DNA from: Chryseobacterium aquaeductus
Lineage (GTDB): Bacteria; Bacteroidota; Bacteroidia; Flavobacteriales; Weeksellaceae
Assembly (NCBI RefSeq): GCF_905175375.1
Contig: NZ_CAJIMS010000001.1
Location: 992,001-1,056,000 of the forward strand
DNA: 64,000 nucleotides
Direction: 5' to 3'
Program-made: the position numbers and the translations under genes
In this document: one piece after another, positions 1 through 64,000 of the stretch
Numbering within the stretch: the first letter of the stretch is position 1
Layout: every line of letters starts with the position of its first letter
Notes under the pieces: model-generated
What the model saw: the letters and a program-made list of their open reading frames with translations, nothing else
Databases searched by the model: none
What the model was told of the DNA's origin: nothing

Positions 1-474
1 TTTTATAAGACGTATTTTGCTTTCTTCTGTGCCTTGTCCGAAAATTTTCATCCATGAAGCAGCATGAGTATGATGGTACCTCACTTCTTTCAAAGATTTT
101 TGAGCGATGGCAGAAAGTTCTTCGTCTGTTGAGTTTGACAAAGCTTCATACATCAATTTTTGATAGACAGCGAAAACATAGACTTTAAGAATCGTTTGTG
201 CATAATCTTCATTCGGAAGTTCCGGCAAGTGTGCATTTACGTATTCATGTTCGTATCTTAAAAATGCCAAATCATCTTCACTCTTTCCGTTATCTGCAAC
301 TCTCGAAGCGTAAACATAAAAGTTATTGGCCTGACCTAACTGATCTAATGCAATATTGGTTAAAGCAATATCTTCCTCCAAATACGGACCTTCACCGCAC
401 CACGCAGACAAACGCTGTCCCATAATGAAACTGTCGTCTGCTAGTTTTAATAAATAATTATATAATGGATTCAT
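1..474 (-). CDS. paaC: Phenylacetyl-CoA epoxidase subunit PaaC, partial at window edge
   Basis: Encodes the structural, non-catalytic ferritin-like subunit that pairs with PaaA in the ring-1,2-epoxidase of aerobic phenylacetate degradation. 158 codons are visible from the ATG at 474 and the frame is still open at base 1; the family is about 250 residues, so roughly the last 90 are outside. The start reads MNPLYNYLLKLADDSF, followed by an E-E-D-I-A stretch and LDQLGQA, both typical of PaaC. It is the fourth gene of a minus-strand run paaE-paaA-paaB-paaC, 96 bp after paaB. Identity rests on sequence feel plus operon order, which agree. Confidence 0.93.
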   Translation of the reverse strand, partial: MNPLYNYLLKLADDSFIMGQRLSAWCGEGPYLEEDIALTNIALDQLGQANNFYVYASRVADNGKSEDDLAFLRYEHEYVNAHLPELPNEDYAQTILKVYVFAVYQKLMYEALSNSTDEELSAIAQKSLKEVRYHHTHAASWMKIFGQGTEESKIRLIK

Positions 475-570
475 TTGTTAATCAATTTAAAGACATTAGA
501 TAATCGACGGACAGAAAATAGATTTCAATGCTTTGTCTATTATCTGTTGGTCTATCATCTCTAAGTCTTG

Positions 571-852
571 TTACATATTTTTCACATCGTTTGGAATATC
601 GTAAAACGTCGGGTGACGGTACAATTTGTCATCAGCCGGATCAAAGAATGCTTCTTTATCAATTCCTTCTGAAGTCACGATATATTTGCTTGGAACTACC
701 CAAACAGAAGTTCCTTCTTTTCTTCTTGTATAAACGTCTCTTGCGTTTTGCAAAGCCATTTCTGCTGTTGGAGCCTGCACAACTCCAACGTGTTTGTGAG
801 ATAATCCCGGTTTAGTTTGAATAAACACTTCCCACATATCTAAATTTGCCAT
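571..852 (-). CDS. paaB: Phenylacetyl-CoA epoxidase subunit PaaB
   Basis: Small subunit of the phenylacetyl-CoA epoxidase complex, thought to bridge PaaAC units. The 93-residue protein (starting MANLDMWEVFIQTK) matches PaaB in length and in the core WEVF-x(n)-HVG-x-V-x-A-x(4)-A-x(2)-NARD-x-Y-x-RR. An in-frame TTG two codons upstream (858) is possible, but the ATG at 852 gives the usual family N-terminus. It lies between paaA and paaC; the spacer to paaA is unusually long (about 176 bp) and carries inverted repeats. Confidence 0.95.
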   Translation of the reverse strand: MANLDMWEVFIQTKPGLSHKHVGVVQAPTAEMALQNARDVYTRRKEGTSVWVVPSKYIVTSEGIDKEAFFDPADDKLYRHPTFYDIPNDVKNM

Positions 853-902
853 AGTCAAATTTTAAATTCTAAGTTTTGAATTATTTTAAACTTCAATTTT
901 TG

Positions 903-1017
903 AACCATTAAGTACAATTAAGTTGTTAAGAATATTAAGTTTAGCTTCGCTTTTAGATTTAAAATCAGAATGATTTATCTTAATTAAACTAAACTTCTAA
1001 ACAAAATCTTAATGGTT
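903..1017. repeat. Nested inverted repeat in the paaA-paaB spacer
   Basis: A 10-bp arm AACCATTAAG at 903-912 is exactly complementary to CTTAATGGTT at 1008-1017, and a second pair lies inside it (AAGTTTAG 937-944 with CTAAACTT 989-996). The 115-bp element fills an otherwise empty spacer within a single operon. It could be a small non-autonomous repeat or an mRNA structure that tunes paaB/paaC expression; the sequence does not decide. Confidence 0.45.
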
Positions 1018-1028
1018 AAAATTAAATA

Positions 1029-1967
1029 TTATATTACTTCTTTCTGTTGTTTCTCAGCAAAAGCAATCGCCGCTTCTTTCACCCAAAGGTTTTCCTGCTG
1101 TGCTTTTACTTTTGTTTGCAATCTTTTCTTGTTGCAAGGTCCATTTCCTTTTAAGATTTCCATAAATTCACCCCAAGGAAGTTCTCCGAAATCGTAATGT
1201 TGTCTCTCCTCATTCCATTTAAGATCTTTATCCGGAACTGTTAAGCCTAAAAATTCAGCCTGAGAAACCGTAACGTCGATAAATCGCTGACGAAGACTGT
1301 CGTTGCTTTCTCTTTTTACTCTGTAGTTCATAGAAATTTTAGAGTTTGGCGAACTGTCGTCATTCGGTCCAAACATCATTAAAGCTGGCCACCAGAAACG
1401 ATTTAACGAAGCCTGAGCCATTTCTTTCTGCTGCTTTGTACCACGACAAAGTGCCATTAAAATCTCATAACCCTGTCTTTGGTGGAAAGATTCTTCTTTA
1501 CAGATTTTAACCATTGCTCTTGAATAAGGACCGTAAGAATTCCCCATCAACATTACCTGATTCATAATTGCTGCACCATCAACCAACCAACCGATTGCGC
1601 CAATATCTGCCCAGCTTAAAGTCGGATAATTGAAAATACTTGAATATTTCGCTTTTCCTTCCAACATATCATCGTAAGTCGCATCTCTGTCAGCTCTGAT
1701 GGTTCCGTTTCCTAAAGTTTCAGTTGCAGAATAAAGGTACAAACCGTGACCTGCCTCATCCTGAACTTTAGCCAAAAGAGCCATTTTTCTTCTCAAAGAA
1801 GGAGCTCTTGAAATCCAGTTGGCTTCCGGCAACATTCCGACAATCTCAGAATGCGCGTGCTGTGAAATCTGACGAACCAATAATTTTCTGTAATCATCGG
1901 GCATTACGTCTTTTGGTTCTACTTTATTTTCGTCGTGTACGTATTGTACAAATTTTTCTAAATCCAT
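1029..1967 (-). CDS. paaA: Phenylacetyl-CoA epoxidase catalytic subunit PaaA
   Basis: Catalytic di-iron subunit that epoxidises the ring of phenylacetyl-CoA. The 312-residue product has the bacterial-multicomponent-oxygenase-like metal motif QDEAGHG, and a later E-x-x-H type pair in [11 protein letters not shown], both expected iron ligands. The length matches the E. coli protein (about 309). I chose the ATG at 1967 ([10 protein letters not shown]); a longer frame to 2009 adds 14 unlikely residues made of spacer sequence. Electrons come from PaaE, encoded 86 bp upstream in the same operon. Confidence 0.96.
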
Positions 1968-2011
1968 AATTTTCCAATTTAACAATGTATCAGTTTCACA
2001 ATGTACCAATG

Positions 2012-2031
2012 ATTGTTACACTGGTAAATTG
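2012..2031 (-). repeat. Spacer repeat shared with the metH gene pair
   Basis: Read on the minus strand these 20 bases differ at only two positions from 62534-62553 on the plus strand (shared core CAATTTACCA then TGTAAC). Both copies lie in short spacers between co-directional operon genes, and relative to their operons they are in opposite orientation. Confidence 0.45.
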
Positions 2032-2053
2032 ATATATAGTTACATTAATTTAA

Positions 2054-3139
2054 TTAAACATCATAATTAAGCATCACCACATTCGTTGTTGGGTGACACT
2101 GGCAAGTCAAAACAAAACCTCTGGCTACTTCGTCTTCGGTAAGCGCAAAATTTTTCTCCATGAAGACTTCTCCTTCGAGAACTTCCGCTTTACACGTACA
2201 ACAAACTCCTCCTTTGCAGGCAAAAGGCACAGGAAGATTGTCTTTCAATGCTTTATCTAAGATACTCTCTTTTTTTGAATTCAAATGGAAAGAATATTCA
2301 TCATCATCAATAATGACCGTTACCATACTTTCGATGTTGGCAATGGCCTTGAATTCATCGCTCATTTCCGCAGAATCTTCTTCATCCGGAGCCGAGAAAT
2401 ATTCAAACAAAACCTGAATCGCAGGAACTTTCTTCTCTTTTTTTAAATAATCAGAAATCCCTTTGATCATATCAGAAGGTCCGCAAATAAAATAAGTAGC
2501 TTCCTTGACATCGATATCTGTATATCTTTCAAATAAATGATCTAATTTTTCAGGAGAAATTCTTCCTTCAAAAATAGGATCTTCATGCTTTTCACGACTT
2601 ACTAGATAAACCACCTTCAGTCTTCCATTGAACTGCTCTACCAACTTATCAATCTCAGCTTTCTTCATCACATGATTCATGCTTCTGTTGCTGTAGAAAA
2701 GATATGCGTTCGAATTGGGTTCCTGATAAAGACTTTCCTTCAAATTAGAAAGAATCGGGCTGATTCCGCTTCCTGCTGCTAATCCAACATACGTTTTTGT
2801 ATTGCTTGGATGATAAGAAGTATTAAAACCTCCCATGGGAGGCATCACTTCCAACAACTCATCCATGTGAAGATGCTCATTGAAATATCCGGAAACTTTT
2901 CCGTTTTCCAAAAGCTTAACCAAAACTTCCAAGGTGTTGCTTTTTTCGCTCGGCGCATTGCAAATCGAGTACGAACGGCGCTCTTCGTTGCCGTTAACCA
3001 GCAATTTAAAATTCAGATACTGACCTTGTTTGAATCTGAATTTATCTTTCAGTTCCTCAGGAATTTCCAATGCGACATTCACTGCGTCATTGGTATCTTT
3101 CTGAACTTTTACAGTTTTTAATTTATAAAATGAATTCAT
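2054..3139 (-). CDS. paaE: Phenylacetyl-CoA epoxidase reductase PaaE
   Basis: NAD(P)H-dependent flavo-iron-sulfur reductase feeding electrons to PaaA. Domain order over 361 residues: FAD-binding barrel with RSYS at 55-58; nucleotide-binding domain with GLAAGSGISP and later CGPSDM; C-terminal plant-type 2Fe-2S ferredoxin with Cys308, Cys313, Cys316 and Cys346 in the C-x4-C-x2-C-x29-C pattern. It is the first structural gene of the operon, directly behind a strong Bacteroidetes-type promoter and a palindrome, downstream of the TetR regulator gene. Confidence 0.95.
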   Translation of the reverse strand: MNSFYKLKTVKVQKDTNDAVNVALEIPEELKDKFRFKQGQYLNFKLLVNGNEERRSYSICNAPSEKSNTLEVLVKLLENGKVSGYFNEHLHMDELLEVMPPMGGFNTSYHPSNTKTYVGLAAGSGISPILSNLKESLYQEPNSNAYLFYSNRSMNHVMKKAEIDKLVEQFNGRLKVVYLVSREKHEDPIFEGRISPEKLDHLFERYTDIDVKEATYFICGPSDMIKGISDYLKKEKKVPAIQVLFEYFSAPDEEDSAEMSDEFKAIANIESMVTVIIDDDEYSFHLNSKKESILDKALKDNLPVPFACKGGVCCTCKAEVLEGEVFMEKNFALTEDEVARGFVLTCQCHPTTNVVMLNYDV

Positions 3140-3163
3140 TTTTGATACGCTAAATAAAACTAA

Positions 3164-3177
3164 CTAACATTTGTTAG
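3164..3177. promoter_or_regulatory. Putative TetR operator at the paaE promoter
   Basis: Perfect 6-bp inverted repeat CTAACA-TT-TGTTAG. It sits just downstream of the predicted -7 element for paaE, over the expected transcription start, and next to the tetR-family gene. Position and symmetry suit a repressor site; the pairing with this regulator is inference. Confidence 0.55.
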
Positions 3178-3180
3178 GTA

Positions 3181-3212
3181 CAAATGTAAAAATATTTTTG
3201 CTGATAACAAAA
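3181..3212 (-). promoter_or_regulatory. Bacteroidetes-type promoter for paaE-A-B-C
   Basis: On the minus strand, TTTTG at 3212-3208 is followed after 19 nt by TACATTTG at 3188-3181. This matches the flavobacterial consensus TTG-N(17-22)-TAnnTTTG. It places the start of transcription at about 3174, roughly 35 nt before the paaE ATG. Confidence 0.65.
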
Positions 3213-3231
3213 TTTTATAATTCTTTGTTTT

Positions 3232-3804
3232 CTATGATTTCCCTATAAGACCAAAAAGTATTTTATCTCTTATTTCATCAGTGATTTCTACAGTAGATTC
3301 CACATTTCTTTTAAACCAGAAATAAGAATTGTTCAATGTATGAAGAATAAATCTTGTGGTAAATGCTGGTGATTTGAGTTCCCAATTCTCAGCCTTGTAA
3401 ATTTCTATCAACAACTTTTCTACTTCGAGCTGATAATTTTTGCGCATTTCGATAAATTCCGGAAGACGACCATCCAAATGTCTCCATTCGTTTGAATAAA
3501 TGTGAGTGACATCGCGGTTTTTGAGAACCACAGACAAATGTTTATCAATAAATAAGTTTAATTTTTCTTTTGGAGGAATACTGGTATTTTTGATTTCCTG
3601 AAGTTGAGTGAAAAATTCGTTGGCAATTCCGAAGCATATCCATTCCAGAATTTCTTCTTTAGAACGAATGTGCGCATACAAAGATGCAGCTTTGATGTTT
3701 AATTTGGTTGCCAAATCTCGCACAGAACTTCCCATGTAGCCTTTTTCTTTGAAAAGTTCTACTGCAACGTCTAATATTTTCTTTTGTTTTTCTTTAAGCT
3801 CCAT
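3232..3804 (-). CDS. TetR/AcrR-family regulator, probably of the paa genes
   Basis: 190 residues. The N-terminal helix-turn-helix covers about residues 8-55 (KILDVAVELFKEKGYMGSSV, then KAASLYAHIRSKEEIL), as in the TetR family; the C-terminal part is a ligand-binding helical domain with no named signature. It is the first gene of the paa run, same strand, 92 bp before paaE, with the palindrome at 3164-3177 between them. A role as a phenylacetyl-CoA or acyl-CoA responsive repressor of the cluster is inferred from position. A -7-like CAAAAGTA (minus TACTTTTG) lies at 3815-3822, without a good -33. Confidence 0.88.
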   Translation of the reverse strand: MELKEKQKKILDVAVELFKEKGYMGSSVRDLATKLNIKAASLYAHIRSKEEILEWICFGIANEFFTQLQEIKNTSIPPKEKLNLFIDKHLSVVLKNRDVTHIYSNEWRHLDGRLPEFIEMRKNYQLEVEKLLIEIYKAENWELKSPAFTTRFILHTLNNSYFWFKRNVESTVEITDEIRDKILFGLIGKS

Positions 3805-4157
3805 GATGTGAATGCAAAAGTAATTATTCTGATTTAATCTTATTTCTAAAAATTCAAAATAATTTTACGTCAAAAAATCCATTGATTATTTAGAATAAAA
3901 TGGTTTTTTCGGAAAATTTGTCAACAATATAAAATTAGACGATATAATATTCGGAAAATTTGTCTTAAAAATTTATAAATTTAACAATAGAATAGTTTTT
4001 GTGGTTAGCTAATCGAATTAAATGATTAAATAGATTAAGGGCATCAGAAATTAGAAAATCGAATTTAAAAATTAGCACTTATTAGACTCTAACAGTCTGA
4101 AATCTGATGTCTGAAATCTAAAAATTAAAAGAAGTAAAGAATCAAAAATATACAAAT
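3805..4157. other. Divergent intergenic region tetR/clpB
   Basis: 353 bp of AT-rich sequence with no gene. It holds a 14-bp direct repeat TCGGAAAATTTGTC at 3909-3922 and 3951-3964 (42 bp apart, about four helical turns), and near 4092-4120 an imperfect repeat of GTCTGAAATCT. I found no full TTG/TAnnTTTG promoter for clpB; TAGTTTTTG at 3993-4001 is one base off. Confidence 0.4.
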
Positions 4158-6752
4158 ATGAACTTAAACCAATATACCGTAAAATCGCAGGAAGCCATTC
4201 AGGCTGCTCAACAAGTGGCAATGGAATTTGGCAATCAGCAAATAGAACCTCAACATCTTTTGGAAGGAATCTTTCAAATAGATGAAAATATATCACCATT
4301 TTTATTAAAAAAATCTGAAGCAGATGCCGCTTTGGTTAGAGAGCGAAATCGTGAAAATTTAGAAAAACTCCCGAAAGTACAGGGCGGAAATATTTACCTT
4401 TCTCAAACAGCAAATAAAGTTTTGCTAGATGCGCCCAACATTGCTAAAAAAATGGGCGATGAATTCGTAACCATCGAACATTTATGGCTTTCACTTTTAG
4501 AAACCAATTCTGAAGTTTCAAAAACGCTGAAAGATATGGGCGTCACCAAAAGTCTTTTAGAAGGTGGAATTAAAGAACTAAGAAAAGGAAGTACTGCGAA
4601 TTCTGCCAGCTCAGAAGAAACGTATCAGTCTTTAAAAAAATATGCAAAAAATTTCAACGAATTAGCAGCTGAAGGAAAACTAGATCCTGTGATCGGTCGT
4701 GATGAAGAAATCCGCAGGGTGCTACAGATTCTTTCCAGAAGAACAAAAAACAACCCTATTCTGATTGGTGAGCCAGGAGTTGGTAAAACCGCCATTGCCG
4801 AAGGAATTGCGCATAGAATTATCAGCGGAGATATTCCTGAAAACCTGCAGGATAAAACCTTATATTCTTTGGATATGGGCGCGTTGATTGCCGGTGCAAA
4901 ATACAAAGGTGAATTTGAAGAGCGTTTGAAATCTGTGATCAATGAAGTCACAAAATCGAACGGACAAATCATCCTTTTCATCGACGAAATCCATACGTTA
5001 GTGGGAGCCGGAGGTGGTGAAGGGGCGATGGATGCCGCTAATATTCTGAAACCAGCTTTGGCAAGAGGAGAACTGAGAGCCATTGGTGCAACAACTTTAA
5101 ATGAATATCAAAAATATTTTGAAAAAGATAAAGCGCTTGAAAGACGTTTCCAGAAAGTGATGGTGGAAGAGCCGGATACAGAATCTGCGATCTCAATCCT
5201 TCGTGGAATTAAAGATAAATATGAAGCTCATCACAAAGTAAGAATCAAAGATGAAGCAATTATCGCGGCTGTAGAAATGTCTCAACGATACATTTCAGAC
5301 CGATTTTTACCGGACAAGGCAATTGATTTGATTGATGAGGCTTCGGCTAAATTGAGAATGGAAATCAATTCAAAACCTGAAGAATTGGATGTTCTCGACA
5401 GAAAACTAATGCAGCTGGAAATTGAATTAGCAGCCATTTCCCGAGAGGGCAACCAAACAAAAATCGATCATTTAAAAGAAGATATTTCTAAAATTTCTGA
5501 ACAGAGAAATGAAATCAACGCAAAATGGCTGAAAGAAAAACAAAAATCTGAAGATCTTACGTCCATTAAAAAAGATATTGAGTCTTTGAAACTAGAAGCA
5601 GAAAGAGCCTCAAGAGCAGGAGATTATGCAAAAGTTGCTGAGATTCAATACGGAAAAATAAAAGAAAAAGAATCTGATTTGCAGAAACTCGAATTAGAGA
5701 TGCAAAACCATCAGAACGAGCTCATTAAAGAAGAAGTAACGGCAGAAAACATCTCGGAAGTTATTGCAAAATGGACGGGAATTCCGGTTACAAAACTCAT
5801 CCAGTCTGAAAGAGAAAAATTGCTGCATCTGGAAGATGAGCTGCATCACAGAGTGGTCGGTCAAAACGAAGCCATACAAGCAGTTGCAGATGCAATCAGA
5901 AGAAACAGAGCGGGATTGAGTGACGAGAAAAAACCCATCGGCTCATTCTTATTTTTAGGAACGACGGGTGTTGGTAAAACCGAACTCGCAAAAGCATTGG
6001 CAGAATATCTTTTTGATGACGAAAACAACATGACAAGAATCGATATGAGTGAATATCAGGAACGTCATTCTGTTTCGAGATTGGTAGGTGCGCCTCCTGG
6101 CTATGTCGGCTATGATGAAGGCGGACAATTGACTGAAGCTGTAAGAAGAAGACCTTATTCGGTGGTGCTTTTAGATGAAATTGAAAAAGCACATCCTGAT
6201 GTTTTCAATACACTTTTGCAGGTTTTGGATGATGGTCGTTTGACGGATAACAAAGGTAGAGTAGTAAATTTTAAAAACTCAATCATCATTATGACTTCAA
6301 ATCTTGGTTCGCACATCATTCAGGAGAATTTTGAGGAAATTACAGAGGAAAATCAGGATGAAATAGTAGAGAAAACTAAAATTGAAGTTTTTGATCTTTT
6401 AAAACAAACCTTACGTCCGGAATTTTTAAACAGAATTGATGAGACCGTATTATTCCAGCCTTTAAGAAAAAAAGAAATCGGAAAAATCGTCCAGTATCAG
6501 TTGAGAAGTTACAATGATCTGTTACTAAAAAGAAATATCATCATGACGGCAACTCAAGATGCTTTGGATTATCTTACCAACAAAGGTTACGATCCCGCTT
6601 TCGGAGCAAGACCACTGAAAAGAGTAATACAGCAGGAAGTGCTCAACAAATTATCAAAAGAGATTCTTGCGGGAAATGTGAATGATGGAGACAGAATCAC
6701 GTTAGATTATTTCGAAGAAACCGGGCTGGTTTTCAGACCTGTTGACAAATAA
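4158..6752 (+). CDS. clpB: ATP-dependent disaggregase ClpB
   Basis: Hexameric AAA+ chaperone that, with DnaK, pulls polypeptides out of aggregates; cytosolic. 864 residues, the usual length. Order: Clp N-domain (starts MNLNQYTVKSQEAIQ), first AAA module with Walker A GEPGVGKTA and Walker B LFIDEIHTLVGAGG, a middle coiled-coil region rich in Glu/Lys (about residues 410-530) that separates ClpB from ClpA, second AAA module with GTTGVGKTE, VGAPPGYVGYDEGGQL and LLDEIEKAHPDV, then a small C-domain with GARPLKRVIQ. It is a single-gene unit with its own terminator at 6785-6825. Confidence 0.97.
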   Translation: MNLNQYTVKSQEAIQAAQQVAMEFGNQQIEPQHLLEGIFQIDENISPFLLKKSEADAALVRERNRENLEKLPKVQGGNIYLSQTANKVLLDAPNIAKKMGDEFVTIEHLWLSLLETNSEVSKTLKDMGVTKSLLEGGIKELRKGSTANSASSEETYQSLKKYAKNFNELAAEGKLDPVIGRDEEIRRVLQILSRRTKNNPILIGEPGVGKTAIAEGIAHRIISGDIPENLQDKTLYSLDMGALIAGAKYKGEFEERLKSVINEVTKSNGQIILFIDEIHTLVGAGGGEGAMDAANILKPALARGELRAIGATTLNEYQKYFEKDKALERRFQKVMVEEPDTESAISILRGIKDKYEAHHKVRIKDEAIIAAVEMSQRYISDRFLPDKAIDLIDEASAKLRMEINSKPEELDVLDRKLMQLEIELAAISREGNQTKIDHLKEDISKISEQRNEINAKWLKEKQKSEDLTSIKKDIESLKLEAERASRAGDYAKVAEIQYGKIKEKESDLQKLELEMQNHQNELIKEEVTAENISEVIAKWTGIPVTKLIQSEREKLLHLEDELHHRVVGQNEAIQAVADAIRRNRAGLSDEKKPIGSFLFLGTTGVGKTELAKALAEYLFDDENNMTRIDMSEYQERHSVSRLVGAPPGYVGYDEGGQLTEAVRRRPYSVVLLDEIEKAHPDVFNTLLQVLDDGRLTDNKGRVVNFKNSIIIMTSNLGSHIIQENFEEITEENQDEIVEKTKIEVFDLLKQTLRPEFLNRIDETVLFQPLRKKEIGKIVQYQLRSYNDLLLKRNIIMTATQDALDYLTNKGYDPAFGARPLKRVIQQEVLNKLSKEILAGNVNDGDRITLDYFEETGLVFRPVDK

Positions 6753-6784
6753 GAGAGTAGTTTTTTTTCATATATTATTTTTGT

Positions 6785-6825
6785 AAATAAGTGTTGTAGA
6801 TATTTCTGCGGCACTTATTTTTTTT
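6785..6825 (+). terminator. Rho-independent terminator after clpB
   Basis: AAATAAGTG (6785-6793) pairs with CACTTATTT (6812-6820) and is followed directly by five T residues. Confidence 0.75.
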
Positions 6826-6921
6826 AGTTATTTTAATTCTTACTAATAATTTCAGGCCTAAAAAAAACAAGATGTCTTATAATTTAGTAATTTGCATAAA
6901 AACTAACTAAACTAACCCACC

Positions 6922-7425
6922 ATGAGAAGAAAAAACGAGGATCATGAATATGCTGAAAATTCTGATCCAAACACTATTCCTACGGAAGTAATTCAGAGTA
7001 TGGTAGATAATTACCGTTCAAATCAGCTTGCCTGCATTAATGAAACTCTGCAAATTGATGATGCACATTCTATATGGTTTGATATGGTAACTTTAAAGAA
7101 ATTCATCTCCGATATTGAGATTGAAGCTCATCAAGTTGACCCTCATGTTTCTGAAGAAGATCTGGGAATCCGTTTATATTATGCAGCTTATCCCGAAACT
7201 ACTGAAGAGCCTGTACCTGAAGACTATGCAAGAAGACACACATTGATAATGGTTCCTACCAAAAAACAGGACGATCTCAATTATGATTTTAATCCTTTCG
7301 AATCTGATTGCGAAACGGATACAGAAACTGCTTTGGCATTGGCAGCAGGAATTGGAAGAGAAGCTTTGGCACAAAACCACGGAATATTGGTTCCGCCAGG
7401 CAATGGTACTGTAGAATCTTATTAA
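6922..7425 (+). CDS. Conserved hypothetical acidic protein
   Basis: 167 residues, no signal peptide and no membrane segment. The protein is acidic, with a repeated negative stretch (EEDLG, TEEPVPED) and a C-terminal part FESDCETDTETALALAAGIGREA. I do not recognise the family. It is followed after 6 bp by a membrane protein and then by a kinase and regulator pair, so it may belong to the same transcription unit. The start ATG at 6922 is preceded by the AT-rich leader expected for this group; no shorter start is obvious. Confidence 0.75.
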   Translation: MRRKNEDHEYAENSDPNTIPTEVIQSMVDNYRSNQLACINETLQIDDAHSIWFDMVTLKKFISDIEIEAHQVDPHVSEEDLGIRLYYAAYPETTEEPVPEDYARRHTLIMVPTKKQDDLNYDFNPFESDCETDTETALALAAGIGREALAQNHGILVPPGNGTVESY

Positions 7426-7431
7426 CTTTAT

Positions 7432-8079
7432 ATGGATTTTACACGTTTTCTAGAGATTGCAATGACCTGCTCAGAAGCAATCGCAGCACTTACCGCAATT
7501 GTATATTATCGTAAAGTAAAAGACAGCCTTTACAGATTTTTTGCGATATATCTTGTTGTAATTTTGGGCTGCGAAACACTCGGGATGTTTATACCATACA
7601 CTTCAGTACCCAAACATTTATTCTTTAATTATTTTGTAATTCCGTTAGAATTTATCTTTTTTTTCTGGCTGTATGGCTATCTATCGCTCAAAAACAAAAA
7701 TTTATTCTACGGTTTTGCAGCGATATATATTTTGTCATTCATCCCGAACGAACTTTACTTTCTAAAAAACAAGTATATTTTTTCCTTCAATTACACGTTT
7801 GGATGTTTGCTGTTGATGATTTTGGTAATTCTTGAATATTATAAACAGATCAACTCAGAAAACATTCTGAATTTTACGAAAAACCGTATGTTTTACATCA
7901 ATCTTGGCGTAACTTTGTTCTACATAGGAACGCTTCCACTGTGGACATTCTATTTACAATTGTATTGGGAACATCGATACTTTTGGGATCTTTATATCAA
8001 TTATTTCAGGATTTCTGCTATCATTATGTATTTCTTATTTGCAAGTTCATTTATATGGGGAAAACAGAATTATTCTTAA
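7432..8079 (+). CDS. Polytopic membrane protein preceding a sensor kinase
   Basis: 215 residues with about six or seven hydrophobic helices (for example VVILGCETLGMFI, YFVIPLEFIFFFWLYGYL, CLLLMILVILEYY, IIMYFLFASSFIWG) joined by short loops; no catalytic motif is visible. Its last 25 bp overlap the start of the kinase gene, which suggests coupled translation and a shared task. It may act as the membrane sensor for the kinase, which itself has only one short helix; that is inference. Confidence 0.75.
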   Translation: MDFTRFLEIAMTCSEAIAALTAIVYYRKVKDSLYRFFAIYLVVILGCETLGMFIPYTSVPKHLFFNYFVIPLEFIFFFWLYGYLSLKNKNLFYGFAAIYILSFIPNELYFLKNKYIFSFNYTFGCLLLMILVILEYYKQINSENILNFTKNRMFYINLGVTLFYIGTLPLWTFYLQLYWEHRYFWDLYINYFRISAIIMYFLFASSFIWGKQNYS

Positions 8080-8840
8080 CGATTATCTTATTCAATATTT
8101 TCTTTGTCTTTTTCATTGTAGCAGTTACTGTCTACATCAGAAAGTACAAAAACAGAAAGGTAGAATATCTTGGTGAAATTAAAATTAAAAATGAAATTCA
8201 CCAAAGAGAATTACTCGCCACACAACTGGAAATACAACAAACAACGATGCAGCAAATCGGGCGCGAAATCCACGATAATGTAGGACAGAAACTCACCCTT
8301 GTAAGCCTTTATACGCAACAGCTACTTTACGAAAACAAAGCTCCTGAAGCCAGTGAAAGAATAGATCAGATTTCTCACATCATTAATCAATCCTTACAAG
8401 ATCTCCGAAACCTTTCTAAAACTTTGACAGACGACAATATCAGCCAGAAAGAAATTGTCGCTTTAATTGAAGAAGAAGTTGATATCACCAATGCCATCAA
8501 AAAATGCAGCGTCAGTTTTGAACACAATTTTAAGGATTTGGATCTCGATTTTATGCACAAAAATGTTTTATTGAGAATCACACAAGAATTTATACAAAAC
8601 AGCATCAAGCATTCACAATGCAAAAATATTTTCATTAAATTGAATACTTCCGAAAATAATCTTTGGGAGCTTACACTTAATGATGACGGCGTTGGTTTTG
8701 ATACTTCTGCAAACCTCAGCAAAGGAATTGGACTTACCAATATGAAGAACCGCGCAAAGATCATCGGAGCAGAATTTAGTCTTGAAAGCAAAAAAGATTC
8801 CGGAACTACACTCAGCATATTTTATAAAAAACAGGCATGA
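8055..8840 (+). CDS. NarX/DesK-type sensor histidine kinase
   Basis: 261 residues from the ATG at 8055; a longer frame starting at 7941 would be mostly read-through of the upstream gene in another frame. One N-terminal transmembrane helix (about 6-28), a coiled-coil linker, a HisKA_3 dimerisation domain with REIHDNVGQKL (phospho-acceptor His73), then HATPase_c with N-box QEFIQNSIKHS and G-boxes DDGVGFD and GIGLTNM. It overlaps its response regulator gene by ATGA, so the pair is certainly co-expressed. No extracellular sensing domain is present. Confidence 0.93.
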   Translation: MGKTELFLTIILFNIFFVFFIVAVTVYIRKYKNRKVEYLGEIKIKNEIHQRELLATQLEIQQTTMQQIGREIHDNVGQKLTLVSLYTQQLLYENKAPEASERIDQISHIINQSLQDLRNLSKTLTDDNISQKEIVALIEEEVDITNAIKKCSVSFEHNFKDLDLDFMHKNVLLRITQEFIQNSIKHSQCKNIFIKLNTSENNLWELTLNDDGVGFDTSANLSKGIGLTNMKNRAKIIGAEFSLESKKDSGTTLSIFYKKQA

Positions 8841-9475
8841 AAAAAACAATAATTATTGTTGATGATCATATCCTCATTGCCAAGGCAATAGAAGGAATTA
8901 TTAATAATTTTAAAGATTTCACGGTAATCAATGTGGCAGAAAACGGACAAGATCTTATTGATAAATTTGAAAACAACTGTGCAATTCCAGATATTATTTT
9001 AATGGATATCAGCATGCCGATCATGAATGGTTTTGAGGCTGTAAGCTGGTTGAAACAAAATCATCCCAACATCAAGGTAATGGCTTTGAGTATGCAGGGT
9101 GACGACAACAGCGTAATCAAAATGATAAAAAATGGCGCTAGAGGTTATCTGCTAAAAAATACGCATCCAAAAGATCTTGAAGACGCGTTGATCCGATTAA
9201 ATACCGACGGATTTTTTTATCCGGAATGGGCTTCAAAAATCATCAATAACGCCATAACTGGTGATAATAGTAAGGCCATAAAGATCTCCGGTCGTGAAAA
9301 AGAATTTCTTGCATATACCATAACAGAACTGAGCTACAAAGAAATTGCCGAAAAAATGTGCTGCAGCCCGAGAACGGTAGAAACATACAGAGATCAGCTC
9401 TGCGAAAAACTAGGATTGAAAACCAGAGTCGGACTTGCTATTTTTGCATTGAAAAATGGTTTTGCAGAATTATAG
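8837..9475 (+). CDS. NarL/FixJ-family response regulator
   Basis: 212 residues. Receiver domain with acidic pair DDH near the N-terminus, phospho-acceptor Asp57 in ILMDISMPIMNG, and the conserved Lys in YLLKNTHP. The C-terminal LuxR-type helix-turn-helix is LSYKEIAEKMCCSPRTVETYRDQLCEKLGL. Partner of the kinase directly upstream (4-nt overlap). Target genes are not evident from the sequence. Confidence 0.94.
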   Translation: MKKTIIIVDDHILIAKAIEGIINNFKDFTVINVAENGQDLIDKFENNCAIPDIILMDISMPIMNGFEAVSWLKQNHPNIKVMALSMQGDDNSVIKMIKNGARGYLLKNTHPKDLEDALIRLNTDGFFYPEWASKIINNAITGDNSKAIKISGREKEFLAYTITELSYKEIAEKMCCSPRTVETYRDQLCEKLGLKTRVGLAIFALKNGFAEL

Positions 9476-9505
9476 GATTACTATTAAGTTTTTCAACATG
9501 ATGAC

Positions 9506-9539
9506 AAAAAAAATCCAATCCCTGCGAGGGATCGGATTT
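9506..9539 (-). terminator. Terminator, mainly for the minus-strand nuclease gene
   Basis: AAATCC-A-ATCCCT, loop GCG, AGGGAT-C-GGATTT at 9511-9539. On the minus strand the hairpin is followed by eight T residues; on the plus strand the T run is weaker, but it may also stop the response-regulator transcript. Confidence 0.75.
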
Positions 9540-9567
9540 GAGGTTATTTTTCTGAAGGATCAATCAT

Positions 9568-10395
9568 TTAAAATTGCAGATTAACCAACACCGGAAAATG
9601 ATCTGACGGATACAGCAGATTTTCTCTTCTGTCGTTGATGTGTCTGTGAGATTTTATTTTAAATCCTTTCGTAAAAATATAATCGATTCTGTTTTTCGGA
9701 ATTTCATTTACATTAAAAGCTGTGAACGTTCCTACAGGTCCGTAATGTTTCTTTTCAGAATTATAGAAAGTATCTTCTAGATTTTGTGAAAGTATTTTCA
9801 CAGGCTCTGTATCTTCAGTTAAATTAAAATCTCCGGTTAAAACCAATGGTAAATTTTGGGGATTCAGCTCTTTAGATTTCTTTAAAATTAATTCAGAAGA
9901 TTTTACTCTTGCAACATTTCCCACATGATCAAAATGGATGTTCATCACCAAAAATTCTTTCTGAGATTCTTTATCTTTGAAAATAGCGTAAGTACAAATT
10001 CTGTTCAGAGCCGCATCCCATCCTTTTGAGGGTTTTTCAGGAGTTTCAGACAACCAAAACGTCCCGGATTTTACGATCTGTAGCTTTTTAGAATCATAAA
10101 AAATAGCAGAAAATTCTCCTTTTTCTTTACCGTCATCTCTACCTACACCTACATAATCATAATTTTTCAAACTCATTTTGATATCTTTCATCTGCCCGGG
10201 CAAAGCTTCCTGAACGCCAAAAAAATCCGGATGATAATAAGCCAGCAATTCTGCAACCTCTGTTTTCCTTTCCGGCCAGGCGTTTTCTTTGTCTGAGTCA
10301 ACATTCAGTCTAATGTTAAAACTCATCACTTTAAGATCCTGAGAAAAGCTCAATGTAAAAAACATCAGTAAAAGAATTGAAAATCTGAAATTCAT
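9568..10395 (-). CDS. Secreted endonuclease/exonuclease/phosphatase family protein
   Basis: 275 residues with an N-terminal signal peptide (MNFRFSILLLMFFTLSFSQ). The EEP fold is shown by VMSFNIRLN at the start of the mature protein, GVQEAL (metal-binding Glu), a central MNIHFDH, TGDFNLT, and the C-terminal catalytic SDHFPV. This superfamily includes nucleases and phosphoesterases acting on sugar or lipid phosphates; the substrate cannot be read. Export suggests a periplasmic or extracellular scavenging role. Monocistronic, with its own terminator. Confidence 0.88.
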   Translation of the reverse strand: MNFRFSILLLMFFTLSFSQDLKVMSFNIRLNVDSDKENAWPERKTEVAELLAYYHPDFFGVQEALPGQMKDIKMSLKNYDYVGVGRDDGKEKGEFSAIFYDSKKLQIVKSGTFWLSETPEKPSKGWDAALNRICTYAIFKDKESQKEFLVMNIHFDHVGNVARVKSSELILKKSKELNPQNLPLVLTGDFNLTEDTEPVKILSQNLEDTFYNSEKKHYGPVGTFTAFNVNEIPKNRIDYIFTKGFKIKSHRHINDRRENLLYPSDHFPVLVNLQF

Positions 10396-10490
10396 GTTTG
10401 GTATTTATTAAAATTAAGACACAAAAATAAAACTTCTATTTTACAGAGAAGCTTTATAATGATGATAATATTGTTAATTCACAACATCTA

Positions 10491-10532
10491 AAAATAAAAA
10501 AAGTAGATTCTCCGGCATGGAAAATCTACTTT
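10491..10532 (-). terminator. Terminator of the dienoyl-CoA reductase gene
   Basis: AAAGTAGATT (10500-10509) pairs with AATCTACTTT (10523-10532); read on the minus strand the stem ends in a run of seven T residues, then A and five more T. Confidence 0.75.
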
Positions 10533-10552
10533 TATACAATATTAACTAATAT

Positions 10553-11434
10553 CTAATTTGATTTTTTAGCTTTAATCATTGCTTCCAGCATATCCCACAT
10601 TTCTTGTGGTACATCTTCGAGCATATTAAATTCTCCGGCACCTTGCAGCCATTCTCCGCCATCGATGGTAACTACCTCACCATTCATATATGCCGAATAA
10701 TCTGAGACCAGATACGCAGCAAGATTTGCCAGTTCCTGGTGCTCTCCCACTCTTCTCAAAGGAACTTTTTTCCTCATGTCAAATTTTTCCTGCAAATCTC
10801 CCGGCAGCAATCTGTCCCACGCACCTTTTGTAGGAAATGGTCCCGGCGCAATGGCATTAAAACGGATTCCGTATTTTGCCCATTCTACGGCGAGAGATCT
10901 CGTCATTGCCAAGACTCCTGCTTTTGCGCAAGCTGACGGAACTACGTATGCAGAACCCGTCCAGGCATAAGTTGTTACAATATTCAAAACAGTTCCCGGA
11001 GTTTTAGAATCTATCCAATGTTTCCCGATGGAAAGTGTACAGTTTTTTGTTCCTTTTAAAACAATATCTAAAATCGAATCAAAAGCGGAATGCGTTAATC
11101 TTTCTGTTGGCGAAATGAAATTTCCTGCGGCGTTGTTTAATAAAATATCAATCTGCCCAAATTCCTTCAATGCAGCTTCTTTCATTGCTTCCACTTCATC
11201 CCAGTTTCTGACATCACAAGAAACACAAAGCACTTTGCCACCCGTTTCATCTTCCAGTTCTTTTGCTGTAGCCTGTAATTTTTCTAGATTTCTGGATGTG
11301 ATCACCACTTTTGCGCCCAACTGAAGAAAATATTTGGTCATTGCCTTTCCCAGACCGCTTCCGCCACCGGTTACAATGGCAACTTTATCTTTCAAAGCAT
11401 TATCCTGCAACATCGGTTGTGTATATAGATTCAT
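10553..11434 (-). CDS. SDR-family oxidoreductase, 2,4-dienoyl-CoA reductase (DECR-like)
   Basis: Probably reduces 2,4-dienoyl-CoA with NADPH during beta-oxidation of unsaturated fatty acids. 293 residues with Rossmann motif TGGGSGLG at 22-29 and NNAAGN at 100-105. The classical Y-x-x-x-K is absent; instead TTYAWTGS (Tyr156) and SACAKAG (Lys171) follow the layout I know from mitochondrial DECR1, as do NGEVVTIDGGEW and the long C-terminal tail after it. A second in-frame ATG at residue 8 is an alternative start. Monocistronic. Confidence 0.87.
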   Translation of the reverse strand: MNLYTQPMLQDNALKDKVAIVTGGGSGLGKAMTKYFLQLGAKVVITSRNLEKLQATAKELEDETGGKVLCVSCDVRNWDEVEAMKEAALKEFGQIDILLNNAAGNFISPTERLTHSAFDSILDIVLKGTKNCTLSIGKHWIDSKTPGTVLNIVTTYAWTGSAYVVPSACAKAGVLAMTRSLAVEWAKYGIRFNAIAPGPFPTKGAWDRLLPGDLQEKFDMRKKVPLRRVGEHQELANLAAYLVSDYSAYMNGEVVTIDGGEWLQGAGEFNMLEDVPQEMWDMLEAMIKAKKSN

Positions 11435-11566
11435 AAATTTTTATATTTTTCTTAAAATTAATAAATATTCGGTTGATGCCGTTCAAAATAGGATGATAAA
11501 TGATGTTATAAATAATAATTTTCCTTGTAATGTCTAAAAAAATTATCAGCGAGGAAAATTTTAAAA

Positions 11567-11600
11567 CAAAAAAACAGCCGATAAATCATTATCAGCTGTT
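11567..11600 (-). terminator. Terminator of the DUF1573 gene
   Basis: AACAGCCGATAA (11573-11584) pairs with TTATCAGCTGTT (11589-11600) with one mismatch; on the minus strand it continues into seven T residues. Confidence 0.75.
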
Positions 11601-11621
11601 CGTAATATATTTAAAATTTAT

Positions 11622-12035
11622 TTACGATGCCGTAACTGTTCCTTTGAAAGAAAGAGTTTTGGGAGTTTTGCTGTCACTAGTCGTTACATTTACTGTTTTC
11701 ATAAATGCACCTGCATTTGCTGCATTATAGCTTGCTTCTACAAAACCTTTTTTACCAGGAGCAATCGGAGTTTTTGTGTAATCTGCTGTTGTACATCCAC
11801 AAGATGGTGCTACGTTCTCAATAATAATTGGCTTTGCAGACGTATTGGTAAATTCAAATCTTATTAATTTTGCTTTTCCTTGTGGAATGTTTCCCACATC
11901 AATAGATTCAGCTTTCCATTTGATTGCTTCTGCTACTGCGTTCAATAAAGAAGTTCCTTCAACCGGAAATACATTAGCGTAAAATGGTGAAAATGCCATA
12001 ACTGCCAATAATGCTGTAATTTTTAAATTTTTCAT
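11622..12035 (-). CDS. DUF1573 domain secreted protein
   Basis: 137 residues: a signal peptide (about 1-20), then a single Ig-like DUF1573 domain with FEFTNTSAKPIIIENVAPSCGC and the hallmark S-C-G-C-T. The family is common in Bacteroidetes envelopes; its role is not established. It is divergent from the histidine kinase gene at 12207 and probably shares the control region; a -7-like CAAATGTA (minus TACATTTG) lies at 12095-12102, though a well-spaced -33 is lacking. Confidence 0.88.
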   Translation of the reverse strand: MKNLKITALLAVMAFSPFYANVFPVEGTSLLNAVAEAIKWKAESIDVGNIPQGKAKLIRFEFTNTSAKPIIIENVAPSCGCTTADYTKTPIAPGKKGFVEASYNAANAGAFMKTVNVTTSDSKTPKTLSFKGTVTAS

Positions 12036-12122
12036 GAGTATAATTTTTATTGTTTAAATTAATCATAGAAACTGGTTATAATGTTTCGATAAAGCAAATG
12101 TAAAGAGTAACTAGACAAAATA

Positions 12123-12162
12123 TTGTTAACCGCTATCAAACATTTGTTAATAAGTTGTTAAC
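12123..12162. promoter_or_regulatory. Triple TTGTTAA direct repeat, putative OmpR-type operator
   Basis: TTGTTAAC at 12123-12130, TTGTTAA at 12144-12150 and TTGTTAAC at 12155-12162; the starts are 21 and 11 bp apart, so all three face the same side of the helix. OmpR-family regulators bind direct repeats at this pitch, and the adjacent operon encodes one. The third repeat contains the predicted -33 element. Confidence 0.5.
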
Positions 12163-12187
12163 GATCAGAGATTAATAGATAATTTTG
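12155..12187 (+). promoter_or_regulatory. Promoter of the two-component operon
   Basis: TTG at 12155-12157 and TAATTTTG at 12180-12187 with a 22-nt spacer, about 20 nt before the ATG at 12207; this fits the TTG/TAnnTTTG consensus. Confidence 0.5.
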
Positions 12188-12206
12188 GATAATATTGCTT
12201 CTGAAA

Positions 12207-13469
12207 ATGGAAATAAAAAAACTCAATATCATTATCACTCTCGGTCTTGTTGCGATTATCGGTATTTTGGTCGCACAGCTTTTATGGACGCAGCAGGCGT
12301 ATAATCTTGAGGATAAAAAATTTAATCAGAAGGTGAATATTGCCCTTTTGGAGGTAGTAGAAAAATTGTCCGGCGGTAAAAATTCTTTTACCAAAAGCCC
12401 GATACAAAATATTGCCAACGATTATTATGTAGTCAACATCAATAACGAGTTTCATCCTACAGTTCTTGAGCATTATCTGAATACGGAATTTAACCGTTTT
12501 CAGATTAATACGAATTACGCATATGCAATCTACAATTGCCATAGTGACAAAATGATCTATGGAAAATATATTTCGCCTGGTGAAGAAGATTCTAAAAAAA
12601 TGGCCATCAACTTTCCTAAACACGAAAATCTCACCTATTATTTCTCGATCCGTTTTCCTGATAAAACGACTTATCTCATCAGCTCTCTCAGGTTTTGGTA
12701 TTTGCTGACTTTTGCATTGATCATCATTCTGCTTGTATACGTCTATTCCATTTATACGATTATTCAGCAAAAAAAATTCTCAGAACTTCAGAGAGATTTT
12801 ATTAATAACATGACCCATGAGTTTAAAACTCCACTATCATCTATTCTCTTGGCTTCAGAATTTCTCAACAAACAGGATGTTATCAAAGAAAATTCTAAAC
12901 TACAGACTTACACCTCAATTATCATTGATCAAAGCCATAAACTAAATAGCCATATCGAGAAAATATTAAATATTGCTAGAAACGATGCGTACGTTTTATC
13001 ATTAAACCCACAAAAAGTTGTACTTCTTCCTTTTATTCAGGAAATCGTAAATACGATAAAGCAGAAAAATGAAAACCTCGAGATTGAATTGGATATTGAT
13101 GCTGACTTGTACGTAAATGCAGATGAATTTCACTTCAACAACATAATTTATAATATCTTAGATAATTCTATAAAATACTGTGAGACCCATCCTAAGATTA
13201 TAATTTCTTCAAATAAAGATTCAAAAGGTTTATATTTAAAGTTTAAAGATAACGGAATCGGTATATCCTCTAAAGATATTCCTCATATTTTTGATAAATT
13301 TTATAGGGTAACCACGAAAAAAAGTGATGAAATAAACGGTTTCGGACTAGGATTATTTTACGTAAAAAAAATCGTGCAGCAACATCATTGGAAAATTTCA
13401 GTTGAAAACAATACTGATAAGGGAATCACCACTACTCTGTTTTTCCCATCTAAAAAAAACAAGGCATAA
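12207..13469 (+). CDS. Membrane sensor histidine kinase (HisKA class)
   Basis: 420 residues from the ATG at 12207; an in-frame TTG at 12195 is less likely. Two transmembrane helices (about 8-26 and 158-182) frame a periplasmic domain of about 130 residues without a recognisable fold. HisKA has NNMTHEFKTPLSSI with phospho-acceptor His204, and HATPase_c has the N-box NIIYNILDNSIKY, DNGIGIS, DKFYR and GFGLGL. It is followed after 3 bp by its OmpR-type regulator. The pair resembles the RprX/RprY type of Bacteroidetes. Confidence 0.94.
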   Translation: MEIKKLNIIITLGLVAIIGILVAQLLWTQQAYNLEDKKFNQKVNIALLEVVEKLSGGKNSFTKSPIQNIANDYYVVNINNEFHPTVLEHYLNTEFNRFQINTNYAYAIYNCHSDKMIYGKYISPGEEDSKKMAINFPKHENLTYYFSIRFPDKTTYLISSLRFWYLLTFALIIILLVYVYSIYTIIQQKKFSELQRDFINNMTHEFKTPLSSILLASEFLNKQDVIKENSKLQTYTSIIIDQSHKLNSHIEKILNIARNDAYVLSLNPQKVVLLPFIQEIVNTIKQKNENLEIELDIDADLYVNADEFHFNNIIYNILDNSIKYCETHPKIIISSNKDSKGLYLKFKDNGIGISSKDIPHIFDKFYRVTTKKSDEINGFGLGLFYVKKIVQQHHWKISVENNTDKGITTTLFFPSKKNKA

Positions 13470-13472
13470 ACA

Positions 13473-14153
13473 ATGGAAAAACCTAGAATTTTATATGCAG
13501 AAGACGATAAAACCATAGCTTTCCTCATTCAAGACAGCTTGGAGGTTTATTATGAAATTGAACATTTTGCAGATGGAAAATCGGCATTGAAAGCATTTGA
13601 CACTCAAAGTTTTGACATTTGTTTGCTCGATATTATGATGCCGGAAATTAATGGATTTGATTTAGCAAAACACATCCGAAGTAAAAACTCAGAAATTCCT
13701 ATTATTTTTATTTCAGCAAAAGCTTTAAAAGAAGACAGAATAAAAGGGCTTAAAATTGGTGCTGATGATTATCTGGTAAAACCTTTCAGTATCGAAGAAC
13801 TGATCTTAAAAATTGAAATTTTCTTAAAACGCTCAAAAAAAACCTCTTCTGCACTAGAAAAATATACTGTTGGAAAATATAATTTTAATCCAAAAAATTA
13901 TACGCTGCAAGATACAGAAAACACCATTTCTCTTACCCAGAGAGAATCTGATTTGCTCCTATATTTTATTAACCACAAAAACACGGTATTAAAAAGACAA
14001 GATATTTTAAAAGCAATCTGGGGAGACGACGATTATTTTATGGGACGTAGTTTGGATGTTTTTATTTCCAGATTACGGAAAATATTGGCAGAACAAGAGA
14101 ATATTTCTATAGAAAATCTACATGGAATTGGTTTCAGGTTTTCTGAAAAATAA
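13473..14153 (+). CDS. OmpR-family response regulator (RprY-like)
   Basis: 226 residues: receiver domain with EDD at the N-terminus, phospho-acceptor Asp53 in LLDIMMPEINGFD, Lys in LVKPFS, then a winged-helix DNA-binding domain (about 130-226) with LTQRESDLLLYFI and GRSLDVFISRLRKIL. That last stretch is characteristic of RprY-like regulators. It probably autoregulates through the triple TTGTTAA repeat upstream of the kinase; this is inference from spacing. Confidence 0.93.
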   Translation: MEKPRILYAEDDKTIAFLIQDSLEVYYEIEHFADGKSALKAFDTQSFDICLLDIMMPEINGFDLAKHIRSKNSEIPIIFISAKALKEDRIKGLKIGADDYLVKPFSIEELILKIEIFLKRSKKTSSALEKYTVGKYNFNPKNYTLQDTENTISLTQRESDLLLYFINHKNTVLKRQDILKAIWGDDDYFMGRSLDVFISRLRKILAEQENISIENLHGIGFRFSEK

Positions 14154-14173
14154 TTAAAAAATAATATTCCGCA

Positions 14174-14204
14174 TTTTGCATACGACAATCTTCGTTTTGC
14201 ATAC
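14174..14204 (+). promoter_or_regulatory. Putative AraC-type operator upstream of the aldo/keto reductase
   Basis: Exact 10-bp direct repeat TTTTGCATAC at 14174-14183 and 14195-14204, 21 bp start to start. Two half-sites in direct orientation two helical turns apart are the classical binding layout of AraC-family activators, and an AraC regulator gene follows the reductase. Confidence 0.5.
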
Positions 14205-14252
14205 ATTCAGGTTATAATTTCTGCTGAATTTTGTATTATTAAAATCAACAAT

Positions 14253-15260
14253 ATGAAATTGAATCAGGTAAAATTAGGAAATCAAGGTCTTATCATTCCG
14301 AATATCGGTTTGGGATGCATGGGAATGACGGGTTTTGGTGATGCAGATATGTATGGCAAAACTGACGAGAAAGAAGCGATTGCAACTATTCACCGTTCTT
14401 TGGAATTGGGCGGAAATTTTCTCGACACAGCAGATTTGTACGGGCCTTTTACAAATGAACAGCTAATTGCTAAAGCTATAGAAGGCAATCGTCAAAAATA
14501 TATTCTTGCAACGAAATTTGGCTGGGAAATCGATGATAACGAACAGGTTACGTGGAAAATCAACGGCACTAAAGATTATGTGAAAAAATCGGTTGAACGT
14601 TCTCTGAAAAATTTAAAAACAGATTACATCGACTTGTACTACATGCATCGTCTGGATAAAAATACGCCCATTGAAGAAACTGTGGAAGCGATGTATGAAT
14701 TGGTAAAAGAAGGAAAAATTGGTTATATCGGTCTTTCCGAAGTGTCTTCTGAATCTGTAAAAAAAGCGCATGCCATTCATCCGATTACGGCAGTTCAAAG
14801 TGAATATTCTTTGTTTGAAAGAACGGTAGAAGAAAAAGGTGTTATCAAAACCCTGAACGAACTCGAAATTGGTTTTGTTGCCTATTCTCCGCTTGGAAGA
14901 GGATTTTTGTCAGGAAACATCAAAACAATGAATGATTTGCCGGAAAATGATTTCCGAAGAGGAATTCCGCGTTTTCAGGAACAGTTTTTTCATAAAAATA
15001 TTGAACTCGTTGAAGCAATTGAAAATCTGGCAAAAGAAAAAGAAATCACATCATCTCAACTGGCTTTAGCCTGGATTATCAGCAAAGGAATTGTGCCAAT
15101 CCCGGGAACGAAACGCAGAAAATATGTTGAACAGAATATTGAGGCAAGTAAAATCGTTTTAAGTGAATCTGATCTTCAGAAACTGGAAAGTATTGTACCT
15201 TTGGGAACGGATACCGGTGCTCCTTACGATGAATTCAGTATGGGACTTTTGGATTATTAA
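14253..15260 (+). CDS. Aldo/keto reductase
   Basis: 335-residue (beta/alpha)8 NADPH-dependent oxidoreductase. The catalytic tetrad is visible: Asp and Tyr in NFLDTADLYG, Lys in LATKFGW, and His in YYMHRLD. GLSEVS and the C-terminal PIPGTKRRKYVEQNI (NADP-phosphate binding) complete the family pattern. It resembles the AKR13/YajO-like enzymes that reduce broad aldehydes. It is followed by a same-strand AraC-family regulator, and a direct repeat upstream (14174-14204) may be that regulator's site. Confidence 0.92.
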   Translation: MKLNQVKLGNQGLIIPNIGLGCMGMTGFGDADMYGKTDEKEAIATIHRSLELGGNFLDTADLYGPFTNEQLIAKAIEGNRQKYILATKFGWEIDDNEQVTWKINGTKDYVKKSVERSLKNLKTDYIDLYYMHRLDKNTPIEETVEAMYELVKEGKIGYIGLSEVSSESVKKAHAIHPITAVQSEYSLFERTVEEKGVIKTLNELEIGFVAYSPLGRGFLSGNIKTMNDLPENDFRRGIPRFQEQFFHKNIELVEAIENLAKEKEITSSQLALAWIISKGIVPIPGTKRRKYVEQNIEASKIVLSESDLQKLESIVPLGTDTGAPYDEFSMGLLDY

Positions 15261-15346
15261 TTTTTCATTTAATTGTTAGATAAACAAACCTCACAGATTT
15301 TGGAAATTTGCGAGGTTTAAACATTAAGTTGGAACGTGATACGATT

Positions 15347-15463
15347 GCAGCCCGACTTGAACGGAGCTCTTTTTTGTTATTGCGATTGCTGACAACTTCT
15401 TTTGAATACAAAACGCCACTCGCAATAACAAAAAAAGCGGGAGTGGAAGGCGGATTAAGCTGC
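15347..15463. repeat. Structured dispersed repeat, copy 1
   Basis: Nested hairpin closed by GCAGC (15347-15351) and GCTGC (15459-15463), then CCGACTT against AAGGCGG, a purine-rich internal loop, and a long inner stem (15369-15385 with 15420-15437) around a 34-nt loop. A second copy lies at 56366-56440 with the same outer arms but a different inner hairpin. In the internal loop AC/GT of this copy becomes GT/AC in the other, so pairing is kept. It is intergenic between two same-strand genes. Confidence 0.65.
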
Positions 15464-15496
15464 CCAAATTATTTTTAATACTTAGAACTTTAAGTT

Positions 15497-16393
15497 ATGA
15501 ACACGATACAATCTATTTCAGCTTTTCACAGATTGCTTTCGCTTCCGGAACCGAAACATCCGATGGTGAGTGTCATCAATCTTTCCGAAAGTGTTTTCCT
15601 GGAAGATGAGGTATGGAAAGGTTTCGTAAGCAGATATTATTGCGTTGCTTTAAAACGAAATGCCACCGGAAAAATGAAATACGGACAGCAGCATTACGAT
15701 TACGATAAAGGTGTTTTGAGTTTTACGGCACCCAACCAAGTTCAGTATCTCGATTTGAAGACAATGGATTGTGACAGTAAAGGTTATTTGCTGATTTTTC
15801 ACGAAGATTTTCTTTTGAAACAACCTTTGGCAACTACAATGTCGTCTTACGGATTTTTCTCTTATGCCGTGAACGAGGCGTTGCATTTGTCTGAAGGTGA
15901 GGAAAATGATTTGCTTGAAATTCTGAATAAAATCGATAAAGAATGTCAGCATATCGATCAACATACGCAAGAAATTATCTTGTCTCAGATTGAATTGTTG
16001 CTGAATTATTCGAAAAGATTTTATGAGCGTCAGTTTATTACAAGAAAAAGTGGGAGTCATCATCTTTTAGCAAAATTTGAAACCTATCTGAATGACTATT
16101 TTGATAAAGAATCTTCCGAAAGAGGACTTTTAACCGTTCAACAAATTGCCGAAGCGATGAATCTTTCACCGAATTATCTGAGCGATCTTCTGAGAATTCA
16201 GACCGGACAAAATACGCAGCAGCATATTCACGAAAAGCTCATCAGCAAAGCAAAAGAAAAACTATCAACCACAGAATTGTCTGTAAGTGAAATTGCTTAT
16301 GAATTGGGATTTGAGCATTCGCAGTCTTTCAGCACACTTTTCAAAAAGAAAACGAAGATGTCGCCGATGGAATTTCGACAGTCTTTTAATTAA
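15497..16393 (+). CDS. AraC-family transcriptional regulator
   Basis: 298 residues. The N-terminal two-thirds is a cupin-like sensing region; the C-terminal 100 residues hold the double helix-turn-helix: LTVQQIAEAMNLSPNYLSDL and LSVSEIAYELGFEHSQSFS, then FKKKTKMSPMEFR. It lies 236 bp downstream of the aldo/keto reductase and likely controls it. The spacer is filled by the structured repeat, so it may be transcribed separately. Confidence 0.93.
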   Translation: MNTIQSISAFHRLLSLPEPKHPMVSVINLSESVFLEDEVWKGFVSRYYCVALKRNATGKMKYGQQHYDYDKGVLSFTAPNQVQYLDLKTMDCDSKGYLLIFHEDFLLKQPLATTMSSYGFFSYAVNEALHLSEGEENDLLEILNKIDKECQHIDQHTQEIILSQIELLLNYSKRFYERQFITRKSGSHHLLAKFETYLNDYFDKESSERGLLTVQQIAEAMNLSPNYLSDLLRIQTGQNTQQHIHEKLISKAKEKLSTTELSVSEIAYELGFEHSQSFSTLFKKKTKMSPMEFRQSFN

Positions 16394-16451
16394 AATTTGC
16401 CAAAGATTTTCACAGATCATTGCGATTGAAAATCTTATAAAATTATGTTTT

Positions 16452-16502
16452 GACTAAAGCCAATTTTGATCATGTAAATGTAAAAGCGGGCTAAAGCCCG
16501 CT
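16452..16502. repeat. Pair of REP/BIME-like palindromes
   Basis: AGCGGGCT-AA-AGCCCGCT at 16485-16502 is a perfect 8-bp stem, preceded 24 bp upstream by a weaker GACTAAAGCCAA (16452-16463) of the same C-TAAAG-CC type. The core GGGCTAAAGCCC resembles CATTGGGTAAAGCCCAATG next to the RAYT transposase at 63.7 kb. It lies between convergent genes and may also act as a terminator. Confidence 0.6.
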
Positions 16503-16530
16503 CATATTGATGTAATTATTTGGTTACAAT

Positions 16531-17868
16531 TTATTCCTGAACTTCAAAAAGCAAACGCTCTCCGAATTTTTCTTCATTCAATTTTCCATTGTCAAAAACC
16601 AGATTTCCGTTGACAAAAGTATGCGTAACTTTTGAGTGGAACTCCGTTCCTTCCAGTGGACTCCATCCGCATTTGTAAAGGATGTTTTCTTTGGCAACCG
16701 TCCAGTTTTCATTTAAATCTACCAAAACCAAATCTGCTTTGTAGCCCACTTTTACAAAACCTCTTTTCTCAACTCTGAATAGAATCGCTGGGTTATGACA
16801 CATTTTTTCAACGATTTTTTCCAGTGAAATTTTGCCGTTGATATAATTTTCCAGCATCACGACCAAAGAATGCTGAACCAAAGGTGCTCCTGAAGGACAT
16901 TTCAAATAGGTATTCTGCTTTTCTTCCCAAGTGTGAGGCGCATGGTCGGTCGCAATTACATCAATTCTGTCATCCAACAAAGCTTCCCAAAGTCCGTCTT
17001 TATCTTTTTGAGTTTTCACGGCGGGATTCCATTTTATCAATCCGCCTTTTGTATCATAATCTTCATTCGTAAAAGTGAGGTGATGAACACAAACTTCAGC
17101 CGTAATTTTTTTATCTTTTAAAGGAATATCATTTCTGAAAAGTTCCATTTCTTTTGCAGTTGATAAATGGAAAACGTGAAGTCTTGCACCGGTTTTCTGC
17201 GCCAGTTCAACAGCTTTTGAAGATGATTTGTAACAAGCTTCTTCGCTTCTTATTAAATGATGAAATTTCACTGGAATATCTTCACCATATTCGTCCACGT
17301 ATTTCTGAGTATTGCTTTTGATCATGGCTTCATCTTCGCAATGAACTGCAATCAGCATTTTGGTATTGCTGAATATATTTTCCAGAGTTTCGGGATTGTC
17401 GACCAGCATATTTCCTGTGGATGAACCTAAAAACAATTTGATTCCGGGAACATTTCTTGGGTTTGTCTTTAAGACTTCATCCAGATTATCATTCGTTCCG
17501 CCCATCATAAAACCGTAATTTGCGTAAGCTTTTTGAGAAGCAATGTTGTATTTATCAGCTAATAATTCCTGAGTAACAGCATTCGGAACCGTATTGGGTT
17601 GATCGATAAAACTGGTGATTCCACCAGCAATTGCCGCCTTTGATTCGGTTTCGATGTCGCCTTTGTGCGTTAATCCCGGATCACGGAAATGCACTTGATC
17701 ATCAATAATTCCGGGCAACAAATATTTTCCGGCAGCATCAATAATCTGGTCTGCTTCTTCAGAAATATTGGAATCTATTTTAGAAATTAAATCATTTTCG
17801 ATGAGAATATCACTTTCAATAACTTGTCCTTCGTTGACGATTTTTACGTTTTTTATCAGGATTTTCAT
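16531..17868 (-). CDS. pyrC: Dihydroorotase
   Basis: Third step of pyrimidine synthesis: closure of carbamoyl-aspartate to dihydroorotate. 445 residues from the ATG at 17868 (a longer frame to 17904 adds 12 residues from the spacer). Amidohydrolase motifs: IDDQVHFRDPGLTHKGD, GIKLFLGSSTGNML (with the Lys expected to be carboxylated), HCEDE, VHHL, and IATDHAPHT. The first metal His of the usual H-x-H is Gln (D-Q-V-H); I remember the same in the Porphyromonas enzyme, so this is a Bacteroidetes trait rather than damage. Convergent with the araC gene. Confidence 0.92.
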   Translation of the reverse strand: MKILIKNVKIVNEGQVIESDILIENDLISKIDSNISEEADQIIDAAGKYLLPGIIDDQVHFRDPGLTHKGDIETESKAAIAGGITSFIDQPNTVPNAVTQELLADKYNIASQKAYANYGFMMGGTNDNLDEVLKTNPRNVPGIKLFLGSSTGNMLVDNPETLENIFSNTKMLIAVHCEDEAMIKSNTQKYVDEYGEDIPVKFHHLIRSEEACYKSSSKAVELAQKTGARLHVFHLSTAKEMELFRNDIPLKDKKITAEVCVHHLTFTNEDYDTKGGLIKWNPAVKTQKDKDGLWEALLDDRIDVIATDHAPHTWEEKQNTYLKCPSGAPLVQHSLVVMLENYINGKISLEKIVEKMCHNPAILFRVEKRGFVKVGYKADLVLVDLNENWTVAKENILYKCGWSPLEGTEFHSKVTHTFVNGNLVFDNGKLNEEKFGERLLFEVQE

Positions 17869-17964
17869 TGTACTTTTTCTAGATATGAGATTTATATTGC
17901 ACAAATTTAATATTTTCAGAAATGATTTTTGTGAAGAAGTCTGAAAATTGTGAATTCTAATATT

Positions 17965-17972
17965 TACATTTG
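17965..17972 (+). promoter_or_regulatory. -7 element for the flippase gene
   Basis: TACATTTG matches TAnnTTTG and lies 17 nt before the TTG start at 17990, so the leader would be very short. The only nearby TTG (17948-17950) is at a 14-nt spacing, shorter than usual. Confidence 0.4.
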
Positions 17973-17989
17973 CACTTTAAAAGAATAAA

Positions 17990-19444
17990 TTGTACAAGAA
18001 ATTATTTGGGCAAACTGCGGTATATGGACTGAGTTCTGTATTGGTAAGAATTTTCCCCTTTCTCATTGCGCCTATTGTAACGAAAGCATTTGGTCCCACT
18101 GCATCTTCACCCTTTGTAGATTGGTATTCTATTGCTGGTGTGATAACCGTTTTTTTAACCCACGGGATGGAAACTTCTTTTTTCCGATTTGCACAGGAAA
18201 GCAATATTGATAAGAAAACTTTGGTTTCCACTTCCGCACTTAGTATTTTGGGAATTGGTTTCATTTATCTTATTTTAGGATATGTTTTCAGACAAGATCT
18301 TGCCAATGCTTTTGAAACGCCGGATCAGGTAAATTATTTGGTGATCTTTCTTTTCATTCTTTCTTTTGATGCTTTTGCTACAATTCCTTCGGCAGTTTTA
18401 CGGCTTGAGGGAAAACCGATTCTCTATACCATTTCAAAAGTTGCAGGATCTCTGGTTTATTATTTTTTGGTGGTATTTTTTATTAAATGGCTTCCAAATT
18501 ATCCTAACGGGATTTTAGGGTTAAAATACGATCCAGAAATCGGTGTAGGATATGTTTTCATTGCAAATTTGGTACAGAGCATTATTACTTTGGCTATTGT
18601 TGGAAAAGAATTTGTCAACTTCAGCTTTGGTAAATTTGATTTTAAACTCTGGAAAAGAATTATGAATTACTCTTGGCCGGTTATGGTTGCCGGACTTGCC
18701 GGAATCATCAATCAGACTTTAGACAGGCAATTTTTAAAATATTTGCTTCCGAAAGAAGAGGCAAAACATCAGATTGGAGTTTACGGAGCAGTTTATAAAA
18801 TCGCAACATTTATTACGGTTTTTCGCCAAGCATACCAGTTGGGAATTGAGCCTTATTTTTTCTCGAGCTTTAAAGATAAAAACAATCACAAAACCTACGC
18901 AGTTTTAATGGATGTATTTGTGATTTGCAATTGCTTAATTTATATCGGATTGATGGTAAATCTGCAGTGGATTTCAGAAAAATATCTTAACAATCCATTG
19001 TATTATGAAGGAATTGAAATCATTCCTTTTGTTATGCTGGGTGCTTTGTTTTTAGGCATTTATTTAAATCTTTCTATTTGGTATAAATTGTCTGATCAGA
19101 CAAGAGTGGGATTGTACATTTCTCTAATTGGAGCCGCAATTACCATTTTCATTAACTTTACATTCATCCCAAATTACGGATATTGGGCAAGTGCTTTTGC
19201 TGCTCTTATTACGTATACCAGCATGATGATAATTTCTTATATTTGGGGAAAAATACAGTATCCAATTCATTATAATGTACAGAAAATCGTGATCTACTTA
19301 TCATTATCCATCGCAATATCAATGGTATCATTTTACTTTTTCAGGGATAATTATTTTATAGGAAACGGATTATATCTTTTATTCATAGCGTTTCTCGCTT
19401 ATAACGAAAGAATGATGATTAATAAAATACTGAGGAGATCTTAA
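17990..19444 (+). CDS. Lipopolysaccharide/polysaccharide flippase, MATE-like (Wzx type)
   Basis: 484 residues with about 14 hydrophobic segments over the whole length and charged loops between them; no soluble domain. The start MYKKLFGQTAVYGLSSVLVRIFPFLI and the pattern AGLAGIINQTLDRQFLKYLLP are those of polysaccharide biosynthesis proteins that flip lipid-linked glycans across the inner membrane. The start codon is TTG; no ATG gives the expected N-terminus. It is followed after 30 bp by a sugar nucleotidyltransferase, consistent with an envelope glycan role. Confidence 0.88.
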   Translation: MYKKLFGQTAVYGLSSVLVRIFPFLIAPIVTKAFGPTASSPFVDWYSIAGVITVFLTHGMETSFFRFAQESNIDKKTLVSTSALSILGIGFIYLILGYVFRQDLANAFETPDQVNYLVIFLFILSFDAFATIPSAVLRLEGKPILYTISKVAGSLVYYFLVVFFIKWLPNYPNGILGLKYDPEIGVGYVFIANLVQSIITLAIVGKEFVNFSFGKFDFKLWKRIMNYSWPVMVAGLAGIINQTLDRQFLKYLLPKEEAKHQIGVYGAVYKIATFITVFRQAYQLGIEPYFFSSFKDKNNHKTYAVLMDVFVICNCLIYIGLMVNLQWISEKYLNNPLYYEGIEIIPFVMLGALFLGIYLNLSIWYKLSDQTRVGLYISLIGAAITIFINFTFIPNYGYWASAFAALITYTSMMIISYIWGKIQYPIHYNVQKIVIYLSLSIAISMVSFYFFRDNYFIGNGLYLLFIAFLAYNERMMINKILRRS

Positions 19445-19474
19445 AATTAAACTTAAAACTATATAAATTCATAT

Positions 19475-20494
19475 ATGAAAATTATTGTTCCAATGGCTGG
19501 GCGTGGTTCCAGATTACGTCCGCATACTTTAACAGTTCCAAAACCTCTTATACCAATTGCAGGAAGACCGATCGTACAGAGATTAGTAGAAGATATTGCA
19601 AAGGTTTGTGGTGAGAAAATAGAAGAAGTAGCCTTTATTATAGGAGATTTCGGTGACGAAGTAGAAAAATCTCTTCTTCAGATTGCCGAAAGATTGGGAG
19701 CAAAAGGAAGTATTTATCATCAGCAGGAAGCCTTAGGAACGGCGCATGCCATCAAGTGTGCTGAAGATTCTATGCAGGGAAATGTAGTTGTAGCTTTTGC
19801 TGATACTCTTTTTCGTGCAGATTTTACGCTGGACACGCAGTCTGATGGTGTAATTTGGGTAAAAAGCGTTGAAGATCCTTCTGCATTTGGTGTTGTAAAA
19901 CTGGATGGACAAGGTTTCATCACTGATTTTATTGAAAAACCGGAAACATTTGTCTCTGATCTTGCAATCATCGGAATCTATTATTTCAATTCTGCCGAAA
20001 AACTGATGGATGAGATCAACTATATTATCTCTAACGACATCAAAAATGGCGGAGAATATCAATTGACGCTCGCACTTGAAAACCTGAAAGCGAAAGGTGC
20101 AAAATTCAGTGCAGGACAAGTAAATGACTGGATGGATTGTGGAAACAAAAACGCAACTGTAGAGACAAATTGTAAAATCCTAGAATACGAAAAAGAGGAA
20201 ATGTCAACTTTTGCGTCAACGTCTTTTGTTGAAAATTCTTTAATTATTCCGCCTTGTTTTATTGGTGAGAATGTGAGAATTTCAAACTCAAAAATTGGCC
20301 CGGGAGTTTCTGTTGGAAATAACACAGTGATCATTAATTCTAATATTGAAAACTCTTTGATTCAGGAGAACACAAAAATCAACCACGGAAACCTTTCCAA
20401 TTCAATGATCGGTAATTCTGCTCAGTATTTCGGAGTTGCCAGAGAGATTTCTTTAGGAGATTATTCAGTTTTAGATTTTCTTAATAAAGCGTAA
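19475..20494 (+). CDS. Sugar-phosphate nucleotidyltransferase
   Basis: 339 residues. N-terminal nucleotidyltransferase domain with MAGRGSRLRPHTLTVPKPLIPIAG (nucleotide-binding loop and catalytic Lys), GTAHAI, FADTLF and FIEKPE; the C-terminal part from about residue 250 (FIGENVRISNSKIGPGVSVGNN) is a left-handed beta-helix of hexapeptide repeats. It makes an NDP-sugar such as dTDP- or UDP-glucose from sugar-1-phosphate; the exact substrate cannot be told. It is co-oriented with the flippase and probably co-transcribed. Confidence 0.9.
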   Translation: MKIIVPMAGRGSRLRPHTLTVPKPLIPIAGRPIVQRLVEDIAKVCGEKIEEVAFIIGDFGDEVEKSLLQIAERLGAKGSIYHQQEALGTAHAIKCAEDSMQGNVVVAFADTLFRADFTLDTQSDGVIWVKSVEDPSAFGVVKLDGQGFITDFIEKPETFVSDLAIIGIYYFNSAEKLMDEINYIISNDIKNGGEYQLTLALENLKAKGAKFSAGQVNDWMDCGNKNATVETNCKILEYEKEEMSTFASTSFVENSLIIPPCFIGENVRISNSKIGPGVSVGNNTVIINSNIENSLIQENTKINHGNLSNSMIGNSAQYFGVAREISLGDYSVLDFLNKA

Positions 20495-20518
20495 AATTAT
20501 CGCGAAATAAATTGGCTT

Positions 20519-20548
20519 CAAACCACACAAAACAATTTGTGTGGTTTG
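20519..20548 (+). terminator. Strong hairpin after the nucleotidyltransferase gene
   Basis: A perfect 13-bp stem: 20519-20531 pairs with 20536-20548 around the loop ACAA. No T run follows, so it is either a weak terminator or an mRNA-protecting structure. Confidence 0.5.
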
Positions 20549-20584
20549 GCGTTAATATTGTAAAGTATTTATTTAAAATAGAAT

Positions 20585-21430
20585 ATGAAAAAGTGGATTC
20601 CGTTATTGCTTGCTACGTTGGTTGTAATTTCATGTAAAACCAAAAAAAATGCGATGCAAAACGCTTCTGAAAATGACAGTATCATAGTAGAAAATTCAGA
20701 CAGTAAAAACCCGATAGATGCCGGAAAAAACATTTCAGATAGATTGAGTTTTTACGAAAACATTTACATCCACCCGAAGTTTGAAAACATCAAAATAAGT
20801 AGCAAAATCACTGCAGACAATATCAGAGTAAGTCCGTTGGATGCTACGATTTATATTGAAAGTGATAAAAAAATATGGTCAAATATCAACTTTCTTTTTT
20901 TCAATGCGGCACGAGCCATTATTACTCCGGAAGGCATTAAAGCCGTTGATAAATACAACAAAAACTATATAGATTCCGATTTTGAATATTTAAATAACTT
21001 ACTGAACATCAATTTTATAGATTATAAAACTTTAGAAAAAATTCTTACAGGCCGTACATTTTTGGCGGTAAGCGACAGGAATTCCAGGATTACGAAAAAC
21101 ATGGAAGGTTATCAACTCGCATCTATAGTCAATCAAAAAATCGTAACCAATGATCTGGAGCGAGAGTATAAAATTAATATGCGGTACTCTAATGATTATG
21201 ATTTAATTTACGTTAAATTGCAAGATGTAAAAACCGATGACGCTGTAGAAATCGTATATGATCAGTGGGAGAGCTTTGAGAATAATCTCAGATTACCACA
21301 AAGTGTTAAAATAATTATAAAAGGTTCGAAAACAAGTCAGATTTTACTAGAAAACACGAAATTTGGCTTCAATAAAATGGAAACACCTTATTCAGTTCCA
21401 GCCAATTATAAGAAAATTGAGATTAAATGA
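20585..21430 (+). CDS. DUF4292 lipoprotein
   Basis: 281 residues with a lipoprotein signal peptide (MKKWIPLLLATLVVISC; lipobox V-I-S-C, Cys17). The mature part matches the Bacteroidetes DUF4292 pattern, a beta-rich domain related in layout to LolA/LppM-like lipid-binding proteins. Its stop overlaps the ATG of the next gene (ATGA), and this pairing with an EnvC-like protein is common in the phylum. The function is not established; a role in outer-envelope assembly is inference. Confidence 0.87.
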   Translation: MKKWIPLLLATLVVISCKTKKNAMQNASENDSIIVENSDSKNPIDAGKNISDRLSFYENIYIHPKFENIKISSKITADNIRVSPLDATIYIESDKKIWSNINFLFFNAARAIITPEGIKAVDKYNKNYIDSDFEYLNNLLNINFIDYKTLEKILTGRTFLAVSDRNSRITKNMEGYQLASIVNQKIVTNDLEREYKINMRYSNDYDLIYVKLQDVKTDDAVEIVYDQWESFENNLRLPQSVKIIIKGSKTSQILLENTKFGFNKMETPYSVPANYKKIEIK

Positions 21431-22980
21431 TTAAAAAATTTAGCTTTTTAGTAGGTATCTTACTGTTCTCCTTGCACTTTGGTCAAAAAAAAGAGCAATT
21501 GCAACAACAAAATGCCGAGCTTAAAAAACAAATTGCAAAAATAAATGCTGATTTAGCAAAAACAAGAAATGAGTCTAAGCTTTCTGTATCATATCTTACA
21601 AGCGTTAATGAAAAATTAGCATTACGGGAAAAAGTATACAACAACACGCAGAAGGAAAAAAGATTTATTGAAGACGAAATTTATCTTCGTCAGCTAGAAA
21701 TCAACAGACAAAACCGTGAGCTGGCAGTTTTAAGAAAAAACTATTCACAGGTTTTGGTAAATGCTTATAAAAACAAAGGAGTGCAGAATAAAGTCACATT
21801 TATTCTCTCTTCAAAAGGTTTTGGGGAAGCTTTAAGAAGAGTGCAGTACCTTAAACAATATTCCGATTATCAAGATAAAAAAGCTTCTGAGATTACTAAT
21901 GCAGCTGTAGAACTAAAAAAATCTGTAGAGAAAAAAAGAAGATCTGCGGCAGAAAAGGAGAATCTATTGGTAAACCAGCAGAAAGACCTAACAACTATAA
22001 GTGCTGAACGAAAACAGAAAGAGCAGTTGGTGAATGAATTTAAGAAAAATGAAAATAAGCTTGCCGGCGAATTAAAGCAAAAGCAAACTCAATCTAAAGC
22101 GCTTGAAGGGCAAATAAGATCTATTATTGCTGAAGAAATTCGAAGAGCAAAAGCGGAAGAAGAATCTAGAAAGAAAGCAGAAGCAGAAAAAATACGTTTG
22201 GCGAAGATAGCTGCTGACAGGGAAAAAGCTAGAATTGACGCAGAAAATAAGGCGAGAGCTGAAGCACTTGAAAGAGAAAGAAAATTAGCAGAGGCAGAAG
22301 CTAAAAAAGCAGCAGATTTTGCAGCAAAGAGAGCTGAAGAAGAAAGGAAAAGAAATGAGGCTGCCGCTAAAAATGAGGCTACTGAAAGAGACGAGACCAG
22401 AAAAATCGCAGCTAAAAAAGCATCTGACGAGGCAGCTTTACGATCCAGAGAAGCCGCCACAAAATTAGCAGCAGCAAAAGCAGCGGAAGCGGCACTAGAG
22501 AAGAAAACAGACGCAGATAAAAAAGCTGCAGAAACAAAGGCAATGACCAATTATGGTGTATCAACATCAGCAGGAAATAGCTTTGCGGCAAACAAAGGAA
22601 GGCTTGCGATGCCTGCATACGGTACAATTACTCACCGATTTGGCAGACAACCGCATCCTGTTTTTAAGAATATTGTTGAAGAAAATAACGGAATTAAAAT
22701 TTCTGTAGCGAAAGGCACCAACGCAAAAGCGGTGTTCCCTGGAACAGTTTCTTCGGTAATGCCAGCGTCTGACGGAACAAAAACGGTTTTGATAAAACAT
22801 GGAGATTATTTCTCTATCTATTCAAATCTTAGCACAAATACAGTATCTAAAGGTCAACAAGTTTCTGTGGGAACCTCTGTAGGTATGGTCGCTCAGGATT
22901 TTGACGGATCATTTACCTTAGATTTCCAGATTTGGAGAGGAGACACACCAGTAGATCCATTAGGTTGGGTTTCAAATTAA
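21427..22980 (+). CDS. EnvC-like M23 peptidase-fold protein, probably an amidase activator
   Basis: 517 residues: signal peptide (about 1-20), long coiled coil (25-210), an extended Ala/Lys/Glu-rich helix (220-370), then a C-terminal LytM/M23 domain (400-517). The M23 fold is visible in HGDYFSIYSNL and GTSVGMVAQ, but the metal ligands are lost: the H-x3-D site reads NNGIKI and the last H-x-H reads LDFQIW. Such degenerate proteins (EnvC, NlpD) activate peptidoglycan amidases during cell separation. Translation is coupled to the DUF4292 gene. Confidence 0.9.
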   Translation: MIKKFSFLVGILLFSLHFGQKKEQLQQQNAELKKQIAKINADLAKTRNESKLSVSYLTSVNEKLALREKVYNNTQKEKRFIEDEIYLRQLEINRQNRELAVLRKNYSQVLVNAYKNKGVQNKVTFILSSKGFGEALRRVQYLKQYSDYQDKKASEITNAAVELKKSVEKKRRSAAEKENLLVNQQKDLTTISAERKQKEQLVNEFKKNENKLAGELKQKQTQSKALEGQIRSIIAEEIRRAKAEEESRKKAEAEKIRLAKIAADREKARIDAENKARAEALERERKLAEAEAKKAADFAAKRAEEERKRNEAAAKNEATERDETRKIAAKKASDEAALRSREAATKLAAAKAAEAALEKKTDADKKAAETKAMTNYGVSTSAGNSFAANKGRLAMPAYGTITHRFGRQPHPVFKNIVEENNGIKISVAKGTNAKAVFPGTVSSVMPASDGTKTVLIKHGDYFSIYSNLSTNTVSKGQQVSVGTSVGMVAQDFDGSFTLDFQIWRGDTPVDPLGWVSN

Positions 22981-23008
22981 AATATTAACTTTGTAAAAAT
23001 TATAACAA

Positions 23009-23224
23009 ATGTATACACTTACAATACTGTCATTATCTTGGCAACATTTATTGATCGTAGCGATCATTCTGCTTATTCTTTTCGGAGGAAAAAAAATTCC
23101 GGAAATGATGAGAGGTCTAGGATCTGGAATTAAAGAATTTAAAGATTCTGTGAAAGAAGAGGACAAGCCAGTTACAAAAACTGAAAATCCTAGTTCAAAT
23201 ACAACCACTAATACTGGACACTAA
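23009..23224 (+). CDS. tatA: Sec-independent protein translocase TatA/E
   Basis: 71 residues: a single N-terminal transmembrane helix (HLLIVAIILLILF), the hinge FGGKKIPEMMRGLGSG, an amphipathic helix IKEFKDSVK, then an acidic, Thr-rich tail. This is the standard TatA layout; it forms the pore part of the twin-arginine translocon. 28 bp after the EnvC-like gene, in the same operon. tatC is not in the window. Confidence 0.93.
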   Translation: MYTLTILSLSWQHLLIVAIILLILFGGKKIPEMMRGLGSGIKEFKDSVKEEDKPVTKTENPSSNTTTNTGH

Positions 23225-23238
23225 ATTTTAATTACAGA

Positions 23239-23850
23239 ATGAATTTTAGTGACACCGCTTGGCAAATCTTCAATACATCAATTGAAGATTACCATGTTTT
23301 AGACAATATAGAAACTCCGATAAATAATCCGTTTCCTAACGACAGTTTGGAACGAATTTTGTATGCTAAAAACTGGATTGACACCGTTCAATGGCATTTG
23401 GAGGATATTATCCGGGATGAAAATATAGATCCTGTAAATGCACTGCAACTTAAAAGGATGATTGATGCTTCTAATCAGAAGAGAACAGATTTGGTTGAGT
23501 TCATAGACAGTTGGTTTCTAGATAAATATAAAGATATAACTCCAAAAACTGATGCGAAGATAAATACTGAAACCCCGGCTTGGGCAGTTGACAGATTATC
23601 TATTCTTTCGCTAAAAGTTTACCACATGTCGCTGGAAGCTCATAGAGAATCAGCTTCAGAAGAACATCGTTTGAATTGTCAAAAAAAACTAGATGTGCTT
23701 CTTGATCAAAAACAAGATCTATCTACTTCAATAGGTCAATTGCTTACTGATATTGAGAACGGTGATATTAAGATGAAAGTGTACAAGCAGATGAAAATGT
23801 ACAATGATGAAAGTCTTAACCCAATCCTTTATCAAAAGGAGCAAAAATGA
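23239..23850 (+). CDS. DUF4254 domain protein
   Basis: 203 residues, cytosolic and helical. The pattern NPFPNDSLERILYAKNWIDTVQWHLEDIIRD, then LKRMIDASNQKRTDLVE, marks DUF4254, a family of unknown role seen near glycosyltransferases and envelope genes in Bacteroidetes. It overlaps the following lipoprotein gene by ATGA and lies 14 bp after tatA. Confidence 0.87.
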   Translation: MNFSDTAWQIFNTSIEDYHVLDNIETPINNPFPNDSLERILYAKNWIDTVQWHLEDIIRDENIDPVNALQLKRMIDASNQKRTDLVEFIDSWFLDKYKDITPKTDAKINTETPAWAVDRLSILSLKVYHMSLEAHRESASEEHRLNCQKKLDVLLDQKQDLSTSIGQLLTDIENGDIKMKVYKQMKMYNDESLNPILYQKEQK

Positions 23851-24302
23851 AACAACTATTTTTTTACGGACTATTAATTCTATCTATATCATCCTGCGCT
23901 ACAGAAAAACCTAATGTTTCCCCATTGTCTAGCAATTTGTATGCAGAATCAAAAAAAGCAGAAGCGGAATCTGATAACAGTTTTTCTATCAACATCGAAC
24001 AAAACATTAATGCTGCAGAAATCACAAATTTGATTTCTTCGTTTCCAAAATTTAAAAACACAGCATTAAATGAAGAGGTAAATTCATTGAAATATACATT
24101 ACAAAATTATCTCTACGCCCTTGATGCAGGTAATATTTCCGGAAAAGATAAGACGCTGAAAAATTTAGAGATTTCTTATAAAAAAATTCAGAAACTGAGA
24201 AAATATCTCAACAAAGATGATGATGCAGTTTTGAATAGGTACTTGGTAAGATTAAAAACAAATGTTACCTTTATTGAAGATACTATAAACAGTAAAAAAT
24301 AA
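23847..24302 (+). CDS. Putative lipoprotein of unknown function
   Basis: 151 residues. The signal peptide ends with lipobox S-S-C (MKQLFFYGLLILSISSC). The rest is Lys/Asn-rich and predicted helical, with no motif I recognise. Translation is coupled to the DUF4254 gene by a 4-nt overlap, and ribA follows 11 bp later. Confidence 0.8.
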   Translation: MKQLFFYGLLILSISSCATEKPNVSPLSSNLYAESKKAEAESDNSFSINIEQNINAAEITNLISSFPKFKNTALNEEVNSLKYTLQNYLYALDAGNISGKDKTLKNLEISYKKIQKLRKYLNKDDDAVLNRYLVRLKTNVTFIEDTINSKK

Positions 24303-24313
24303 CCACCAATTTA

Positions 24314-24907
24314 ATGATTAAAATTCAGGCGGAAGCTAATGTCCCAACAGATCACGGGAATTTCCGAATGATAGCTTTTGCAGAAGATTCAACCGACTGG
24401 ATGCCTCACATGGCAATTATAGCAGAAGATACAGATTTCTCAAAACCAATTAATGTACGTTTCCATTCCGAATGTATTACAGGTGAAGTCTTTCATTCAC
24501 AAAAATGTGAGTGCGGACAACAACTGGATGCTGCAATGAAATATATGCACGAACACGGCGGAATCATTATTTACCTTCGTCAGGAAGGAAGAAACATAGG
24601 AATTATTAATAAGCTAAAAGCGTATTCTCTTCAGGAGAAAGGTTTTGATACCGTTGCAGCCAACTTAGAACTTGGTTTACCAGCTGATGACAGAAATTTT
24701 GCTGTTGCTATTGAAATCCTTAGTATTTTACATGTGAAAAGCATTAATCTATTGACCAATAATCCTGAAAAAGTAAGGTTTGTAGAGCAAAGTAATGTTA
24801 ATTTAAATTCAAGAATACCTTTACAAATTCCAGCAACTGAGACAAGCCGAGGATATTTACAGACTAAAAAAGATTATTTCGGGCATCTTTTGGATGAACA
24901 GGACTAA
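24314..24907 (+). CDS. ribA: GTP cyclohydrolase II
   Basis: First step of riboflavin synthesis, GTP to 2,5-diamino-6-ribosylamino-pyrimidinone phosphate plus formate. 197 residues, so a stand-alone RibA and not a RibBA fusion. Zinc cysteines lie in SECITGEVFHSQKCECGQ; catalytic RQEGRNIGI and the C-terminal TNNPEKV are present. It ends the envelope operon; its link to the neighbours is probably only shared transcription. A clear terminator follows. Confidence 0.95.
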   Translation: MIKIQAEANVPTDHGNFRMIAFAEDSTDWMPHMAIIAEDTDFSKPINVRFHSECITGEVFHSQKCECGQQLDAAMKYMHEHGGIIIYLRQEGRNIGIINKLKAYSLQEKGFDTVAANLELGLPADDRNFAVAIEILSILHVKSINLLTNNPEKVRFVEQSNVNLNSRIPLQIPATETSRGYLQTKKDYFGHLLDEQD

Positions 24908-24935
24908 ATTTTTTATATGTTCCAATCATAAAAAT

Positions 24936-24967
24936 AAAATCTCCGAAATGAATTCCGGAGATTTTTT
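24936..24967 (+). terminator. Bidirectional terminator after ribA
   Basis: AAAATCTCCG (24936-24945) pairs with CGGAGATTTT (24956-24965) and runs into six T residues on the plus strand; minus-strand reading also gives TTTT-A-TTTTT. The same arrangement is repeated at 32864-32894 beyond the RHS island. Confidence 0.8.
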
Positions 24968-24990
24968 AATTATAAAAAACTGAAAAGATT
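24963..24990. repeat. 28-bp direct repeat left of the RHS island
   Basis: Identical over 28 bases to 32890-32917. In both places it directly follows a terminator hairpin and abuts the stop codon of a minus-strand reading frame. Confidence 0.75.
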
Positions 24991-25075
24991 ATTTTTGAAT
25001 TGACTTTCGTATTTGGGACTTTAATTCATTACTATAATCACTATAGCACCATTTATAAATATTTAATATTCTGTG
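24989..25075 (-). pseudogene. Possible 3' remnant of a gene related to the 32918 lipoprotein
   Basis: 28 sense codons up to the TAA at 24991-24989, with an in-frame stop just upstream (25078-25076). The stretch YSDYS resembles DYSDYN near the end of the lipoprotein encoded at 32918-33445, and the two stop codons sit at equivalent positions next to the same 28-bp sequence. The rest of 24968-25268 is AT-rich and empty apart from a -7-like TATTTTTG at 25238-25245 before the next gene. Confidence 0.35.
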
Positions 25076-25268
25076 AAATTATTCATTTTGTACTGTAATA
25101 TCAATGTGCTAGATATCCAAATCATGTTTTTCTTAAAGAAATAATCAACACCTGAAAAATTCAAAATAAGATTTTGTTTGAGTATGAAATAATCATCAAA
25201 TAATATTCTTATTATACCGTTTAATTAAATTTTTTTTTATTTTTGAACCATCAACAAAATATTATACG

Positions 25269-25715
25269 ATGAAAAAAACACTCTCTACCTCTTTATTTTT
25301 CCTACTATTGGGAAACACTCTGTCTGCACAGACTGCAATCTTCGAATATGATGAAGCTGGAAACCAAGTCCTTAGAGGACTCTGTAGTGGCTGTAAATCA
25401 GGCAGCAAAACTTCTATTCCGGTAGAACCTAAAGCACAAACCATTTTAGAAGAAGTAAGCAAAAGTATACGTGTAGCTCCAGTTCCTGTGAAAACAAATC
25501 TCACCGTACTTTGGGATATTAAAGTAAAAGATTACATCAAGCGAATAGAGCTTGTCCCTTACAATGATGTACGGATTTTAAGTTTTTTTGAGGTGAAAAA
25601 TACGAGTAACACCTCTTGTATTTTCAATATGGAAAGCTATTCTTATGGGGTATATTATCTCAGATTCTATTTATCAGACGGAAGTATTTTCACTAAAACA
25701 ATTACCAAAAACTAA
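25269..25715 (+). CDS. Small secreted protein with sorting-domain-like tail, upstream of the RHS gene
   Basis: 148 residues: signal peptide (MKKTLSTSLFFLLLGNTLSAQ), a short YD-like stretch EYDEAGNQVLRG, two Cys in CSGCKSG, then a beta-rich C-terminal region ending GVYYLRFYLSDGSIFTKTITKN. That region looks like a T9SS type A sorting domain. It lies 15 bp before the giant RHS gene and is probably co-transcribed. It may be a secretion partner or adaptor for the RHS protein; inference only. Confidence 0.75.
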   Translation: MKKTLSTSLFFLLLGNTLSAQTAIFEYDEAGNQVLRGLCSGCKSGSKTSIPVEPKAQTILEEVSKSIRVAPVPVKTNLTVLWDIKVKDYIKRIELVPYNDVRILSFFEVKNTSNTSCIFNMESYSYGVYYLRFYLSDGSIFTKTITKN

Positions 25716-25730
25716 ATTATTCTTATTACC

Positions 25731-28700
25731 ATGAATAAACTATTTATATTTTTTATAAGTATACTGACTACTTGTACCCTATATGGCCAAAACAACTACC
25801 ATGATACACAAGGGAAAATAGAAGTAAACGCTGGTGGACAATTACAATATACTTTACCTATTGCTGTACCTCCTGGGGTAAAAAGCGTATCACCTAATAT
25901 TAGTTTGATGTATTTAAGCAATTCAAATAATGGAATTGCGGGATACGGGTGGACAATTTCAGGACTAACTTCTATCACAAGAACAAGTAAAACCATTGAA
26001 AAAGACGGAGAATTAAAAGCAGTACAGCTTGACTATTCTGATTATTACAGTTTTAACGGACAGAGACTTATTCTCGCTCCAGAGAGTCCTGCTGCCTATG
26101 GACAGAATGGAGCAACTTATGTAACCGAAAAATTTTCCAGTGTAAAAATAAAATCTATAGGTACTTATGCAATTAGCGGACAGGCAGCCGGACCACAAGA
26201 GTTTGAAGTTACATTTGAAGATGGTTCACAGGCATGGTATGGAGGTTATAGAAATGGTTTTAGAAATGGTGGTAATACAATACCAACCCCTTCAGAATAT
26301 AATATTGTAAAATGGAAAGATGCACATGGAAATTATATTTCATACAATTATGAAGCTACCGGGTATTCAGGAAGTTTAAGGGATCCCGGAACGCTTAGAA
26401 TATCATCAATTGGTTGGGGAGGAAATGAAACCCTAAATAAACCTCATTTTAACTCTATTGATTTTACTTATGTAGATAGAGATTTAAAAGAACAAACTCA
26501 TATTCAGGGATTAAGATTTTACCAGGATAAAATTTTATCTGAAATTAATGTCCGGTCAAATGGATCTCAATTTAGAAAATATGTTATTGATTATATAAAA
26601 AATGGAACAAACTATCAGTTTGTCAACCAAATCACAGAATATAATGGGAGCAATGAACCGGCTAATCCTGTCGTTTTCTCTTATCCTAATAGAACAGGAA
26701 CGGTAGTTGCTGGAGCTAATTTTGGAAGTGAATCTTTAGATAATGTTAAGCTTACAGGTGATTTCAACGGAGATTCCTATATTGACTTCTTGATGACCAA
26801 CGGGACTGTTAAGTTAGGCGCTTTTAATGATAATTTTTCAACAGTTTCCAGTAATATATCCTTCAATAACAATGCTGTTGTTGTACCAGCACTATTGGAT
26901 GAAGAAGGACAAGTATACAATGGAAACGGTATTGTACAGTATATGTATGATAAAGTCGAGGGCTATATTTTCAGAAATAATTCTTTCGTGAAAGTCTTTG
27001 AAAAAACAGTTATTCCAACAGCGTGTTCAACTTGTGCAATCGCATTTAATGAAGGAGATGTAAATGGGGATGGAATATCTGATCTTTTTATTACTTTCAC
27101 CAATGGAGGATTTCAGGATAGATTTATTATAGACTTAAAAAATCCAAGTATCCCTCATTCTAGTTTTTCAGGAGATGGTAGCTTTAGTGAATCTTCTTAC
27201 ACCGATCAAAAATATATGGATGTAGATGGCGATGGAAAAGTTGACATCATTAATATTTCTAACACAAACTATACGGTATTTGAGTTTGTAAAAACATCGC
27301 CTACACAGTATAAGAAAAAAATAAAATTTACAGGTAATTTAGCGGAAACAAAAGGTTCAGATTTTCCGGTACTTTTCGGGGACTTTAATGGTGATGGAAA
27401 ACTTGATTTTACACTTCCTCTCACTGAAGGAAAAGTAGGAAAAGATGATTGGAGATTTTACATCAATAAAGGAAACGGCTTTAACAACTTTCGTAAAAAT
27501 GATTTTTTAGTATATAAAAACGTTGCTACTACAAACAACGGATATTGGTATCAATTCAGTAAAACTTTTTATTCTATATCAGACCTTAACGCCGATGGAA
27601 AATCTGATATTGTTCAAGTGTACTCGTATTCGAATTTATCTGGAAGCAGTGCTCGTTCAATTGGGGTTACCGTTAACTCAGTTACATCGAATGGAACAGT
27701 TGATACAACTAATGGAAATATCGATTTTGCCTTTGAAAACATCTATTCCTACCCATCACCGGGAACTTTCACTTTGGTCCAACCATATACTGATCTTTCT
27801 ATATATCAACCTATTACCAATACAATACGATCTAATAACAACTATTATAACGTATTTCTTTTTAGGAAAGATAATCTACTTAAAATAAAAGCTCCTACTT
27901 CAGTGGCTGAACTGGCAAGAATAAAGTCTATTAGCCAGGCTGGGGTAACTACTTCTGTAGAATATTTTGAGCTAAATCCTGATATAAACAGTAATTATTA
28001 TAGTAAAGTTAAAAAAGAATATTATCCTTTTTTCTCTCTACAACGTGCAGATCAGTCTTTTGCTGTTTTACAATTAAAGCAGGCAAATAGAAAACAAGAT
28101 TTCAGATACAGAGGAATGACAGGACATTTTCAAGGGAAAGGAATAATGGGCTTTCTTCAGTCTGCTCGTTCCAATTGGTATGCAGATGGATATGAAAATA
28201 CTAAAATATGGAGTGGTGTGGAAATAGATCCTCAAAATGAAGGAGTTCCGGTAAAGGAATGGTCAATAAGAACAAATGATGAAACAAAAATTTTCCCACC
28301 TGATATTTCTGAAAATAATACCCAGCTACTTTCTTATAAAAAAACTGTCTATCAAACAGATAAATTGCTTAACGGACAGGTTGTAACGACTGTATCCGAT
28401 GCTGACAGACCGAAAATTGTGACAGCTACTATCCCAAAAAATACCCTGACGAAAGAATTTTTAACTAATACGGTGATTACAAGTAGCATTACTTATGATA
28501 ATCACTATCTCCCAACCAATACAGTATCAATAGTTAATGATGGGTTTGCTACAAAAACTACTACATATGAATACCTGCATAATACTTCTGGGGTAGCAAA
28601 TAATTATTATGTAGGTCGCCCAAAAAATAAAATAGAAACTGTACAGGCATATAATGACACTAAATCTTCTAAGGAAGAATATACTTATGAAAACAATCTT

Positions 28701-31700
28701 CTAAAAACTTCAAAAGCATGGAATAACGGCAATACAAGTTATTTATTAGATACTTATTCATATGATGGTTTTGGAAATATTACTCAAAAACTAAGTGCTA
28801 ATTCAGAAGATAATCAAACTGTTACCGAGAAATCTCAGTATGAACCTAAAGGACGATTTGTAGAAAAAAGTACTAATAATTTAGGGCTTGAAACATTGTT
28901 TACTACCAATGATCGCGGGCAGACACTCACTCAAACTGATCCTTTTGGCACTGTTGTAACGAATAATTATGATAATTGGGGGAAATTACTTTCGTCCAAT
29001 AGTTCTGTAGCAGGAACGATTAACTACACTTATGAAAGGTTATCCAATAATGGTGGCACCAAAATATCACAATTTACTCAAGATGGGGATATAAAAATTA
29101 CTTATACAAATATTCTGGGACAGAATTATAAGAACTCCGCGAAAGCATTTGCGCAAGGAACTTATATATCTACTGAAATTCAGTATGATATATTGGGACG
29201 AAAATGGAAAGAATCTGAACCTTATTTCGAAGGACAGTCTGCCTTCCAATGGAATATTATAGCCTATGACGACACTACGTATCCTACCAAGGTAACAGCT
29301 ACAACTTTTACCGGCAAAAAAACACAAACCAGTATTTCTGGCAATACCACCACAGTAAAAGAACTGAATGGTCATGCAAGAACAAACAGTCAATATAGGG
29401 ATGCATTAGGCAATGTAATAAGAGCTACCGACAAAGGAGGTATTATTAGTTTTTCGTATGACGCGGCAGGACATCAGAAGAGTGCCAAATATGGTAACAA
29501 CATAGTTACTACCGAATATGACAGCTGGGGAAGAAAATCATCTTTTCATGATCCTGCTAATGGATTATACAACTACGAATATACCGGATTTGGTATTATT
29601 AAAAAAGAAATAAGTCCAAAAGGATATAAAGAATACACTTATTCTTCAAACGGACTACTTTCTCACGTAAGAGAACTTTCTAATGATGGTGTTTCTACCC
29701 AAAAAGAATATTCTTTTGAATACAATCCTTTTGGGCAGATGATAAAAAAAGAAGGCTCTGCCAATGGAAGGCATTTTGTTCATAATTTGGATTATGATTC
29801 CAATGGAAGATTACAAAGTTATATAGAAGAGTTTGAAGCAAAACAATTTTATAAAAAAGAGGTAACGTATGATGCATTGGGAAGAGTTTCACAATACATA
29901 CAAGGGTTACAGTCTTCAGGGAATATCACAGAAGTTAATATTATCAATAATTATAGCAACGTAAATGGCAGTTTAGAATCTATTACTGATGCAAATAGCG
30001 GAAAAATTCTTTGGCAACTGCAGAGTATTAATGCTAAAGGACAAGTATTAACAGCAAAATTAGGAAATACCCAAATTAGCAATCAGTATAATAATTTGGG
30101 GTTTTTAGCTCAGACTTCTCACACCTCCAGCAATGCAGATCTCATGTCATTAGAGTATAGTTTTGATGCTATAAAAAATGAACTAAATTATCGTACTCAT
30201 CATAATTTCAACATCAATGAAGACTTTATATATGATGATAATAATCGTCTAGTCGATTGGACTAATCCTAAAACAGGACAAATGTCATCCAATAAATATG
30301 ACAATACAGGAAGAATAACTTTTAATGATCAGTTAGGAGAGGTTGGATTTAGTATAGGCGGAAGTCCTTATCGTGCTATCAGTATTAAACTAAATACTCA
30401 AGGAGTAGAAAATTATGATTTAAACGGACAGAGTAGACTTCTCCAGCAAATAACATATAATGAAAATAATGATCCTGTAAAAATTGACGGTACTCGCGGA
30501 GACTATGATTTTGCTTATGGATTGTCTGAAAGCAGACAGATCATGTATTATGGTGGGAATTTTGAGAAGAATGAAGAAGCACTTTATACTAAATATTATA
30601 GTGAAAGTGGTGATGCAGAAATCATTATTGATAAAAAAAGTGGAAAAGAAAGACACATTTTATATATAGGAGGTACTCCTTATGATACCAACGTTATTTT
30701 TACAAGAAATGTTGAGTCTGATGGTGGCGGTTACAAGTTTTTACATAAAGACTATCTAGGCAGTATTTTGGCAATTAGTGATGAAGAAGGTAACGCTGAA
30801 GAACGCAGACATTATGATGCATGGGGAATTTTTACTCATTTACAGATTAAAGAAAACGGGATTTTTATAGGTAAAGAAATTGAAGCATACCTTGACGAAA
30901 AGCAGTTTCTTATTATTGATCGTGGGTACACTTCTCATGAGCATCTGTACGCCGTGGAACTTATTCATATGAATGGTAGATTGTATGATCCTTTACTAAG
31001 AAGGTTTTTAAATGCAGATGAAAATATACAAGACCCCACCAACACTCAAAGTTATAATAAATATGGGTACGTGATCAATAACCCTTTGATGTATAATGAC
31101 CCGAGCGGAGAAATATGGGCGGCAGGTTTCTTTTTATCATATGTAGTTCCTGTAATTTATGGAGCAATTATTGGAGCTGTTGTTGGTGCAGGTATCTACA
31201 CTATAAAATCTTTAGTTACTGGAAACTGGACATGGAGCGGTTTTGGGAAGAGTCTTTTGATAGGCGCTGTAACAGGAGCCGTCTCGGGTGGACTTTCTGC
31301 CACCTACACCGCCACAGGGTTTAATGGTGCTGTAGTGATGGGAAGTATTAATGGTGCCTTAGGAGGAGGTGTAGACGCATTAATTAATGGCAAGAACTTC
31401 GCTACTGGCATGTACAGAGGAGGATTAGCTGGTGCGGCAGCAGGAGCAGTGAGTTATACCATAAATTATTTTTCAAGTGGAAGTTATAAAACAAAATATA
31501 TGCGTGCAGATAAAGAAACAACTGCCAATCTAAAATACGACCCCAATATAACTTCTAATGAAATGCAAATGAATATAAATAATAAGAGAAGTAGTCATTT
31601 TACTGTTGAGGAAAAAATTGGATTCGGAGTAGAATCGGATAATATTACCATAGATAATATACTTTCAGATGGGACAGTAGATTATGGGGATGGATCTGTG

Positions 31701-32102
31701 TATGCTTACACAACACCAAAAAATTACATAACAGGGTTATCAAAGATCTATTATTCGCCTATTGCGGCACAAAATCCACAACTTTTATCATTAACTATGT
31801 TGCATGAAACAGGACATGCGTATTTTGCAAAATTAGGATTAAAAAGCCAATTTACAAATCTCACAATAGGACCAGATACTACGGAACATTTTGCAATAAA
31901 TCAATTAGAACATGTTTACGCATATAGAAATTTTTATTCAACTAGAGATTTAAGAGCTCCTCTTTTTTATCGCCCTTCTACACTTGCAGATGCATATTTT
32001 AATTTAAGTTATCATCAACAAATGTTAGTAGACATGACATATAAAAGCCTTTACCCTATATTTAACAGATATATGTCTTTTAGTCTTTTCCGTTACTACT
32101 GA
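25731..32102 (+). CDS. SpvB/FG-GAP/RHS polymorphic toxin with C-terminal HExxH domain
   Basis: 2123 residues. Order: signal peptide (1-20); SpvB-type N-terminal domain (about 25-110, GGQLQYTLPIAVPPGVKSVS); FG-GAP/VCBS repeats at about 330-650 (GDFNGDSYIDF, GDVNGDGISDL, DVDGDGKVDI, GDFNGDGKLDF, DLNADGKSDI); many YD repeats (about 950-1600); the RHS core near 1660-1793 with DYLGSILAISDEEGN, GRLYDPLLRRFLNAD and the closing NDPSG (Gly1793). Then a Gly/Ala-rich hydrophobic stretch (1796-1910), and a C-terminal region of about 210 residues with MLHETGHAYF (His2025, Glu2026, His2029), a zincin-like motif; TEH (2051-2053) and EH (2060-2061) could give a third ligand. This is the layout of a surface toxin with an exchangeable metallopeptidase-like tip. 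Confidence 0.9.
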   Translation: MNKLFIFFISILTTCTLYGQNNYHDTQGKIEVNAGGQLQYTLPIAVPPGVKSVSPNISLMYLSNSNNGIAGYGWTISGLTSITRTSKTIEKDGELKAVQLDYSDYYSFNGQRLILAPESPAAYGQNGATYVTEKFSSVKIKSIGTYAISGQAAGPQEFEVTFEDGSQAWYGGYRNGFRNGGNTIPTPSEYNIVKWKDAHGNYISYNYEATGYSGSLRDPGTLRISSIGWGGNETLNKPHFNSIDFTYVDRDLKEQTHIQGLRFYQDKILSEINVRSNGSQFRKYVIDYIKNGTNYQFVNQITEYNGSNEPANPVVFSYPNRTGTVVAGANFGSESLDNVKLTGDFNGDSYIDFLMTNGTVKLGAFNDNFSTVSSNISFNNNAVVVPALLDEEGQVYNGNGIVQYMYDKVEGYIFRNNSFVKVFEKTVIPTACSTCAIAFNEGDVNGDGISDLFITFTNGGFQDRFIIDLKNPSIPHSSFSGDGSFSESSYTDQKYMDVDGDGKVDIINISNTNYTVFEFVKTSPTQYKKKIKFTGNLAETKGSDFPVLFGDFNGDGKLDFTLPLTEGKVGKDDWRFYINKGNGFNNFRKNDFLVYKNVATTNNGYWYQFSKTFYSISDLNADGKSDIVQVYSYSNLSGSSARSIGVTVNSVTSNGTVDTTNGNIDFAFENIYSYPSPGTFTLVQPYTDLSIYQPITNTIRSNNNYYNVFLFRKDNLLKIKAPTSVAELARIKSISQAGVTTSVEYFELNPDINSNYYSKVKKEYYPFFSLQRADQSFAVLQLKQANRKQDFRYRGMTGHFQGKGIMGFLQSARSNWYADGYENTKIWSGVEIDPQNEGVPVKEWSIRTNDETKIFPPDISENNTQLLSYKKTVYQTDKLLNGQVVTTVSDADRPKIVTATIPKNTLTKEFLTNTVITSSITYDNHYLPTNTVSIVNDGFATKTTTYEYLHNTSGVANNYYVGRPKNKIETVQAYNDTKSSKEEYTYENNLLKTSKAWNNGNTSYLLDTYSYDGFGNITQKLSANSEDNQTVTEKSQYEPKGRFVEKSTNNLGLETLFTTNDRGQTLTQTDPFGTVVTNNYDNWGKLLSSNSSVAGTINYTYERLSNNGGTKISQFTQDGDIKITYTNILGQNYKNSAKAFAQGTYISTEIQYDILGRKWKESEPYFEGQSAFQWNIIAYDDTTYPTKVTATTFTGKKTQTSISGNTTTVKELNGHARTNSQYRDALGNVIRATDKGGIISFSYDAAGHQKSAKYGNNIVTTEYDSWGRKSSFHDPANGLYNYEYTGFGIIKKEISPKGYKEYTYSSNGLLSHVRELSNDGVSTQKEYSFEYNPFGQMIKKEGSANGRHFVHNLDYDSNGRLQSYIEEFEAKQFYKKEVTYDALGRVSQYIQGLQSSGNITEVNIINNYSNVNGSLESITDANSGKILWQLQSINAKGQVLTAKLGNTQISNQYNNLGFLAQTSHTSSNADLMSLEYSFDAIKNELNYRTHHNFNINEDFIYDDNNRLVDWTNPKTGQMSSNKYDNTGRITFNDQLGEVGFSIGGSPYRAISIKLNTQGVENYDLNGQSRLLQQITYNENNDPVKIDGTRGDYDFAYGLSESRQIMYYGGNFEKNEEALYTKYYSESGDAEIIIDKKSGKERHILYIGGTPYDTNVIFTRNVESDGGGYKFLHKDYLGSILAISDEEGNAEERRHYDAWGIFTHLQIKENGIFIGKEIEAYLDEKQFLIIDRGYTSHEHLYAVELIHMNGRLYDPLLRRFLNADENIQDPTNTQSYNKYGYVINNPLMYNDPSGEIWAAGFFLSYVVPVIYGAIIGAVVGAGIYTIKSLVTGNWTWSGFGKSLLIGAVTGAVSGGLSATYTATGFNGAVVMGSINGALGGGVDALINGKNFATGMYRGGLAGAAAGAVSYTINYFSSGSYKTKYMRADKETTANLKYDPNITSNEMQMNINNKRSSHFTVEEKIGFGVESDNITIDNILSDGTVDYGDGSVYAYTTPKNYITGLSKIYYSPIAAQNPQLLSLTMLHETGHAYFAKLGLKSQFTNLTIGPDTTEHFAINQLEHVYAYRNFYSTRDLRAPLFYRPSTLADAYFNLSYHQQMLVDMTYKSLYPIFNRYMSFSLFRYY

Positions 32103-32382
32103 TATCTGATATAACACCTCACATAAAAATTGGTATTAAAAATGCTGTAACTAATATGACTGATTAAAAGATTTAATTAATAAATTTGATTGTAAGAAGC
32201 AATTTGTCATAATTGAAAAGAATTGTTTTTTTGCTATGTAAAATGCCTGTGCTAACTTAAAAAACGGTTATTAGTAAAAGACCTTTTGTGAACGAAATTC
32301 TAAACAAGAGTAAATTATCTTTTAGTTAAAATTAAGCATTATGAATAATAACAGATATTCTATTTAGTAACAAATCTTAATT

Positions 32383-32844
32383 ATGAAAAAAATATTTTTA
32401 ACCTTTTTTTATCCTTTCTTTATTCATTTGTATTCACAGGATTTCAAATACTGTTATTGGATAAACGAAAAAATAGATAATACTGAAACTACCATTACAT
32501 TTAATAGTAAGGATGGAGTTTATAGAGACTTATATTGCATGAATGGAGAAATTCTTGATAATTATTCAATAAAAATTAATCTTACTAATGAAGAGAAAAT
32601 AAAAATAATAGAATATATTGAAAGCCATCATATTAATAGCTTAGAATATTGTAACGATATTCCTTATGCAAAATTAAAATCAACTTTTTATTTTGAAATT
32701 GACGAAAACAAGATAACGAAAAAAAAATGTACAGATTCAAAAACAGCATATAGGATTAGAGAACTTCAAGGTGTTTTTTTGAATATTATTCGCTCCAAAC
32801 CGGAGTATAAAAAAGTATTTTACTGGGAATTTATAAAGAAGTAA
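32383..32844 (+). CDS. Small secreted protein, candidate immunity protein for the RHS toxin
   Basis: 153 residues, very AT-rich. A signal peptide (MKKIFLTFFYPFFIHLYSQ) points to the periplasm or surface. The mature part has three Cys and no known domain. It is the first gene after the toxin tip on the same strand, 280 bp downstream, where immunity genes usually lie; export would suit an inhibitor of a toxin acting in the periplasm. The assignment is positional. The 280-bp spacer (32103-32382) is AT-rich and I see nothing in it. Confidence 0.65.
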   Translation: MKKIFLTFFYPFFIHLYSQDFKYCYWINEKIDNTETTITFNSKDGVYRDLYCMNGEILDNYSIKINLTNEEKIKIIEYIESHHINSLEYCNDIPYAKLKSTFYFEIDENKITKKKCTDSKTAYRIRELQGVFLNIIRSKPEYKKVFYWEFIKK

Positions 32845-32863
32845 TTACATCAACTATAAAAGC

Positions 32864-32894
32864 AAAGCTCCGGAAAAATTTTCCAGAGCTTTTT
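32864..32894 (+). terminator. Terminator right of the RHS island
   Basis: AAAGCTC-C-GGAAAA pairs with TTTTCC-A-GAGCTTT (one internal mismatch) and is followed by T residues. It is the counterpart of the ribA terminator at 24936-24967. Confidence 0.75.
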
Positions 32895-32917
32895 AATTAT
32901 AAAAAACTGAAAAGATT
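32890..32917. repeat. 28-bp direct repeat right of the RHS island
   Basis: Second copy of 24963-24990, without mismatch, directly before the TAG stop (32920-32918) of the minus-strand lipoprotein gene. Confidence 0.75.
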
Positions 32918-33445
32918 CTATTTTATCGTTGTAACTTTTGAATCATCAATGTTATAGTATTTGATAACTGCGTTGTAATCACTATAATCTAAAGAAGAAT
33001 TTTCACCTTTCAAAAATCCTGCTGGTACAAGAACAATTCTAAATGTTTGATTATTATAAAATTCCGGTGTTGTTGTAACATTATAAGTACCACTTAAGTA
33101 AATTTGAATATCATTTTTTGTGAAGTCAAAATCGTAATCTAGCTCTTGACCATTATTAAGATATATTGTTTTAGGAATTTGTTCCCAAATTTTATTAGTC
33201 CCTGACAGTCCTTTTAATCTATACACTAAAGCAACATCAGAATCTAACATTCCATATTGGCTAATCTGCTGATTGATAAAATGTTGATCGGCAGAACTAT
33301 TATATTGGAAGCTTCTGGAGATTTCAAATACCCCAGAATAAGTATCATTATCTACAACCTGAATTACCTCATCATCATTGTTATCACAACTATATATAAA
33401 GAAACTAGCGAGAGCCAGTGTAAGCATTGGAAGAAATTTTCTCAT
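32918..33445 (-). CDS. Lipoprotein of unknown function
   Basis: 175 residues with lipoprotein signal MRKFLPMLTLALASFFIYSC and an acidic linker (DNNDDE), the flavobacterial hallmark for lipoproteins, possibly surface-exported. The mature domain is beta-rich and aromatic (YLSGTYNVTTTPEFYNNQTFRIV); no family recognised. A shorter relative of its 3' end seems to lie at 24989-25075, which suggests that this gene was once duplicated or that the island inserted next to it. Confidence 0.8.
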   Translation of the reverse strand: MRKFLPMLTLALASFFIYSCDNNDDEVIQVVDNDTYSGVFEISRSFQYNSSADQHFINQQISQYGMLDSDVALVYRLKGLSGTNKIWEQIPKTIYLNNGQELDYDFDFTKNDIQIYLSGTYNVTTTPEFYNNQTFRIVLVPAGFLKGENSSLDYSDYNAVIKYYNIDDSKVTTIK

Positions 33446-33512
33446 CTTTTTTAAATTTAAAATTGTTAGTTAATTAGGCGAATCAAAACATATACCAAAA
33501 AACTAAAAAACT

Positions 33513-33545
33513 TTGTTTCTGCTGTTTTTTTTAGTTGTATTTTTG
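33513..33545 (+). promoter_or_regulatory. Promoter of the GH3 gene
   Basis: TTG at 33513-33515 and TATTTTTG at 33538-33545, 22-nt spacer; start of transcription would be about 13 nt before the ATG at 33565. Matches the TTG/TAnnTTTG consensus. Confidence 0.6.
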
Positions 33546-33564
33546 TTCTTATTCAAAAAAAATC

Positions 33565-35295
33565 ATGAACAAAGTAGCTTATCACTTACTCTTCATTTTC
33601 CTTTTTACACAAACTCAACTTTCAGCACAATACCAGCCGAAGAACATTTCACATTCAGATCAGAAAAAAGCTCAGCAATGGGTTGACAAAACTTACGATG
33701 CTCTTTCTCAAGATGAGAAGTTGGGACAGCTCTTCATTGTTGCTCTCTACACCAATAAGGATGAAAATCACATCAACCAAGTAAAAAATATCGTAGCAAA
33801 TGATAAGATTGGAGGTTTGATCCTGATGCAGGACGATGCCGCGAGAGAAATTAATTTAGTCAATGAATTTCAACAGAAATCAAAAATCCCTTTGATGATT
33901 GGGATAGATGCTGAATGGGGCTTGTACCAAAGAATTGCAACGGCACACAAATTTCCTTGGGCAATGACTTTAGGAGCGATTCAGGATAAAAATCTGATCT
34001 ACCAAATGGCAGCAAAAATTGCCGAAGACTGCAAAAGAATGGGCATCAACTGGGATTTTGCGCCGGTTGTAGACGTCAATACCAATCCAAACAATCCGAT
34101 TATCGGAAACAGAAGTTTCGGGTCTGAGGTTTCTAATGTCACACAATCTGCACTCTCCTATTCTAATGGTTTGCAGGATAATAACATTTTAGCAGCAATC
34201 AAGCATTTTCCGGGTCACGGTGATACAAGTACAGATTCACATTTAGACCTTCCTGTGGTTTCGCATAATTTAGATAGATTAAACAAAATAGAATTAGCAC
34301 CTTTCAAATCTTTAATGGATAAAGGAATTGGCGGTGTGATGGTTGCCCATCTTTACGTTCCGAGTTTAGAATCTGGAAAAGGAATTCCGGCATCGATTTC
34401 AAAAAATATCATCACAGGTTTATTGAAAGAAAAATTCGGGTATAAAGGTTTGATTATTACAGATGCTCTTAATATGGGAGCTGTTGCCAATAAGTACAAA
34501 CCAGGTGAGTTGGATGCCTTAGCATTCAAAGCAGGAAACGACATCATGCTTTTTTCACAAGGTGTTGCTGAAGGTAAAAAACTCATTCAGAAAGCAATTG
34601 ACAACGGTGAAATTTCACAAGCAAGAGTGGAAGAAAGCGTGAAGAAAATTTTACTGACGAAATATTTTTTAGGTTTAAATCAATACACTCCGAAGAATCC
34701 TGAAAACGTGAACTATGACATCAATAACGATTCTCATAAAACGTTGGTGCAAAATCTTTATTCTAATGCTTTAACTTTAATAAAAGACGAAAAGAAATTA
34801 CTTCCTCTAAACTGTAAAAACACTTGCTATTATGTGCCGTTGGAAGAAGCGCCTTATCAGACTTTTGCAGATCAATTAAATTTAAACTCAACAGTTATCA
34901 TTAAAAAAGCATCAGAAATCAACACGATTCCTGCTAATTCGACAGTTATTGTTGGTTTTCATAAAGATAATTCCACAGCTTACAAACCTTATAAAATTTC
35001 TTCTGAATCAAAAAAGGTTTTGGCAGATTTAACTAAAAATCAAAATGTAATTCTTAATGTTTTTGGAAGTGCTTATGCTTTAAAAGATATTGATTTATCT
35101 AAAGTTTCCACTGTTTTGGTATCTTATGAAAACAATGACGATTCTATGACAGCTGCGGCAAACGCCATCAACGGAAAAACAAAAATCTCAGGAAGACTTC
35201 CTGTTTTGGTCAATGATCAACTGAAAGCAGGAACGGGAATAACCTTAGAAGTTCCACAGTTTTCAAAATCTACAGAATTCACCACATCAAAATAA
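33565..35295 (+). CDS. Glycoside hydrolase family 3, beta-N-acetylhexosaminidase-like
   Basis: 576 residues from the ATG at 33565 (a TTG at 33535 lies inside the promoter). Signal peptide MNKVAYHLLFIFLFTQTQLSA; GH3 N-domain with GIDAEWGL, INWDFAPVVDVNTNPNNP, KHFPGHGDTSTDSHLDLP (the NagZ-type His/Asp dyad) and nucleophile Asp in ITDALNMGAV; then a C-terminal GH3_C-like domain (about 400-570). It should release GlcNAc from muropeptides or chitin-like glycans outside the cytoplasm. Followed 64 bp later by bshA. Confidence 0.92.
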   Translation: MNKVAYHLLFIFLFTQTQLSAQYQPKNISHSDQKKAQQWVDKTYDALSQDEKLGQLFIVALYTNKDENHINQVKNIVANDKIGGLILMQDDAAREINLVNEFQQKSKIPLMIGIDAEWGLYQRIATAHKFPWAMTLGAIQDKNLIYQMAAKIAEDCKRMGINWDFAPVVDVNTNPNNPIIGNRSFGSEVSNVTQSALSYSNGLQDNNILAAIKHFPGHGDTSTDSHLDLPVVSHNLDRLNKIELAPFKSLMDKGIGGVMVAHLYVPSLESGKGIPASISKNIITGLLKEKFGYKGLIITDALNMGAVANKYKPGELDALAFKAGNDIMLFSQGVAEGKKLIQKAIDNGEISQARVEESVKKILLTKYFLGLNQYTPKNPENVNYDINNDSHKTLVQNLYSNALTLIKDEKKLLPLNCKNTCYYVPLEEAPYQTFADQLNLNSTVIIKKASEINTIPANSTVIVGFHKDNSTAYKPYKISSESKKVLADLTKNQNVILNVFGSAYALKDIDLSKVSTVLVSYENNDDSMTAAANAINGKTKISGRLPVLVNDQLKAGTGITLEVPQFSKSTEFTTSK

Positions 35296-35359
35296 AAATT
35301 AATTGATAAAACGTTCAAATTCGTTCTGTCAAGTTATTAATAAAACGAAAAATTAAAAG

Positions 35360-36508
35360 ATGAAAATAGGCATACTTTGCTACCCAACCTACGGAGGAAG
35401 CGGAATCGTGGCAACAGAACTCGGGATGTCTCTCGCCAACAAAGGCTATGAGGTACACTTCATCAGTTCGGCACTTCCTGCGAGATTAGATATTACCAAT
35501 CCCAATATTTTCTTTCATAAAGTCAATGTGCAGACCTACCCGCTCTTCCAGTATCAGCCTTATGATATTGCGTTGAGTTCGATGATCTACCGAGTTGTGA
35601 ATCTTTATAAATTAGATCTGCTTCATGCGCACTATGCCATTCCTTACGCTTATGCGGCTTTTACGGCAAAGCAAATGCTGAAAGAAGATAATAACGATAT
35701 ACCGTTGGTAACTACGCTTCACGGGACAGACATTACGTTGGTGGGGCAACATCCTAGTTACAAGCACGCAGTAGAATTTTCCATCAATCAATCAGATGCG
35801 ATTACTTCGGTTTCGGAAAGTCTTAAAAAAGATACGCTTCAGTTTTTCCGTATCAAAAAAGAAATTCAGGTCATCACCAATTTTATCGACAATACTGAAT
35901 TTGAAGACCTCAACGAGTGCCAGAGAACACAGTTTGCAAGTGCAGACGAGAAAATTCTGATCCACGTTTCCAACTTAAGACCGGTAAAGCGTGTGGAGGA
36001 AGTTCTTCAGATTTTCAAAAATGTAGAGAAAAAAGTAAAATCTAAACTCATCATCATCGGCGAAGGTCCGGAAATGGAAAAGGTGAATCAGTTTTTGGAA
36101 GAAAACCCTGAATTGATTTCTAAAATCCGTCTTTTGGGAAAAGTAAACGACTTGTACAGAATCTTAAGACTTTCAGATGTATTTTTACTTCCTTCTGAGC
36201 AGGAAAGTTTCGGATTGGCAGCTCTGGAAGCAATGGCAGCCAACACTCCCGTTATCAGTTCCAACGCAGGTGGTATCCCGGAAGTAAACATTCAGGGTGA
36301 AACCGGATTTTTAGCTGAAATCGGAAATGTAGAAGCGATGAGCAATTACACGATTAAACTTCTCAGCAATGATGAATTGCTGGCTCAGATGAAGATTAAT
36401 GCCAAAGAACAGGCGATAAAATTTGATTTGAAAAACATTCTTCCTATTTATGAGGAAATGTATAAAACTACCATTGCAAATTTTAAGAAGGAGCCTGCAA
36501 AGGCTTAA
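35360..36508 (+). CDS. bshA: N-acetyl-alpha-D-glucosaminyl L-malate synthase
   Basis: Joins GlcNAc from UDP-GlcNAc to L-malate, first step of bacillithiol synthesis. 382 residues, GT-B fold: N-terminal MKIGILCYPTYGGSGIVATELG is the BshA signature; the donor domain has HVSNLRPVKRVEEVL, GEGPEME and the E-x7-E motif ESFGLAALEAM. BshA length and start match the family. No other bacillithiol gene is nearby. A strong terminator follows at 36533. Confidence 0.95.
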   Translation: MKIGILCYPTYGGSGIVATELGMSLANKGYEVHFISSALPARLDITNPNIFFHKVNVQTYPLFQYQPYDIALSSMIYRVVNLYKLDLLHAHYAIPYAYAAFTAKQMLKEDNNDIPLVTTLHGTDITLVGQHPSYKHAVEFSINQSDAITSVSESLKKDTLQFFRIKKEIQVITNFIDNTEFEDLNECQRTQFASADEKILIHVSNLRPVKRVEEVLQIFKNVEKKVKSKLIIIGEGPEMEKVNQFLEENPELISKIRLLGKVNDLYRILRLSDVFLLPSEQESFGLAALEAMAANTPVISSNAGGIPEVNIQGETGFLAEIGNVEAMSNYTIKLLSNDELLAQMKINAKEQAIKFDLKNILPIYEEMYKTTIANFKKEPAKA

Positions 36509-36532
36509 AACTTTTTTACAATATAAATTAAG

Positions 36533-36559
36533 AATCAGGGCTAGTTGCTCTGATTTTTT
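36533..36559 (+). terminator. Terminator of bshA
   Basis: AATCAGGGC (36533-36541) pairs with GCTCTGATT (36547-36555, one G-T pair) around TAGTT and ends in a six-T run. Confidence 0.8.
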
Positions 36560-36562
36560 GTT

Positions 36563-36796
36563 TTGAATCCAAATTCTCCCGAAAGCTTTTTGCTAACTTG
36601 CGTTAATCTTTCGGAACTTCCCGAAAACGTGTTGCAGGGGTGTTACAAGGTTTCGGGCGTTCCCGAAAGTTTCTTACTAGGGTGCGACAGACTTTACCGA
36701 TTACCGGAAAGTGTGCTGCGAGGGTGCGAGAAGCTTTCCGGAAATTTGATAATACTTTTAAAAGCTCCACTTTTCAGAAAATTGCATTGTAGATAA
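36563..36796 (+). CDS. Open frame made of a 14-residue tandem repeat; may be a non-coding repeat
   Basis: A 42-bp unit is repeated four times at 36578-36745 (unit starts 36578, 36620, 36662, 36704). In one frame this gives PES-F-LL-TC / PEN-V-LQ-GC / PES-F-LL-GC / PES-V-LR-GC followed by x-x-L-S-x-L, a 14-residue repeat with a fixed Cys. Opening is TTG only, with no clear ribosome site, and the gene would begin inside the bshA terminator. The unit edges (TTTCGGGCG-TTCCCGAAAG) are themselves palindromic and the GC content is much above the neighbourhood. Coding status is open. Confidence 0.35.
   Translation: MNPNSPESFLLTCVNLSELPENVLQGCYKVSGVPESFLLGCDRLYRLPESVLRGCEKLSGNLIILLKAPLFRKLHCR
36578..36745. 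repeat. 42-bp GC-rich degenerate tandem repeat, four units
   Basis: Four adjoining units with exact 42-bp phase and a conserved CCCGAAA/CCGGAAA start. Junctions between units form short hairpins (CCCGAAA against TTTCGGG). No further copy was noticed elsewhere in the window. Confidence 0.7.
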
Positions 36797-36952
36797 GCGG
36801 TTTTGTTGTAAAATGAATTTTGGAAATATAGTAATTACGTTGAATAGATTAGCTCAAAGTCACAGACTTTGCACAGCAGGTTTTTTTTCTTTTTTGTTTG
36901 AATTAATTGAAAATTGATTATAACAAATCAATCGTTTTCGGAAGACTTTTTT

Positions 36953-36960
36953 TATATTTG
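36953..36960 (+). promoter_or_regulatory. -7 element upstream of the AAA ATPase cassette
   Basis: TATATTTG fits TAnnTTTG; the -33 is weak. Transcription would start near 36967, upstream of the core-like site at 36998, so the promoter would lie outside the cassette-like unit. Confidence 0.35.
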
Positions 36961-36997
36961 ATTATAGTTTGGATTGACGCAATGCGTGAAGACAAAA

Positions 36998-37012
36998 GTT
37001 AGCAGTAACTTT
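36998..37012 (+). repeat. Core-like site before the first cassette-like unit
   Basis: GTTAGCAGTAACTTT. It matches, with one mismatch, the reverse complement of the left end of the palindrome at 39235, and its GTTAGCAG corresponds to GTTGGCAG (39364-39371) and GTTTGCGG (40232-40239) at the right ends of the two complete palindromes. I found no convincing left arm for a full palindrome here. The rest of 36797-37045 holds nothing else I can name. Confidence 0.45.
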
Positions 37013-37045
37013 ACCTCACGAAATCTTATAAATCATACAGATACT

Positions 37046-39226
37046 ATGAATAAAATTAATATTGATTTTGAAAATTGTTTTGGTATTGGAAAACTAAATC
37101 ACGAATTTAAGTTTGAAGATTTGGATTCTAATACTTTTCTAATTTATGCACCAAATGGAACAATGAAAACTTCTTTTGCGAGAACGTTTGATTTAGTTTC
37201 TAAAAATGATATTAAAAATATTCCTCGTGATAGAATTTATACTGATAAAGCTTCAAAGTATGAAATCCTAGTTGATGATTTACCAATAAATCAACAAAAC
37301 ATACTTGTCTTAAATGCAGAAGATAATAATTTTGATGCAACAAATAAAATTAGCAACTTTTTAGCTAGTAAAGATTTAAAAAAACAATATGACGATATAT
37401 ATTCTGAATTAAATGTTTTAAAAAATGAATTTTTAAAAAAATTAAAAATTGTTTCTCAAAGTTCTGACTGCGAAGGAGAAATTATAAATAGTTTTTCTGA
37501 AAATTCAACTATTTCTTTTTTTGAAGTATTATTAAATGTAGTCGGAAATCTAACAGATAAGTTTGTAAAATATGATTTTAAATACAATGAAATATTTGAC
37601 AAAAAAGATAATGTAAAAAAATTTCTAGAAAAAAACAAAGCTATATTGGAACAATATATTACTGATTATAACGCATTATTGTCAAGCTCTACTTTTTTCA
37701 AACAAACAGAAAACAATTCTTTTGGAACGTATCAAGCAACTGAAATTTTAAAATCTATTGAAGATAATTCATATTTTGATGCAGGTCATAAATTTGTATT
37801 AGAAGATGGTACAGAAATAAATAATTCAAGTTTATTAAAAGAACTAGTTGAATCTGAAATAAGTAACATTATAAATGATGAAAAACTTAAACAAGCCTTT
37901 GATAAAGTCGATAAAGCTATTGGTTCAAATTTAGAACTTCGTGCATTTAAAAAAGTAATAGAAAAAGATAATTTATTACTTGTAGAATTAAAAGATTATG
38001 AAGGTTTTCAAAAGAAAATTTGGGTTAATTATCTATCAGAAATTAAAAACGAAACAGAAGTATTAGCCGAATTATACAAAACCAAAAAAATAGAATTAGA
38101 AAAGATAATTGAAGAGGCAAAAAAAGAGTTTGCTTTATGGGAAAAGATAATTAAAACATTTAATTCAAGATTTTATGTTCCTTTCAAAGTCATTTTGATT
38201 AATCAAGATGATATAATTTTAAAACAAGAAACAGCAAATTTGGAATTTGAATATATTGACAATAATGAAATTCCTGTGCGTCAAAAGAAAGAAAACTTAT
38301 TATCAATTTTAAGTAAAGGCGAACAAAGAGCATATTTTATTTTGCAATTTTTATTTGAAATAGAATCTAGAAAATCAAGTGAAGAAAAAAACATCATTAT
38401 TTTTGATGATATTGCCGATTCATTTGACTACAAGAATAAGTTTGCTATTATTGAGTATATTAAGGAATTACATTTATCAAACGAATTCAGAATGATAGTT
38501 CTGACACATAATTTTGATTTTTATAGAACAATAGCTTCAAGATTAAGTTTAAAAAGACAAGTTGTTTATATGACAACAAAATCAAATGAAAAAGTAATTA
38601 ATTTAAAAAATGGTCAATACAGAAATGATGTTTTTGTATATTTTATTGATAACTATAGAAATCCTAAAATATTTATTAGTTTGATAGCCTTTGTCAGAAA
38701 CATTATTGAATATACTGAATCTAAAGAATGTGAAGATTATTCAAAACTAACAAGTTGTTTACATCTAAAAAATGATTCAATTACTTTATTAGTAAAAGAC
38801 ATTTTTGATATTTATAAGTCTAGATTGATAAAACTTTCAGATAAAACAATTGAATTTGAAAATGAAAATTTATTAAACTTTATTATTTCTACAGCTAATT
38901 CTATATGTGCAGAAGAAAATATTAATGAAATAAATCTAGAGAATAAAATCAGTCTTGCAATTGCTACAAGACTAAAAACAGAAGAATATTTAATAAAAAA
39001 GTTGCCAGAAGTAAATTTGGATGAAATCACATCCAATCAAACAAGTGAATTATTCATAAAATATAAAGCTAAATTTCCAGAAAGTGATGCAATAGAAATA
39101 TTGGAAAATGTAAATTTAATGACTCCTGAAAACATTCACATTAACGCTTTTATGTACGAACCATTAATTGATATGTCTGTATTTCATTTAAAAGATTTAT
39201 ATCTAGGAATTTGTGAGTTAAATTAA
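37046..39226 (+). CDS. Stand-alone AAA/ABC-type ATPase (AAA_13/RloC-like), candidate defence gene
   Basis: 726 residues from the ATG at 37046 (an upstream ATG-less extension to 36974 crosses the core-like site). Walker A at 34-43 is APNGTMKTS, a variant with M-K-T in place of G-K-S/T; a long coiled-coil insert (about 100-400) rich in Lys/Glu/Asn; signature LSKGEQRAYFILQFLFEIE near 421; Walker B IIIFDDIADSFD near 450; H-loop VLTHNFDF near 487; then a helical C-terminal domain of about 220 residues with no motif I know. The pattern is that of RloC/PrrC-like and SMC-like ATPases found in phage-defence loci, but no nuclease motif is visible. Far more AT-rich than its neighbours, single gene, bounded by repeats: likely transferred. 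Confidence 0.85.
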   Translation: MNKINIDFENCFGIGKLNHEFKFEDLDSNTFLIYAPNGTMKTSFARTFDLVSKNDIKNIPRDRIYTDKASKYEILVDDLPINQQNILVLNAEDNNFDATNKISNFLASKDLKKQYDDIYSELNVLKNEFLKKLKIVSQSSDCEGEIINSFSENSTISFFEVLLNVVGNLTDKFVKYDFKYNEIFDKKDNVKKFLEKNKAILEQYITDYNALLSSSTFFKQTENNSFGTYQATEILKSIEDNSYFDAGHKFVLEDGTEINNSSLLKELVESEISNIINDEKLKQAFDKVDKAIGSNLELRAFKKVIEKDNLLLVELKDYEGFQKKIWVNYLSEIKNETEVLAELYKTKKIELEKIIEEAKKEFALWEKIIKTFNSRFYVPFKVILINQDDIILKQETANLEFEYIDNNEIPVRQKKENLLSILSKGEQRAYFILQFLFEIESRKSSEEKNIIIFDDIADSFDYKNKFAIIEYIKELHLSNEFRMIVLTHNFDFYRTIASRLSLKRQVVYMTTKSNEKVINLKNGQYRNDVFVYFIDNYRNPKIFISLIAFVRNIIEYTESKECEDYSKLTSCLHLKNDSITLLVKDIFDIYKSRLIKLSDKTIEFENENLLNFIISTANSICAEENINEINLENKISLAIATRLKTEEYLIKKLPEVNLDEITSNQTSELFIKYKAKFPESDAIEILENVNLMTPENIHINAFMYEPLIDMSVFHLKDLYLGICELN

Positions 39227-39234
39227 AAAAGCTA

Positions 39235-39371
39235 CTGCTAACAGCGGTTTTAAGAAATTGGGGTTTTTGGGCTTAATTTAAAGTCTGTTTTGTACTTTTG
39301 AAGTTCGGTGTTTAATCGAAAGTTTCGGGCTTACAAATCCCCAACTTCTTAAAGCCGCGAAACGTTGGCAG
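39235..39371. repeat. Cassette-boundary palindrome P1 (attC-like architecture)
   Basis: 137 bp. Outer arms CTGCTAAC (39235-39242) and GTTGGCAG (39364-39371), then an asymmetric bulge (1 nt left, 5 nt right), then an inner stem of about 20 bp: GCGGTTTTAAGAA-A-TTGGGG against CCCCAA-CTTCTTAAAGCCGC, and a variable terminal part. It begins 9 nt after the stop codon of the ATPase gene. Its right arm aligns base by base with that of P2 (40208-40239). Confidence 0.7.
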
Positions 39372-39486
39372 AAATTTCATCCAATCTCCCGCCATTAAAT
39401 AAAAAAATGGAATTCTGTCAATAGTCGGAAATACCGAAACAGCGACTATAAATTTTTCTGAAAGTAGGAAATTATAAACTTTGACT

Positions 39487-39663
39487 ATGAAATTTTTTAT
39501 TGCAATTATCGGATACTTTGTTGGAGTTCTACTGACTATAATAATATTATCAATGTTTTCAGCTGGAACTGACTCTAAAATGCCGAATTCTTTTATTCCT
39601 GCAAATATTGGTGGAATAATATTGGCAATTATTGGTTACAATTATTCAAAAAACAAAAAATAA
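39487..39663 (+). CDS. Small two-helix membrane protein
   Basis: 58 residues from the ATG at 39487. Two hydrophobic helices (FFIAIIGYFVGVLLTIIIL and IGGIILAIIGYNY) joined by a short polar loop, with a Lys-rich C-terminus in the cytosol. No family recognised. Its stop overlaps the start of the next gene by one base (TAATG), so translation is coupled. Both lie inside the unit bounded by palindromes P1 and P2. A short hairpin ATAGTCG/CGACTAT (39421-39449) precedes it. Confidence 0.6.
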   Translation: MKFFIAIIGYFVGVLLTIIILSMFSAGTDSKMPNSFIPANIGGIILAIIGYNYSKNKK

Positions 39664-40100
39664 TGGCTGTTTTATTTTATCAAATAGGAATTTTTATAGC
39701 AATTCAAGTTGCTTCGATGTTTGGAAAAAATAGCAGAAATACTGCAATTGTATTAATCTCAATTTTTACAATTCTTCAAGTTTTTGTGTCTTGGTTGCTA
39801 ATTCTTCAGTTCATTACAATCTTAGTTTCTTACTGGATTTCAAATGAATGGTTTTTTGGGGAAGAAAAAAATAAAAAACCTGTCAAAAAGCTAAAAAAAA
39901 TTAGTTATAGTTTTAGAGATGAAAATGGAGGAAGAGGAATTATGGAAATAGATTTAGATGATCCTAATTTAGATCCTAAAATTAAAAGCAAAGCTTTACT
40001 TCAAAAAGAAATAAGAGAAACATCAATTGAAAATTACAGAAATGACACTGAATACAAAAAAGCATTGGATGATGTAATGAAAAAAATGACGGGTAAATAA
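39663..40100 (+). CDS. Membrane-anchored protein of unknown function in the cassette-like unit
   Basis: 145 residues: two N-terminal transmembrane helices (about 4-20 and 27-60), then a charged cytosolic tail with KKPVKKLKKISYS, an acidic patch MEIDLDDPNLDPKIK and a helical end with KALDDVMKKMTGK. I do not recognise it. It is coupled to the preceding small protein and ends 8 nt before palindrome P2. The pair could be a small membrane-acting system (toxin/immunity or defence effector); that is speculation from size, topology and context. Confidence 0.65.
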   Translation: MAVLFYQIGIFIAIQVASMFGKNSRNTAIVLISIFTILQVFVSWLLILQFITILVSYWISNEWFFGEEKNKKPVKKLKKISYSFRDENGGRGIMEIDLDDPNLDPKIKSKALLQKEIRETSIENYRNDTEYKKALDDVMKKMTGK

Positions 40101-40108
40101 AAAAACTT

Positions 40109-40239
40109 CTGCCAAGGGTTTGCCAAAAGCGGGGCTGAAGTTCTTCGATTGAGCATTTCTGCAAGGTTCAAGAGCAGTAATTCTATTGAACTTTTGTGCT
40201 AAAAATCCCCGCCTTCGGCAAGCCCCGAACCGTTTGCGG
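40109..40239. repeat. Cassette-boundary palindrome P2 (attC-like architecture)
   Basis: 131 bp. Outer arms CTGCCAAG (40109-40116) and GTTTGCGG (40232-40239), an asymmetric internal loop, then TTTGCCAAAAGCGGGG against CCCCGCCTTCGGCAAG (13 of 16 pairs, the rest G-T). The terminal part is unlike P1. Right arms of P1 and P2 share the order AAATCCCC-nn-CTTC-nnn-AA-n-CC-n-CGAA-n-CGTT-n-GC-n-G, showing common descent. Confidence 0.7.
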
Positions 40240-40322
40240 TTTTTAATAAACAAACAATCTAAGCAATTACTTTTTTACAACTCCAAATTTTTCCTAAATT
40301 AGTGGCAACACAAAACCCCACG

Positions 40323-41597
40323 ATGAACGAAAAATTATTACAATATCTTTGGAACTTCAAAGTATTTACCAATTTCAACTTTAAAGATTTAGACGGAAAT
40401 GTTATCGAAATTCTAGATTTCGGAAAATGGAACAAAGATTCCGGGCCGGATTTTCTGATGGCAAAAATCAAAATCAATAACATTATTTTAGCAGGAAATA
40501 TCGAACTCCATGTAAAATCTTCCGACTGGATTTTTCATCAGCATTCTAAAGATCCCAATTACGATAATATTATTTTGCACGTAGTTTTTCAAAATGATGC
40601 AGACATTGATGAGCTCCACACAAAGAATATTCCTACGTTGGAACTGAAAAATCACATTGATGTAAGTGTTTTCGGAAAATATGAAAAACTTCTGAATGAC
40701 AGCCAGTTTATTCCGTGTGAAGATCTTTTTAATCCAAATAAAATTCCTGTTCATTTTTACGAAGAAAGCTTATTACAAAAACTCGAAGAGAAATCTTCAG
40801 AAATAGAAAGCGATCTAGAAATTCACAAAAACAATTACGAAGCCGTTTTATTTCACAGCCTTGCCTATTCTTTTGGGTTGAAAGTAAATGCTTACCTCTT
40901 CAAACAAATTGCTGAAAGTATAGATTTTACTGTTGTCAATAAAATCAGACAAAATAAACCTCAGCTCGAAGCCTTGCTGTTCGGAATCTCCGGCTGGCTG
41001 GAAAAACCTGAAGATGAATCGATGAAAATATGGAAAAGAGAATTTGATTTTATGCGTGCAAAATACAATATATCTGACTTGCTGATTCGTCCAAAATTTC
41101 TAAGATTGCGCCCACCCAATTTTCCGACCATCCGATTATCGCAGTTGGCAAATCTTTATCATCAGCATCAAAATTTATTTTCAAAAATCATAAATGCGAA
41201 AAATTCTGGTGAATTGATGGAGATCTTTAAAGATATAAAAGCTTCAGAGTATTGGGATAATCATTTTAATTTTGGGAAGATTTCTTCAATTAATCATCCA
41301 AAAATTTTAACTAAAGAATTCATCGATCTCATCATTCTCAATACCGTTTTACCCCTAAAATACAGCTATCACAAATATCACAACGAAGAAATCACCGATG
41401 AAATATTGAGATTTTACAAAGAACTTTCCGCTGAGAAAAACTCGATTATTGATGGTTGGAAAAATTTAAGTTTAAAAATGGAAAATGCATTGCAGACACA
41501 AAGTTTGATTTACCACTACAAAAATTATTGCACTCCAAAAAATTGCTTAAATTGCAGCATCGGATTTAAAATTTTAAAAGAAAATAATCATGTTTGA
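40323..41597 (+). CDS. DUF2851 family protein
   Basis: 424 residues from the ATG at 40323 (an upstream GTG frame adds 7). DUF2851 signature: EKLLQYLWNFKVF, SGPDFLMAKIKINN, GNIELHVKSSDW, and C-terminal CTPKNCLNCSIG with several Cys. Cytosolic, function unknown, widespread in Bacteroidetes and next to a PspC gene as here, which it overlaps by 8 nt. It is the first ordinary core-genome gene after the cassette-like region. Confidence 0.9.
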   Translation: MNEKLLQYLWNFKVFTNFNFKDLDGNVIEILDFGKWNKDSGPDFLMAKIKINNIILAGNIELHVKSSDWIFHQHSKDPNYDNIILHVVFQNDADIDELHTKNIPTLELKNHIDVSVFGKYEKLLNDSQFIPCEDLFNPNKIPVHFYEESLLQKLEEKSSEIESDLEIHKNNYEAVLFHSLAYSFGLKVNAYLFKQIAESIDFTVVNKIRQNKPQLEALLFGISGWLEKPEDESMKIWKREFDFMRAKYNISDLLIRPKFLRLRPPNFPTIRLSQLANLYHQHQNLFSKIINAKNSGELMEIFKDIKASEYWDNHFNFGKISSINHPKILTKEFIDLIILNTVLPLKYSYHKYHNEEITDEILRFYKELSAEKNSIIDGWKNLSLKMENALQTQSLIYHYKNYCTPKNCLNCSIGFKILKENNHV

Positions 41598-41811
41598 CAA
41601 TCTGCGTCACAAGATGGAAAGAGAATGGTTTGGGGTACTCACAAGAATGGGTGCAAAACTGGGAATTCCTGTATCTAAACTGCGGGTTTTCTTCATCTAC
41701 TCCACTTTTGCAACCGCAGGAGTTTTCTTTTTAATCTATTTGGGGTTGGCATTTACCCTTTGGGTGAAAGATATTTTTATCACCAGAAGACCCAGCGTTT
41801 TTGATTTATAA
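41590..41811 (+). CDS. PspC-domain membrane protein
   Basis: 73 residues, one PspC domain: an N-terminal amphipathic part (HKMEREWFGVLTRMGAKLGIPVSKLRVFF) and a transmembrane helix AGVFFLIYLGLAFTLW. PspC proteins respond to membrane stress in proteobacteria; in this phylum the role is unclear. Overlaps the DUF2851 gene and is followed 2 bp later by a GNAT gene, so the three form an operon. Confidence 0.88.
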   Translation: MFDNLRHKMEREWFGVLTRMGAKLGIPVSKLRVFFIYSTFATAGVFFLIYLGLAFTLWVKDIFITRRPSVFDL

Positions 41812-41813
41812 CT

Positions 41814-42326
41814 ATGGAATTTTTACAGATTAATTCACCTGACGATTACCGTATAAAGAAAATTTATGATTCTTATGCTTCAAGTTTCCCAGAAGATGAG
41901 AGACGAGATTGGTACAAATTTGTACGTTTATTTGAGCATCCGCAGGTGAAAGTGGTTTCGGTTTTACACAATACAGAAAACATTGGTTATCTGGTACTTT
42001 GGCAACTTAAAAATCACGTTTTCGTGGAACATTTTGAGGTTTTTGAGGAATTCAGAAATCAAAAATTGGGTTCACAGATTACAGATTATCTATTTAAAAA
42101 TCACCCAAGAATTGTTTTGGAAATTGAGCCAGAACACCTCAATGAAAATTCGCAACGCCGGTTCTCTTTTTATCAAAAAAACGGTTTTCATCTGATTGAC
42201 GAAATGTACATTCAGCCGAGTTACGGTGAAGGCAAAAAACAGCTTCAACTTTGGCTTTTATCAAATTACCAGCCGGAAAATATCAATGAAGTGAAAGATG
42301 AAATCTACGATGTAGTTTATCATTAG
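41814..42326 (+). CDS. GNAT-family N-acetyltransferase
   Basis: 170 residues with a GNAT fold: SFPEDERRDW at the start, GYLVLWQLKNHVFVEHFEV (beta strands 4-5), the acetyl-CoA loop EEFRNQKLGSQI, and the C-terminal NGFHLIDEMYIQP. The substrate is unknown. Last gene of the DUF2851-pspC operon, convergent with the next gene only 5 bp away, with no hairpin between them. Confidence 0.87.
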   Translation: MEFLQINSPDDYRIKKIYDSYASSFPEDERRDWYKFVRLFEHPQVKVVSVLHNTENIGYLVLWQLKNHVFVEHFEVFEEFRNQKLGSQITDYLFKNHPRIVLEIEPEHLNENSQRRFSFYQKNGFHLIDEMYIQPSYGEGKKQLQLWLLSNYQPENINEVKDEIYDVVYH

Positions 42327-42331
42327 CTTTA

Positions 42332-43130
42332 CTATGGATTGCTAAGTTGATTTAGTTTAGAATATTCTACAAATGTTACTTTCAACTCGTATTCAACTTC
42401 TAAAGGTTTGAAATCTTTTCTGAATTTTTTCGACAGATGATTTACCCTTTCCGCATAATATAGAAAGTGATCAATTCTTTCTTCGTTCATTCCATATTTT
42501 CTGAGAAAATTCAAATCAACTTCATTTTTCACTCTGTTCAGAAACTCTTGCGTCTCAACAAAATTCGGAGCTGTAATTTTTGGAGCTGATGCTTTCTTGA
42601 TTAATCGAAATGCTTCTCCTATGACGTTAATCAAATTTACTTGCCCAGCACTAAAATCATGTCCTTGAAATGTTTTTGGCACTTCACTCTTGGGAACTGG
42701 AGCAGACATCGGTGCTTTGATGTAATCTTCCATAGATGATTTCAGGTCGGCTAATTTCCTCGAATCACCAAGATGTTTATTGTCTTTGTGTAAATTACCG
42801 CTCGGTTTATATTGAATTTTAACTTCTGGAATTAAAGTTTCTACTCTCATAAGAACGATATTAATTTGAGAATTTAAACTTTCTTTGCGGATTACTTTGT
42901 CCATCCGGTAATAATTTTCTTTCACAAAGCGTACTTCATCATTTTCGTCAGCTTCAATGCTAAAATCACCGGAACTATCACTTAATGATCGAATATTTTT
43001 AGTGATATTAATAACTAAAACTGTATTCAAATTATACTGTAAGTCATCCGTAATTTTACCTGAAATTTTCTGTTGAGAAAATAAAAAATTACTTCTCAGT
43101 AATATAGTGATCAAAAAAAAACGCTTTCAT
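42332..43130 (-). CDS. Carboxypeptidase-regulatory-like secreted protein with frameshifted signal peptide
   Basis: About 265 residues: a CarboxypepD_reg-like beta domain (KISGKITDDLQYNLNTVLVINI) followed by a helical region of unknown role. The uninterrupted frame only starts at a TTG (43114) inside the signal peptide. The natural ATG at 43130 (MKAFF) is out of frame by one base because of a run of nine T (43121-43113 on the minus strand); eight T would give MKAFFLITILLRSNFLFSQQ, a perfect signal peptide. So this is either a phase-variable gene, a recent mutation or a sequencing slip. It is a tandem paralogue of 43163-43906. Confidence 0.75.
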
Positions 43131-43162
43131 TTAAAATTTTTGTTATCATTTGTGTTTGTTTA

Positions 43163-43906
43163 TTATTTCTCTTGCGGTGCTTTGTACGAAGAAATCCTCA
43201 TTAAAACCGCCCTTTGGAATCTCATCAGGTCAGCATCGCTGACGAAACCATATTTTAATATTTTTGCACGTTCAAAACCACCTGCCAAAACGTAGCCAAT
43301 GAAATGCAGAACCTGAGAGTTTTCAATTTTTAAATCATTAAAATACTGATATCCCAAAGCAGTTGTCAGATAATTCATAAAATCTACATCATCCCATTTA
43401 TTTTTCACTTTCCCTATAGAAAAACCTTGTCCTTTTGGCTGCACAAATTCTCCTGGTCTGGCTGCAAGTATTCTGGGATCAGATTTTTGCTTGATGTAAA
43501 CGGCAAGATCTGATTTGAGTTTCTCCACTTTTTTTGGAGGATTCAGCGTTTTGGTATCAATTTTCAGGTCTCCTGTTAATAATTTCTTGATCTCCACTTC
43601 ATCAATCAGTGTTGCCGTTCTCAACAGCTTGATATTGATCGGCGAATCTATATTTTCTTTTGTAACATTTGCGCTTATTCTTTCATATCCAATTTTGATG
43701 AATCTCAGATTGTCACCTTGTCTTCCGGCAATCATAAAATGTCCGTCACGATTGGTGGTCACGCGCTCATCCGTCCTTATGTTAATCACCGTAACGTCGG
43801 GCATTTCTATATTTTCTTCGGAAGTCACTTTACCAAAAATAAATTCCTGGGCATTGATACCGACGAAGAAGAAAAAGGATAAAATAAAGAGTAGTTTACT
43901 TTTCAC
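43163..43906 (-). CDS. Carboxypeptidase-regulatory-like secreted protein
   Basis: 247 residues: signal peptide MKSKLLFILSFFFFVGINAQ, then a CarboxypepD_reg-like domain (about 22-95, FGKVTSEENIEMPDVTVINI, GHFMIAGRQGDNLRFIKIGY), then a helical C-terminal half. It is paralogous to the downstream gene at 42332 (shared layout, including the FxxGxV/NLI stretch and the C-terminal YxxxGFxxxAxL-like pattern). A -7-like CAAAACTA (minus TAGTTTTG) lies at 43926-43933. Function unknown. Confidence 0.85.
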   Translation of the reverse strand: MKSKLLFILSFFFFVGINAQEFIFGKVTSEENIEMPDVTVINIRTDERVTTNRDGHFMIAGRQGDNLRFIKIGYERISANVTKENIDSPINIKLLRTATLIDEVEIKKLLTGDLKIDTKTLNPPKKVEKLKSDLAVYIKQKSDPRILAARPGEFVQPKGQGFSIGKVKNKWDDVDFMNYLTTALGYQYFNDLKIENSQVLHFIGYVLAGGFERAKILKYGFVSDADLMRFQRAVLMRISSYKAPQEK

Positions 43907-44088
43907 GGATTATTGTTTTATAAAACAAAACTAAAGTAATTTTTACTGAATTTCAGAAGTTTAACCACCGTTAACGCTTTTAGTATTTTTTTTGGAAATT
44001 TTCTTTTTTAAACTGTTAAAAACCGATCATTAATTGTTAAAAATTAAATTATATTTTAATTAAATTGCAGTCTTATTTCTAAATTATC

Positions 44089-47000
44089 ATGCAGAATTCT
44101 TATACGGTCATCAATGCTTCGGCAGGTTCGGGAAAAACGTATGCACTCGTTCAGAGACTTCTGATGATCTGTTTGCGCTATCCAAATCAGCAACATTCTA
44201 TCCGAAATATTTTAGCACTGACTTTTACAAATAAGGCTGCCAATGAGATGAAAGAAAGAATTTTGTCGTGGCTGGGAAATTTTACTGCAGAAAATTATGC
44301 TGATAATACAGATTTAAAAAATATTCAGTCGGCATTTGAAGAAGAAGGAATTAAAATCACAATAGACGAACTTCACTACAGATCAAAAAAACTGTTGGAT
44401 TATGTTCTTCATAATTATTCAACATTAAATATCGGAACGATAGACCGTTTCAACTCACGATTGGTGCGAAGTTTTTCTTACGAATTGGGTTTAGCTAAAA
44501 ATTTCAATCTCGAAATTGATGCAGAACCGTTTTTGATTGAAGCAGTAGACAAAATGCTCGATCAGATCGGAGAAAATGACAGTATTTCAAATTCTTTCAT
44601 GGATTATGTGGATTACAGTCTTGAAAACAATGAAAGAATCAATTTAAATAAAAACCTTTACGATTCTGCAAAAGAATTTGTGAAAGATATTCATTACGAA
44701 CATCTTAAAAATAACAAAAGCTTCGATGACAGTAAATACGAAGACATTAAAAATACACTTCGTAAAGAAATTGTTTTCAACAAAAAACATTCTTTAGAAA
44801 TTGCCACACAATCTATTGAACTTTTCAAATCAAAGAATATTGACGTTGAAGATTTTTCCCAAGGGAAAAATGGAATTGGTGGATTTTTCACCAAGATTTT
44901 GGATTTCTACAACAAAAAAAGACCAGGATTTCCTTTTCCAACTAATGAAGAAAGTGCTTTAAACAATATTCAAAAAGGTGCTGCAGCAAAATCGAAACAT
45001 AAAGAATCTGAAATTTTTGAAATTCTAGAACAACTATTGAAAAATAGAATGCAGCTGATTCTTTTGTTTATCGAAACTCAAAAAAAAGAAAAAATCCTGT
45101 CGGCTTTGCTACCTTTAAAAGTAAATAAAGACATTCAGGATGAATTGAAAAAAATTGAAGATGAAAATGATTTGGTTTTACTTTCAAAATTCAACATTCT
45201 CATCAACGAAAACCTGAAAAATGAGCCATCAGCTTTTATTTATGAGAAAGTAGGATCACAGTTTCAGCATTATTTCTTTGATGAATTTCAGGATACATCA
45301 GAGTTGCAATGGCAGAATTTTATGCCTCTCAGAGATCACAGTGTCTCCACAGAAAATACGTCATTCACTTTGGTTGGCGACCCGAAACAAAGTATTTACC
45401 GTTTCCGTGGTGGTGAAAGCAAACTGATGCTTGACATTATTAATAAAAAAGAAATTTCGCCTAAAGAAGCTGAATTATTGGTTTTAAAAGACAACTGGCG
45501 AAGTGCAAAAAATATTGTTCAGTTCAATAATGAATTGTATCAGTTTCACTCCATTGATTTAGAGGAAGAACATAAAAATATTTTCGGAATTGATGCCGAA
45601 CAAAATCCAAAATCTAAAATTGATGGCAGGGTAAAAATTAATTTAATTGAAAACCTTACCAAAGAAGATTTCTACAATGACGTCTCTGCAAAAATGCAGA
45701 AGGATATTCAGGAATGTCTCAACAACGGATTTAGTTTTTCAGATATTACTATTTTGTGTCGCGGGAACTTTGATATTTTCAGTTATTCTCAGAAATTAGG
45801 GAATTTGAAAGTCGGTTACAAAGGTGAGGAAACCAATATCAAAACTATTTCCGATAAAGGTTTGACTTTAGAATTATCAAATACTTTGCAGGCAGTTATT
45901 CAGTTTTTAAGATGGGAAACCAACCAAAAAAACAAAACGCATCTGATTATGTTGATGTTTTATCTGAATCGTCTGGGCAGGATTTCGATGGCAGATTTCA
46001 GTTTAGATATGCAAGAAATTTTGGCAATTGATTCTCATGAAAAGGTTTTAGAATTCATTCAAACAAAATATATTTTAAAACTAAAACAAGATAATTTTCC
46101 GAAATTTAATCTCTATAATTTCGTCGAATATTACATCAACGAATTTGCAGTTGAAAATAAAGAAACTGATTTTCTACTTAATTTTCTGGAAATGCTGTTT
46201 AATTTTACCCAAAATGCAGGAGCAAGCACGAAAGAATTTCTGAAATATTGGGACGAAGAAGCATCAAAACACACAATTCAGGCTTCTGAAAATATTGATG
46301 CCATTCAGATCATGACGATTCACAAAGCAAAAGGTCTGGAGTTTCCTGTAGTTTTTATTCCTTTAGAAAATAAAAATTCTGACAGCCAATTCAACAATTG
46401 GTTTGATACAGACGGTGACGAAGCATTGAAATCTGTAAACATCAATCAGTTTAATAAAAATCTCGAAGCTTACGATCCGGAAATTGAAAAATTTAATAAA
46501 ATAAATTCGTACAAAAACTTTGTAGACCGCCTTTGTCTGCAATATGTTGCAACTACGAGACCTGTAGAACAGCTTTTCTTTTATCTTCAGAAAGCCAATA
46601 AAACTTCGAATAATCTGGAGATCTTGGAGTTTATTCAGTCTAAAAATACTGAAAATCTTGACGAGTTTGATTTATATGAATTAAATCCGGAAACGCTGAA
46701 AAAGCACACCAAACACAAAAGTTCGTCTTATAAAACCAAGGACATTGAAAGCCTGAATAATAAGCACGAAAAAAGCACGTCGATAAAAATTGCAACACCT
46801 TCAAAGACCTATCAGGAACGAAATAAAAAAGTGCGAACCGGAATTTTTGTACACGAATTATTATCAAAAATAAATACTGAAAAAGACATTCTAAAAGTCT
46901 TGGAAAGTTATGCTCTTGAAGGTCAGATTACTTTAGCTGAGAAAGCTGAAATTCATGAAAAATTAATAGAAATTATCACCACTCACTCCGAATTTTTTGA

Positions 47001-47226
47001 TGAAAAGTGGGAAGTAATTAATGAAAAAGACATCATGATTTCCGAAAGAGGAATCAGCAAAATTTATCGTCCCGACCGTATTTTGAAAAGCAACGAAGGC
47101 TGCATCATTGTGGATTTTAAAACCGGACAAGAATCTGAAAAGAATGACAGACAAATTGAGAGGTATAAAATTGTCTTGGAAAGTTTGGGAATGAAAGTTT
47201 TGAAAACGCAGTTGATTTATTTGTAA
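44089..47226 (+). CDS. UvrD/RecB-type helicase-nuclease (AddA-like)
   Basis: 1045 residues. Superfamily 1 helicase motifs in order: ASAGSGKTYALVQRLL (I), LTFTNKAANEMKER (Ia), FFDEFQDTSELQW (II), LVGDPKQSIYRFRGG (III), LKDNWRS (IV), IMTIHKAKGLEFPVVFIP (V) and YVATTRPVEQLFF (VI). The C-terminal PD-(D/E)xK nuclease has RPDRIL and IIVDFKTG. It works on double-strand breaks for recombination repair, with an AddB-like partner encoded elsewhere. The spacer upstream is AT-rich. Confidence 0.93.
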   Translation: MQNSYTVINASAGSGKTYALVQRLLMICLRYPNQQHSIRNILALTFTNKAANEMKERILSWLGNFTAENYADNTDLKNIQSAFEEEGIKITIDELHYRSKKLLDYVLHNYSTLNIGTIDRFNSRLVRSFSYELGLAKNFNLEIDAEPFLIEAVDKMLDQIGENDSISNSFMDYVDYSLENNERINLNKNLYDSAKEFVKDIHYEHLKNNKSFDDSKYEDIKNTLRKEIVFNKKHSLEIATQSIELFKSKNIDVEDFSQGKNGIGGFFTKILDFYNKKRPGFPFPTNEESALNNIQKGAAAKSKHKESEIFEILEQLLKNRMQLILLFIETQKKEKILSALLPLKVNKDIQDELKKIEDENDLVLLSKFNILINENLKNEPSAFIYEKVGSQFQHYFFDEFQDTSELQWQNFMPLRDHSVSTENTSFTLVGDPKQSIYRFRGGESKLMLDIINKKEISPKEAELLVLKDNWRSAKNIVQFNNELYQFHSIDLEEEHKNIFGIDAEQNPKSKIDGRVKINLIENLTKEDFYNDVSAKMQKDIQECLNNGFSFSDITILCRGNFDIFSYSQKLGNLKVGYKGEETNIKTISDKGLTLELSNTLQAVIQFLRWETNQKNKTHLIMLMFYLNRLGRISMADFSLDMQEILAIDSHEKVLEFIQTKYILKLKQDNFPKFNLYNFVEYYINEFAVENKETDFLLNFLEMLFNFTQNAGASTKEFLKYWDEEASKHTIQASENIDAIQIMTIHKAKGLEFPVVFIPLENKNSDSQFNNWFDTDGDEALKSVNINQFNKNLEAYDPEIEKFNKINSYKNFVDRLCLQYVATTRPVEQLFFYLQKANKTSNNLEILEFIQSKNTENLDEFDLYELNPETLKKHTKHKSSSYKTKDIESLNNKHEKSTSIKIATPSKTYQERNKKVRTGIFVHELLSKINTEKDILKVLESYALEGQITLAEKAEIHEKLIEIITTHSEFFDEKWEVINEKDIMISERGISKIYRPDRILKSNEGCIIVDFKTGQESEKNDRQIERYKIVLESLGMKVLKTQLIYL

Positions 47227-47406
47227 GACACTAAACTTTACAGACAATCTCATATTTTTTCCTAACTGAAATATTTTTTTCTCAAATAAAAACAGTTATA
47301 ATCGACAACTTCACATCCATACTTAGTTTTATAAAAATTTTAATCAATGATAAAAAAATTAACTATAAAAATTTGATATAGTGTTTTTTACATGTCTAAA
47401 TTTATC

Positions 47407-47435
47407 TTGCATGTTTGATTTATTTTATATTTTTG
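47407..47435 (+). promoter_or_regulatory. Promoter upstream of the frameshifted barrel gene
   Basis: TTG at 47407-47409 and TATTTTTG at 47428-47435 with an 18-nt spacer. The leader of about 100 nt includes a 23-codon frame (ATG at 47462) that overlaps the gene start. Otherwise 47227-47519 holds nothing I can name. Confidence 0.55.
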
Positions 47436-47519
47436 CAACTCAAAATAATATTTAAAAAAATATGAGACAAATTAATTTAGTAGCAATGATATACAAAAAA
47501 GAAGGTAATTACTTTCAAA

Positions 47520-48079
47520 ATGAAGTATACTAATGTTAATTTTAGAATTAGGATGAGGTTTATTCAAGTTCTTTGCATCTTAATAGCAGGACTAATTTAT
47601 TCTCAAGATTATCCTTTGAAGTTTGGCATAAAAGCTGGCTGGAATTATTCTAATGTAAATGCCATTGATGAATTTGGAGAAAAATCAGGCTATCTAAGTG
47701 GAATCATTGATGAAGCGTATGGTGGTTTTGTGATCGAAAAACAAATTTCAACGAAGTCATATATTCAAGCAGCACCTACAATCACTTTTATGGATGGGGT
47801 TATATTTATCGAGTTACCTGTCTATTTTAAATAAAATTTTCACTACTTATTGGTCCAAAACTGAATTATATTCCCGATGAGCAGTATAATAATTTCTACT
47901 ATTTTAGAAGAAGATTAGGAATTAGTGGAGATATTGGTGCAGAATATAAAATATCTGACCATTTTACAGTAGAAGGGACTTTTTCAAAAGGATTTACAAA
48001 ACAGTTTGATCAATTAGTTTTAACTTATTATCAAGCAAGAAGAGATGTTTACAGAATTGGGGTGACCTACTATTTCTAA
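47520..48079 (+). pseudogene. Outer-membrane beta-barrel protein (PorT-like), broken by a frameshift
   Basis: The first part (ATG at 47520, or 47553 giving MRFIQVLCILIAGLIYSQ as a clean signal peptide) codes for KFGIKAGWNYSNV and ends IELPVYFK-stop at 47834. In another frame, from about 47840, comes FSLLIGPKLNYIPD, then alternating barrel strands, ending YRIGVTYYF-stop at 48079. One extra base near 47832-47838 would join them through VYFKYKFSLL. A single-base loss in a T/A run is the simplest reading; sequencing error cannot be excluded. Confidence 0.8.
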
Positions 48080-48113
48080 TCATCAATAGATCTCACATAA
48101 TATGATTACACAA

Positions 48114-48142
48114 TTTCGGCGGCACCTTTGGTGCCGCCGAAA
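48114..48142. repeat. Perfect GC-rich hairpin between convergent genes
   Basis: A 13-bp stem (48114-48126 with 48130-48142), loop TTT, core GGCGGCACC. No T run on either side. It lies between the barrel pseudogene and the ferritin gene; it may act as a two-way transcription barrier or be a REP-like unit. Confidence 0.6.
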
Positions 48143-48162
48143 CTATTTATTTCCAAAAAAAA

Positions 48163-48672
48163 TTAAGCTTTCGTATCCGGAACAAAAACTCTCTGCGAAA
48201 GTTCCTGATCAAAAAGATACAATGCTGATGGGTTGTCACAAACCATTTTGATTTTAGTGACATACTGCGATGCACTCGCTTCCTCTTCTACCTGTTCGTT
48301 GATGAACCATTGTAAGAATGAAGTGGTGGCAAAATCGCCTTCGTCGTTGGCATTCTTTACAATATTGAAAATACTTCTGGTCACTTTTTTCTCGTGCTCC
48401 AGCGCTTTTTCAAAAATATCTACCGCATTCTCGAAGTCGTGAGGTGGTTTTGCAATTTCACCTATGATGATCTGACCTCCAACATCATTCAGATAATCAA
48501 ACATTTTATCTGCATGCATGAGTTCTTCTTTGCTCTGAACCCTGAAGTAATTGGCAATTCCGTCTAAATCTTTGGCGAAAAACCAAGCTGACATTGATAG
48601 ATAATATTGAGCAGCATATTGCTCGTGAGCTATTTGTTCGTTGATGAGTTGTGCAATTTTTTCGCTTACCAT
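48163..48672 (-). CDS. Bacterial non-heme ferritin
   Basis: 169 residues, a four-helix bundle for iron storage. Ferroxidase ligands are visible: Glu in AHEQYAAQYY, Glu and His in SKEELMHADK, Glu in ALEHEKKV, and the NEQVEEEA segment. The length and the start MVSEKIAQLINEQI match bacterial FtnA. Single gene; no Fur box could be read with confidence. Confidence 0.94.
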   Translation of the reverse strand: MVSEKIAQLINEQIAHEQYAAQYYLSMSAWFFAKDLDGIANYFRVQSKEELMHADKMFDYLNDVGGQIIIGEIAKPPHDFENAVDIFEKALEHEKKVTRSIFNIVKNANDEGDFATTSFLQWFINEQVEEEASASQYVTKIKMVCDNPSALYLFDQELSQRVFVPDTKA

Positions 48673-48743
48673 AATAAAAATTTATACTCAAAATTACGGA
48701 TTAAAAGGCAGATTTGGAACGTTTCAACAAGATTTAGATTGAA

Positions 48744-48774
48744 TATAAAAAAGGATGAAATTGCTTTCATCCTT
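48744..48774 (-). terminator. Terminator of the DUF4890 gene
   Basis: AAGGATGAAA (48751-48760) pairs with TTTCATCCTT (48765-48774) and on the minus strand continues into a T run. Confidence 0.75.
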
Positions 48775-48805
48775 CTCACATTAAAAAATCAAAATCAAGA
48801 ATCTA

Positions 48806-49264
48806 TTAATTCATTTGTTGAGGAGCAGTTTTAAAACCATGCTTCATTTTTCTGTCTCCCTTCATTCCTTTTTCTTTCATCATTGCTCTTCTCTGCTCCA
48901 TTTTTGCTTTTTTTCCTGCTTCCCATTTAGCATACTGTTCAGGCGTAAGAATGTTCTTCATCTCATTATCCATCTGCTGTCTTTTCGCCTTCATCTCAGC
49001 CATTTTTGCCTGTCTCTGCTCTTTGTTTTTTTCAAAGTTATTCACCATTTCAGATTTTCTTTTTTCGTGAAGACCTTTGATCTGGGCTATCTGACTCTGA
49101 TTTAGATTCAGTTCTTTCTTCATCTCAGCCATTCTTTCCTGCTCTTTTTCCTGCATCTTCTGCTTCATTTCTTCTCTGTTGAATTTTTTATCTTGTGGGG
49201 CTTGTTGTGCCATTGCAAAACTTCCCATTCCGATCATTGCGATTGCTAATACAAATTTTTTCAT
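48806..49264 (-). CDS. DUF4890 / LTxxQ (Spy/CpxP-like) secreted protein
   Basis: 152 residues from the ATG at 49264 (a frame to 49336 adds 24 unlikely residues). Signal peptide MKKFVLAIAMIGMGSFAMAQ; then a highly charged helical protein rich in Lys, Glu, Met and Gln, with LNLNQSQIAQIKGL and ILTPEQYAKWE, the two LTxxQ-type turns of Spy/CpxP periplasmic chaperones. It may protect against envelope stress. Unusually Met-rich (MKEKGMKGDRKMKHG), which could also fit metal binding. Confidence 0.85.
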   Translation of the reverse strand: MKKFVLAIAMIGMGSFAMAQQAPQDKKFNREEMKQKMQEKEQERMAEMKKELNLNQSQIAQIKGLHEKRKSEMVNNFEKNKEQRQAKMAEMKAKRQQMDNEMKNILTPEQYAKWEAGKKAKMEQRRAMMKEKGMKGDRKMKHGFKTAPQQMN

Positions 49265-49383
49265 TTCGTTTAAATTAATTGGTTTGTTATGTCTTTTTGA
49301 TAGATAATTTGAGCTAAGGTTAAATATGATATTCATAAATAATGTTAAATTTTAACAATAATAATTTTATAATATTTATTAAT

Positions 49384-49415
49384 AAAAAAGAGATCAGGCA
49401 ATAAAACCTGATCTC
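49384..49415 (-). terminator. Terminator of the 49444 gene
   Basis: GAGATCAGG (49390-49398) pairs with CCTGATCTC (49407-49415); six A on the plus strand give the T run in the minus direction. Confidence 0.8.
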
Positions 49416-49443
49416 AACACCACTCAAATATAATATATGAAAA

Positions 49444-50427
49444 CTAATTTTTTACTAAACTATTTCGGAATCCTCCGGAACTTCTTCCTTCATTTCTTTT
49501 ATTCTCCTGTCTTGGCGTATTTTTCTGAATTCTTGGGCTGGAACTCTCACTTCTTTGTTGAGATCTGAAGCCTCCGTTCCCTCTCGTTCCACTGCTTTCA
49601 GACCTTGGCGTTACCGTTCTGGTTCCTCCGCTTTCCGATCTTTTATTATCGCCATTTCGGAATCCTCCGTTACTGGTAGTACTTCTCACTCCATTATTTC
49701 CGTTGTTGCTTCTCACTCCGTTATTAGAGTTTCTAAAACCTCCATTGTTACCATTATTACTTTTGACACCATTGCTTTGATTTCTAAATCCACCGGAATT
49801 GTTATTTCCATTTCTGAATCCTGAATTTCTCACCACATTCAATGTAGGATTATCATTTCTTCTGAAACTGCTTCTGTCAACTCTGTACACATTGATATTC
49901 ACATTTCTGTATCTCGGCATTACCCTAAATCTTGGCGTGTAATAACTTCTTCTATAGTTTTGAAAATATACAATGGGTCTGTGACCTTGATAATAATTGT
50001 TCTGAAAAACTACAAATACTCTTGGTCCCAAAATTCTCTCCATTGCATAAAATCTGTCATAATACCATCTGTCTGGGTTGTATCTGTAAAAGTTATTCCA
50101 GTTAGAAAAATTGGAGTACAAATTATTCAGATATAAAATCTGATCAATTTGCCAACGGTTTAATCTATTTTGCTGAAAAAACACATTCCAGTTTACATTG
50201 ACGATGCTATTTCGGTAATCGTTATAATAACTTTGATAATAATCTTGCGGATAATAATCCTGTGGATAGTTATAATAATAATCATCCGGGAAATAATTTT
50301 GATCATCCTGATCAGAATAATAGTCGTCATTCTCTCCGTAGCCATCATTGTACCCGTTGTTTGGATATTGCTGTGCAAAGGACAAAGTAGCTAATGTCAA
50401 AGCAAATCCCAAAAATATTTTTTTCAT
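49444..50427 (-). CDS. Secreted Tyr/Asn/Arg-rich low-complexity protein
   Basis: 327 residues from the ATG at 50427. Signal peptide MKKIFLGFALTLATLSFAQQ; a Tyr/Asp-rich part (YYNYPQDYYPQDYYQSYYND); a middle domain (about 75-180) WNVFFQQNRLNRWQIDQILYLN with many Tyr/Arg/Asn; then a C-terminal low-complexity repeat built from NNGVRSNNGNN and GFRN units plus Arg/Ser-rich tail. No known domain. Composition suggests a surface or matrix protein; inference. The first 150 residues are conserved-looking and unlikely to be a frame artefact. Confidence 0.82.
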   Translation of the reverse strand: MKKIFLGFALTLATLSFAQQYPNNGYNDGYGENDDYYSDQDDQNYFPDDYYYNYPQDYYPQDYYQSYYNDYRNSIVNVNWNVFFQQNRLNRWQIDQILYLNNLYSNFSNWNNFYRYNPDRWYYDRFYAMERILGPRVFVVFQNNYYQGHRPIVYFQNYRRSYYTPRFRVMPRYRNVNINVYRVDRSSFRRNDNPTLNVVRNSGFRNGNNNSGGFRNQSNGVKSNNGNNGGFRNSNNGVRSNNGNNGVRSTTSNGGFRNGDNKRSESGGTRTVTPRSESSGTRGNGGFRSQQRSESSSPRIQKNTPRQENKRNEGRSSGGFRNSLVKN

Positions 50428-50486
50428 TTCGATAATCATTAATTGGTTAATATTTCAGAACTCTCATTCTTGTCTTTTGGATGTAA

Positions 50487-50525
50487 AGAAAAAAAAGAAG
50501 TTAAACCCTAAGGTCAAACTTCTTT
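50487..50525 (-). terminator. Terminator of the amylomaltase gene
   Basis: AAAGAAGTT (50494-50502) pairs with AACTTCTTT (50517-50525) and on the minus strand runs into eight T. Confidence 0.7.
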
Positions 50526-50569
50526 TATAAATATTTTTAATCAACTGATAATCAATACAATTATTTTCA

Positions 50570-53221
50570 TCATGCGCGACCACTGTCTTTCACCCAATCT
50601 GAAATTTTTTGATTAAATACTGAGTTTTCTATTAAATTTTCCACATTTAGATGCATTCTGTATCGCCAAAAATGAGGAAACACTGCAGGATTATTAATTC
50701 TCTCCTCGTTCATATTGGGATTGGTCAGGTCATTTTCTAATGCAAAAAATTCCTGAATAGGAAAAATTGCCAACATGGCATCGTTATACAAATGTTGCTT
50801 CATGATAATCTCTGCTAAATGAGGTTCTAATTGTTCCGGAGCTTTACCATATTGCATCAGCTGCTGATTATAGTATTGCTGCGTCAGGTGATGATTTTCT
50901 TGCCACCACTGTCGCAATGTAGAGCTGTCATGCGAAGATGCCGTTACAACATTCATATAATCTGCATTTTTAGGATTATAGAAAGAAATCTGATCCGAAG
51001 GCATACGTTGTACCTTCAATGCAACAATTGCCAACTCATCCATCACACCAGGAACACAGTCTGGAACCATTCCCAAATCTTCGCCACAAATCAGCATTTT
51101 GGTGGAATTCAGAATAACAGGAAGTTTTTCCATCGCACTTTCTTTCCATAAATAATCTTGTCTCCTGAAGAAATAATCTTGGTACAAATCATAAACTGCT
51201 TTTTTCTCCCAATCTGAAAGATACTTATAAGAATCTGTTTTAAAAGCATTAAATCTCGGATGATAAACTGTTTGCCCATTTCTTTCCTCAGGCAAGAACA
51301 AAACGTTGGCACACAATAAAATCAGTTGTTCTTCAATTGAACCTAAAGGTTTTTTCTTAAAATAATCTGTAAGTTTTCTTTGTGTATCAAACTCTTCTTT
51401 AAAAGAATACGTTCCGTCATGATTATTATTTAAAAAATCTAAAACCTTGTTACTTTGCTCTCCGAAATAATTCCACAGAATCAAATCATTGATAAAAGGC
51501 TTACAGTATCTGTCGTAATCAAAAGGTATATGTCTCGCCTTAAATTCTTCTGAAACAATAGGAACAGCAGGATAAAAATATCCTAATATCCCTTGAGTAG
51601 CAGAAATCGGCATTCTCCAGATTCTGAAAAATCCGAGAATATGATCGATTCTCATGGCATCAAAATATTGCTCTAATGCTTTGAATCTGTTTTTCCACCA
51701 CTGATAATGATCCGCTTTCATGGCTTCCCAATTATACGTTGGGAACTCCCAGTTTTGCCCCAATTCCGTAAATTGATCTGGTGGTGCACCTGCCTGAAAA
51801 TCCATTCCGAATAACTCAGGTTCCGTCCATGCTTCTACAGAATATCTATAAATCCCAATCGGAAGATCACCCTTCAAAGAAATCCCTAAACTATGAATAT
51901 AGTCGACGGAATTTTTGAGTTGTTTATGAAGTTGAAACTGCACCCAGGCATGAAGCATAGAAGCATCAAAATCTTTACTTTTAGTGGAGAAAAATGGCGC
52001 TATTTTTCCGGCAATATATTTCTTATGTGTTTTCCAATTATTGAAGTTTGGCGTATTATATTTATCCCTTAGTACACAGAAAGCAGAATAAGGGAGAAGC
52101 CAAGATTCGTTGTCTTTAATAAACTTTTTAAAGTTTCTGTCTTTATAAATCTTTTCTTTTTCAGTAGTAAAGATGGCTTTCAGATATTTCCATTTAGAAG
52201 AAATCATCTTTTCGTAATCGATTAAATTTTTTGAATTTAATTCAGATTTTTCAGCATTAAACTCTTCAACTAATTCTTTAGGTAAATTGTAATCTAAATT
52301 TTGAATTGAAACATATTGCGGATGTAAAGCATACACAGAGACCGCTGCATAAGGGTAAGAATCTGTCCAGGAATAGTTCGCTGTTGTATCATTAATAGGT
52401 AAAATCTGAATCATACCTAATGATGTTTGATCTGCCCAATGTGCCAGTTTTTTTAGATCTGAAAACTCACCAACGCCAAAACCTTCATCACTTCTCAAAG
52501 AGAAAACCGGAACGGCTACTCCTGCATCATGATACATTTGATAAGACTTAAATTTAAAATAATGATCTGCAGCGATTTGCAAAACATCTTTCTGAAGATT
52601 AGGAATCGTATATCTGTTATCTCCGGCTTCAACATCAACTACTTTTCCTGCAATTTTATCAAAAATTGCATATTTATACTCAATTAAATGATTTTCGGCA
52701 ATTTCAACAGATGCTTCCCAAACTCCAAAGTCGGTTTGAGAAAGATGAACAGCTTTATTGTAATCCCAATTCCCTAAGCTTTCGGAATTTCCAAACAAAA
52801 TAATTTCCCAGTTTGGATTATACACAGGCGCTTCAATTCTAAACAAATGACTGTGTTTTTTGAGCACCGATAATTTTTTAGGAACAAACTGATTCAGCTT
52901 ATTATACAGTACTTTATTGTTGAGATAATTCTCCGGAAAATTTTTGTTGTTCCATTGATCGAAGATTAAAAACTCTTTATAATTATGCGGGAAAGCCAAC
53001 TGATGCGAAACAAATTCTTGCCTCACCATATTATTTTTATCGTCAACCAATTGATAATGATAAGAAACTGATTTTGAGAAATAATCTACTTCACATTTCC
53101 AAAAACCATCTTCTGTATAAAACATTGCATGAGTTTTTGATACATTGCTCTCTTCATCAATTACCAACTGTAGATTTTCACCAGCTTTTGCCCTATAGCC
53201 AACGTTAAAATATAATTTCAT
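50570..53221 (-). CDS. malQ: 4-alpha-glucanotransferase (amylomaltase) with N-terminal starch-binding domains
   Basis: Disproportionates maltodextrins in glycogen/starch metabolism. 883 residues: two N-terminal CBM20-like domains (about 1-105 and 115-230, the second with NSESLGNWDYNKAVHLS), then the GH77 catalytic domain. Catalytic motifs: MRIDHILGFFRIW (nucleophile Asp), ICGEDLGMVP (acid/base Glu) and SSHDSSTLRQWW (third Asp); GAPPDQFTELGQNWEFPTYNW is a further GH77 mark. The long form with CBM20 repeats is known from Bacteroidetes and plant DPE2. Monocistronic. Confidence 0.94.
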   Translation of the reverse strand: MKLYFNVGYRAKAGENLQLVIDEESNVSKTHAMFYTEDGFWKCEVDYFSKSVSYHYQLVDDKNNMVRQEFVSHQLAFPHNYKEFLIFDQWNNKNFPENYLNNKVLYNKLNQFVPKKLSVLKKHSHLFRIEAPVYNPNWEIILFGNSESLGNWDYNKAVHLSQTDFGVWEASVEIAENHLIEYKYAIFDKIAGKVVDVEAGDNRYTIPNLQKDVLQIAADHYFKFKSYQMYHDAGVAVPVFSLRSDEGFGVGEFSDLKKLAHWADQTSLGMIQILPINDTTANYSWTDSYPYAAVSVYALHPQYVSIQNLDYNLPKELVEEFNAEKSELNSKNLIDYEKMISSKWKYLKAIFTTEKEKIYKDRNFKKFIKDNESWLLPYSAFCVLRDKYNTPNFNNWKTHKKYIAGKIAPFFSTKSKDFDASMLHAWVQFQLHKQLKNSVDYIHSLGISLKGDLPIGIYRYSVEAWTEPELFGMDFQAGAPPDQFTELGQNWEFPTYNWEAMKADHYQWWKNRFKALEQYFDAMRIDHILGFFRIWRMPISATQGILGYFYPAVPIVSEEFKARHIPFDYDRYCKPFINDLILWNYFGEQSNKVLDFLNNNHDGTYSFKEEFDTQRKLTDYFKKKPLGSIEEQLILLCANVLFLPEERNGQTVYHPRFNAFKTDSYKYLSDWEKKAVYDLYQDYFFRRQDYLWKESAMEKLPVILNSTKMLICGEDLGMVPDCVPGVMDELAIVALKVQRMPSDQISFYNPKNADYMNVVTASSHDSSTLRQWWQENHHLTQQYYNQQLMQYGKAPEQLEPHLAEIIMKQHLYNDAMLAIFPIQEFFALENDLTNPNMNEERINNPAVFPHFWRYRMHLNVENLIENSVFNQKISDWVKDSGRA

Positions 53222-53287
53222 CTATCTTTTTTTGATAAAAATACATTTTTAAAATTGAAATACAAATGGTTACAGTATCAAATAATC

Positions 53288-53325
53288 ATTAAAAAAACCT
53301 TTTCTCTGTCTTGAGAAAAGGTTTT
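53288..53325 (-). terminator. Terminator of the T9SS cargo gene
   Basis: A perfect 13-bp stem (53294-53306 with 53313-53325, sequence AAAACCTTTTCTC), followed on the minus strand by T residues. Confidence 0.8.
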
Positions 53326-53348
53326 GGCATATCTTTTAAAAATAAAAT

Positions 53349-54512
53349 TTACTTTATTACCAGAATTTTTTTATTCAATAAGGTTTTTCCTGATTCATCG
53401 GCGATATTTACAATGTATGATCCTCCGACCAGATTTCTCAGAAACACTTGTTGATTTAGCTGACCGTTTTTCACAGATAAACTTTGAGTCATCACCGTTT
53501 TCCCTGAAACGTCAAAAACATTCATTTTAATATTTCCTTTTACCGATTGATCATTTACATTCACGTAGATATAACTCTCATCAACTTTTGTAGGGTACAC
53601 ATCCAAATTAGCAAAAGTATTTGAAGAAACCGCTCTGTCATTCACAAAATATTTGCTTGCCAAATCATAAATGTGCAAATTGCTCTCTCCCGAAAGTTGT
53701 CTGGCTTCAAGATTGTCAAGACTCAGCTCATACATCGATGCTCCTTTTGCGCTTGCAATCACAACTTTTCCTTTAGAATTTACTGCTGCTCCGTTTACAG
53801 AATAATTTTCCGGAAGTCCTGTGATTTTTCCAATAAATTTTGCTGTTAATTCTTTGGCAGAAACTTTAAAAACATTTCCTGACATTGAGAAAACATAGAG
53901 GTTATTGTCTGCATCAGCAATCATATCACCACCAAAACCTGTTTCCATTGCCGTGAAAGAATTTTTACCATTGGAAGCATCATCTTTTATAATTCCAAGA
54001 TCGTTTACAACAAACTGATTATTCTTCTTACTGATTTGTAAAAACTGAGTCCCTGAATTATTGACTGCGTAAATATTTCCGTCATACCCTGTTGTCATTC
54101 GGGTAATATGAGAATTGATATCGCAAGATGTCACGCGAGCGATTGTATTTTCAACCAATGTTATTTCTTTCGTTTTTTGATTTAAAACATAAATATTAGA
54201 AGAAAACATTGGCATATAAACCAAATTTTCGCCTGCAGAATCGTAAGCTAAAGCCGCCAAAGTCATTGACTGAGCATGATTGTAAGAAGTTTTATCTTCC
54301 AAAACTGCAGCTTTTCTTGATTGAGAAATCACTTTAGCTTCTGATGAAACGCTAAAAATATTCTGACCGGAAGTTCCGTCTGCATACATTGCACGAAAAT
54401 CGCTGAACTCAATTCTTGGAGAATCTTTACCAGCCAATGCAAAAAAATCTTGCTGTGCATTGATGGTATTTCCAAGTAATAGTAGAATAATAGGAAATAG
54501 ATGTTTTTTCAT
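53349..54512 (-). CDS. T9SS type A sorting domain protein with repeat beta structure
   Basis: 387 residues: signal peptide MKKHLFPIILLLLGNTINAQ; a middle region of blade-like repeats (TGYDGNIYAVNNSGTQFLQIS, ADADNNLYVFSMSGNVFKVS, NSKGKVVIASAKGASMYEL), probably a beta-propeller; and a C-terminal sorting domain (about 310-387) ending GGSYIVNIADESGKTLLNKKILVIK. It should be exported and anchored by the type IX system. The binding target is unknown. The upstream region carries ATGCG repeats. Confidence 0.87.
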   Translation of the reverse strand: MKKHLFPIILLLLGNTINAQQDFFALAGKDSPRIEFSDFRAMYADGTSGQNIFSVSSEAKVISQSRKAAVLEDKTSYNHAQSMTLAALAYDSAGENLVYMPMFSSNIYVLNQKTKEITLVENTIARVTSCDINSHITRMTTGYDGNIYAVNNSGTQFLQISKKNNQFVVNDLGIIKDDASNGKNSFTAMETGFGGDMIADADNNLYVFSMSGNVFKVSAKELTAKFIGKITGLPENYSVNGAAVNSKGKVVIASAKGASMYELSLDNLEARQLSGESNLHIYDLASKYFVNDRAVSSNTFANLDVYPTKVDESYIYVNVNDQSVKGNIKMNVFDVSGKTVMTQSLSVKNGQLNQQVFLRNLVGGSYIVNIADESGKTLLNKKILVIK

Positions 54513-54620
54513 ACGTAGATGTTTAGGTTTGTAATTGTTTTAGTGTTACTAAGTTAAACATTTTTTGATTTGATTAAAAAAATATTTGTTAATTTTTACA
54601 CCCATTTTGTTGTATAAAAA

Positions 54621-54697
54621 TTCATGCGTGTGAATTGTTCGATTCATACGGTTAAATTCATGAACTCATGCGCATGAATTTAAAGATTGATGCGCAT
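54621..54697. promoter_or_regulatory. ATGCG-type repeats upstream of the T9SS cargo gene
   Basis: TTCATGCGTGTGAA at 54621-54634, the perfect palindrome TCATGCGCATGA at 54666-54677 inside the wider pair AAATTCATG (54654-54662)/CATGAATTT (54673-54681), and GATGCGCATAAG near 54689. Similar words in several orientations within 77 bp suggest a regulator site cluster. The rest of 54513-54797 is AT-rich, plus the cysS terminator. Confidence 0.35.
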
Positions 54698-54742
54698 AAG
54701 TTTTAAAGTTATAAGAAAAAGTATCTGCTCTCAATGTAAAAT

Positions 54743-54773
54743 AAAAAAACTCTCACCGATAAAGTGAGAGTTT
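54743..54773 (-). terminator. Terminator of cysS
   Basis: AAACTCTCAC (54747-54756) pairs with GTGAGAGTTT (54764-54773); seven A on the plus side give the T run on the minus strand. Confidence 0.85.
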
Positions 54774-54797
54774 CCATTATATAATTATTATGAATAA

Positions 54798-56264
54798 TTA
54801 ATTTAAAACATAAGAAGTTCCGTCTCTTCCATCTTTCAGCTCAATCCCTTCGGCTAAAAGTTTATCTCTGATTTGGTCTGAAAGGTCAAAGTTTTTAGAT
54901 TTTCTTGCCTGATTTCTCAATTCAATCAGCACCTTTAAAGTCTGATCCAATTTTTCGTTATTATTCTCTTCAATTGACTGAAGTCCCAAAACATCGAATA
55001 TCAACGCATTTAAAGTAGATTTTAATTCTTCTAAATCTTCCGTTGAAACCGTTTCTTTCTCATCTTTTAAAGCAAAAATAAATTTCACTGCTTCAAATAA
55101 GTGCGCGATTAAAACTGGAGAATTAAAATCATCTGTCAACGCATCATACGCTTTAGTTTTCCATTCTTTCAAATTGAAACTCGATTCTTTCTGATCATTT
55201 GGAGTAATTGCATTTAACACTTTTACCGCATCCATCAATCTAATGAAACCTTTTTCACTGGCAATCATTGCATCATTGGAAATGTCTAAAACACTTCTGT
55301 AGTGCGCCTGCAAAAAGCAAAAACGAACAATCGTAGGATGGAAAGGCTTTTCGAAAAAATCATTGTCTCCGGAAACCAATTGTTTTGGTAAAATATAGTT
55401 ACCAGTAGATTTGCTCATACGCTGACCATTCATTGTCAACATATTGGCGTGCATCCAATAATTTACAGGTTCTACGTCATTGCAAGCTTTTCCTTGTGCG
55501 ATTTCACATTCGTGGTGTGGGAATTTCAGATCCATTCCACCTCCGTGAATGTCGAATTTGTCTCCCAAGTATTTTGTACTCATCGCAGTACATTCAAGAT
55601 GCCATCCCGGGAAACCTTCTCCCCAAGGCGAATTCCAACGCATGATGTGTGCAGGAGAAGCTTTTTTCCACAAAGCAAAATCTTGTGGATTTTTCTTTTC
55701 ACCCTGTCCGTCAAGATCTCTGGTATTGGCAAAAAGTTCTTCGATATTACGTTTTGACAGTTCGCCGTAGTTCAAACCTCTTTTGTTGTATTCCAAAACA
55801 TCAAAATAAACCGAGCCGTTGCTCTCGTACGCAAAACCTTTTTCGATTAATTTCTGAGTCAGCTCTATTTGCTCAACGATATGTCCTGTCGCAGTAGGCT
55901 CGATACTTGGAGGAAGTAAATTGAATAATTCTAATACTTTATGAAAATCAACCGTATACTTTTGAACGATTTCCATGGGTTCTAATTTTTCAAGACGGGT
56001 TTGTTTGACGAATCTGTCATTATTCACGTCTCCATCGTCTGTCAAATGTCCTGCATCGGTAATGTTTCTTACATATCTTACTTTGTAGCCCAAATGTACT
56101 AAGCTTCTGTATATAAAATCGAAAGAAAGGAAAGTTCTCACATTTCCCAAATGTACATTGCTGTAAACCGTCGGTCCACAAACGTACATCCCTACGTTTC
56201 CTTCAAAAATCGGAGTGAATATTTCTTTTTCCGCTGTGAGCGAATTGTATATTTTTAGTTGCAT
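54798..56264 (-). CDS. cysS: Cysteinyl-tRNA synthetase
   Basis: 488 residues, class I synthetase charging tRNA-Cys. Zinc-binding CGPTVY followed by the HIGH-like HLGN ([17 protein letters not shown]), ECTAMS, the second zinc motif region [17 protein letters not shown], and KMSKS-like RMSKSTGNY. Length is standard. Single gene with its own terminator; the structured repeat copy 2 lies upstream. Confidence 0.97.
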
Positions 56265-56365
56265 TATTTTTTTAATTAAAAAATTGAATGGTTAATAGAT
56301 TTAAAAAATTAAATACCTGTTGATCAATTTATTTAGAGACTTATTTTTGATTTCTGCACTATCTC

Positions 56366-56440
56366 GCAGCCCGACTTGAGTGGAGCTCTTTTTTCTGAAA
56401 TTTCAGAAAAAAAGCGGGAACGGAAGGCGGAAATTGCTGC
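56366..56440. repeat. Structured dispersed repeat, copy 2
   Basis: Outer arms GCAGC (56366-56370) and GCTGC (56436-56440), CCGACTT against AAGGCGG, then a short palindromic inner stem (56388-56414, TTTTTTCTGAAA with its complement). Outer parts match copy 1 at 15347-15463 except for the swapped bases GT/AC that keep pairing; the inner hairpin is unrelated in sequence. It is intergenic between folE and cysS, both on the minus strand. The remainder of 56265-56555 shows nothing. Confidence 0.65.
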
Positions 56441-56555
56441 CCAAATAAATGAGATTATTTAAATATTCAGAGAATTAATGATTATACACAACAAATAATT
56501 GTCATGACGAAAATTTTATCTGAAACTTTTTTGTAAATAATCATTTTCTCTTCTT

Positions 56556-57221
56556 TTAATCCAATTTCGCATGGCTTCCTACATAATGCAGAAATTCTTG
56601 TCTGGTGATAGGATTTGTCCTGAAAATCCCACTCAGTTCGGCAGTGATTGTGGAACTAGCCGTGTCTTTAATTCCTCTGCAATTGACGCATAGGTGTTTT
56701 GCATCGATGATACAGGCTACATCTTTTGTTCCTAATGCTTCTTTCAGAGCGTCAACAACCTGCATCGTCAATCTTTCCTGAACCTGCGGTCTTTTTGCGT
56801 AATAATCTACAATTCTGTTGATTTTTGAAAGACCGATCACATCCCCGTTCGATATGTAAGCTACGTGAGCTCTACCAATAATCGGTAAAAAATGATGTTC
56901 GCAGAACGAATATACTGTAATATCTTTTTCCACCAACATCTGGCGGTATTTATATTTGTTTGAGAAAGTAGAAATTCCGGGTTTATTTTCAGGAAGCAAT
57001 CCTCCGAAAATTTCATTGACATACATTTTTGCAACTCTTTTTGGTGAATCTTTCAATGAATCATCGGTCATATCCAAACCAAGTGTTTCCATAATTTCCC
57101 CAAAAAGTTCTGTTATTTTTTCTATTTTTTCCTGTGGCGATTTCTCAAAAGCATCTTCACGAATCGGCGTATGCTCTTTCCCTGTGAAAATATCATCATC
57201 GTTATCGGTAAAATCAACCAT
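56556..57221 (-). CDS. folE: GTP cyclohydrolase I
   Basis: Opens GTP to dihydroneopterin triphosphate for folate. 221 residues with the usual extra N-terminal part of about 40 residues (acidic). Motifs: DSLKDSPKRVAKMYVNEIF, VYSFCEHHFLPIIGRAHVAYI (zinc Cys/His) and HLCVNCRGIKDTASST (second zinc Cys). It feeds the folate pool used by metF and metH nearby, though they are not in one operon. Divergent from the 57320 gene. Confidence 0.96.
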   Translation of the reverse strand: MVDFTDNDDDIFTGKEHTPIREDAFEKSPQEKIEKITELFGEIMETLGLDMTDDSLKDSPKRVAKMYVNEIFGGLLPENKPGISTFSNKYKYRQMLVEKDITVYSFCEHHFLPIIGRAHVAYISNGDVIGLSKINRIVDYYAKRPQVQERLTMQVVDALKEALGTKDVACIIDAKHLCVNCRGIKDTASSTITAELSGIFRTNPITRQEFLHYVGSHAKLD

Positions 57222-57319
57222 CTTTATTTATTTTGCCACAAAAATACGGATAAAATTAATTCTATATTTTAATTTAGCACAAATTTGGATTACCTTTCTC
57301 AACTATTATCTGGAAAATT

Positions 57320-58474
57320 ATGATCACCACTGAAGAAGTACTTAATAATACCCAAAAGAAAGAGTTTCTGGAATTTCCCGCCCGTCTTTATAAAGATGAT
57401 GATTCGTATATAAGACCTTTGGACAAAGATATTGAACAGGTTTTTGATGTTAAGAAAAATAAGTTTTTTGAGCACGGAGAATGCAAACGTTTTCTTTTTT
57501 CTGATAAAAACGGAAAAACCGTTGGAAAAGTTGCTGTTTTTGTGAATCAAAAATATCTGGAAAAGCAACCTACAGGAGGAATTGGTTTTTTCGATTGCAT
57601 TAATGATCAACAAACCGCCAATTTTATTTTTGATCACTGCAAAAAATGGCTTCAGGAGAAAGGTATGGAAGCGATGGACGGTTGCATCAATTTTGGAGAA
57701 CGCGATAAATTTTGGGGAATTTTGATTGAAGGATTTACTCAGCCTTTATACGGAATGAATTACAATTTTCCTTATTATAAAGATCTTTTCGAAAATTATG
57801 GTTTTCAGGTTTACTATGATATGCTTTGCTTTAGCAGAAAAGCGCATGCACCTACTTCTAGAATTTTCAACATCATGCATTCTAAACATTCTAAGAATGA
57901 AAATATAACTGCAAAACCCATTACCAAGAAAGAAATCAGTCGTTTTGCCGAAGATTTTTTTGAACTTTACAATAAGACATGGGAAAGTCATGGCGGTGGA
58001 AAGCAGATGAATCTGAAAGAGGTAAAAAAAATGTTTAACAATATGAAACCCGTAATGAATGAGCATATTGCGTGGTTTGCCTACGAAAATAATAAACCGA
58101 TCGCAATGTGGATCAATATTCCTGATCTTAACCAATGGTTTAAATATCTCAATGGTAAATTCGGATTTTTAGATAAACTTAAATTCCTTTATTATAAGGC
58201 TACAAAGACGAATACAAAATTTGTCGGATTGATTTTTGGCGTTGTTCCGGAGTGGCAAAACAAAGGTGTGGAAGGCTTTCTCATCGTAGAAGCAGCGAAA
58301 CATTTTCAGGTAGAAACCGAGTTTATTGATTTTGAGATGCAATGGATTGGTGATTTCAACCCTAAAATGCTTGGTCTTGCGAAACATCTTGAAACTGAAG
58401 TGACGAGAAAGCTGGCGACGTATAGATATTTGTTTGATCGAGAAAAGGAGTTTGAAAGACATCCAATGGTTTAA
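57320..58474 (+). CDS. Conserved protein with GNAT-like fold
   Basis: 384 residues, cytosolic. I place it in the GNAT-like superfamily from YIRPLDKDIEQVFD, KTVGKVAVFVN, the strand-loop patterns around GIGFFDCIND, and EWQNKGVEGFLIVEA (acetyl-CoA loop variant). It belongs to a conserved family seen across Bacteroidetes; the substrate is unknown. Ends in a shared terminator with metF. Confidence 0.78.
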   Translation: MITTEEVLNNTQKKEFLEFPARLYKDDDSYIRPLDKDIEQVFDVKKNKFFEHGECKRFLFSDKNGKTVGKVAVFVNQKYLEKQPTGGIGFFDCINDQQTANFIFDHCKKWLQEKGMEAMDGCINFGERDKFWGILIEGFTQPLYGMNYNFPYYKDLFENYGFQVYYDMLCFSRKAHAPTSRIFNIMHSKHSKNENITAKPITKKEISRFAEDFFELYNKTWESHGGGKQMNLKEVKKMFNNMKPVMNEHIAWFAYENNKPIAMWINIPDLNQWFKYLNGKFGFLDKLKFLYYKATKTNTKFVGLIFGVVPEWQNKGVEGFLIVEAAKHFQVETEFIDFEMQWIGDFNPKMLGLAKHLETEVTRKLATYRYLFDREKEFERHPMV

Positions 58475-58494
58475 AACTTATTAACGAAATTAGA

Positions 58495-58536
58495 AAAAAA
58501 AGTCCGCCTTACTCAATTTGTAAGTCGGACTTTTTT
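58495..58536. terminator. Bidirectional terminator between the GNAT-like gene and metF
   Basis: AGTCCG-C-CTTAC (58501-58512) pairs with GTAAG-T-CGGACT (58520-58531), with A run on the left and T run on the right, so it works for both convergent genes. Confidence 0.85.
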
Positions 58537-58554
58537 CTAAATTTCATATGATTT

Positions 58555-59511
58555 TTAAAAAAGCTCTCCTGCCACTTTTTTAATATTATCACTTTTACCC
58601 ATCGAATAAAAATGCAAAACAGGAACTCCAAAATCCAGCAATTCTTTGCACTGGCTGACCGCCCACTCTACTCCGATCTGTTTTACGGCTTCATTATTTT
58701 TTGCGCTTTCAACAGCATTGATTAAATCTTCAGGTAAGTCTATTTTGAAAACCTGCGGCAATAATTTCAAATGTTTTTTGGTCGCAATCGGTTTGATTCC
58801 CGGGATAATGGGAACCGCAATGCCCATTTCTCTAGCTTTGGTAACGAATTCAATGAATTTTTTATTATCAAAAAACATTTGTGTTACAATATAATCTGCA
58901 CCTGCATCAACTTTTTGTTTCAGCCATTTTAAATCATAATTCATAGATGGCGCTTCCATGTGTTTTTCGGGATAACCGGCTACTCCGATGCAGAATTTAT
59001 TGTGCTCATCACAAATTTGCTCATCATGAAGATATTTCCCCCTTCCCAAATTATTAATCTGATGCACAAGATCCATCGCCGTAGAATGACCACCTTCTGT
59101 AGGCTCAAAATATTGGTGACCTTTCATCGCATCACCTCTTAAAGCCATAATATTATCAATTCCCAAATACATACAATCTACCAAAAGGTATTCTGTTTCT
59201 TCCTTTGTAAAACCTCCACATAGCAGATGCGGAACTGTATCTACATTATATTTATGCTGAATGGCAGAGCAAATTCCCAAAGTTCCGGGACGCATTCTTG
59301 TGATTCTACGCTCCATTAAACCATTGCCTTTGTCTATATAAATGTATTCTTCTCTTGAAGTCGTGACGTCTATAAAAGGAGGTTTAAACTCCATCAAAGG
59401 ATCAATGTTGGTATATAAATCTTCAATCCCGATTCCCTTTTGAGGCGGAACAACCTCTAAAGAAAATAAGGTTTTGCCATTGGCGTTTTTTATATGGTCT
59501 GTGATTTTCAT
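58555..59511 (-). CDS. metF: 5,10-methylenetetrahydrofolate reductase
   Basis: FAD enzyme that makes 5-methyl-tetrahydrofolate, the methyl donor for MetH. 318 residues: FSLEVVPPQKG (catalytic Glu region), TTSREEY, LLCGGFTKEE, MALRGDAMKG (FAD site), IGVAGYPEKH, QMFFDNKKF and PIIPGIKPI are family marks. Last of a minus-strand run metH(N)-metH(C)-small protein-metF with short spacers, so methyl supply and use are co-expressed. Confidence 0.95.
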   Translation of the reverse strand: MKITDHIKNANGKTLFSLEVVPPQKGIGIEDLYTNIDPLMEFKPPFIDVTTSREEYIYIDKGNGLMERRITRMRPGTLGICSAIQHKYNVDTVPHLLCGGFTKEETEYLLVDCMYLGIDNIMALRGDAMKGHQYFEPTEGGHSTAMDLVHQINNLGRGKYLHDEQICDEHNKFCIGVAGYPEKHMEAPSMNYDLKWLKQKVDAGADYIVTQMFFDNKKFIEFVTKAREMGIAVPIIPGIKPIATKKHLKLLPQVFKIDLPEDLINAVESAKNNEAVKQIGVEWAVSQCKELLDFGVPVLHFYSMGKSDNIKKVAGELF

Positions 59512-59517
59512 TTAGTT

Positions 59518-59844
59518 TTAAATATCTTTCTTTAAAGTTTCGTTTTTGATTTTTAGAATCTCTCCAATTCCAATAATTTTTGCGCCCTCAATGAATTCGA
59601 ATTTCAGTCCTTTAAATAATTTGTTTTCAAAAAATTGCGGAGACAACAATGTTATTTCTGCTTCGACATCTTCACCTGGAAAAACATATTCTTTATTAAT
59701 GAAAACTTGTCTTCCGGATGAAGTTATTTTCTCAAAATCAAATCGTACTTGAGGTCTATATCCAGATTGCGCAGGGCCCCATCTTCCTCCTTCATCAGTT
59801 GTTCTATATTTTAAAATTGCAATAAAGTCGAAATTGTCCTTCAT
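59518..59844 (-). CDS. Small beta-barrel protein between metH and metF
   Basis: 108 residues, 6 bp from metF and 8 bp from metH, so firmly in the operon. Content such as GYRPQVRFDFEKITSSGRQVFINKEYVFPGEDVEAEITLLSPQFF resembles the C-terminal beta-barrel of elongation factor Tu-like proteins (YRPQ...V.PGE.V...), a fold that binds other proteins or nucleic acid. No known role in methionine synthesis; function unassigned. Confidence 0.75.
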   Translation of the reverse strand: MKDNFDFIAILKYRTTDEGGRWGPAQSGYRPQVRFDFEKITSSGRQVFINKEYVFPGEDVEAEITLLSPQFFENKLFKGLKFEFIEGAKIIGIGEILKIKNETLKKDI

Positions 59845-59852
59845 AATCTTAT

Positions 59853-62519
59853 CTAAATTCCATCAGCTAAGTTTGGAGAAAGCCATTTTTTAGCCTCTCG
59901 TAAAGAAATCCCTTTTCTTATTGAATATTCTTTTACCTGTTCTTCTGTAATTTTTCCTAAACCAAAATATTTGGCGTGCGGACTTCCAAAATAATATCCG
60001 GAAACGGCTGCGGTTGGGAACATTGCCAAACTTTCTGTAAGGTAAACGCCGATGTTTTCTTCTACCTTCAACAAATCCCAGATGGCGTGTTTTTCCAAAT
60101 GATCTGGACAAGCTGGATAACCAGGAGCGGGACGAATTCCTTTGTATTTTTCAGCAATTAAATCTTCGTTGCTTAAATTTTCCTGATTGGCATAACCCCA
60201 ATATTCTGTACGAACTTTTTTGTGTAAAAATTCTGCATAAGCTTCTGCAAAACGGTCAGCAATCGCTTTTACCATGATGGCGTTGTAGTCATCATTATCT
60301 TTTTCGTATTGGTCAGACAATTCATCTGTTCCGAAACCTGTGCAAACGCAAAAAGCTCCCATATAATCTGTCTTTCCTGAACTTTGAGGAGCGATAAAAT
60401 CACTTAAAGCGATGTAATCTTTGCCCTTTGATTTCTGAACCTGCTGTCTTAAAGTTAAAAACTTAACCTGTTCCTGATCATTTTCATCATAGATTAAAAT
60501 ATCATCTGTTTCGTTTGAATTGGCTTTAAAAATTCCGAAGATTGCTTTAGCAGTTAGTAATTTTTCATCAACGATTTTCTTTAAAATAACTTGTCCATCT
60601 TTGAAAAGTTCTTTCGCTTGCTCGCCCACCACTTTATCATCAAAAATATCCGGATATTTACCGTGAAGATCCCAACTTCTGAAAAACGGTGACCAGTCGA
60701 TAAAAGGAATCAATTCTTCCAGATCCTGATTTTCAAAAACCTGAATTCCTAATTGATTCGGAGTGAAAATCTCTTCATTTTCCCAATTAATTTTAAATTT
60801 ATCTTTTCGGGCCTGCTCTAGAGAAACATAATCTTTATCAATTTGTCTATTTAAAAACTTCTCACGGAAATCCGAATAATCGTCTTTAAGATCGCTTACA
60901 TATTCTTTATTTCGATCTCCTAAAAGAGAACTCACCACATTTACGGCTCTGGAAGCATCATTCACATGAACGACAGCATTTTTATATTTTAAATCTATTT
61001 TAACAGCTGTGTGCGCTTTTGAAGTCGTAGCCCCGCCGATTAATAAAGGAAAATTTAAATTTTGCCTTTCTAGTTCAGATGCGATGTACACCATTTCATC
61101 CAAACTTGGCGTGATCAGTCCGCTTAAACCGATTACATCTACATTATGATCAATTGCCGCCTGAATAATTTTCTCAGCAGGAACCATTACTCCCAAATCA
61201 ATAATTTCATAATTGTTACAACCCAAAACCACACTCACAATATTTTTTCCAATATCATGAACGTCTCCTTTCACAGTTGCCATCAAAATTTTCCCGTTGG
61301 GTTTTTGAGCCACATCCTTTTCAGCTTCGATAAACGGCTGCAGGTAAGCCACAGCTTTTTTCATCACCCTTGCTGACTTTACCACCTGCGGAAGAAACAT
61401 TTTTCCGCTTCCGAACAAGTCTCCGACAACTCCCATTCCGGTCATCAGATTGACTTCGATCACATGAAGTGGTCTTGCAGACTGTAATCTTGCCTCTTCT
61501 ACATCTTCTTCTATAAAACGGTCTATTCCTTTTACTAAAGAATGCGTAATTCTCTCCTGCAAAGGATAAGTTCGCCATTCGAGTTCTTCAACTTTTTCTT
61601 TTTTAACCGATTTATTTCGTTCTGAATAATCTAAAAGTCGCTCTGTTGCATCTTCTCTTTTATCAAGAATTACATCTTCTACAAGTTCGAGAAGTTCTTT
61701 ATTAATCTGATCATAAACCTCAAGCAGTGCAGGATTTACAATTCCTATATTCATCCCGGCCTGAATGGCGTGATAAAGAAATACCGAGTGCATCGCTTCA
61801 CGTACAGTATCATTTCCACGGAAAGAGAACGACACATTGGAAACTCCTCCACTCACAGAAGCATATGGAAGATTTTGTCTTACCCAACGTGTTGCTTCTA
61901 TGAAATCTATTGCATTTCTTCTGTGTTCGTCCATTCCTGTCGCTACAGGAAAGATATTTAAATCGAAGATAATATCTTCAGCAGGAAATTTAACCTCATT
62001 AACCAAAATATCATAAGATCTTTTGGTAATTTCAAGTCTTCTTTCATAATTATCTGCTTGCCCGACCTCATCAAATGCCATAACGATAACCGCAGCTCCA
62101 TATCTTTTAATGGCTTTGGCGTGTTTTACAAACTCATCTTTTCCTTCTTTTAAACTGATAGAATTCACCACACATTTCCCCTGAACAACTTGTAAACCTG
62201 CTTCCAGAATCTCCCATTTAGAAGAATCTACCATGATCGGAATTTTGGAAATATCAGGTTCGGAACCGATAAGGTTGAGGAATTTAATCATTGAAGCTTT
62301 TCCATCGATCAAACCGTCATCAAAATTGACGTCAAGAATCTGAGCACCGCCATCCACCTGATCTCTCGCAATATCTAAGGCTTCAGAAAATTTCTCTTCT
62401 TTAATTAGTCTTAAAAACTTTTTGGATCCGGCAACATTAGTTCTTTCACCAACGTTGATGAAATTACTCTCCGGCGTTATAATCAAAGGCTCGAGGCCTG
62501 ATAATTTTAAATATTTCAT
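59853..62519 (-). CDS. metH: Methionine synthase, folate/B12/activation part
   Basis: 888 residues covering the last three modules of cobalamin-dependent MetH: the pterin-binding barrel ([11 protein letters not shown], then [15 protein letters not shown]), the cobalamin cap and binding domain ([11 protein letters not shown] with His421 as the cobalt ligand; [13 protein letters not shown]), and the C-terminal SAM-binding activation domain ([20 protein letters not shown]). The N-terminal homocysteine module is a separate gene 84 bp upstream, so the usual single chain of about 1230 residues is split in two. Confidence 0.95.
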
Positions 62520-62533
62520 ATTTATAAATGTAA

Positions 62534-62553
62534 CAATTTACCAATGTAACGAT
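62534..62553 (+). repeat. Spacer repeat shared with paaA/paaE spacer
   Basis: CAATTTACCA-A-TGTAAC-G-AT; 18 of 20 bases match the reverse complement of 2012-2031. It lies between the two metH parts, next to a second GATTTACCAATG word. Confidence 0.45.
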
Positions 62554-62603
62554 TTACCAATGAAGGTTTTACATACTTCAATAATCGCTACATTGATAGA
62601 TTG

Positions 62604-63614
62604 TTATGCTGTTACATTAAATTTTCTTGGCTCGTATTTTTCAACCAAATCGGCAATGGCTTTGATATGTTCCGGAGTTGTTCCGCAACATCCGCCGATA
62701 ATATTGATCAATCCCTTTTCCACATATTCTTTGATCTGACTTGCCATTTGTTCAGGAGATTCGTCGTACTGACCGAAAGCGTTTGGCAAACCTGCGTTTG
62801 GATATGCAGAAATACAAAACTCAGAATTGTGTGCTAATGTTTCTAAATATGGCGTCAACTGATTGGCTCCCAAAGCACAGTTGAATCCAACACTCAATAA
62901 ATTTAAATGCGAAACTGAAATTAAAAACGCTTCTGCAGTTTGTCCGCTCAACGTTCTACCTGAAGCATCTGTAATTGTTCCGGAAACCATGATTGGAATT
63001 TTAATTCCTCTTTCTTCCTGAATTTCGTCAATTGCAAATAAAGCTGCTTTTGCATTAAGCGTGTCGAAGATTGTTTCAACCAAAAGAATGTCTGAACCGC
63101 CATCTAATAAAGCTTCTGATTGTTGTTTGTACGCCAATCTCAATTCTTCAAAAGTAATTGCGCGGTAACCAGGATCATTGACATCCGGACTTAAACTCGC
63201 TGTTCTGTTTGTCGGACCAATTGATCCTGCAACAAATCTTGGCTTTTCGGGATTCTTTGTTGTATATTCATCACAGACTTTTCTGGCAATTTTTGCAGAT
63301 TCATAATTCAGTTCGTAGACCAAATCTTCCATGTGATAATCTGCCATTGCGATCGTCGTTCCTGAAAATGTATTGGTTTCCAGAATATCGGCTCCTGCAT
63401 CGAGATATTTTCTATGAACTTCTTCAATCGCTTTTGGCTGTGTGAGTGAAAGAAGGTCGTTATTTCCCTGTACAGGATGCTCCCAATCTTTGAAACGCTC
63501 GCCACGGTAATCTTCTTCCTGAAAATTATTTCGCTGAAGCATCGTTCCCATTGCTCCGTCGAGAATAAGAATGCGCTCCTGCAATACTTTATACAATTGT
63601 TCTGAATTTTTCAT
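62604..63614 (-). CDS. Methionine synthase, homocysteine-binding part
   Basis: 336 residues; the zinc-dependent homocysteine S-methyltransferase barrel of MetH as a free protein. [26 protein letters not shown] at the start, [31 protein letters not shown] (first zinc Cys) and [11 protein letters not shown] (the zinc Cys pair) are all present. It must act together with the 888-residue protein to complete methyl transfer. First gene of the metH-metF operon. REP-like palindromes lie directly upstream. Confidence 0.94.
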
Positions 63615-63631
63615 TTTATTTATTTATAAGT

Positions 63632-63710
63632 AGCCCTGAAAGGGCTTTATCAAAAGCATTGGGTAAAGCCCAATGATTAATTAATCAAAATATGCGGAGC
63701 CCTGAAAGGG
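63632..63710. repeat. REP-like palindromes beside the RAYT gene
   Basis: Three units: AGCCCTGAAAGGGCT at 63632-63646; CATTGGG-TAAAG-CCCAATG at 63657-63675; and GAGCCCTGAAAGGGT at about 63697-63711, ending 10 nt from the transposase stop. Units 1 and 3 are the same palindrome. REP sequences flanking a tyrosine transposase of this type are the known substrate layout of RAYT proteins. Confidence 0.7.
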
Positions 63711-63719
63711 TGACATCAA

Positions 63720-64000
63720 TTAATCCCAAACGTATTCCTCACTATATTGTACATCATACTTCTTTAAAAATGCTCTGTATTCATCCTGAAAACTTTTTAT
63801 TTTATGATGTTCCTCCTGATTTTGGATATAATTCTTCACAACATCAATTTCATTTGGATTTACAGAAAACGCTCCATAGCCACTTTGCCAATAGAAATTA
63901 GAAAATTTCTCGTTTTTTGTTTTAATCCATTTTGATGACGAAGATTTCACCTTTTCAATTAATTGTGTTAATGCAATTTTTTTCGAAAGCAGGCATAAAA
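63720..64000 (-). mobile_element. REP-associated tyrosine transposase (RAYT, IS200-like), partial
   Basis: At least 92 codons up to the right window edge, and the frame continues beyond it. The visible part reads ...ALTQLIEKVKSSSSKWIK, then FYWQSGYGAFSV and VVKNYIQNQEEHHK with the catalytic-type Y-x-x-x-Q (Tyr codon 63830-63828). This is the C-terminal half of the Y1 transposase domain in RAYT/TnpA_REP proteins. The stop TAA is at 63722-63720, directly next to the REP-like palindromes. Such proteins are single-copy, domesticated-like and usually do not carry terminal repeats of an IS. Confidence 0.9.

Follow-up and report, generated by a model that had tools for sequence, protein, structure and literature searches.

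A two-cassette array with attC-like hairpins in Chryseobacterium aquaeductus, a probable member of an integron-like system of Bacteroidota

Introduction

The closest described systems are the integrons, in which a recombinase gene lies beside an attI site and an array of cassettes, each made of about one gene followed by a 3' folded attC site with the core consensus GTTRRRY / RYYYAAC. Arrays of sites with no integrase (CALIN) also occur. In the part of a complete-genome survey available to us, Bacteroidetes proper has one member reported to carry a complete integron, Salinibacter ruber (PMC9024848). For Riemerella anatipestifer, the consulted section of a 2026 article describes the homology-free insertion of 27 bp, an aph gene (aph(3')-IVb) and 140 bp; there its authors point to a resemblance of the fold to attC and put forward site-specific recombination (PMC13148043).

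Here we analyse a stretch of 64,000 nucleotides from the chromosome of C. aquaeductus, called the window in what follows. We conclude that it very probably holds a two-cassette array, without a recombinase of its own, of an integron-like Bacteroidota system, on which the recombinase of another platform would act in trans. Judged from its sequences, this system appears to work like an integron and lacks two defining features of canonical integrons, the IntI insertion and the GTTRRRY core.

The array in the window

All parts of the array read on the forward strand. A candidate platform promoter (36953–36960, TATATTTG) fits TAnnTTTG, the Bacteroidota -7 promoter consensus, and is followed by an attI-like platform site (36969–36997, TTGGATTGACGCAATGCGTGAAGACAAAA, with an exact 17-mer at 36971–36987) immediately 5' of cassette 1. 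The start of this cassette (36998–37012) comprises the crossover core GTT and 12 nt complementary to the R'' of its hairpin. Its gene (37046–39226) encodes an ATPase of 726 aa, a candidate phage-defence protein matching PDC-S46 (820 bits over residues 1–725, PADLOC), while the Pfam SMC_N match lies only below the family cut-off. The attC-like hairpin P1 ends the cassette (39228–39378, R'' at 39228–39242, crossover GTT at 39364), with 127 bits under the covariance model R1, in which P1 is itself included. Cassette 2 (39365–40232) runs from the GTT at 39364 to that at 40232, either boundary being ambiguous within its GTT, and carries open reading frames for a small membrane protein of 58 aa (39487–39663) and another of 145 aa (39663–40100); searches including Pfam and PADLOC gave no family above cut-off for either. 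Both cassette and array end with the attC-like hairpin P2 (40102–40246, crossover GTT at 40232, R1 120 bits, P2 also being in the model).

As in CALIN, the window array has sites and no integrase gene; unlike CALIN, it retains an attI-like site, and a recombinase lies elsewhere on the chromosome. The presence of the attI-like site also led us to drop the reading of the window as a plain secondary-site insertion.

Both palindromes are found where a preliminary description of this DNA had placed them (39235–39371 and 40109–40239). They align with each other over their full length and stand close behind genes as described, P1 8 nt past the ATPase stop (39226) and P2 8 nt past the second membrane gene (40100). 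The folding ascribed to them holds in part: both fold better than their dinucleotide shuffles (0 or 1 of 200 fold as well per strand; z -2.64 to -3.62), but the outer arms of P2 are unpaired in the best fold of either strand. The core GTTAGCAG is indeed present at 36998, not bare as had been thought but preceded by the attI-like site. Since the window has 7 copies of GTTNGCRG against 6.2 expected, the core alone is uninformative; we dropped the bare core as evidence, and the weight rests on the hairpin family.

The strain comparison proposed at that stage succeeded only partly. Relatives without the cassette genes between the conserved neighbours exist: the flanking genes adjoin each other in 14 of 17 other same-genus loci, and the cassette genes are present in 0 of these 17 (within 1.5 kb). 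A base-exact empty site, on the other hand, was not found among the 17 loci, whose intergenic stretch has diverged. Four homologues of the cassette 1 gene elsewhere (58–61% at the amino acid level) have no site detected within 1.5 kb, and so are no proof that the gene moved. A 94% copy of P2 lies in genome G095, where the window cassette genes are absent beside it, and a 91.8% copy is found on an Adhaeribacter plasmid, 3' of a monooxygenase gene.

A family of hairpin sites

P1 and P2 are members of one hairpin family. The covariance model R1, built on six sites (P1, P2 and four relatives), matched 97 of 173 same-genus genomes, own included (E<=0.01), and 179 of 395 genomes of the phylum, in 98 of 170 genera (E<=0.001). 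These counts are lower bounds, because the large scans used stricter filters and scored few candidates per genome. Searched by itself in 60 same-genus genomes, the right-arm pattern was seen in 4, among them the own genome, and its reversed control in none; a whole-genome DNA search with P1 alone returned P1 and 19 short matches, the best at E 0.25. The matches are arrayed behind co-directed genes, which supports the cassette-array reading already put forward from the window; as its covariance check had anticipated, the arrays hold unrelated genes, often on one strand, and a family of tyrosine recombinases co-occurs with them.

After removal of L081 (same genome as L067), antisense matches and overlapping matches, 164 array units were analysed (median 918 bp). 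Their boundaries and orientation are regular: the longest ORF is co-directed with the site in 150 units, opposite in 9, and no ORF of 50 aa exists in 5, while the gene stop lies a median of 17 nt from the end of R''. Hairpins are about 136 or 197 nt long. The core was first read as GTT-n-GC-R-G; GTTR describes it better: of the 212 sites whose GTT lies at most 3 nt from the expected place, 208 have it (GTT is absent in 23 of 235). The accompanying remark that the cores depart from GTTRRRY was right, as this occurs in 15 of 212 sites and at none of 36998, 39364 and 40232.

The two arms covary, with 70% paired positions versus 50% with swapped arms over 173 distinct arm pairs, in the best register chosen and with rows that are not independent (some cassettes recur, and the site-picking model scores pairing). 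The fold is of the attC type, showing a covarying L stem and a spacer of about 3 versus 7 nt. In place of bulged bases, A.C mismatches on the top strand are frequent and conserved in the hairpin arms.

Cassette ends and attI-like sites

Over 15 nt, the left arm of a site is complementary to the beginning of the cassette that it closes, with a constant mismatch at position 11. Over 132 consecutive pairs (32 of 164 were left out, having no GTT or AAC anchor), the reverse complement of R'' matches the own start at 6.17 of 8 positions, against 3.66 for the own R' and 3.08 for a random R'; the highest value in 2000 permutations was 3.61. Pair by pair, the own start does better than the own right arm in 111, ties in 14 and does worse in 7, a relation that the site-selecting model does not score. 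Complementarity covers positions 4–15 except 11 and stops at 16, positions 1–3 being the anchor (130 pairs).

In the window, the reverse complement of the P1 left arm (39228–39242) agrees with the sequence at 36998 at all 14 positions other than position 11, compared with 10 for its own right arm and 10 for the next-best place in 36501–39200. The P2 left arm (40102–40116) reaches 12 of 14 against the start at 39364 and 7 of 14 against its own right arm, in the best of three registers tried and with AAG instead of AAC as inverse core. An R'' that complements the start of its own cassette is a signature of units that circularise, and both window cassettes show it.

The attI-like palindrome is conserved 5' of first cassettes, and the same motif stands before first cassettes beside recombinases. 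Its longer form, for which the window copy is too divergent, gave 72 matches, spread over 43 of 173 genomes, whereas the reversed control gave none; 60 of the matches were retrieved. Several attI-like sites occur per genome. TAnnTTTG words accompany many of them, in the same place as in the window in, for example, L216 and L231, and are candidate platform promoters (Pc-like) for the cassettes.

The linked recombinase

The recombinase had been expected to be new or located elsewhere. A candidate does lie elsewhere in the genome, 1.3 Mb from the window (L057, 9457–10281), but its family is large and some members already bear the NCBI name 'site-specific tyrosine recombinase/integron integrase'. 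At L057 the gene is divergent from an SMR-transporter cassette, the first of that platform, whose start reads ATT instead of GTT; two unrelated Rfam matches were seen elsewhere in this locus. A recombinase gene adjoins an attI-like site and a first cassette in 8 of 20 array regions (L057, L060, L062, L063, L067, L072, L075, L076), that of L063 with an in-frame stop and that of L062 cut by the contig end.

Across the phylum, sites are found in 82 of 96 genomes with the recombinase versus 97 of 299 without (p 1.7e-20), and within the genus in 24 of 24 versus 73 of 149. Seen from the recombinase, 38 of 80 loci have sites and 42 have none in the available flank, many contigs being short; 14 genomes have the recombinase and no sites, and for G707, whose array lies away from its recombinase, no site was detected in 20 kb of L314. 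Conversely, since 97 of 395 phylum genomes have sites and no recombinase at threshold, other enzymes (the 34% relative in G098, or XerCD) could act. In G098 this relative adjoins sites. Among the open-licence PMC texts consulted, none links this recombinase to the hairpin sites.

The layout of the platform resembles that of integrons, and the recombinase ends in SPLD like IntI1. On these grounds, the system could be an ordinary integron that secondarily lost the insertion from its integrase and underwent drift of its attC sites, which would make it a divergent branch of the known integron family and no separate lineage; we consider this unlikely, though to be taken seriously. Trees do not separate the family from IntI: its monophyly reaches 55/64 in an unrooted tree, where eight XerC/D-like rows group apart (100/99), and 22% of bootstrap trees with outgroups, of which one row was dropped as too short and the others are long-branched; the IntI rows are all near IntI1. 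A grouping of the recombinase with IntI was withdrawn, the tree being unrooted and the outgroup rows having failed to settle the root. Against a divergent integron, the best NCBIfam model is XerA-like (240 bits), while integrase_gron (TIGR02249) gives 202.6 bits with a cut-off of 265. Between two aligned stretches IntI4 has 63 residues (IntI1 is likewise longer) and the recombinase 20, so that the IntI-type extra domain (I2 helix) is missing. A structure model of the relative P0001 best matches XerA (5hxy) and then IntI4 (2a3v, TM about 0.55).

The sites also differ consistently from attC in cores, R arm and mismatches, and R1 has no match at E<=10 on plasmid R388, which bears a canonical integron and, with ten other recombinase loci, forms a small control set. 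What is shared with integrons includes the R'' match to the own cassette start, the GTT core, integrase-less arrays and co-oriented cassettes; what sets the new system apart is a 15-nt R arm with a fixed mismatch, long hairpins, and the presence in one genome of several attI-like sites, on which the enzyme would act in trans. The Xer-like ancestor of integron integrases may survive in this system.

Host XerC and XerD might themselves act on the hairpins, as they do for CTX-type elements, the linked recombinase being incidental. The use of a folded phage site by XerCD, described in the consulted part of PMC4792948, and the genomes with sites and no recombinase speak for this. Nevertheless, a different recombinase co-occurs with the sites and adjoins them in a fixed direction, and near ten XerC/D-like or other tyrosine-recombinase genes, with shorter flanks, R1 found no site at E<=0.01 and one at 0.032, which makes such a role improbable. 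The linked recombinase shares with XerA/XerC/XerD its size, the lack of an insertion and the XerA-like best model, but differs in its linkage to cassette arrays and in the separate placement of the XerC/D-like rows in the unrooted tree.

Two further explanations concern the palindromes. They fold and sit close after stop codons, as terminators, REP/MITE-like repeats or RNA elements uninvolved in gene movement would; this is very hard to maintain. R'' matches the opposite end of the unit to which it belongs, which such elements do not need; attI-like sites are present, sites and gene units are about equal in number, a search of 36500–41000 against Rfam gave no match at E<=1, and the section consulted of PMC13148043 reports the precise movement of one such unit. 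Single-strand transposons of the IS200/IS605 kind, moved by a Y1 transposase, would fit palindromes at both ends and single-strand folding, but we give them almost no credence, as the linked enzyme is a tyrosine recombinase and the arrays have a single left end in common but many right ends.

Proposed mechanism

Mechanistically, each cassette of the integron-like system would consist of one gene unit and its 3' hairpin site. The XerA/IntI-like tyrosine recombinase without the IntI insertion, encoded at the other chromosomal platform, would catalyse the reactions in trans, presumably with the folded bottom strand as substrate. Recombination between two hairpins at G^TT would excise circles and restore the 15-nt R arm; a circle could then recombine with an attI-like site, or with another hairpin, leading to insertion and to expression from the putative platform promoter. 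The A.C mismatches of the top strand become T.G wobbles on the bottom strand, a possible strand mark comparable to the extrahelical bases of attC.

Resistance genes and wider occurrence

R1 sites lie beside resistance genes on plasmids of Riemerella, Empedobacter and Proteus (L014, L016, L017, L018); on the Riemerella plasmid they are 3' of tet(X), OXA, lnu, estT and aph genes. The GTT-to-GTT cassette in the L014 copy measures 956 bp, equal to the reported length of the R. anatipestifer insert. The published aph(3')-IVb integration has the same kind of site and an insert length that fits one predicted cassette, whereas the section consulted of PMC13148043 gives no recombinase, attI, site family or distribution.

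In Acinetobacter (L274, L275), a recombinase relative (45.8% to P0211 over 85%) is followed by a palindrome, by the tet(X3) cassette, which starts with GTTATGTGCCATTTT, and by the left portion of a hairpin. Here, in contrast, the site is not complete (R1 gives E 0.44 for L274 and 0.0055, cut, for L275) and ISVsa3 (ISCR2-type) adjoins.

The arguments seem to us evenly balanced for a broader proposal: that Bacteroidota have their own phylum-wide integron type, missed by current tools, in which a recombinase without the IntI extra domain would handle folded single-strand sites, the strand being chosen by the 15-nt R arm and by conserved A.C mismatches, which are T.G wobbles on the opposite strand, and one enzyme would serve several attI in trans. 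Such a system, instead of canonical integrons, would have put together the plasmid-borne clusters of tet(X), OXA, lnu, estT and aph in Bacteroidota, and Acinetobacter would have received tet(X3) from it. If true, these bacteria have an overlooked main route for acquiring defence, toxin-antitoxin and resistance genes, the homology-less gene entry raised in the available section of PMC13148043 gains a candidate mechanism, and the origin of folded-single-strand use by integrases becomes testable with an enzyme lacking the extra domain. The site model R1 is usable for tracking resistance cassettes. Similar sequences were also returned by sequence searches from plasmids of Myroides, Bacteroides and Sphingobacterium.

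An AT-rich cassette block in the window

In the window, an AT-rich block of two units is flanked by the genes for a glycosyltransferase (35360-36508) and a DUF2851 protein (40323-41597). The first holds the gene for a 726-aa ATPase, whose residues 1-725 match the candidate phage-defence protein PDC-S46, with the palindrome P1 8 nt further on; the second holds two small membrane genes, with the palindrome P2 also 8 nt further on. The preliminary description had read these palindromes as homologous sites trailing unrelated genes and lacking canonical attC cores, and each of these points holds: P1 and P2 can be aligned along their full length, their folds beat almost all shuffles on both strands (the outer arms of P2 being unpaired in its best fold), and the cores do not read GTTRRRY. 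It had also proposed comparing strains for clean gain or loss. Relatives lack the cassette genes in all 17 other same-genus loci compared, and in 14 of these the two flanking genes adjoin each other, but this comparison gave no base-exact empty site. The stretch leading from the glycosyltransferase gene to the attI-like site contains, at 36590-36760, short repeated palindromic blocks that are richer in GC; comparison with the two closest relatives showed none there.

A widespread family of folded sites

Among 60 same-genus genomes, the right-arm pattern alone matched 4, one of them the window's own, and the control pattern matched none. A covariance model built from six sites (R1), P1 and P2 among them, extended the family well beyond this pair, with matches in 97 of 173 same-genus genomes (E<=0.01) and, across the phylum, in 179 of 395 genomes and 98 of 170 genera (E<=0.001). 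The sites form one-strand arrays, for example eleven in L060 (genome G011) and ten in L061 (G131), and in Flavobacterium difficile (L141) twelve lie behind a recombinase. Their proposed tie to gene boundaries is evident in 164 inter-site units (median length 918 bp), where the longest ORF runs with the site in 150, against it in 9 and falls below 50 aa in 5, and where the gene stop lies a median of 17 nt before the end of the left arm (R'').

Among 173 distinct arm pairs, L-stem positions are paired at 70% within a site versus 50% with arms swapped, figures that reflect the best register of those tried and sites selected by a pairing-scoring model. A.C mismatches are frequent at three positions: L-stem 12 (115/173), L-stem 9 (75/173) and R-arm 11 (89 of 111 well-matched pairs). 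Since these turn into T.G on the opposite strand, the two strands yield different hairpins. A longer site class of about 197 nt occurs in L070 (a long array in G104) and on resistance plasmids (L014 4038-4235, L016 5230-5429, L018 4594-4793).

The left arm finds its partner at the start of its own cassette

In an integron array, the right arm (R') of a site is part of the next cassette, and R'' meets its true partner only in the circular cassette. We looked for this signature in 239 sites (235 without a duplicate locus), giving 164 consecutive pairs, 132 with both anchors, which are partly non-independent because some cassettes recur. The reverse complement of R'' matched its own cassette start at 6.17 of 8 scored positions, versus 3.66 for its own R', 3.08 for a random R' and a maximum of 3.61 in 2000 permutations; the cassette start was the better partner in 111 pairs, the worse in 7 and tied in 14. 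Positions 4-10 and 12-15 make up the match, which goes no further. In the window, R'' of P1 agrees with the cassette start at 36998 at 14/14 positions outside 11 (10 with its own R'), and that of P2 with 39364 at 12/14 (7 with its own R').

A tyrosine recombinase family linked to the sites

The preliminary description saw no integrase in the window and expected the recombinase to be new or located elsewhere; a candidate indeed lies elsewhere in the genome, at G000:C1:2339457-2340281 (L057), divergent from an SMR-transporter cassette bearing an R1 site. Its family was found in 8 of 20 array regions fetched (L057, L060, L062, L063, L067, L072, L075, L076), always divergent from, and upstream of, the first cassette; the L062 gene is cut by a contig end and that of L063 has one in-frame stop. 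Conversely, 38 of 80 loci fetched by recombinase homology carry sites (E<=0.01). A second scan of 40 loci with any R1 match showed a site pointing away from the recombinase in 39 (25 downstream, 14 upstream), within 1.5 kb in 21 and 2.5 kb in 30; L082 and L147 have an additional site in opposite orientation. Around ten XerC/D-like or other tyrosine recombinase genes, where the flanks were shorter, no site reached E<=0.01 and a single one came out at 0.032. The suggested co-occurrence is clear at both levels: sites are present in 24/24 same-genus genomes with the family recombinase versus 73/149 without, and in 82/96 versus 97/299 across the phylum (p 1.7e-20).

The family enzyme lacks the IntI insertion, with 20 residues between aligned stretches versus 63 in IntI4, and IntI1 gives the same picture. 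The predicted structure of a relative, P0001 (pLDDT 82, pTM 0.58), best matches XerA, then IntI4. An unrooted tree places the family, the IntI1-like rows and the XerC/D-like rows in three groups (family monophyly 55/64); outgroup rows sit on long branches and leave the tree unrooted. PMC4792948 presents the IntI extra domain as the solution for folded sites, an explanation that a family without it would put to the test.

In G098 (L071, L244-L247), sites are adjoined by a tyrosine recombinase of lower similarity (about 34% identity), which may be another enzyme belonging to the system. Two tandem pairs of other tyrosine recombinases, equal in score and some 17 kb from each other, are also present in the own genome (G000:C1 1690702-1692029 and 1708072-1709399; L022, L023, L025, L026).

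attI-like sites precede first cassettes

Searches 5' of 67 first or isolated sites recovered a partner of R'' matching at >=12/14 positions in 39 (controls: 1 with complement or reverse, 3 with shuffles) and at >=13/14 in 32 (controls 0 and 0). Directly 5' of many cassette starts lies a common palindromic motif, in Chryseobacterium of the form TTGGATTGACGCAATGCGTAAATTTGGAA, then GTT, with 72 matches in 43/173 genomes (control 0). The window copy (36969-36997, with an exact 17-mer at 36971-36987) is not among these and belongs to a second type, behind a TATATTTG word; Flavobacterium-type platforms carry a different palindrome 5' of GTT. Among 60 fetched copies, GTT comes first at the same offset in 47 (48 counting one with GTT twice), a recombinase lies within the stretch in 12 (8 of the family, 4 of a 34% relative), and 37 of the 54 with at least 3.5 kb downstream are followed by a site. 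The first cassette start of the own platform, L057, is ATT, not GTT. At E<=1e-50 the own genome has one family recombinase for at least five attI-like sites (window, L057, L058, L059, L216), and the enzyme is therefore proposed to act in trans.

A proposed integron-like mechanism

Taken globally, this is a cassette system that would function in the manner of an integron. Mechanistically, the recombinase would excise and insert cassettes at GTT via folded single strands, and the attI-like sites would serve both for entry and as promoters; catalysis by this enzyme, its action in trans, the strand choice and the promoter function are our inferences. Against this mechanism stand the genomes with sites only (97 of 395) or recombinase only (14), the exceptions to the circle rule and the missing base-exact empty site. 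Unlike a canonical integron, the Bacteroidota system has neither the IntI extra domain nor, rare sites aside, the GTTRRRY core, and it is therefore not filed as one; R388 (33 kb, with a canonical integron) gave zero R1 matches at E<=10. For a complete integron in Bacteroidetes proper, PMC9024848 names Salinibacter ruber.

Cassettes on resistance plasmids

The system is of wide distribution and medical relevance. Sequences similar to P2 were found on 19 plasmid records from Riemerella, Empedobacter, Myroides, Bacteroides, Sphingobacterium, Adhaeribacter and Proteus. Riemerella plasmid L014 carries twelve R1 sites, nine of them close behind cargo genes: aadS, tet(X), lnu(I), a relE-HTH pair, a class D beta-lactamase, tet(X), estT, a phosphotransferase and aph. 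PMC13148043 reports homology-free insertion of this aph gene into a Riemerella chromosome, the insert consisting of 27 bp, the gene and 140 bp; its authors remark on an attC-like fold and leave the mechanism open. Among the open-licence PMC papers covered by the searches, only that one notes such a fold at one of these sites. The crossover GTTs of L014 at 16529 and 17485 are spaced exactly as the published insert (27 + 789 + 140 = 956), L014 coming from strain RCAD0416 and the published donor being RCAD1101.

Copies of the relE-HTH cassette (98%) recur in a large array of G707, a single contig of 2,164,087 bases, where the array lies at both record ends (18 and 11 sites, partly duplicated) and a family-like recombinase lies elsewhere, apart from it. 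This array shows a direct duplication of several kb (L312 2011-9279, L313 11098-18366).

The Acinetobacter plasmids L274 and L275 have, in a row, a related recombinase, a palindrome, the start of the tet(X3) cassette and the left portion of a hairpin. This looks like a platform of the system beside an insertion sequence; on these plasmids the recombinase lies upstream of tet(X3) and adjoins ISVsa3. Group IIC introns are known occupants of attC sites, and group II intron reverse transcriptase genes were seen on site-bearing plasmids (L015 1654-2970; L276 14522-15838).
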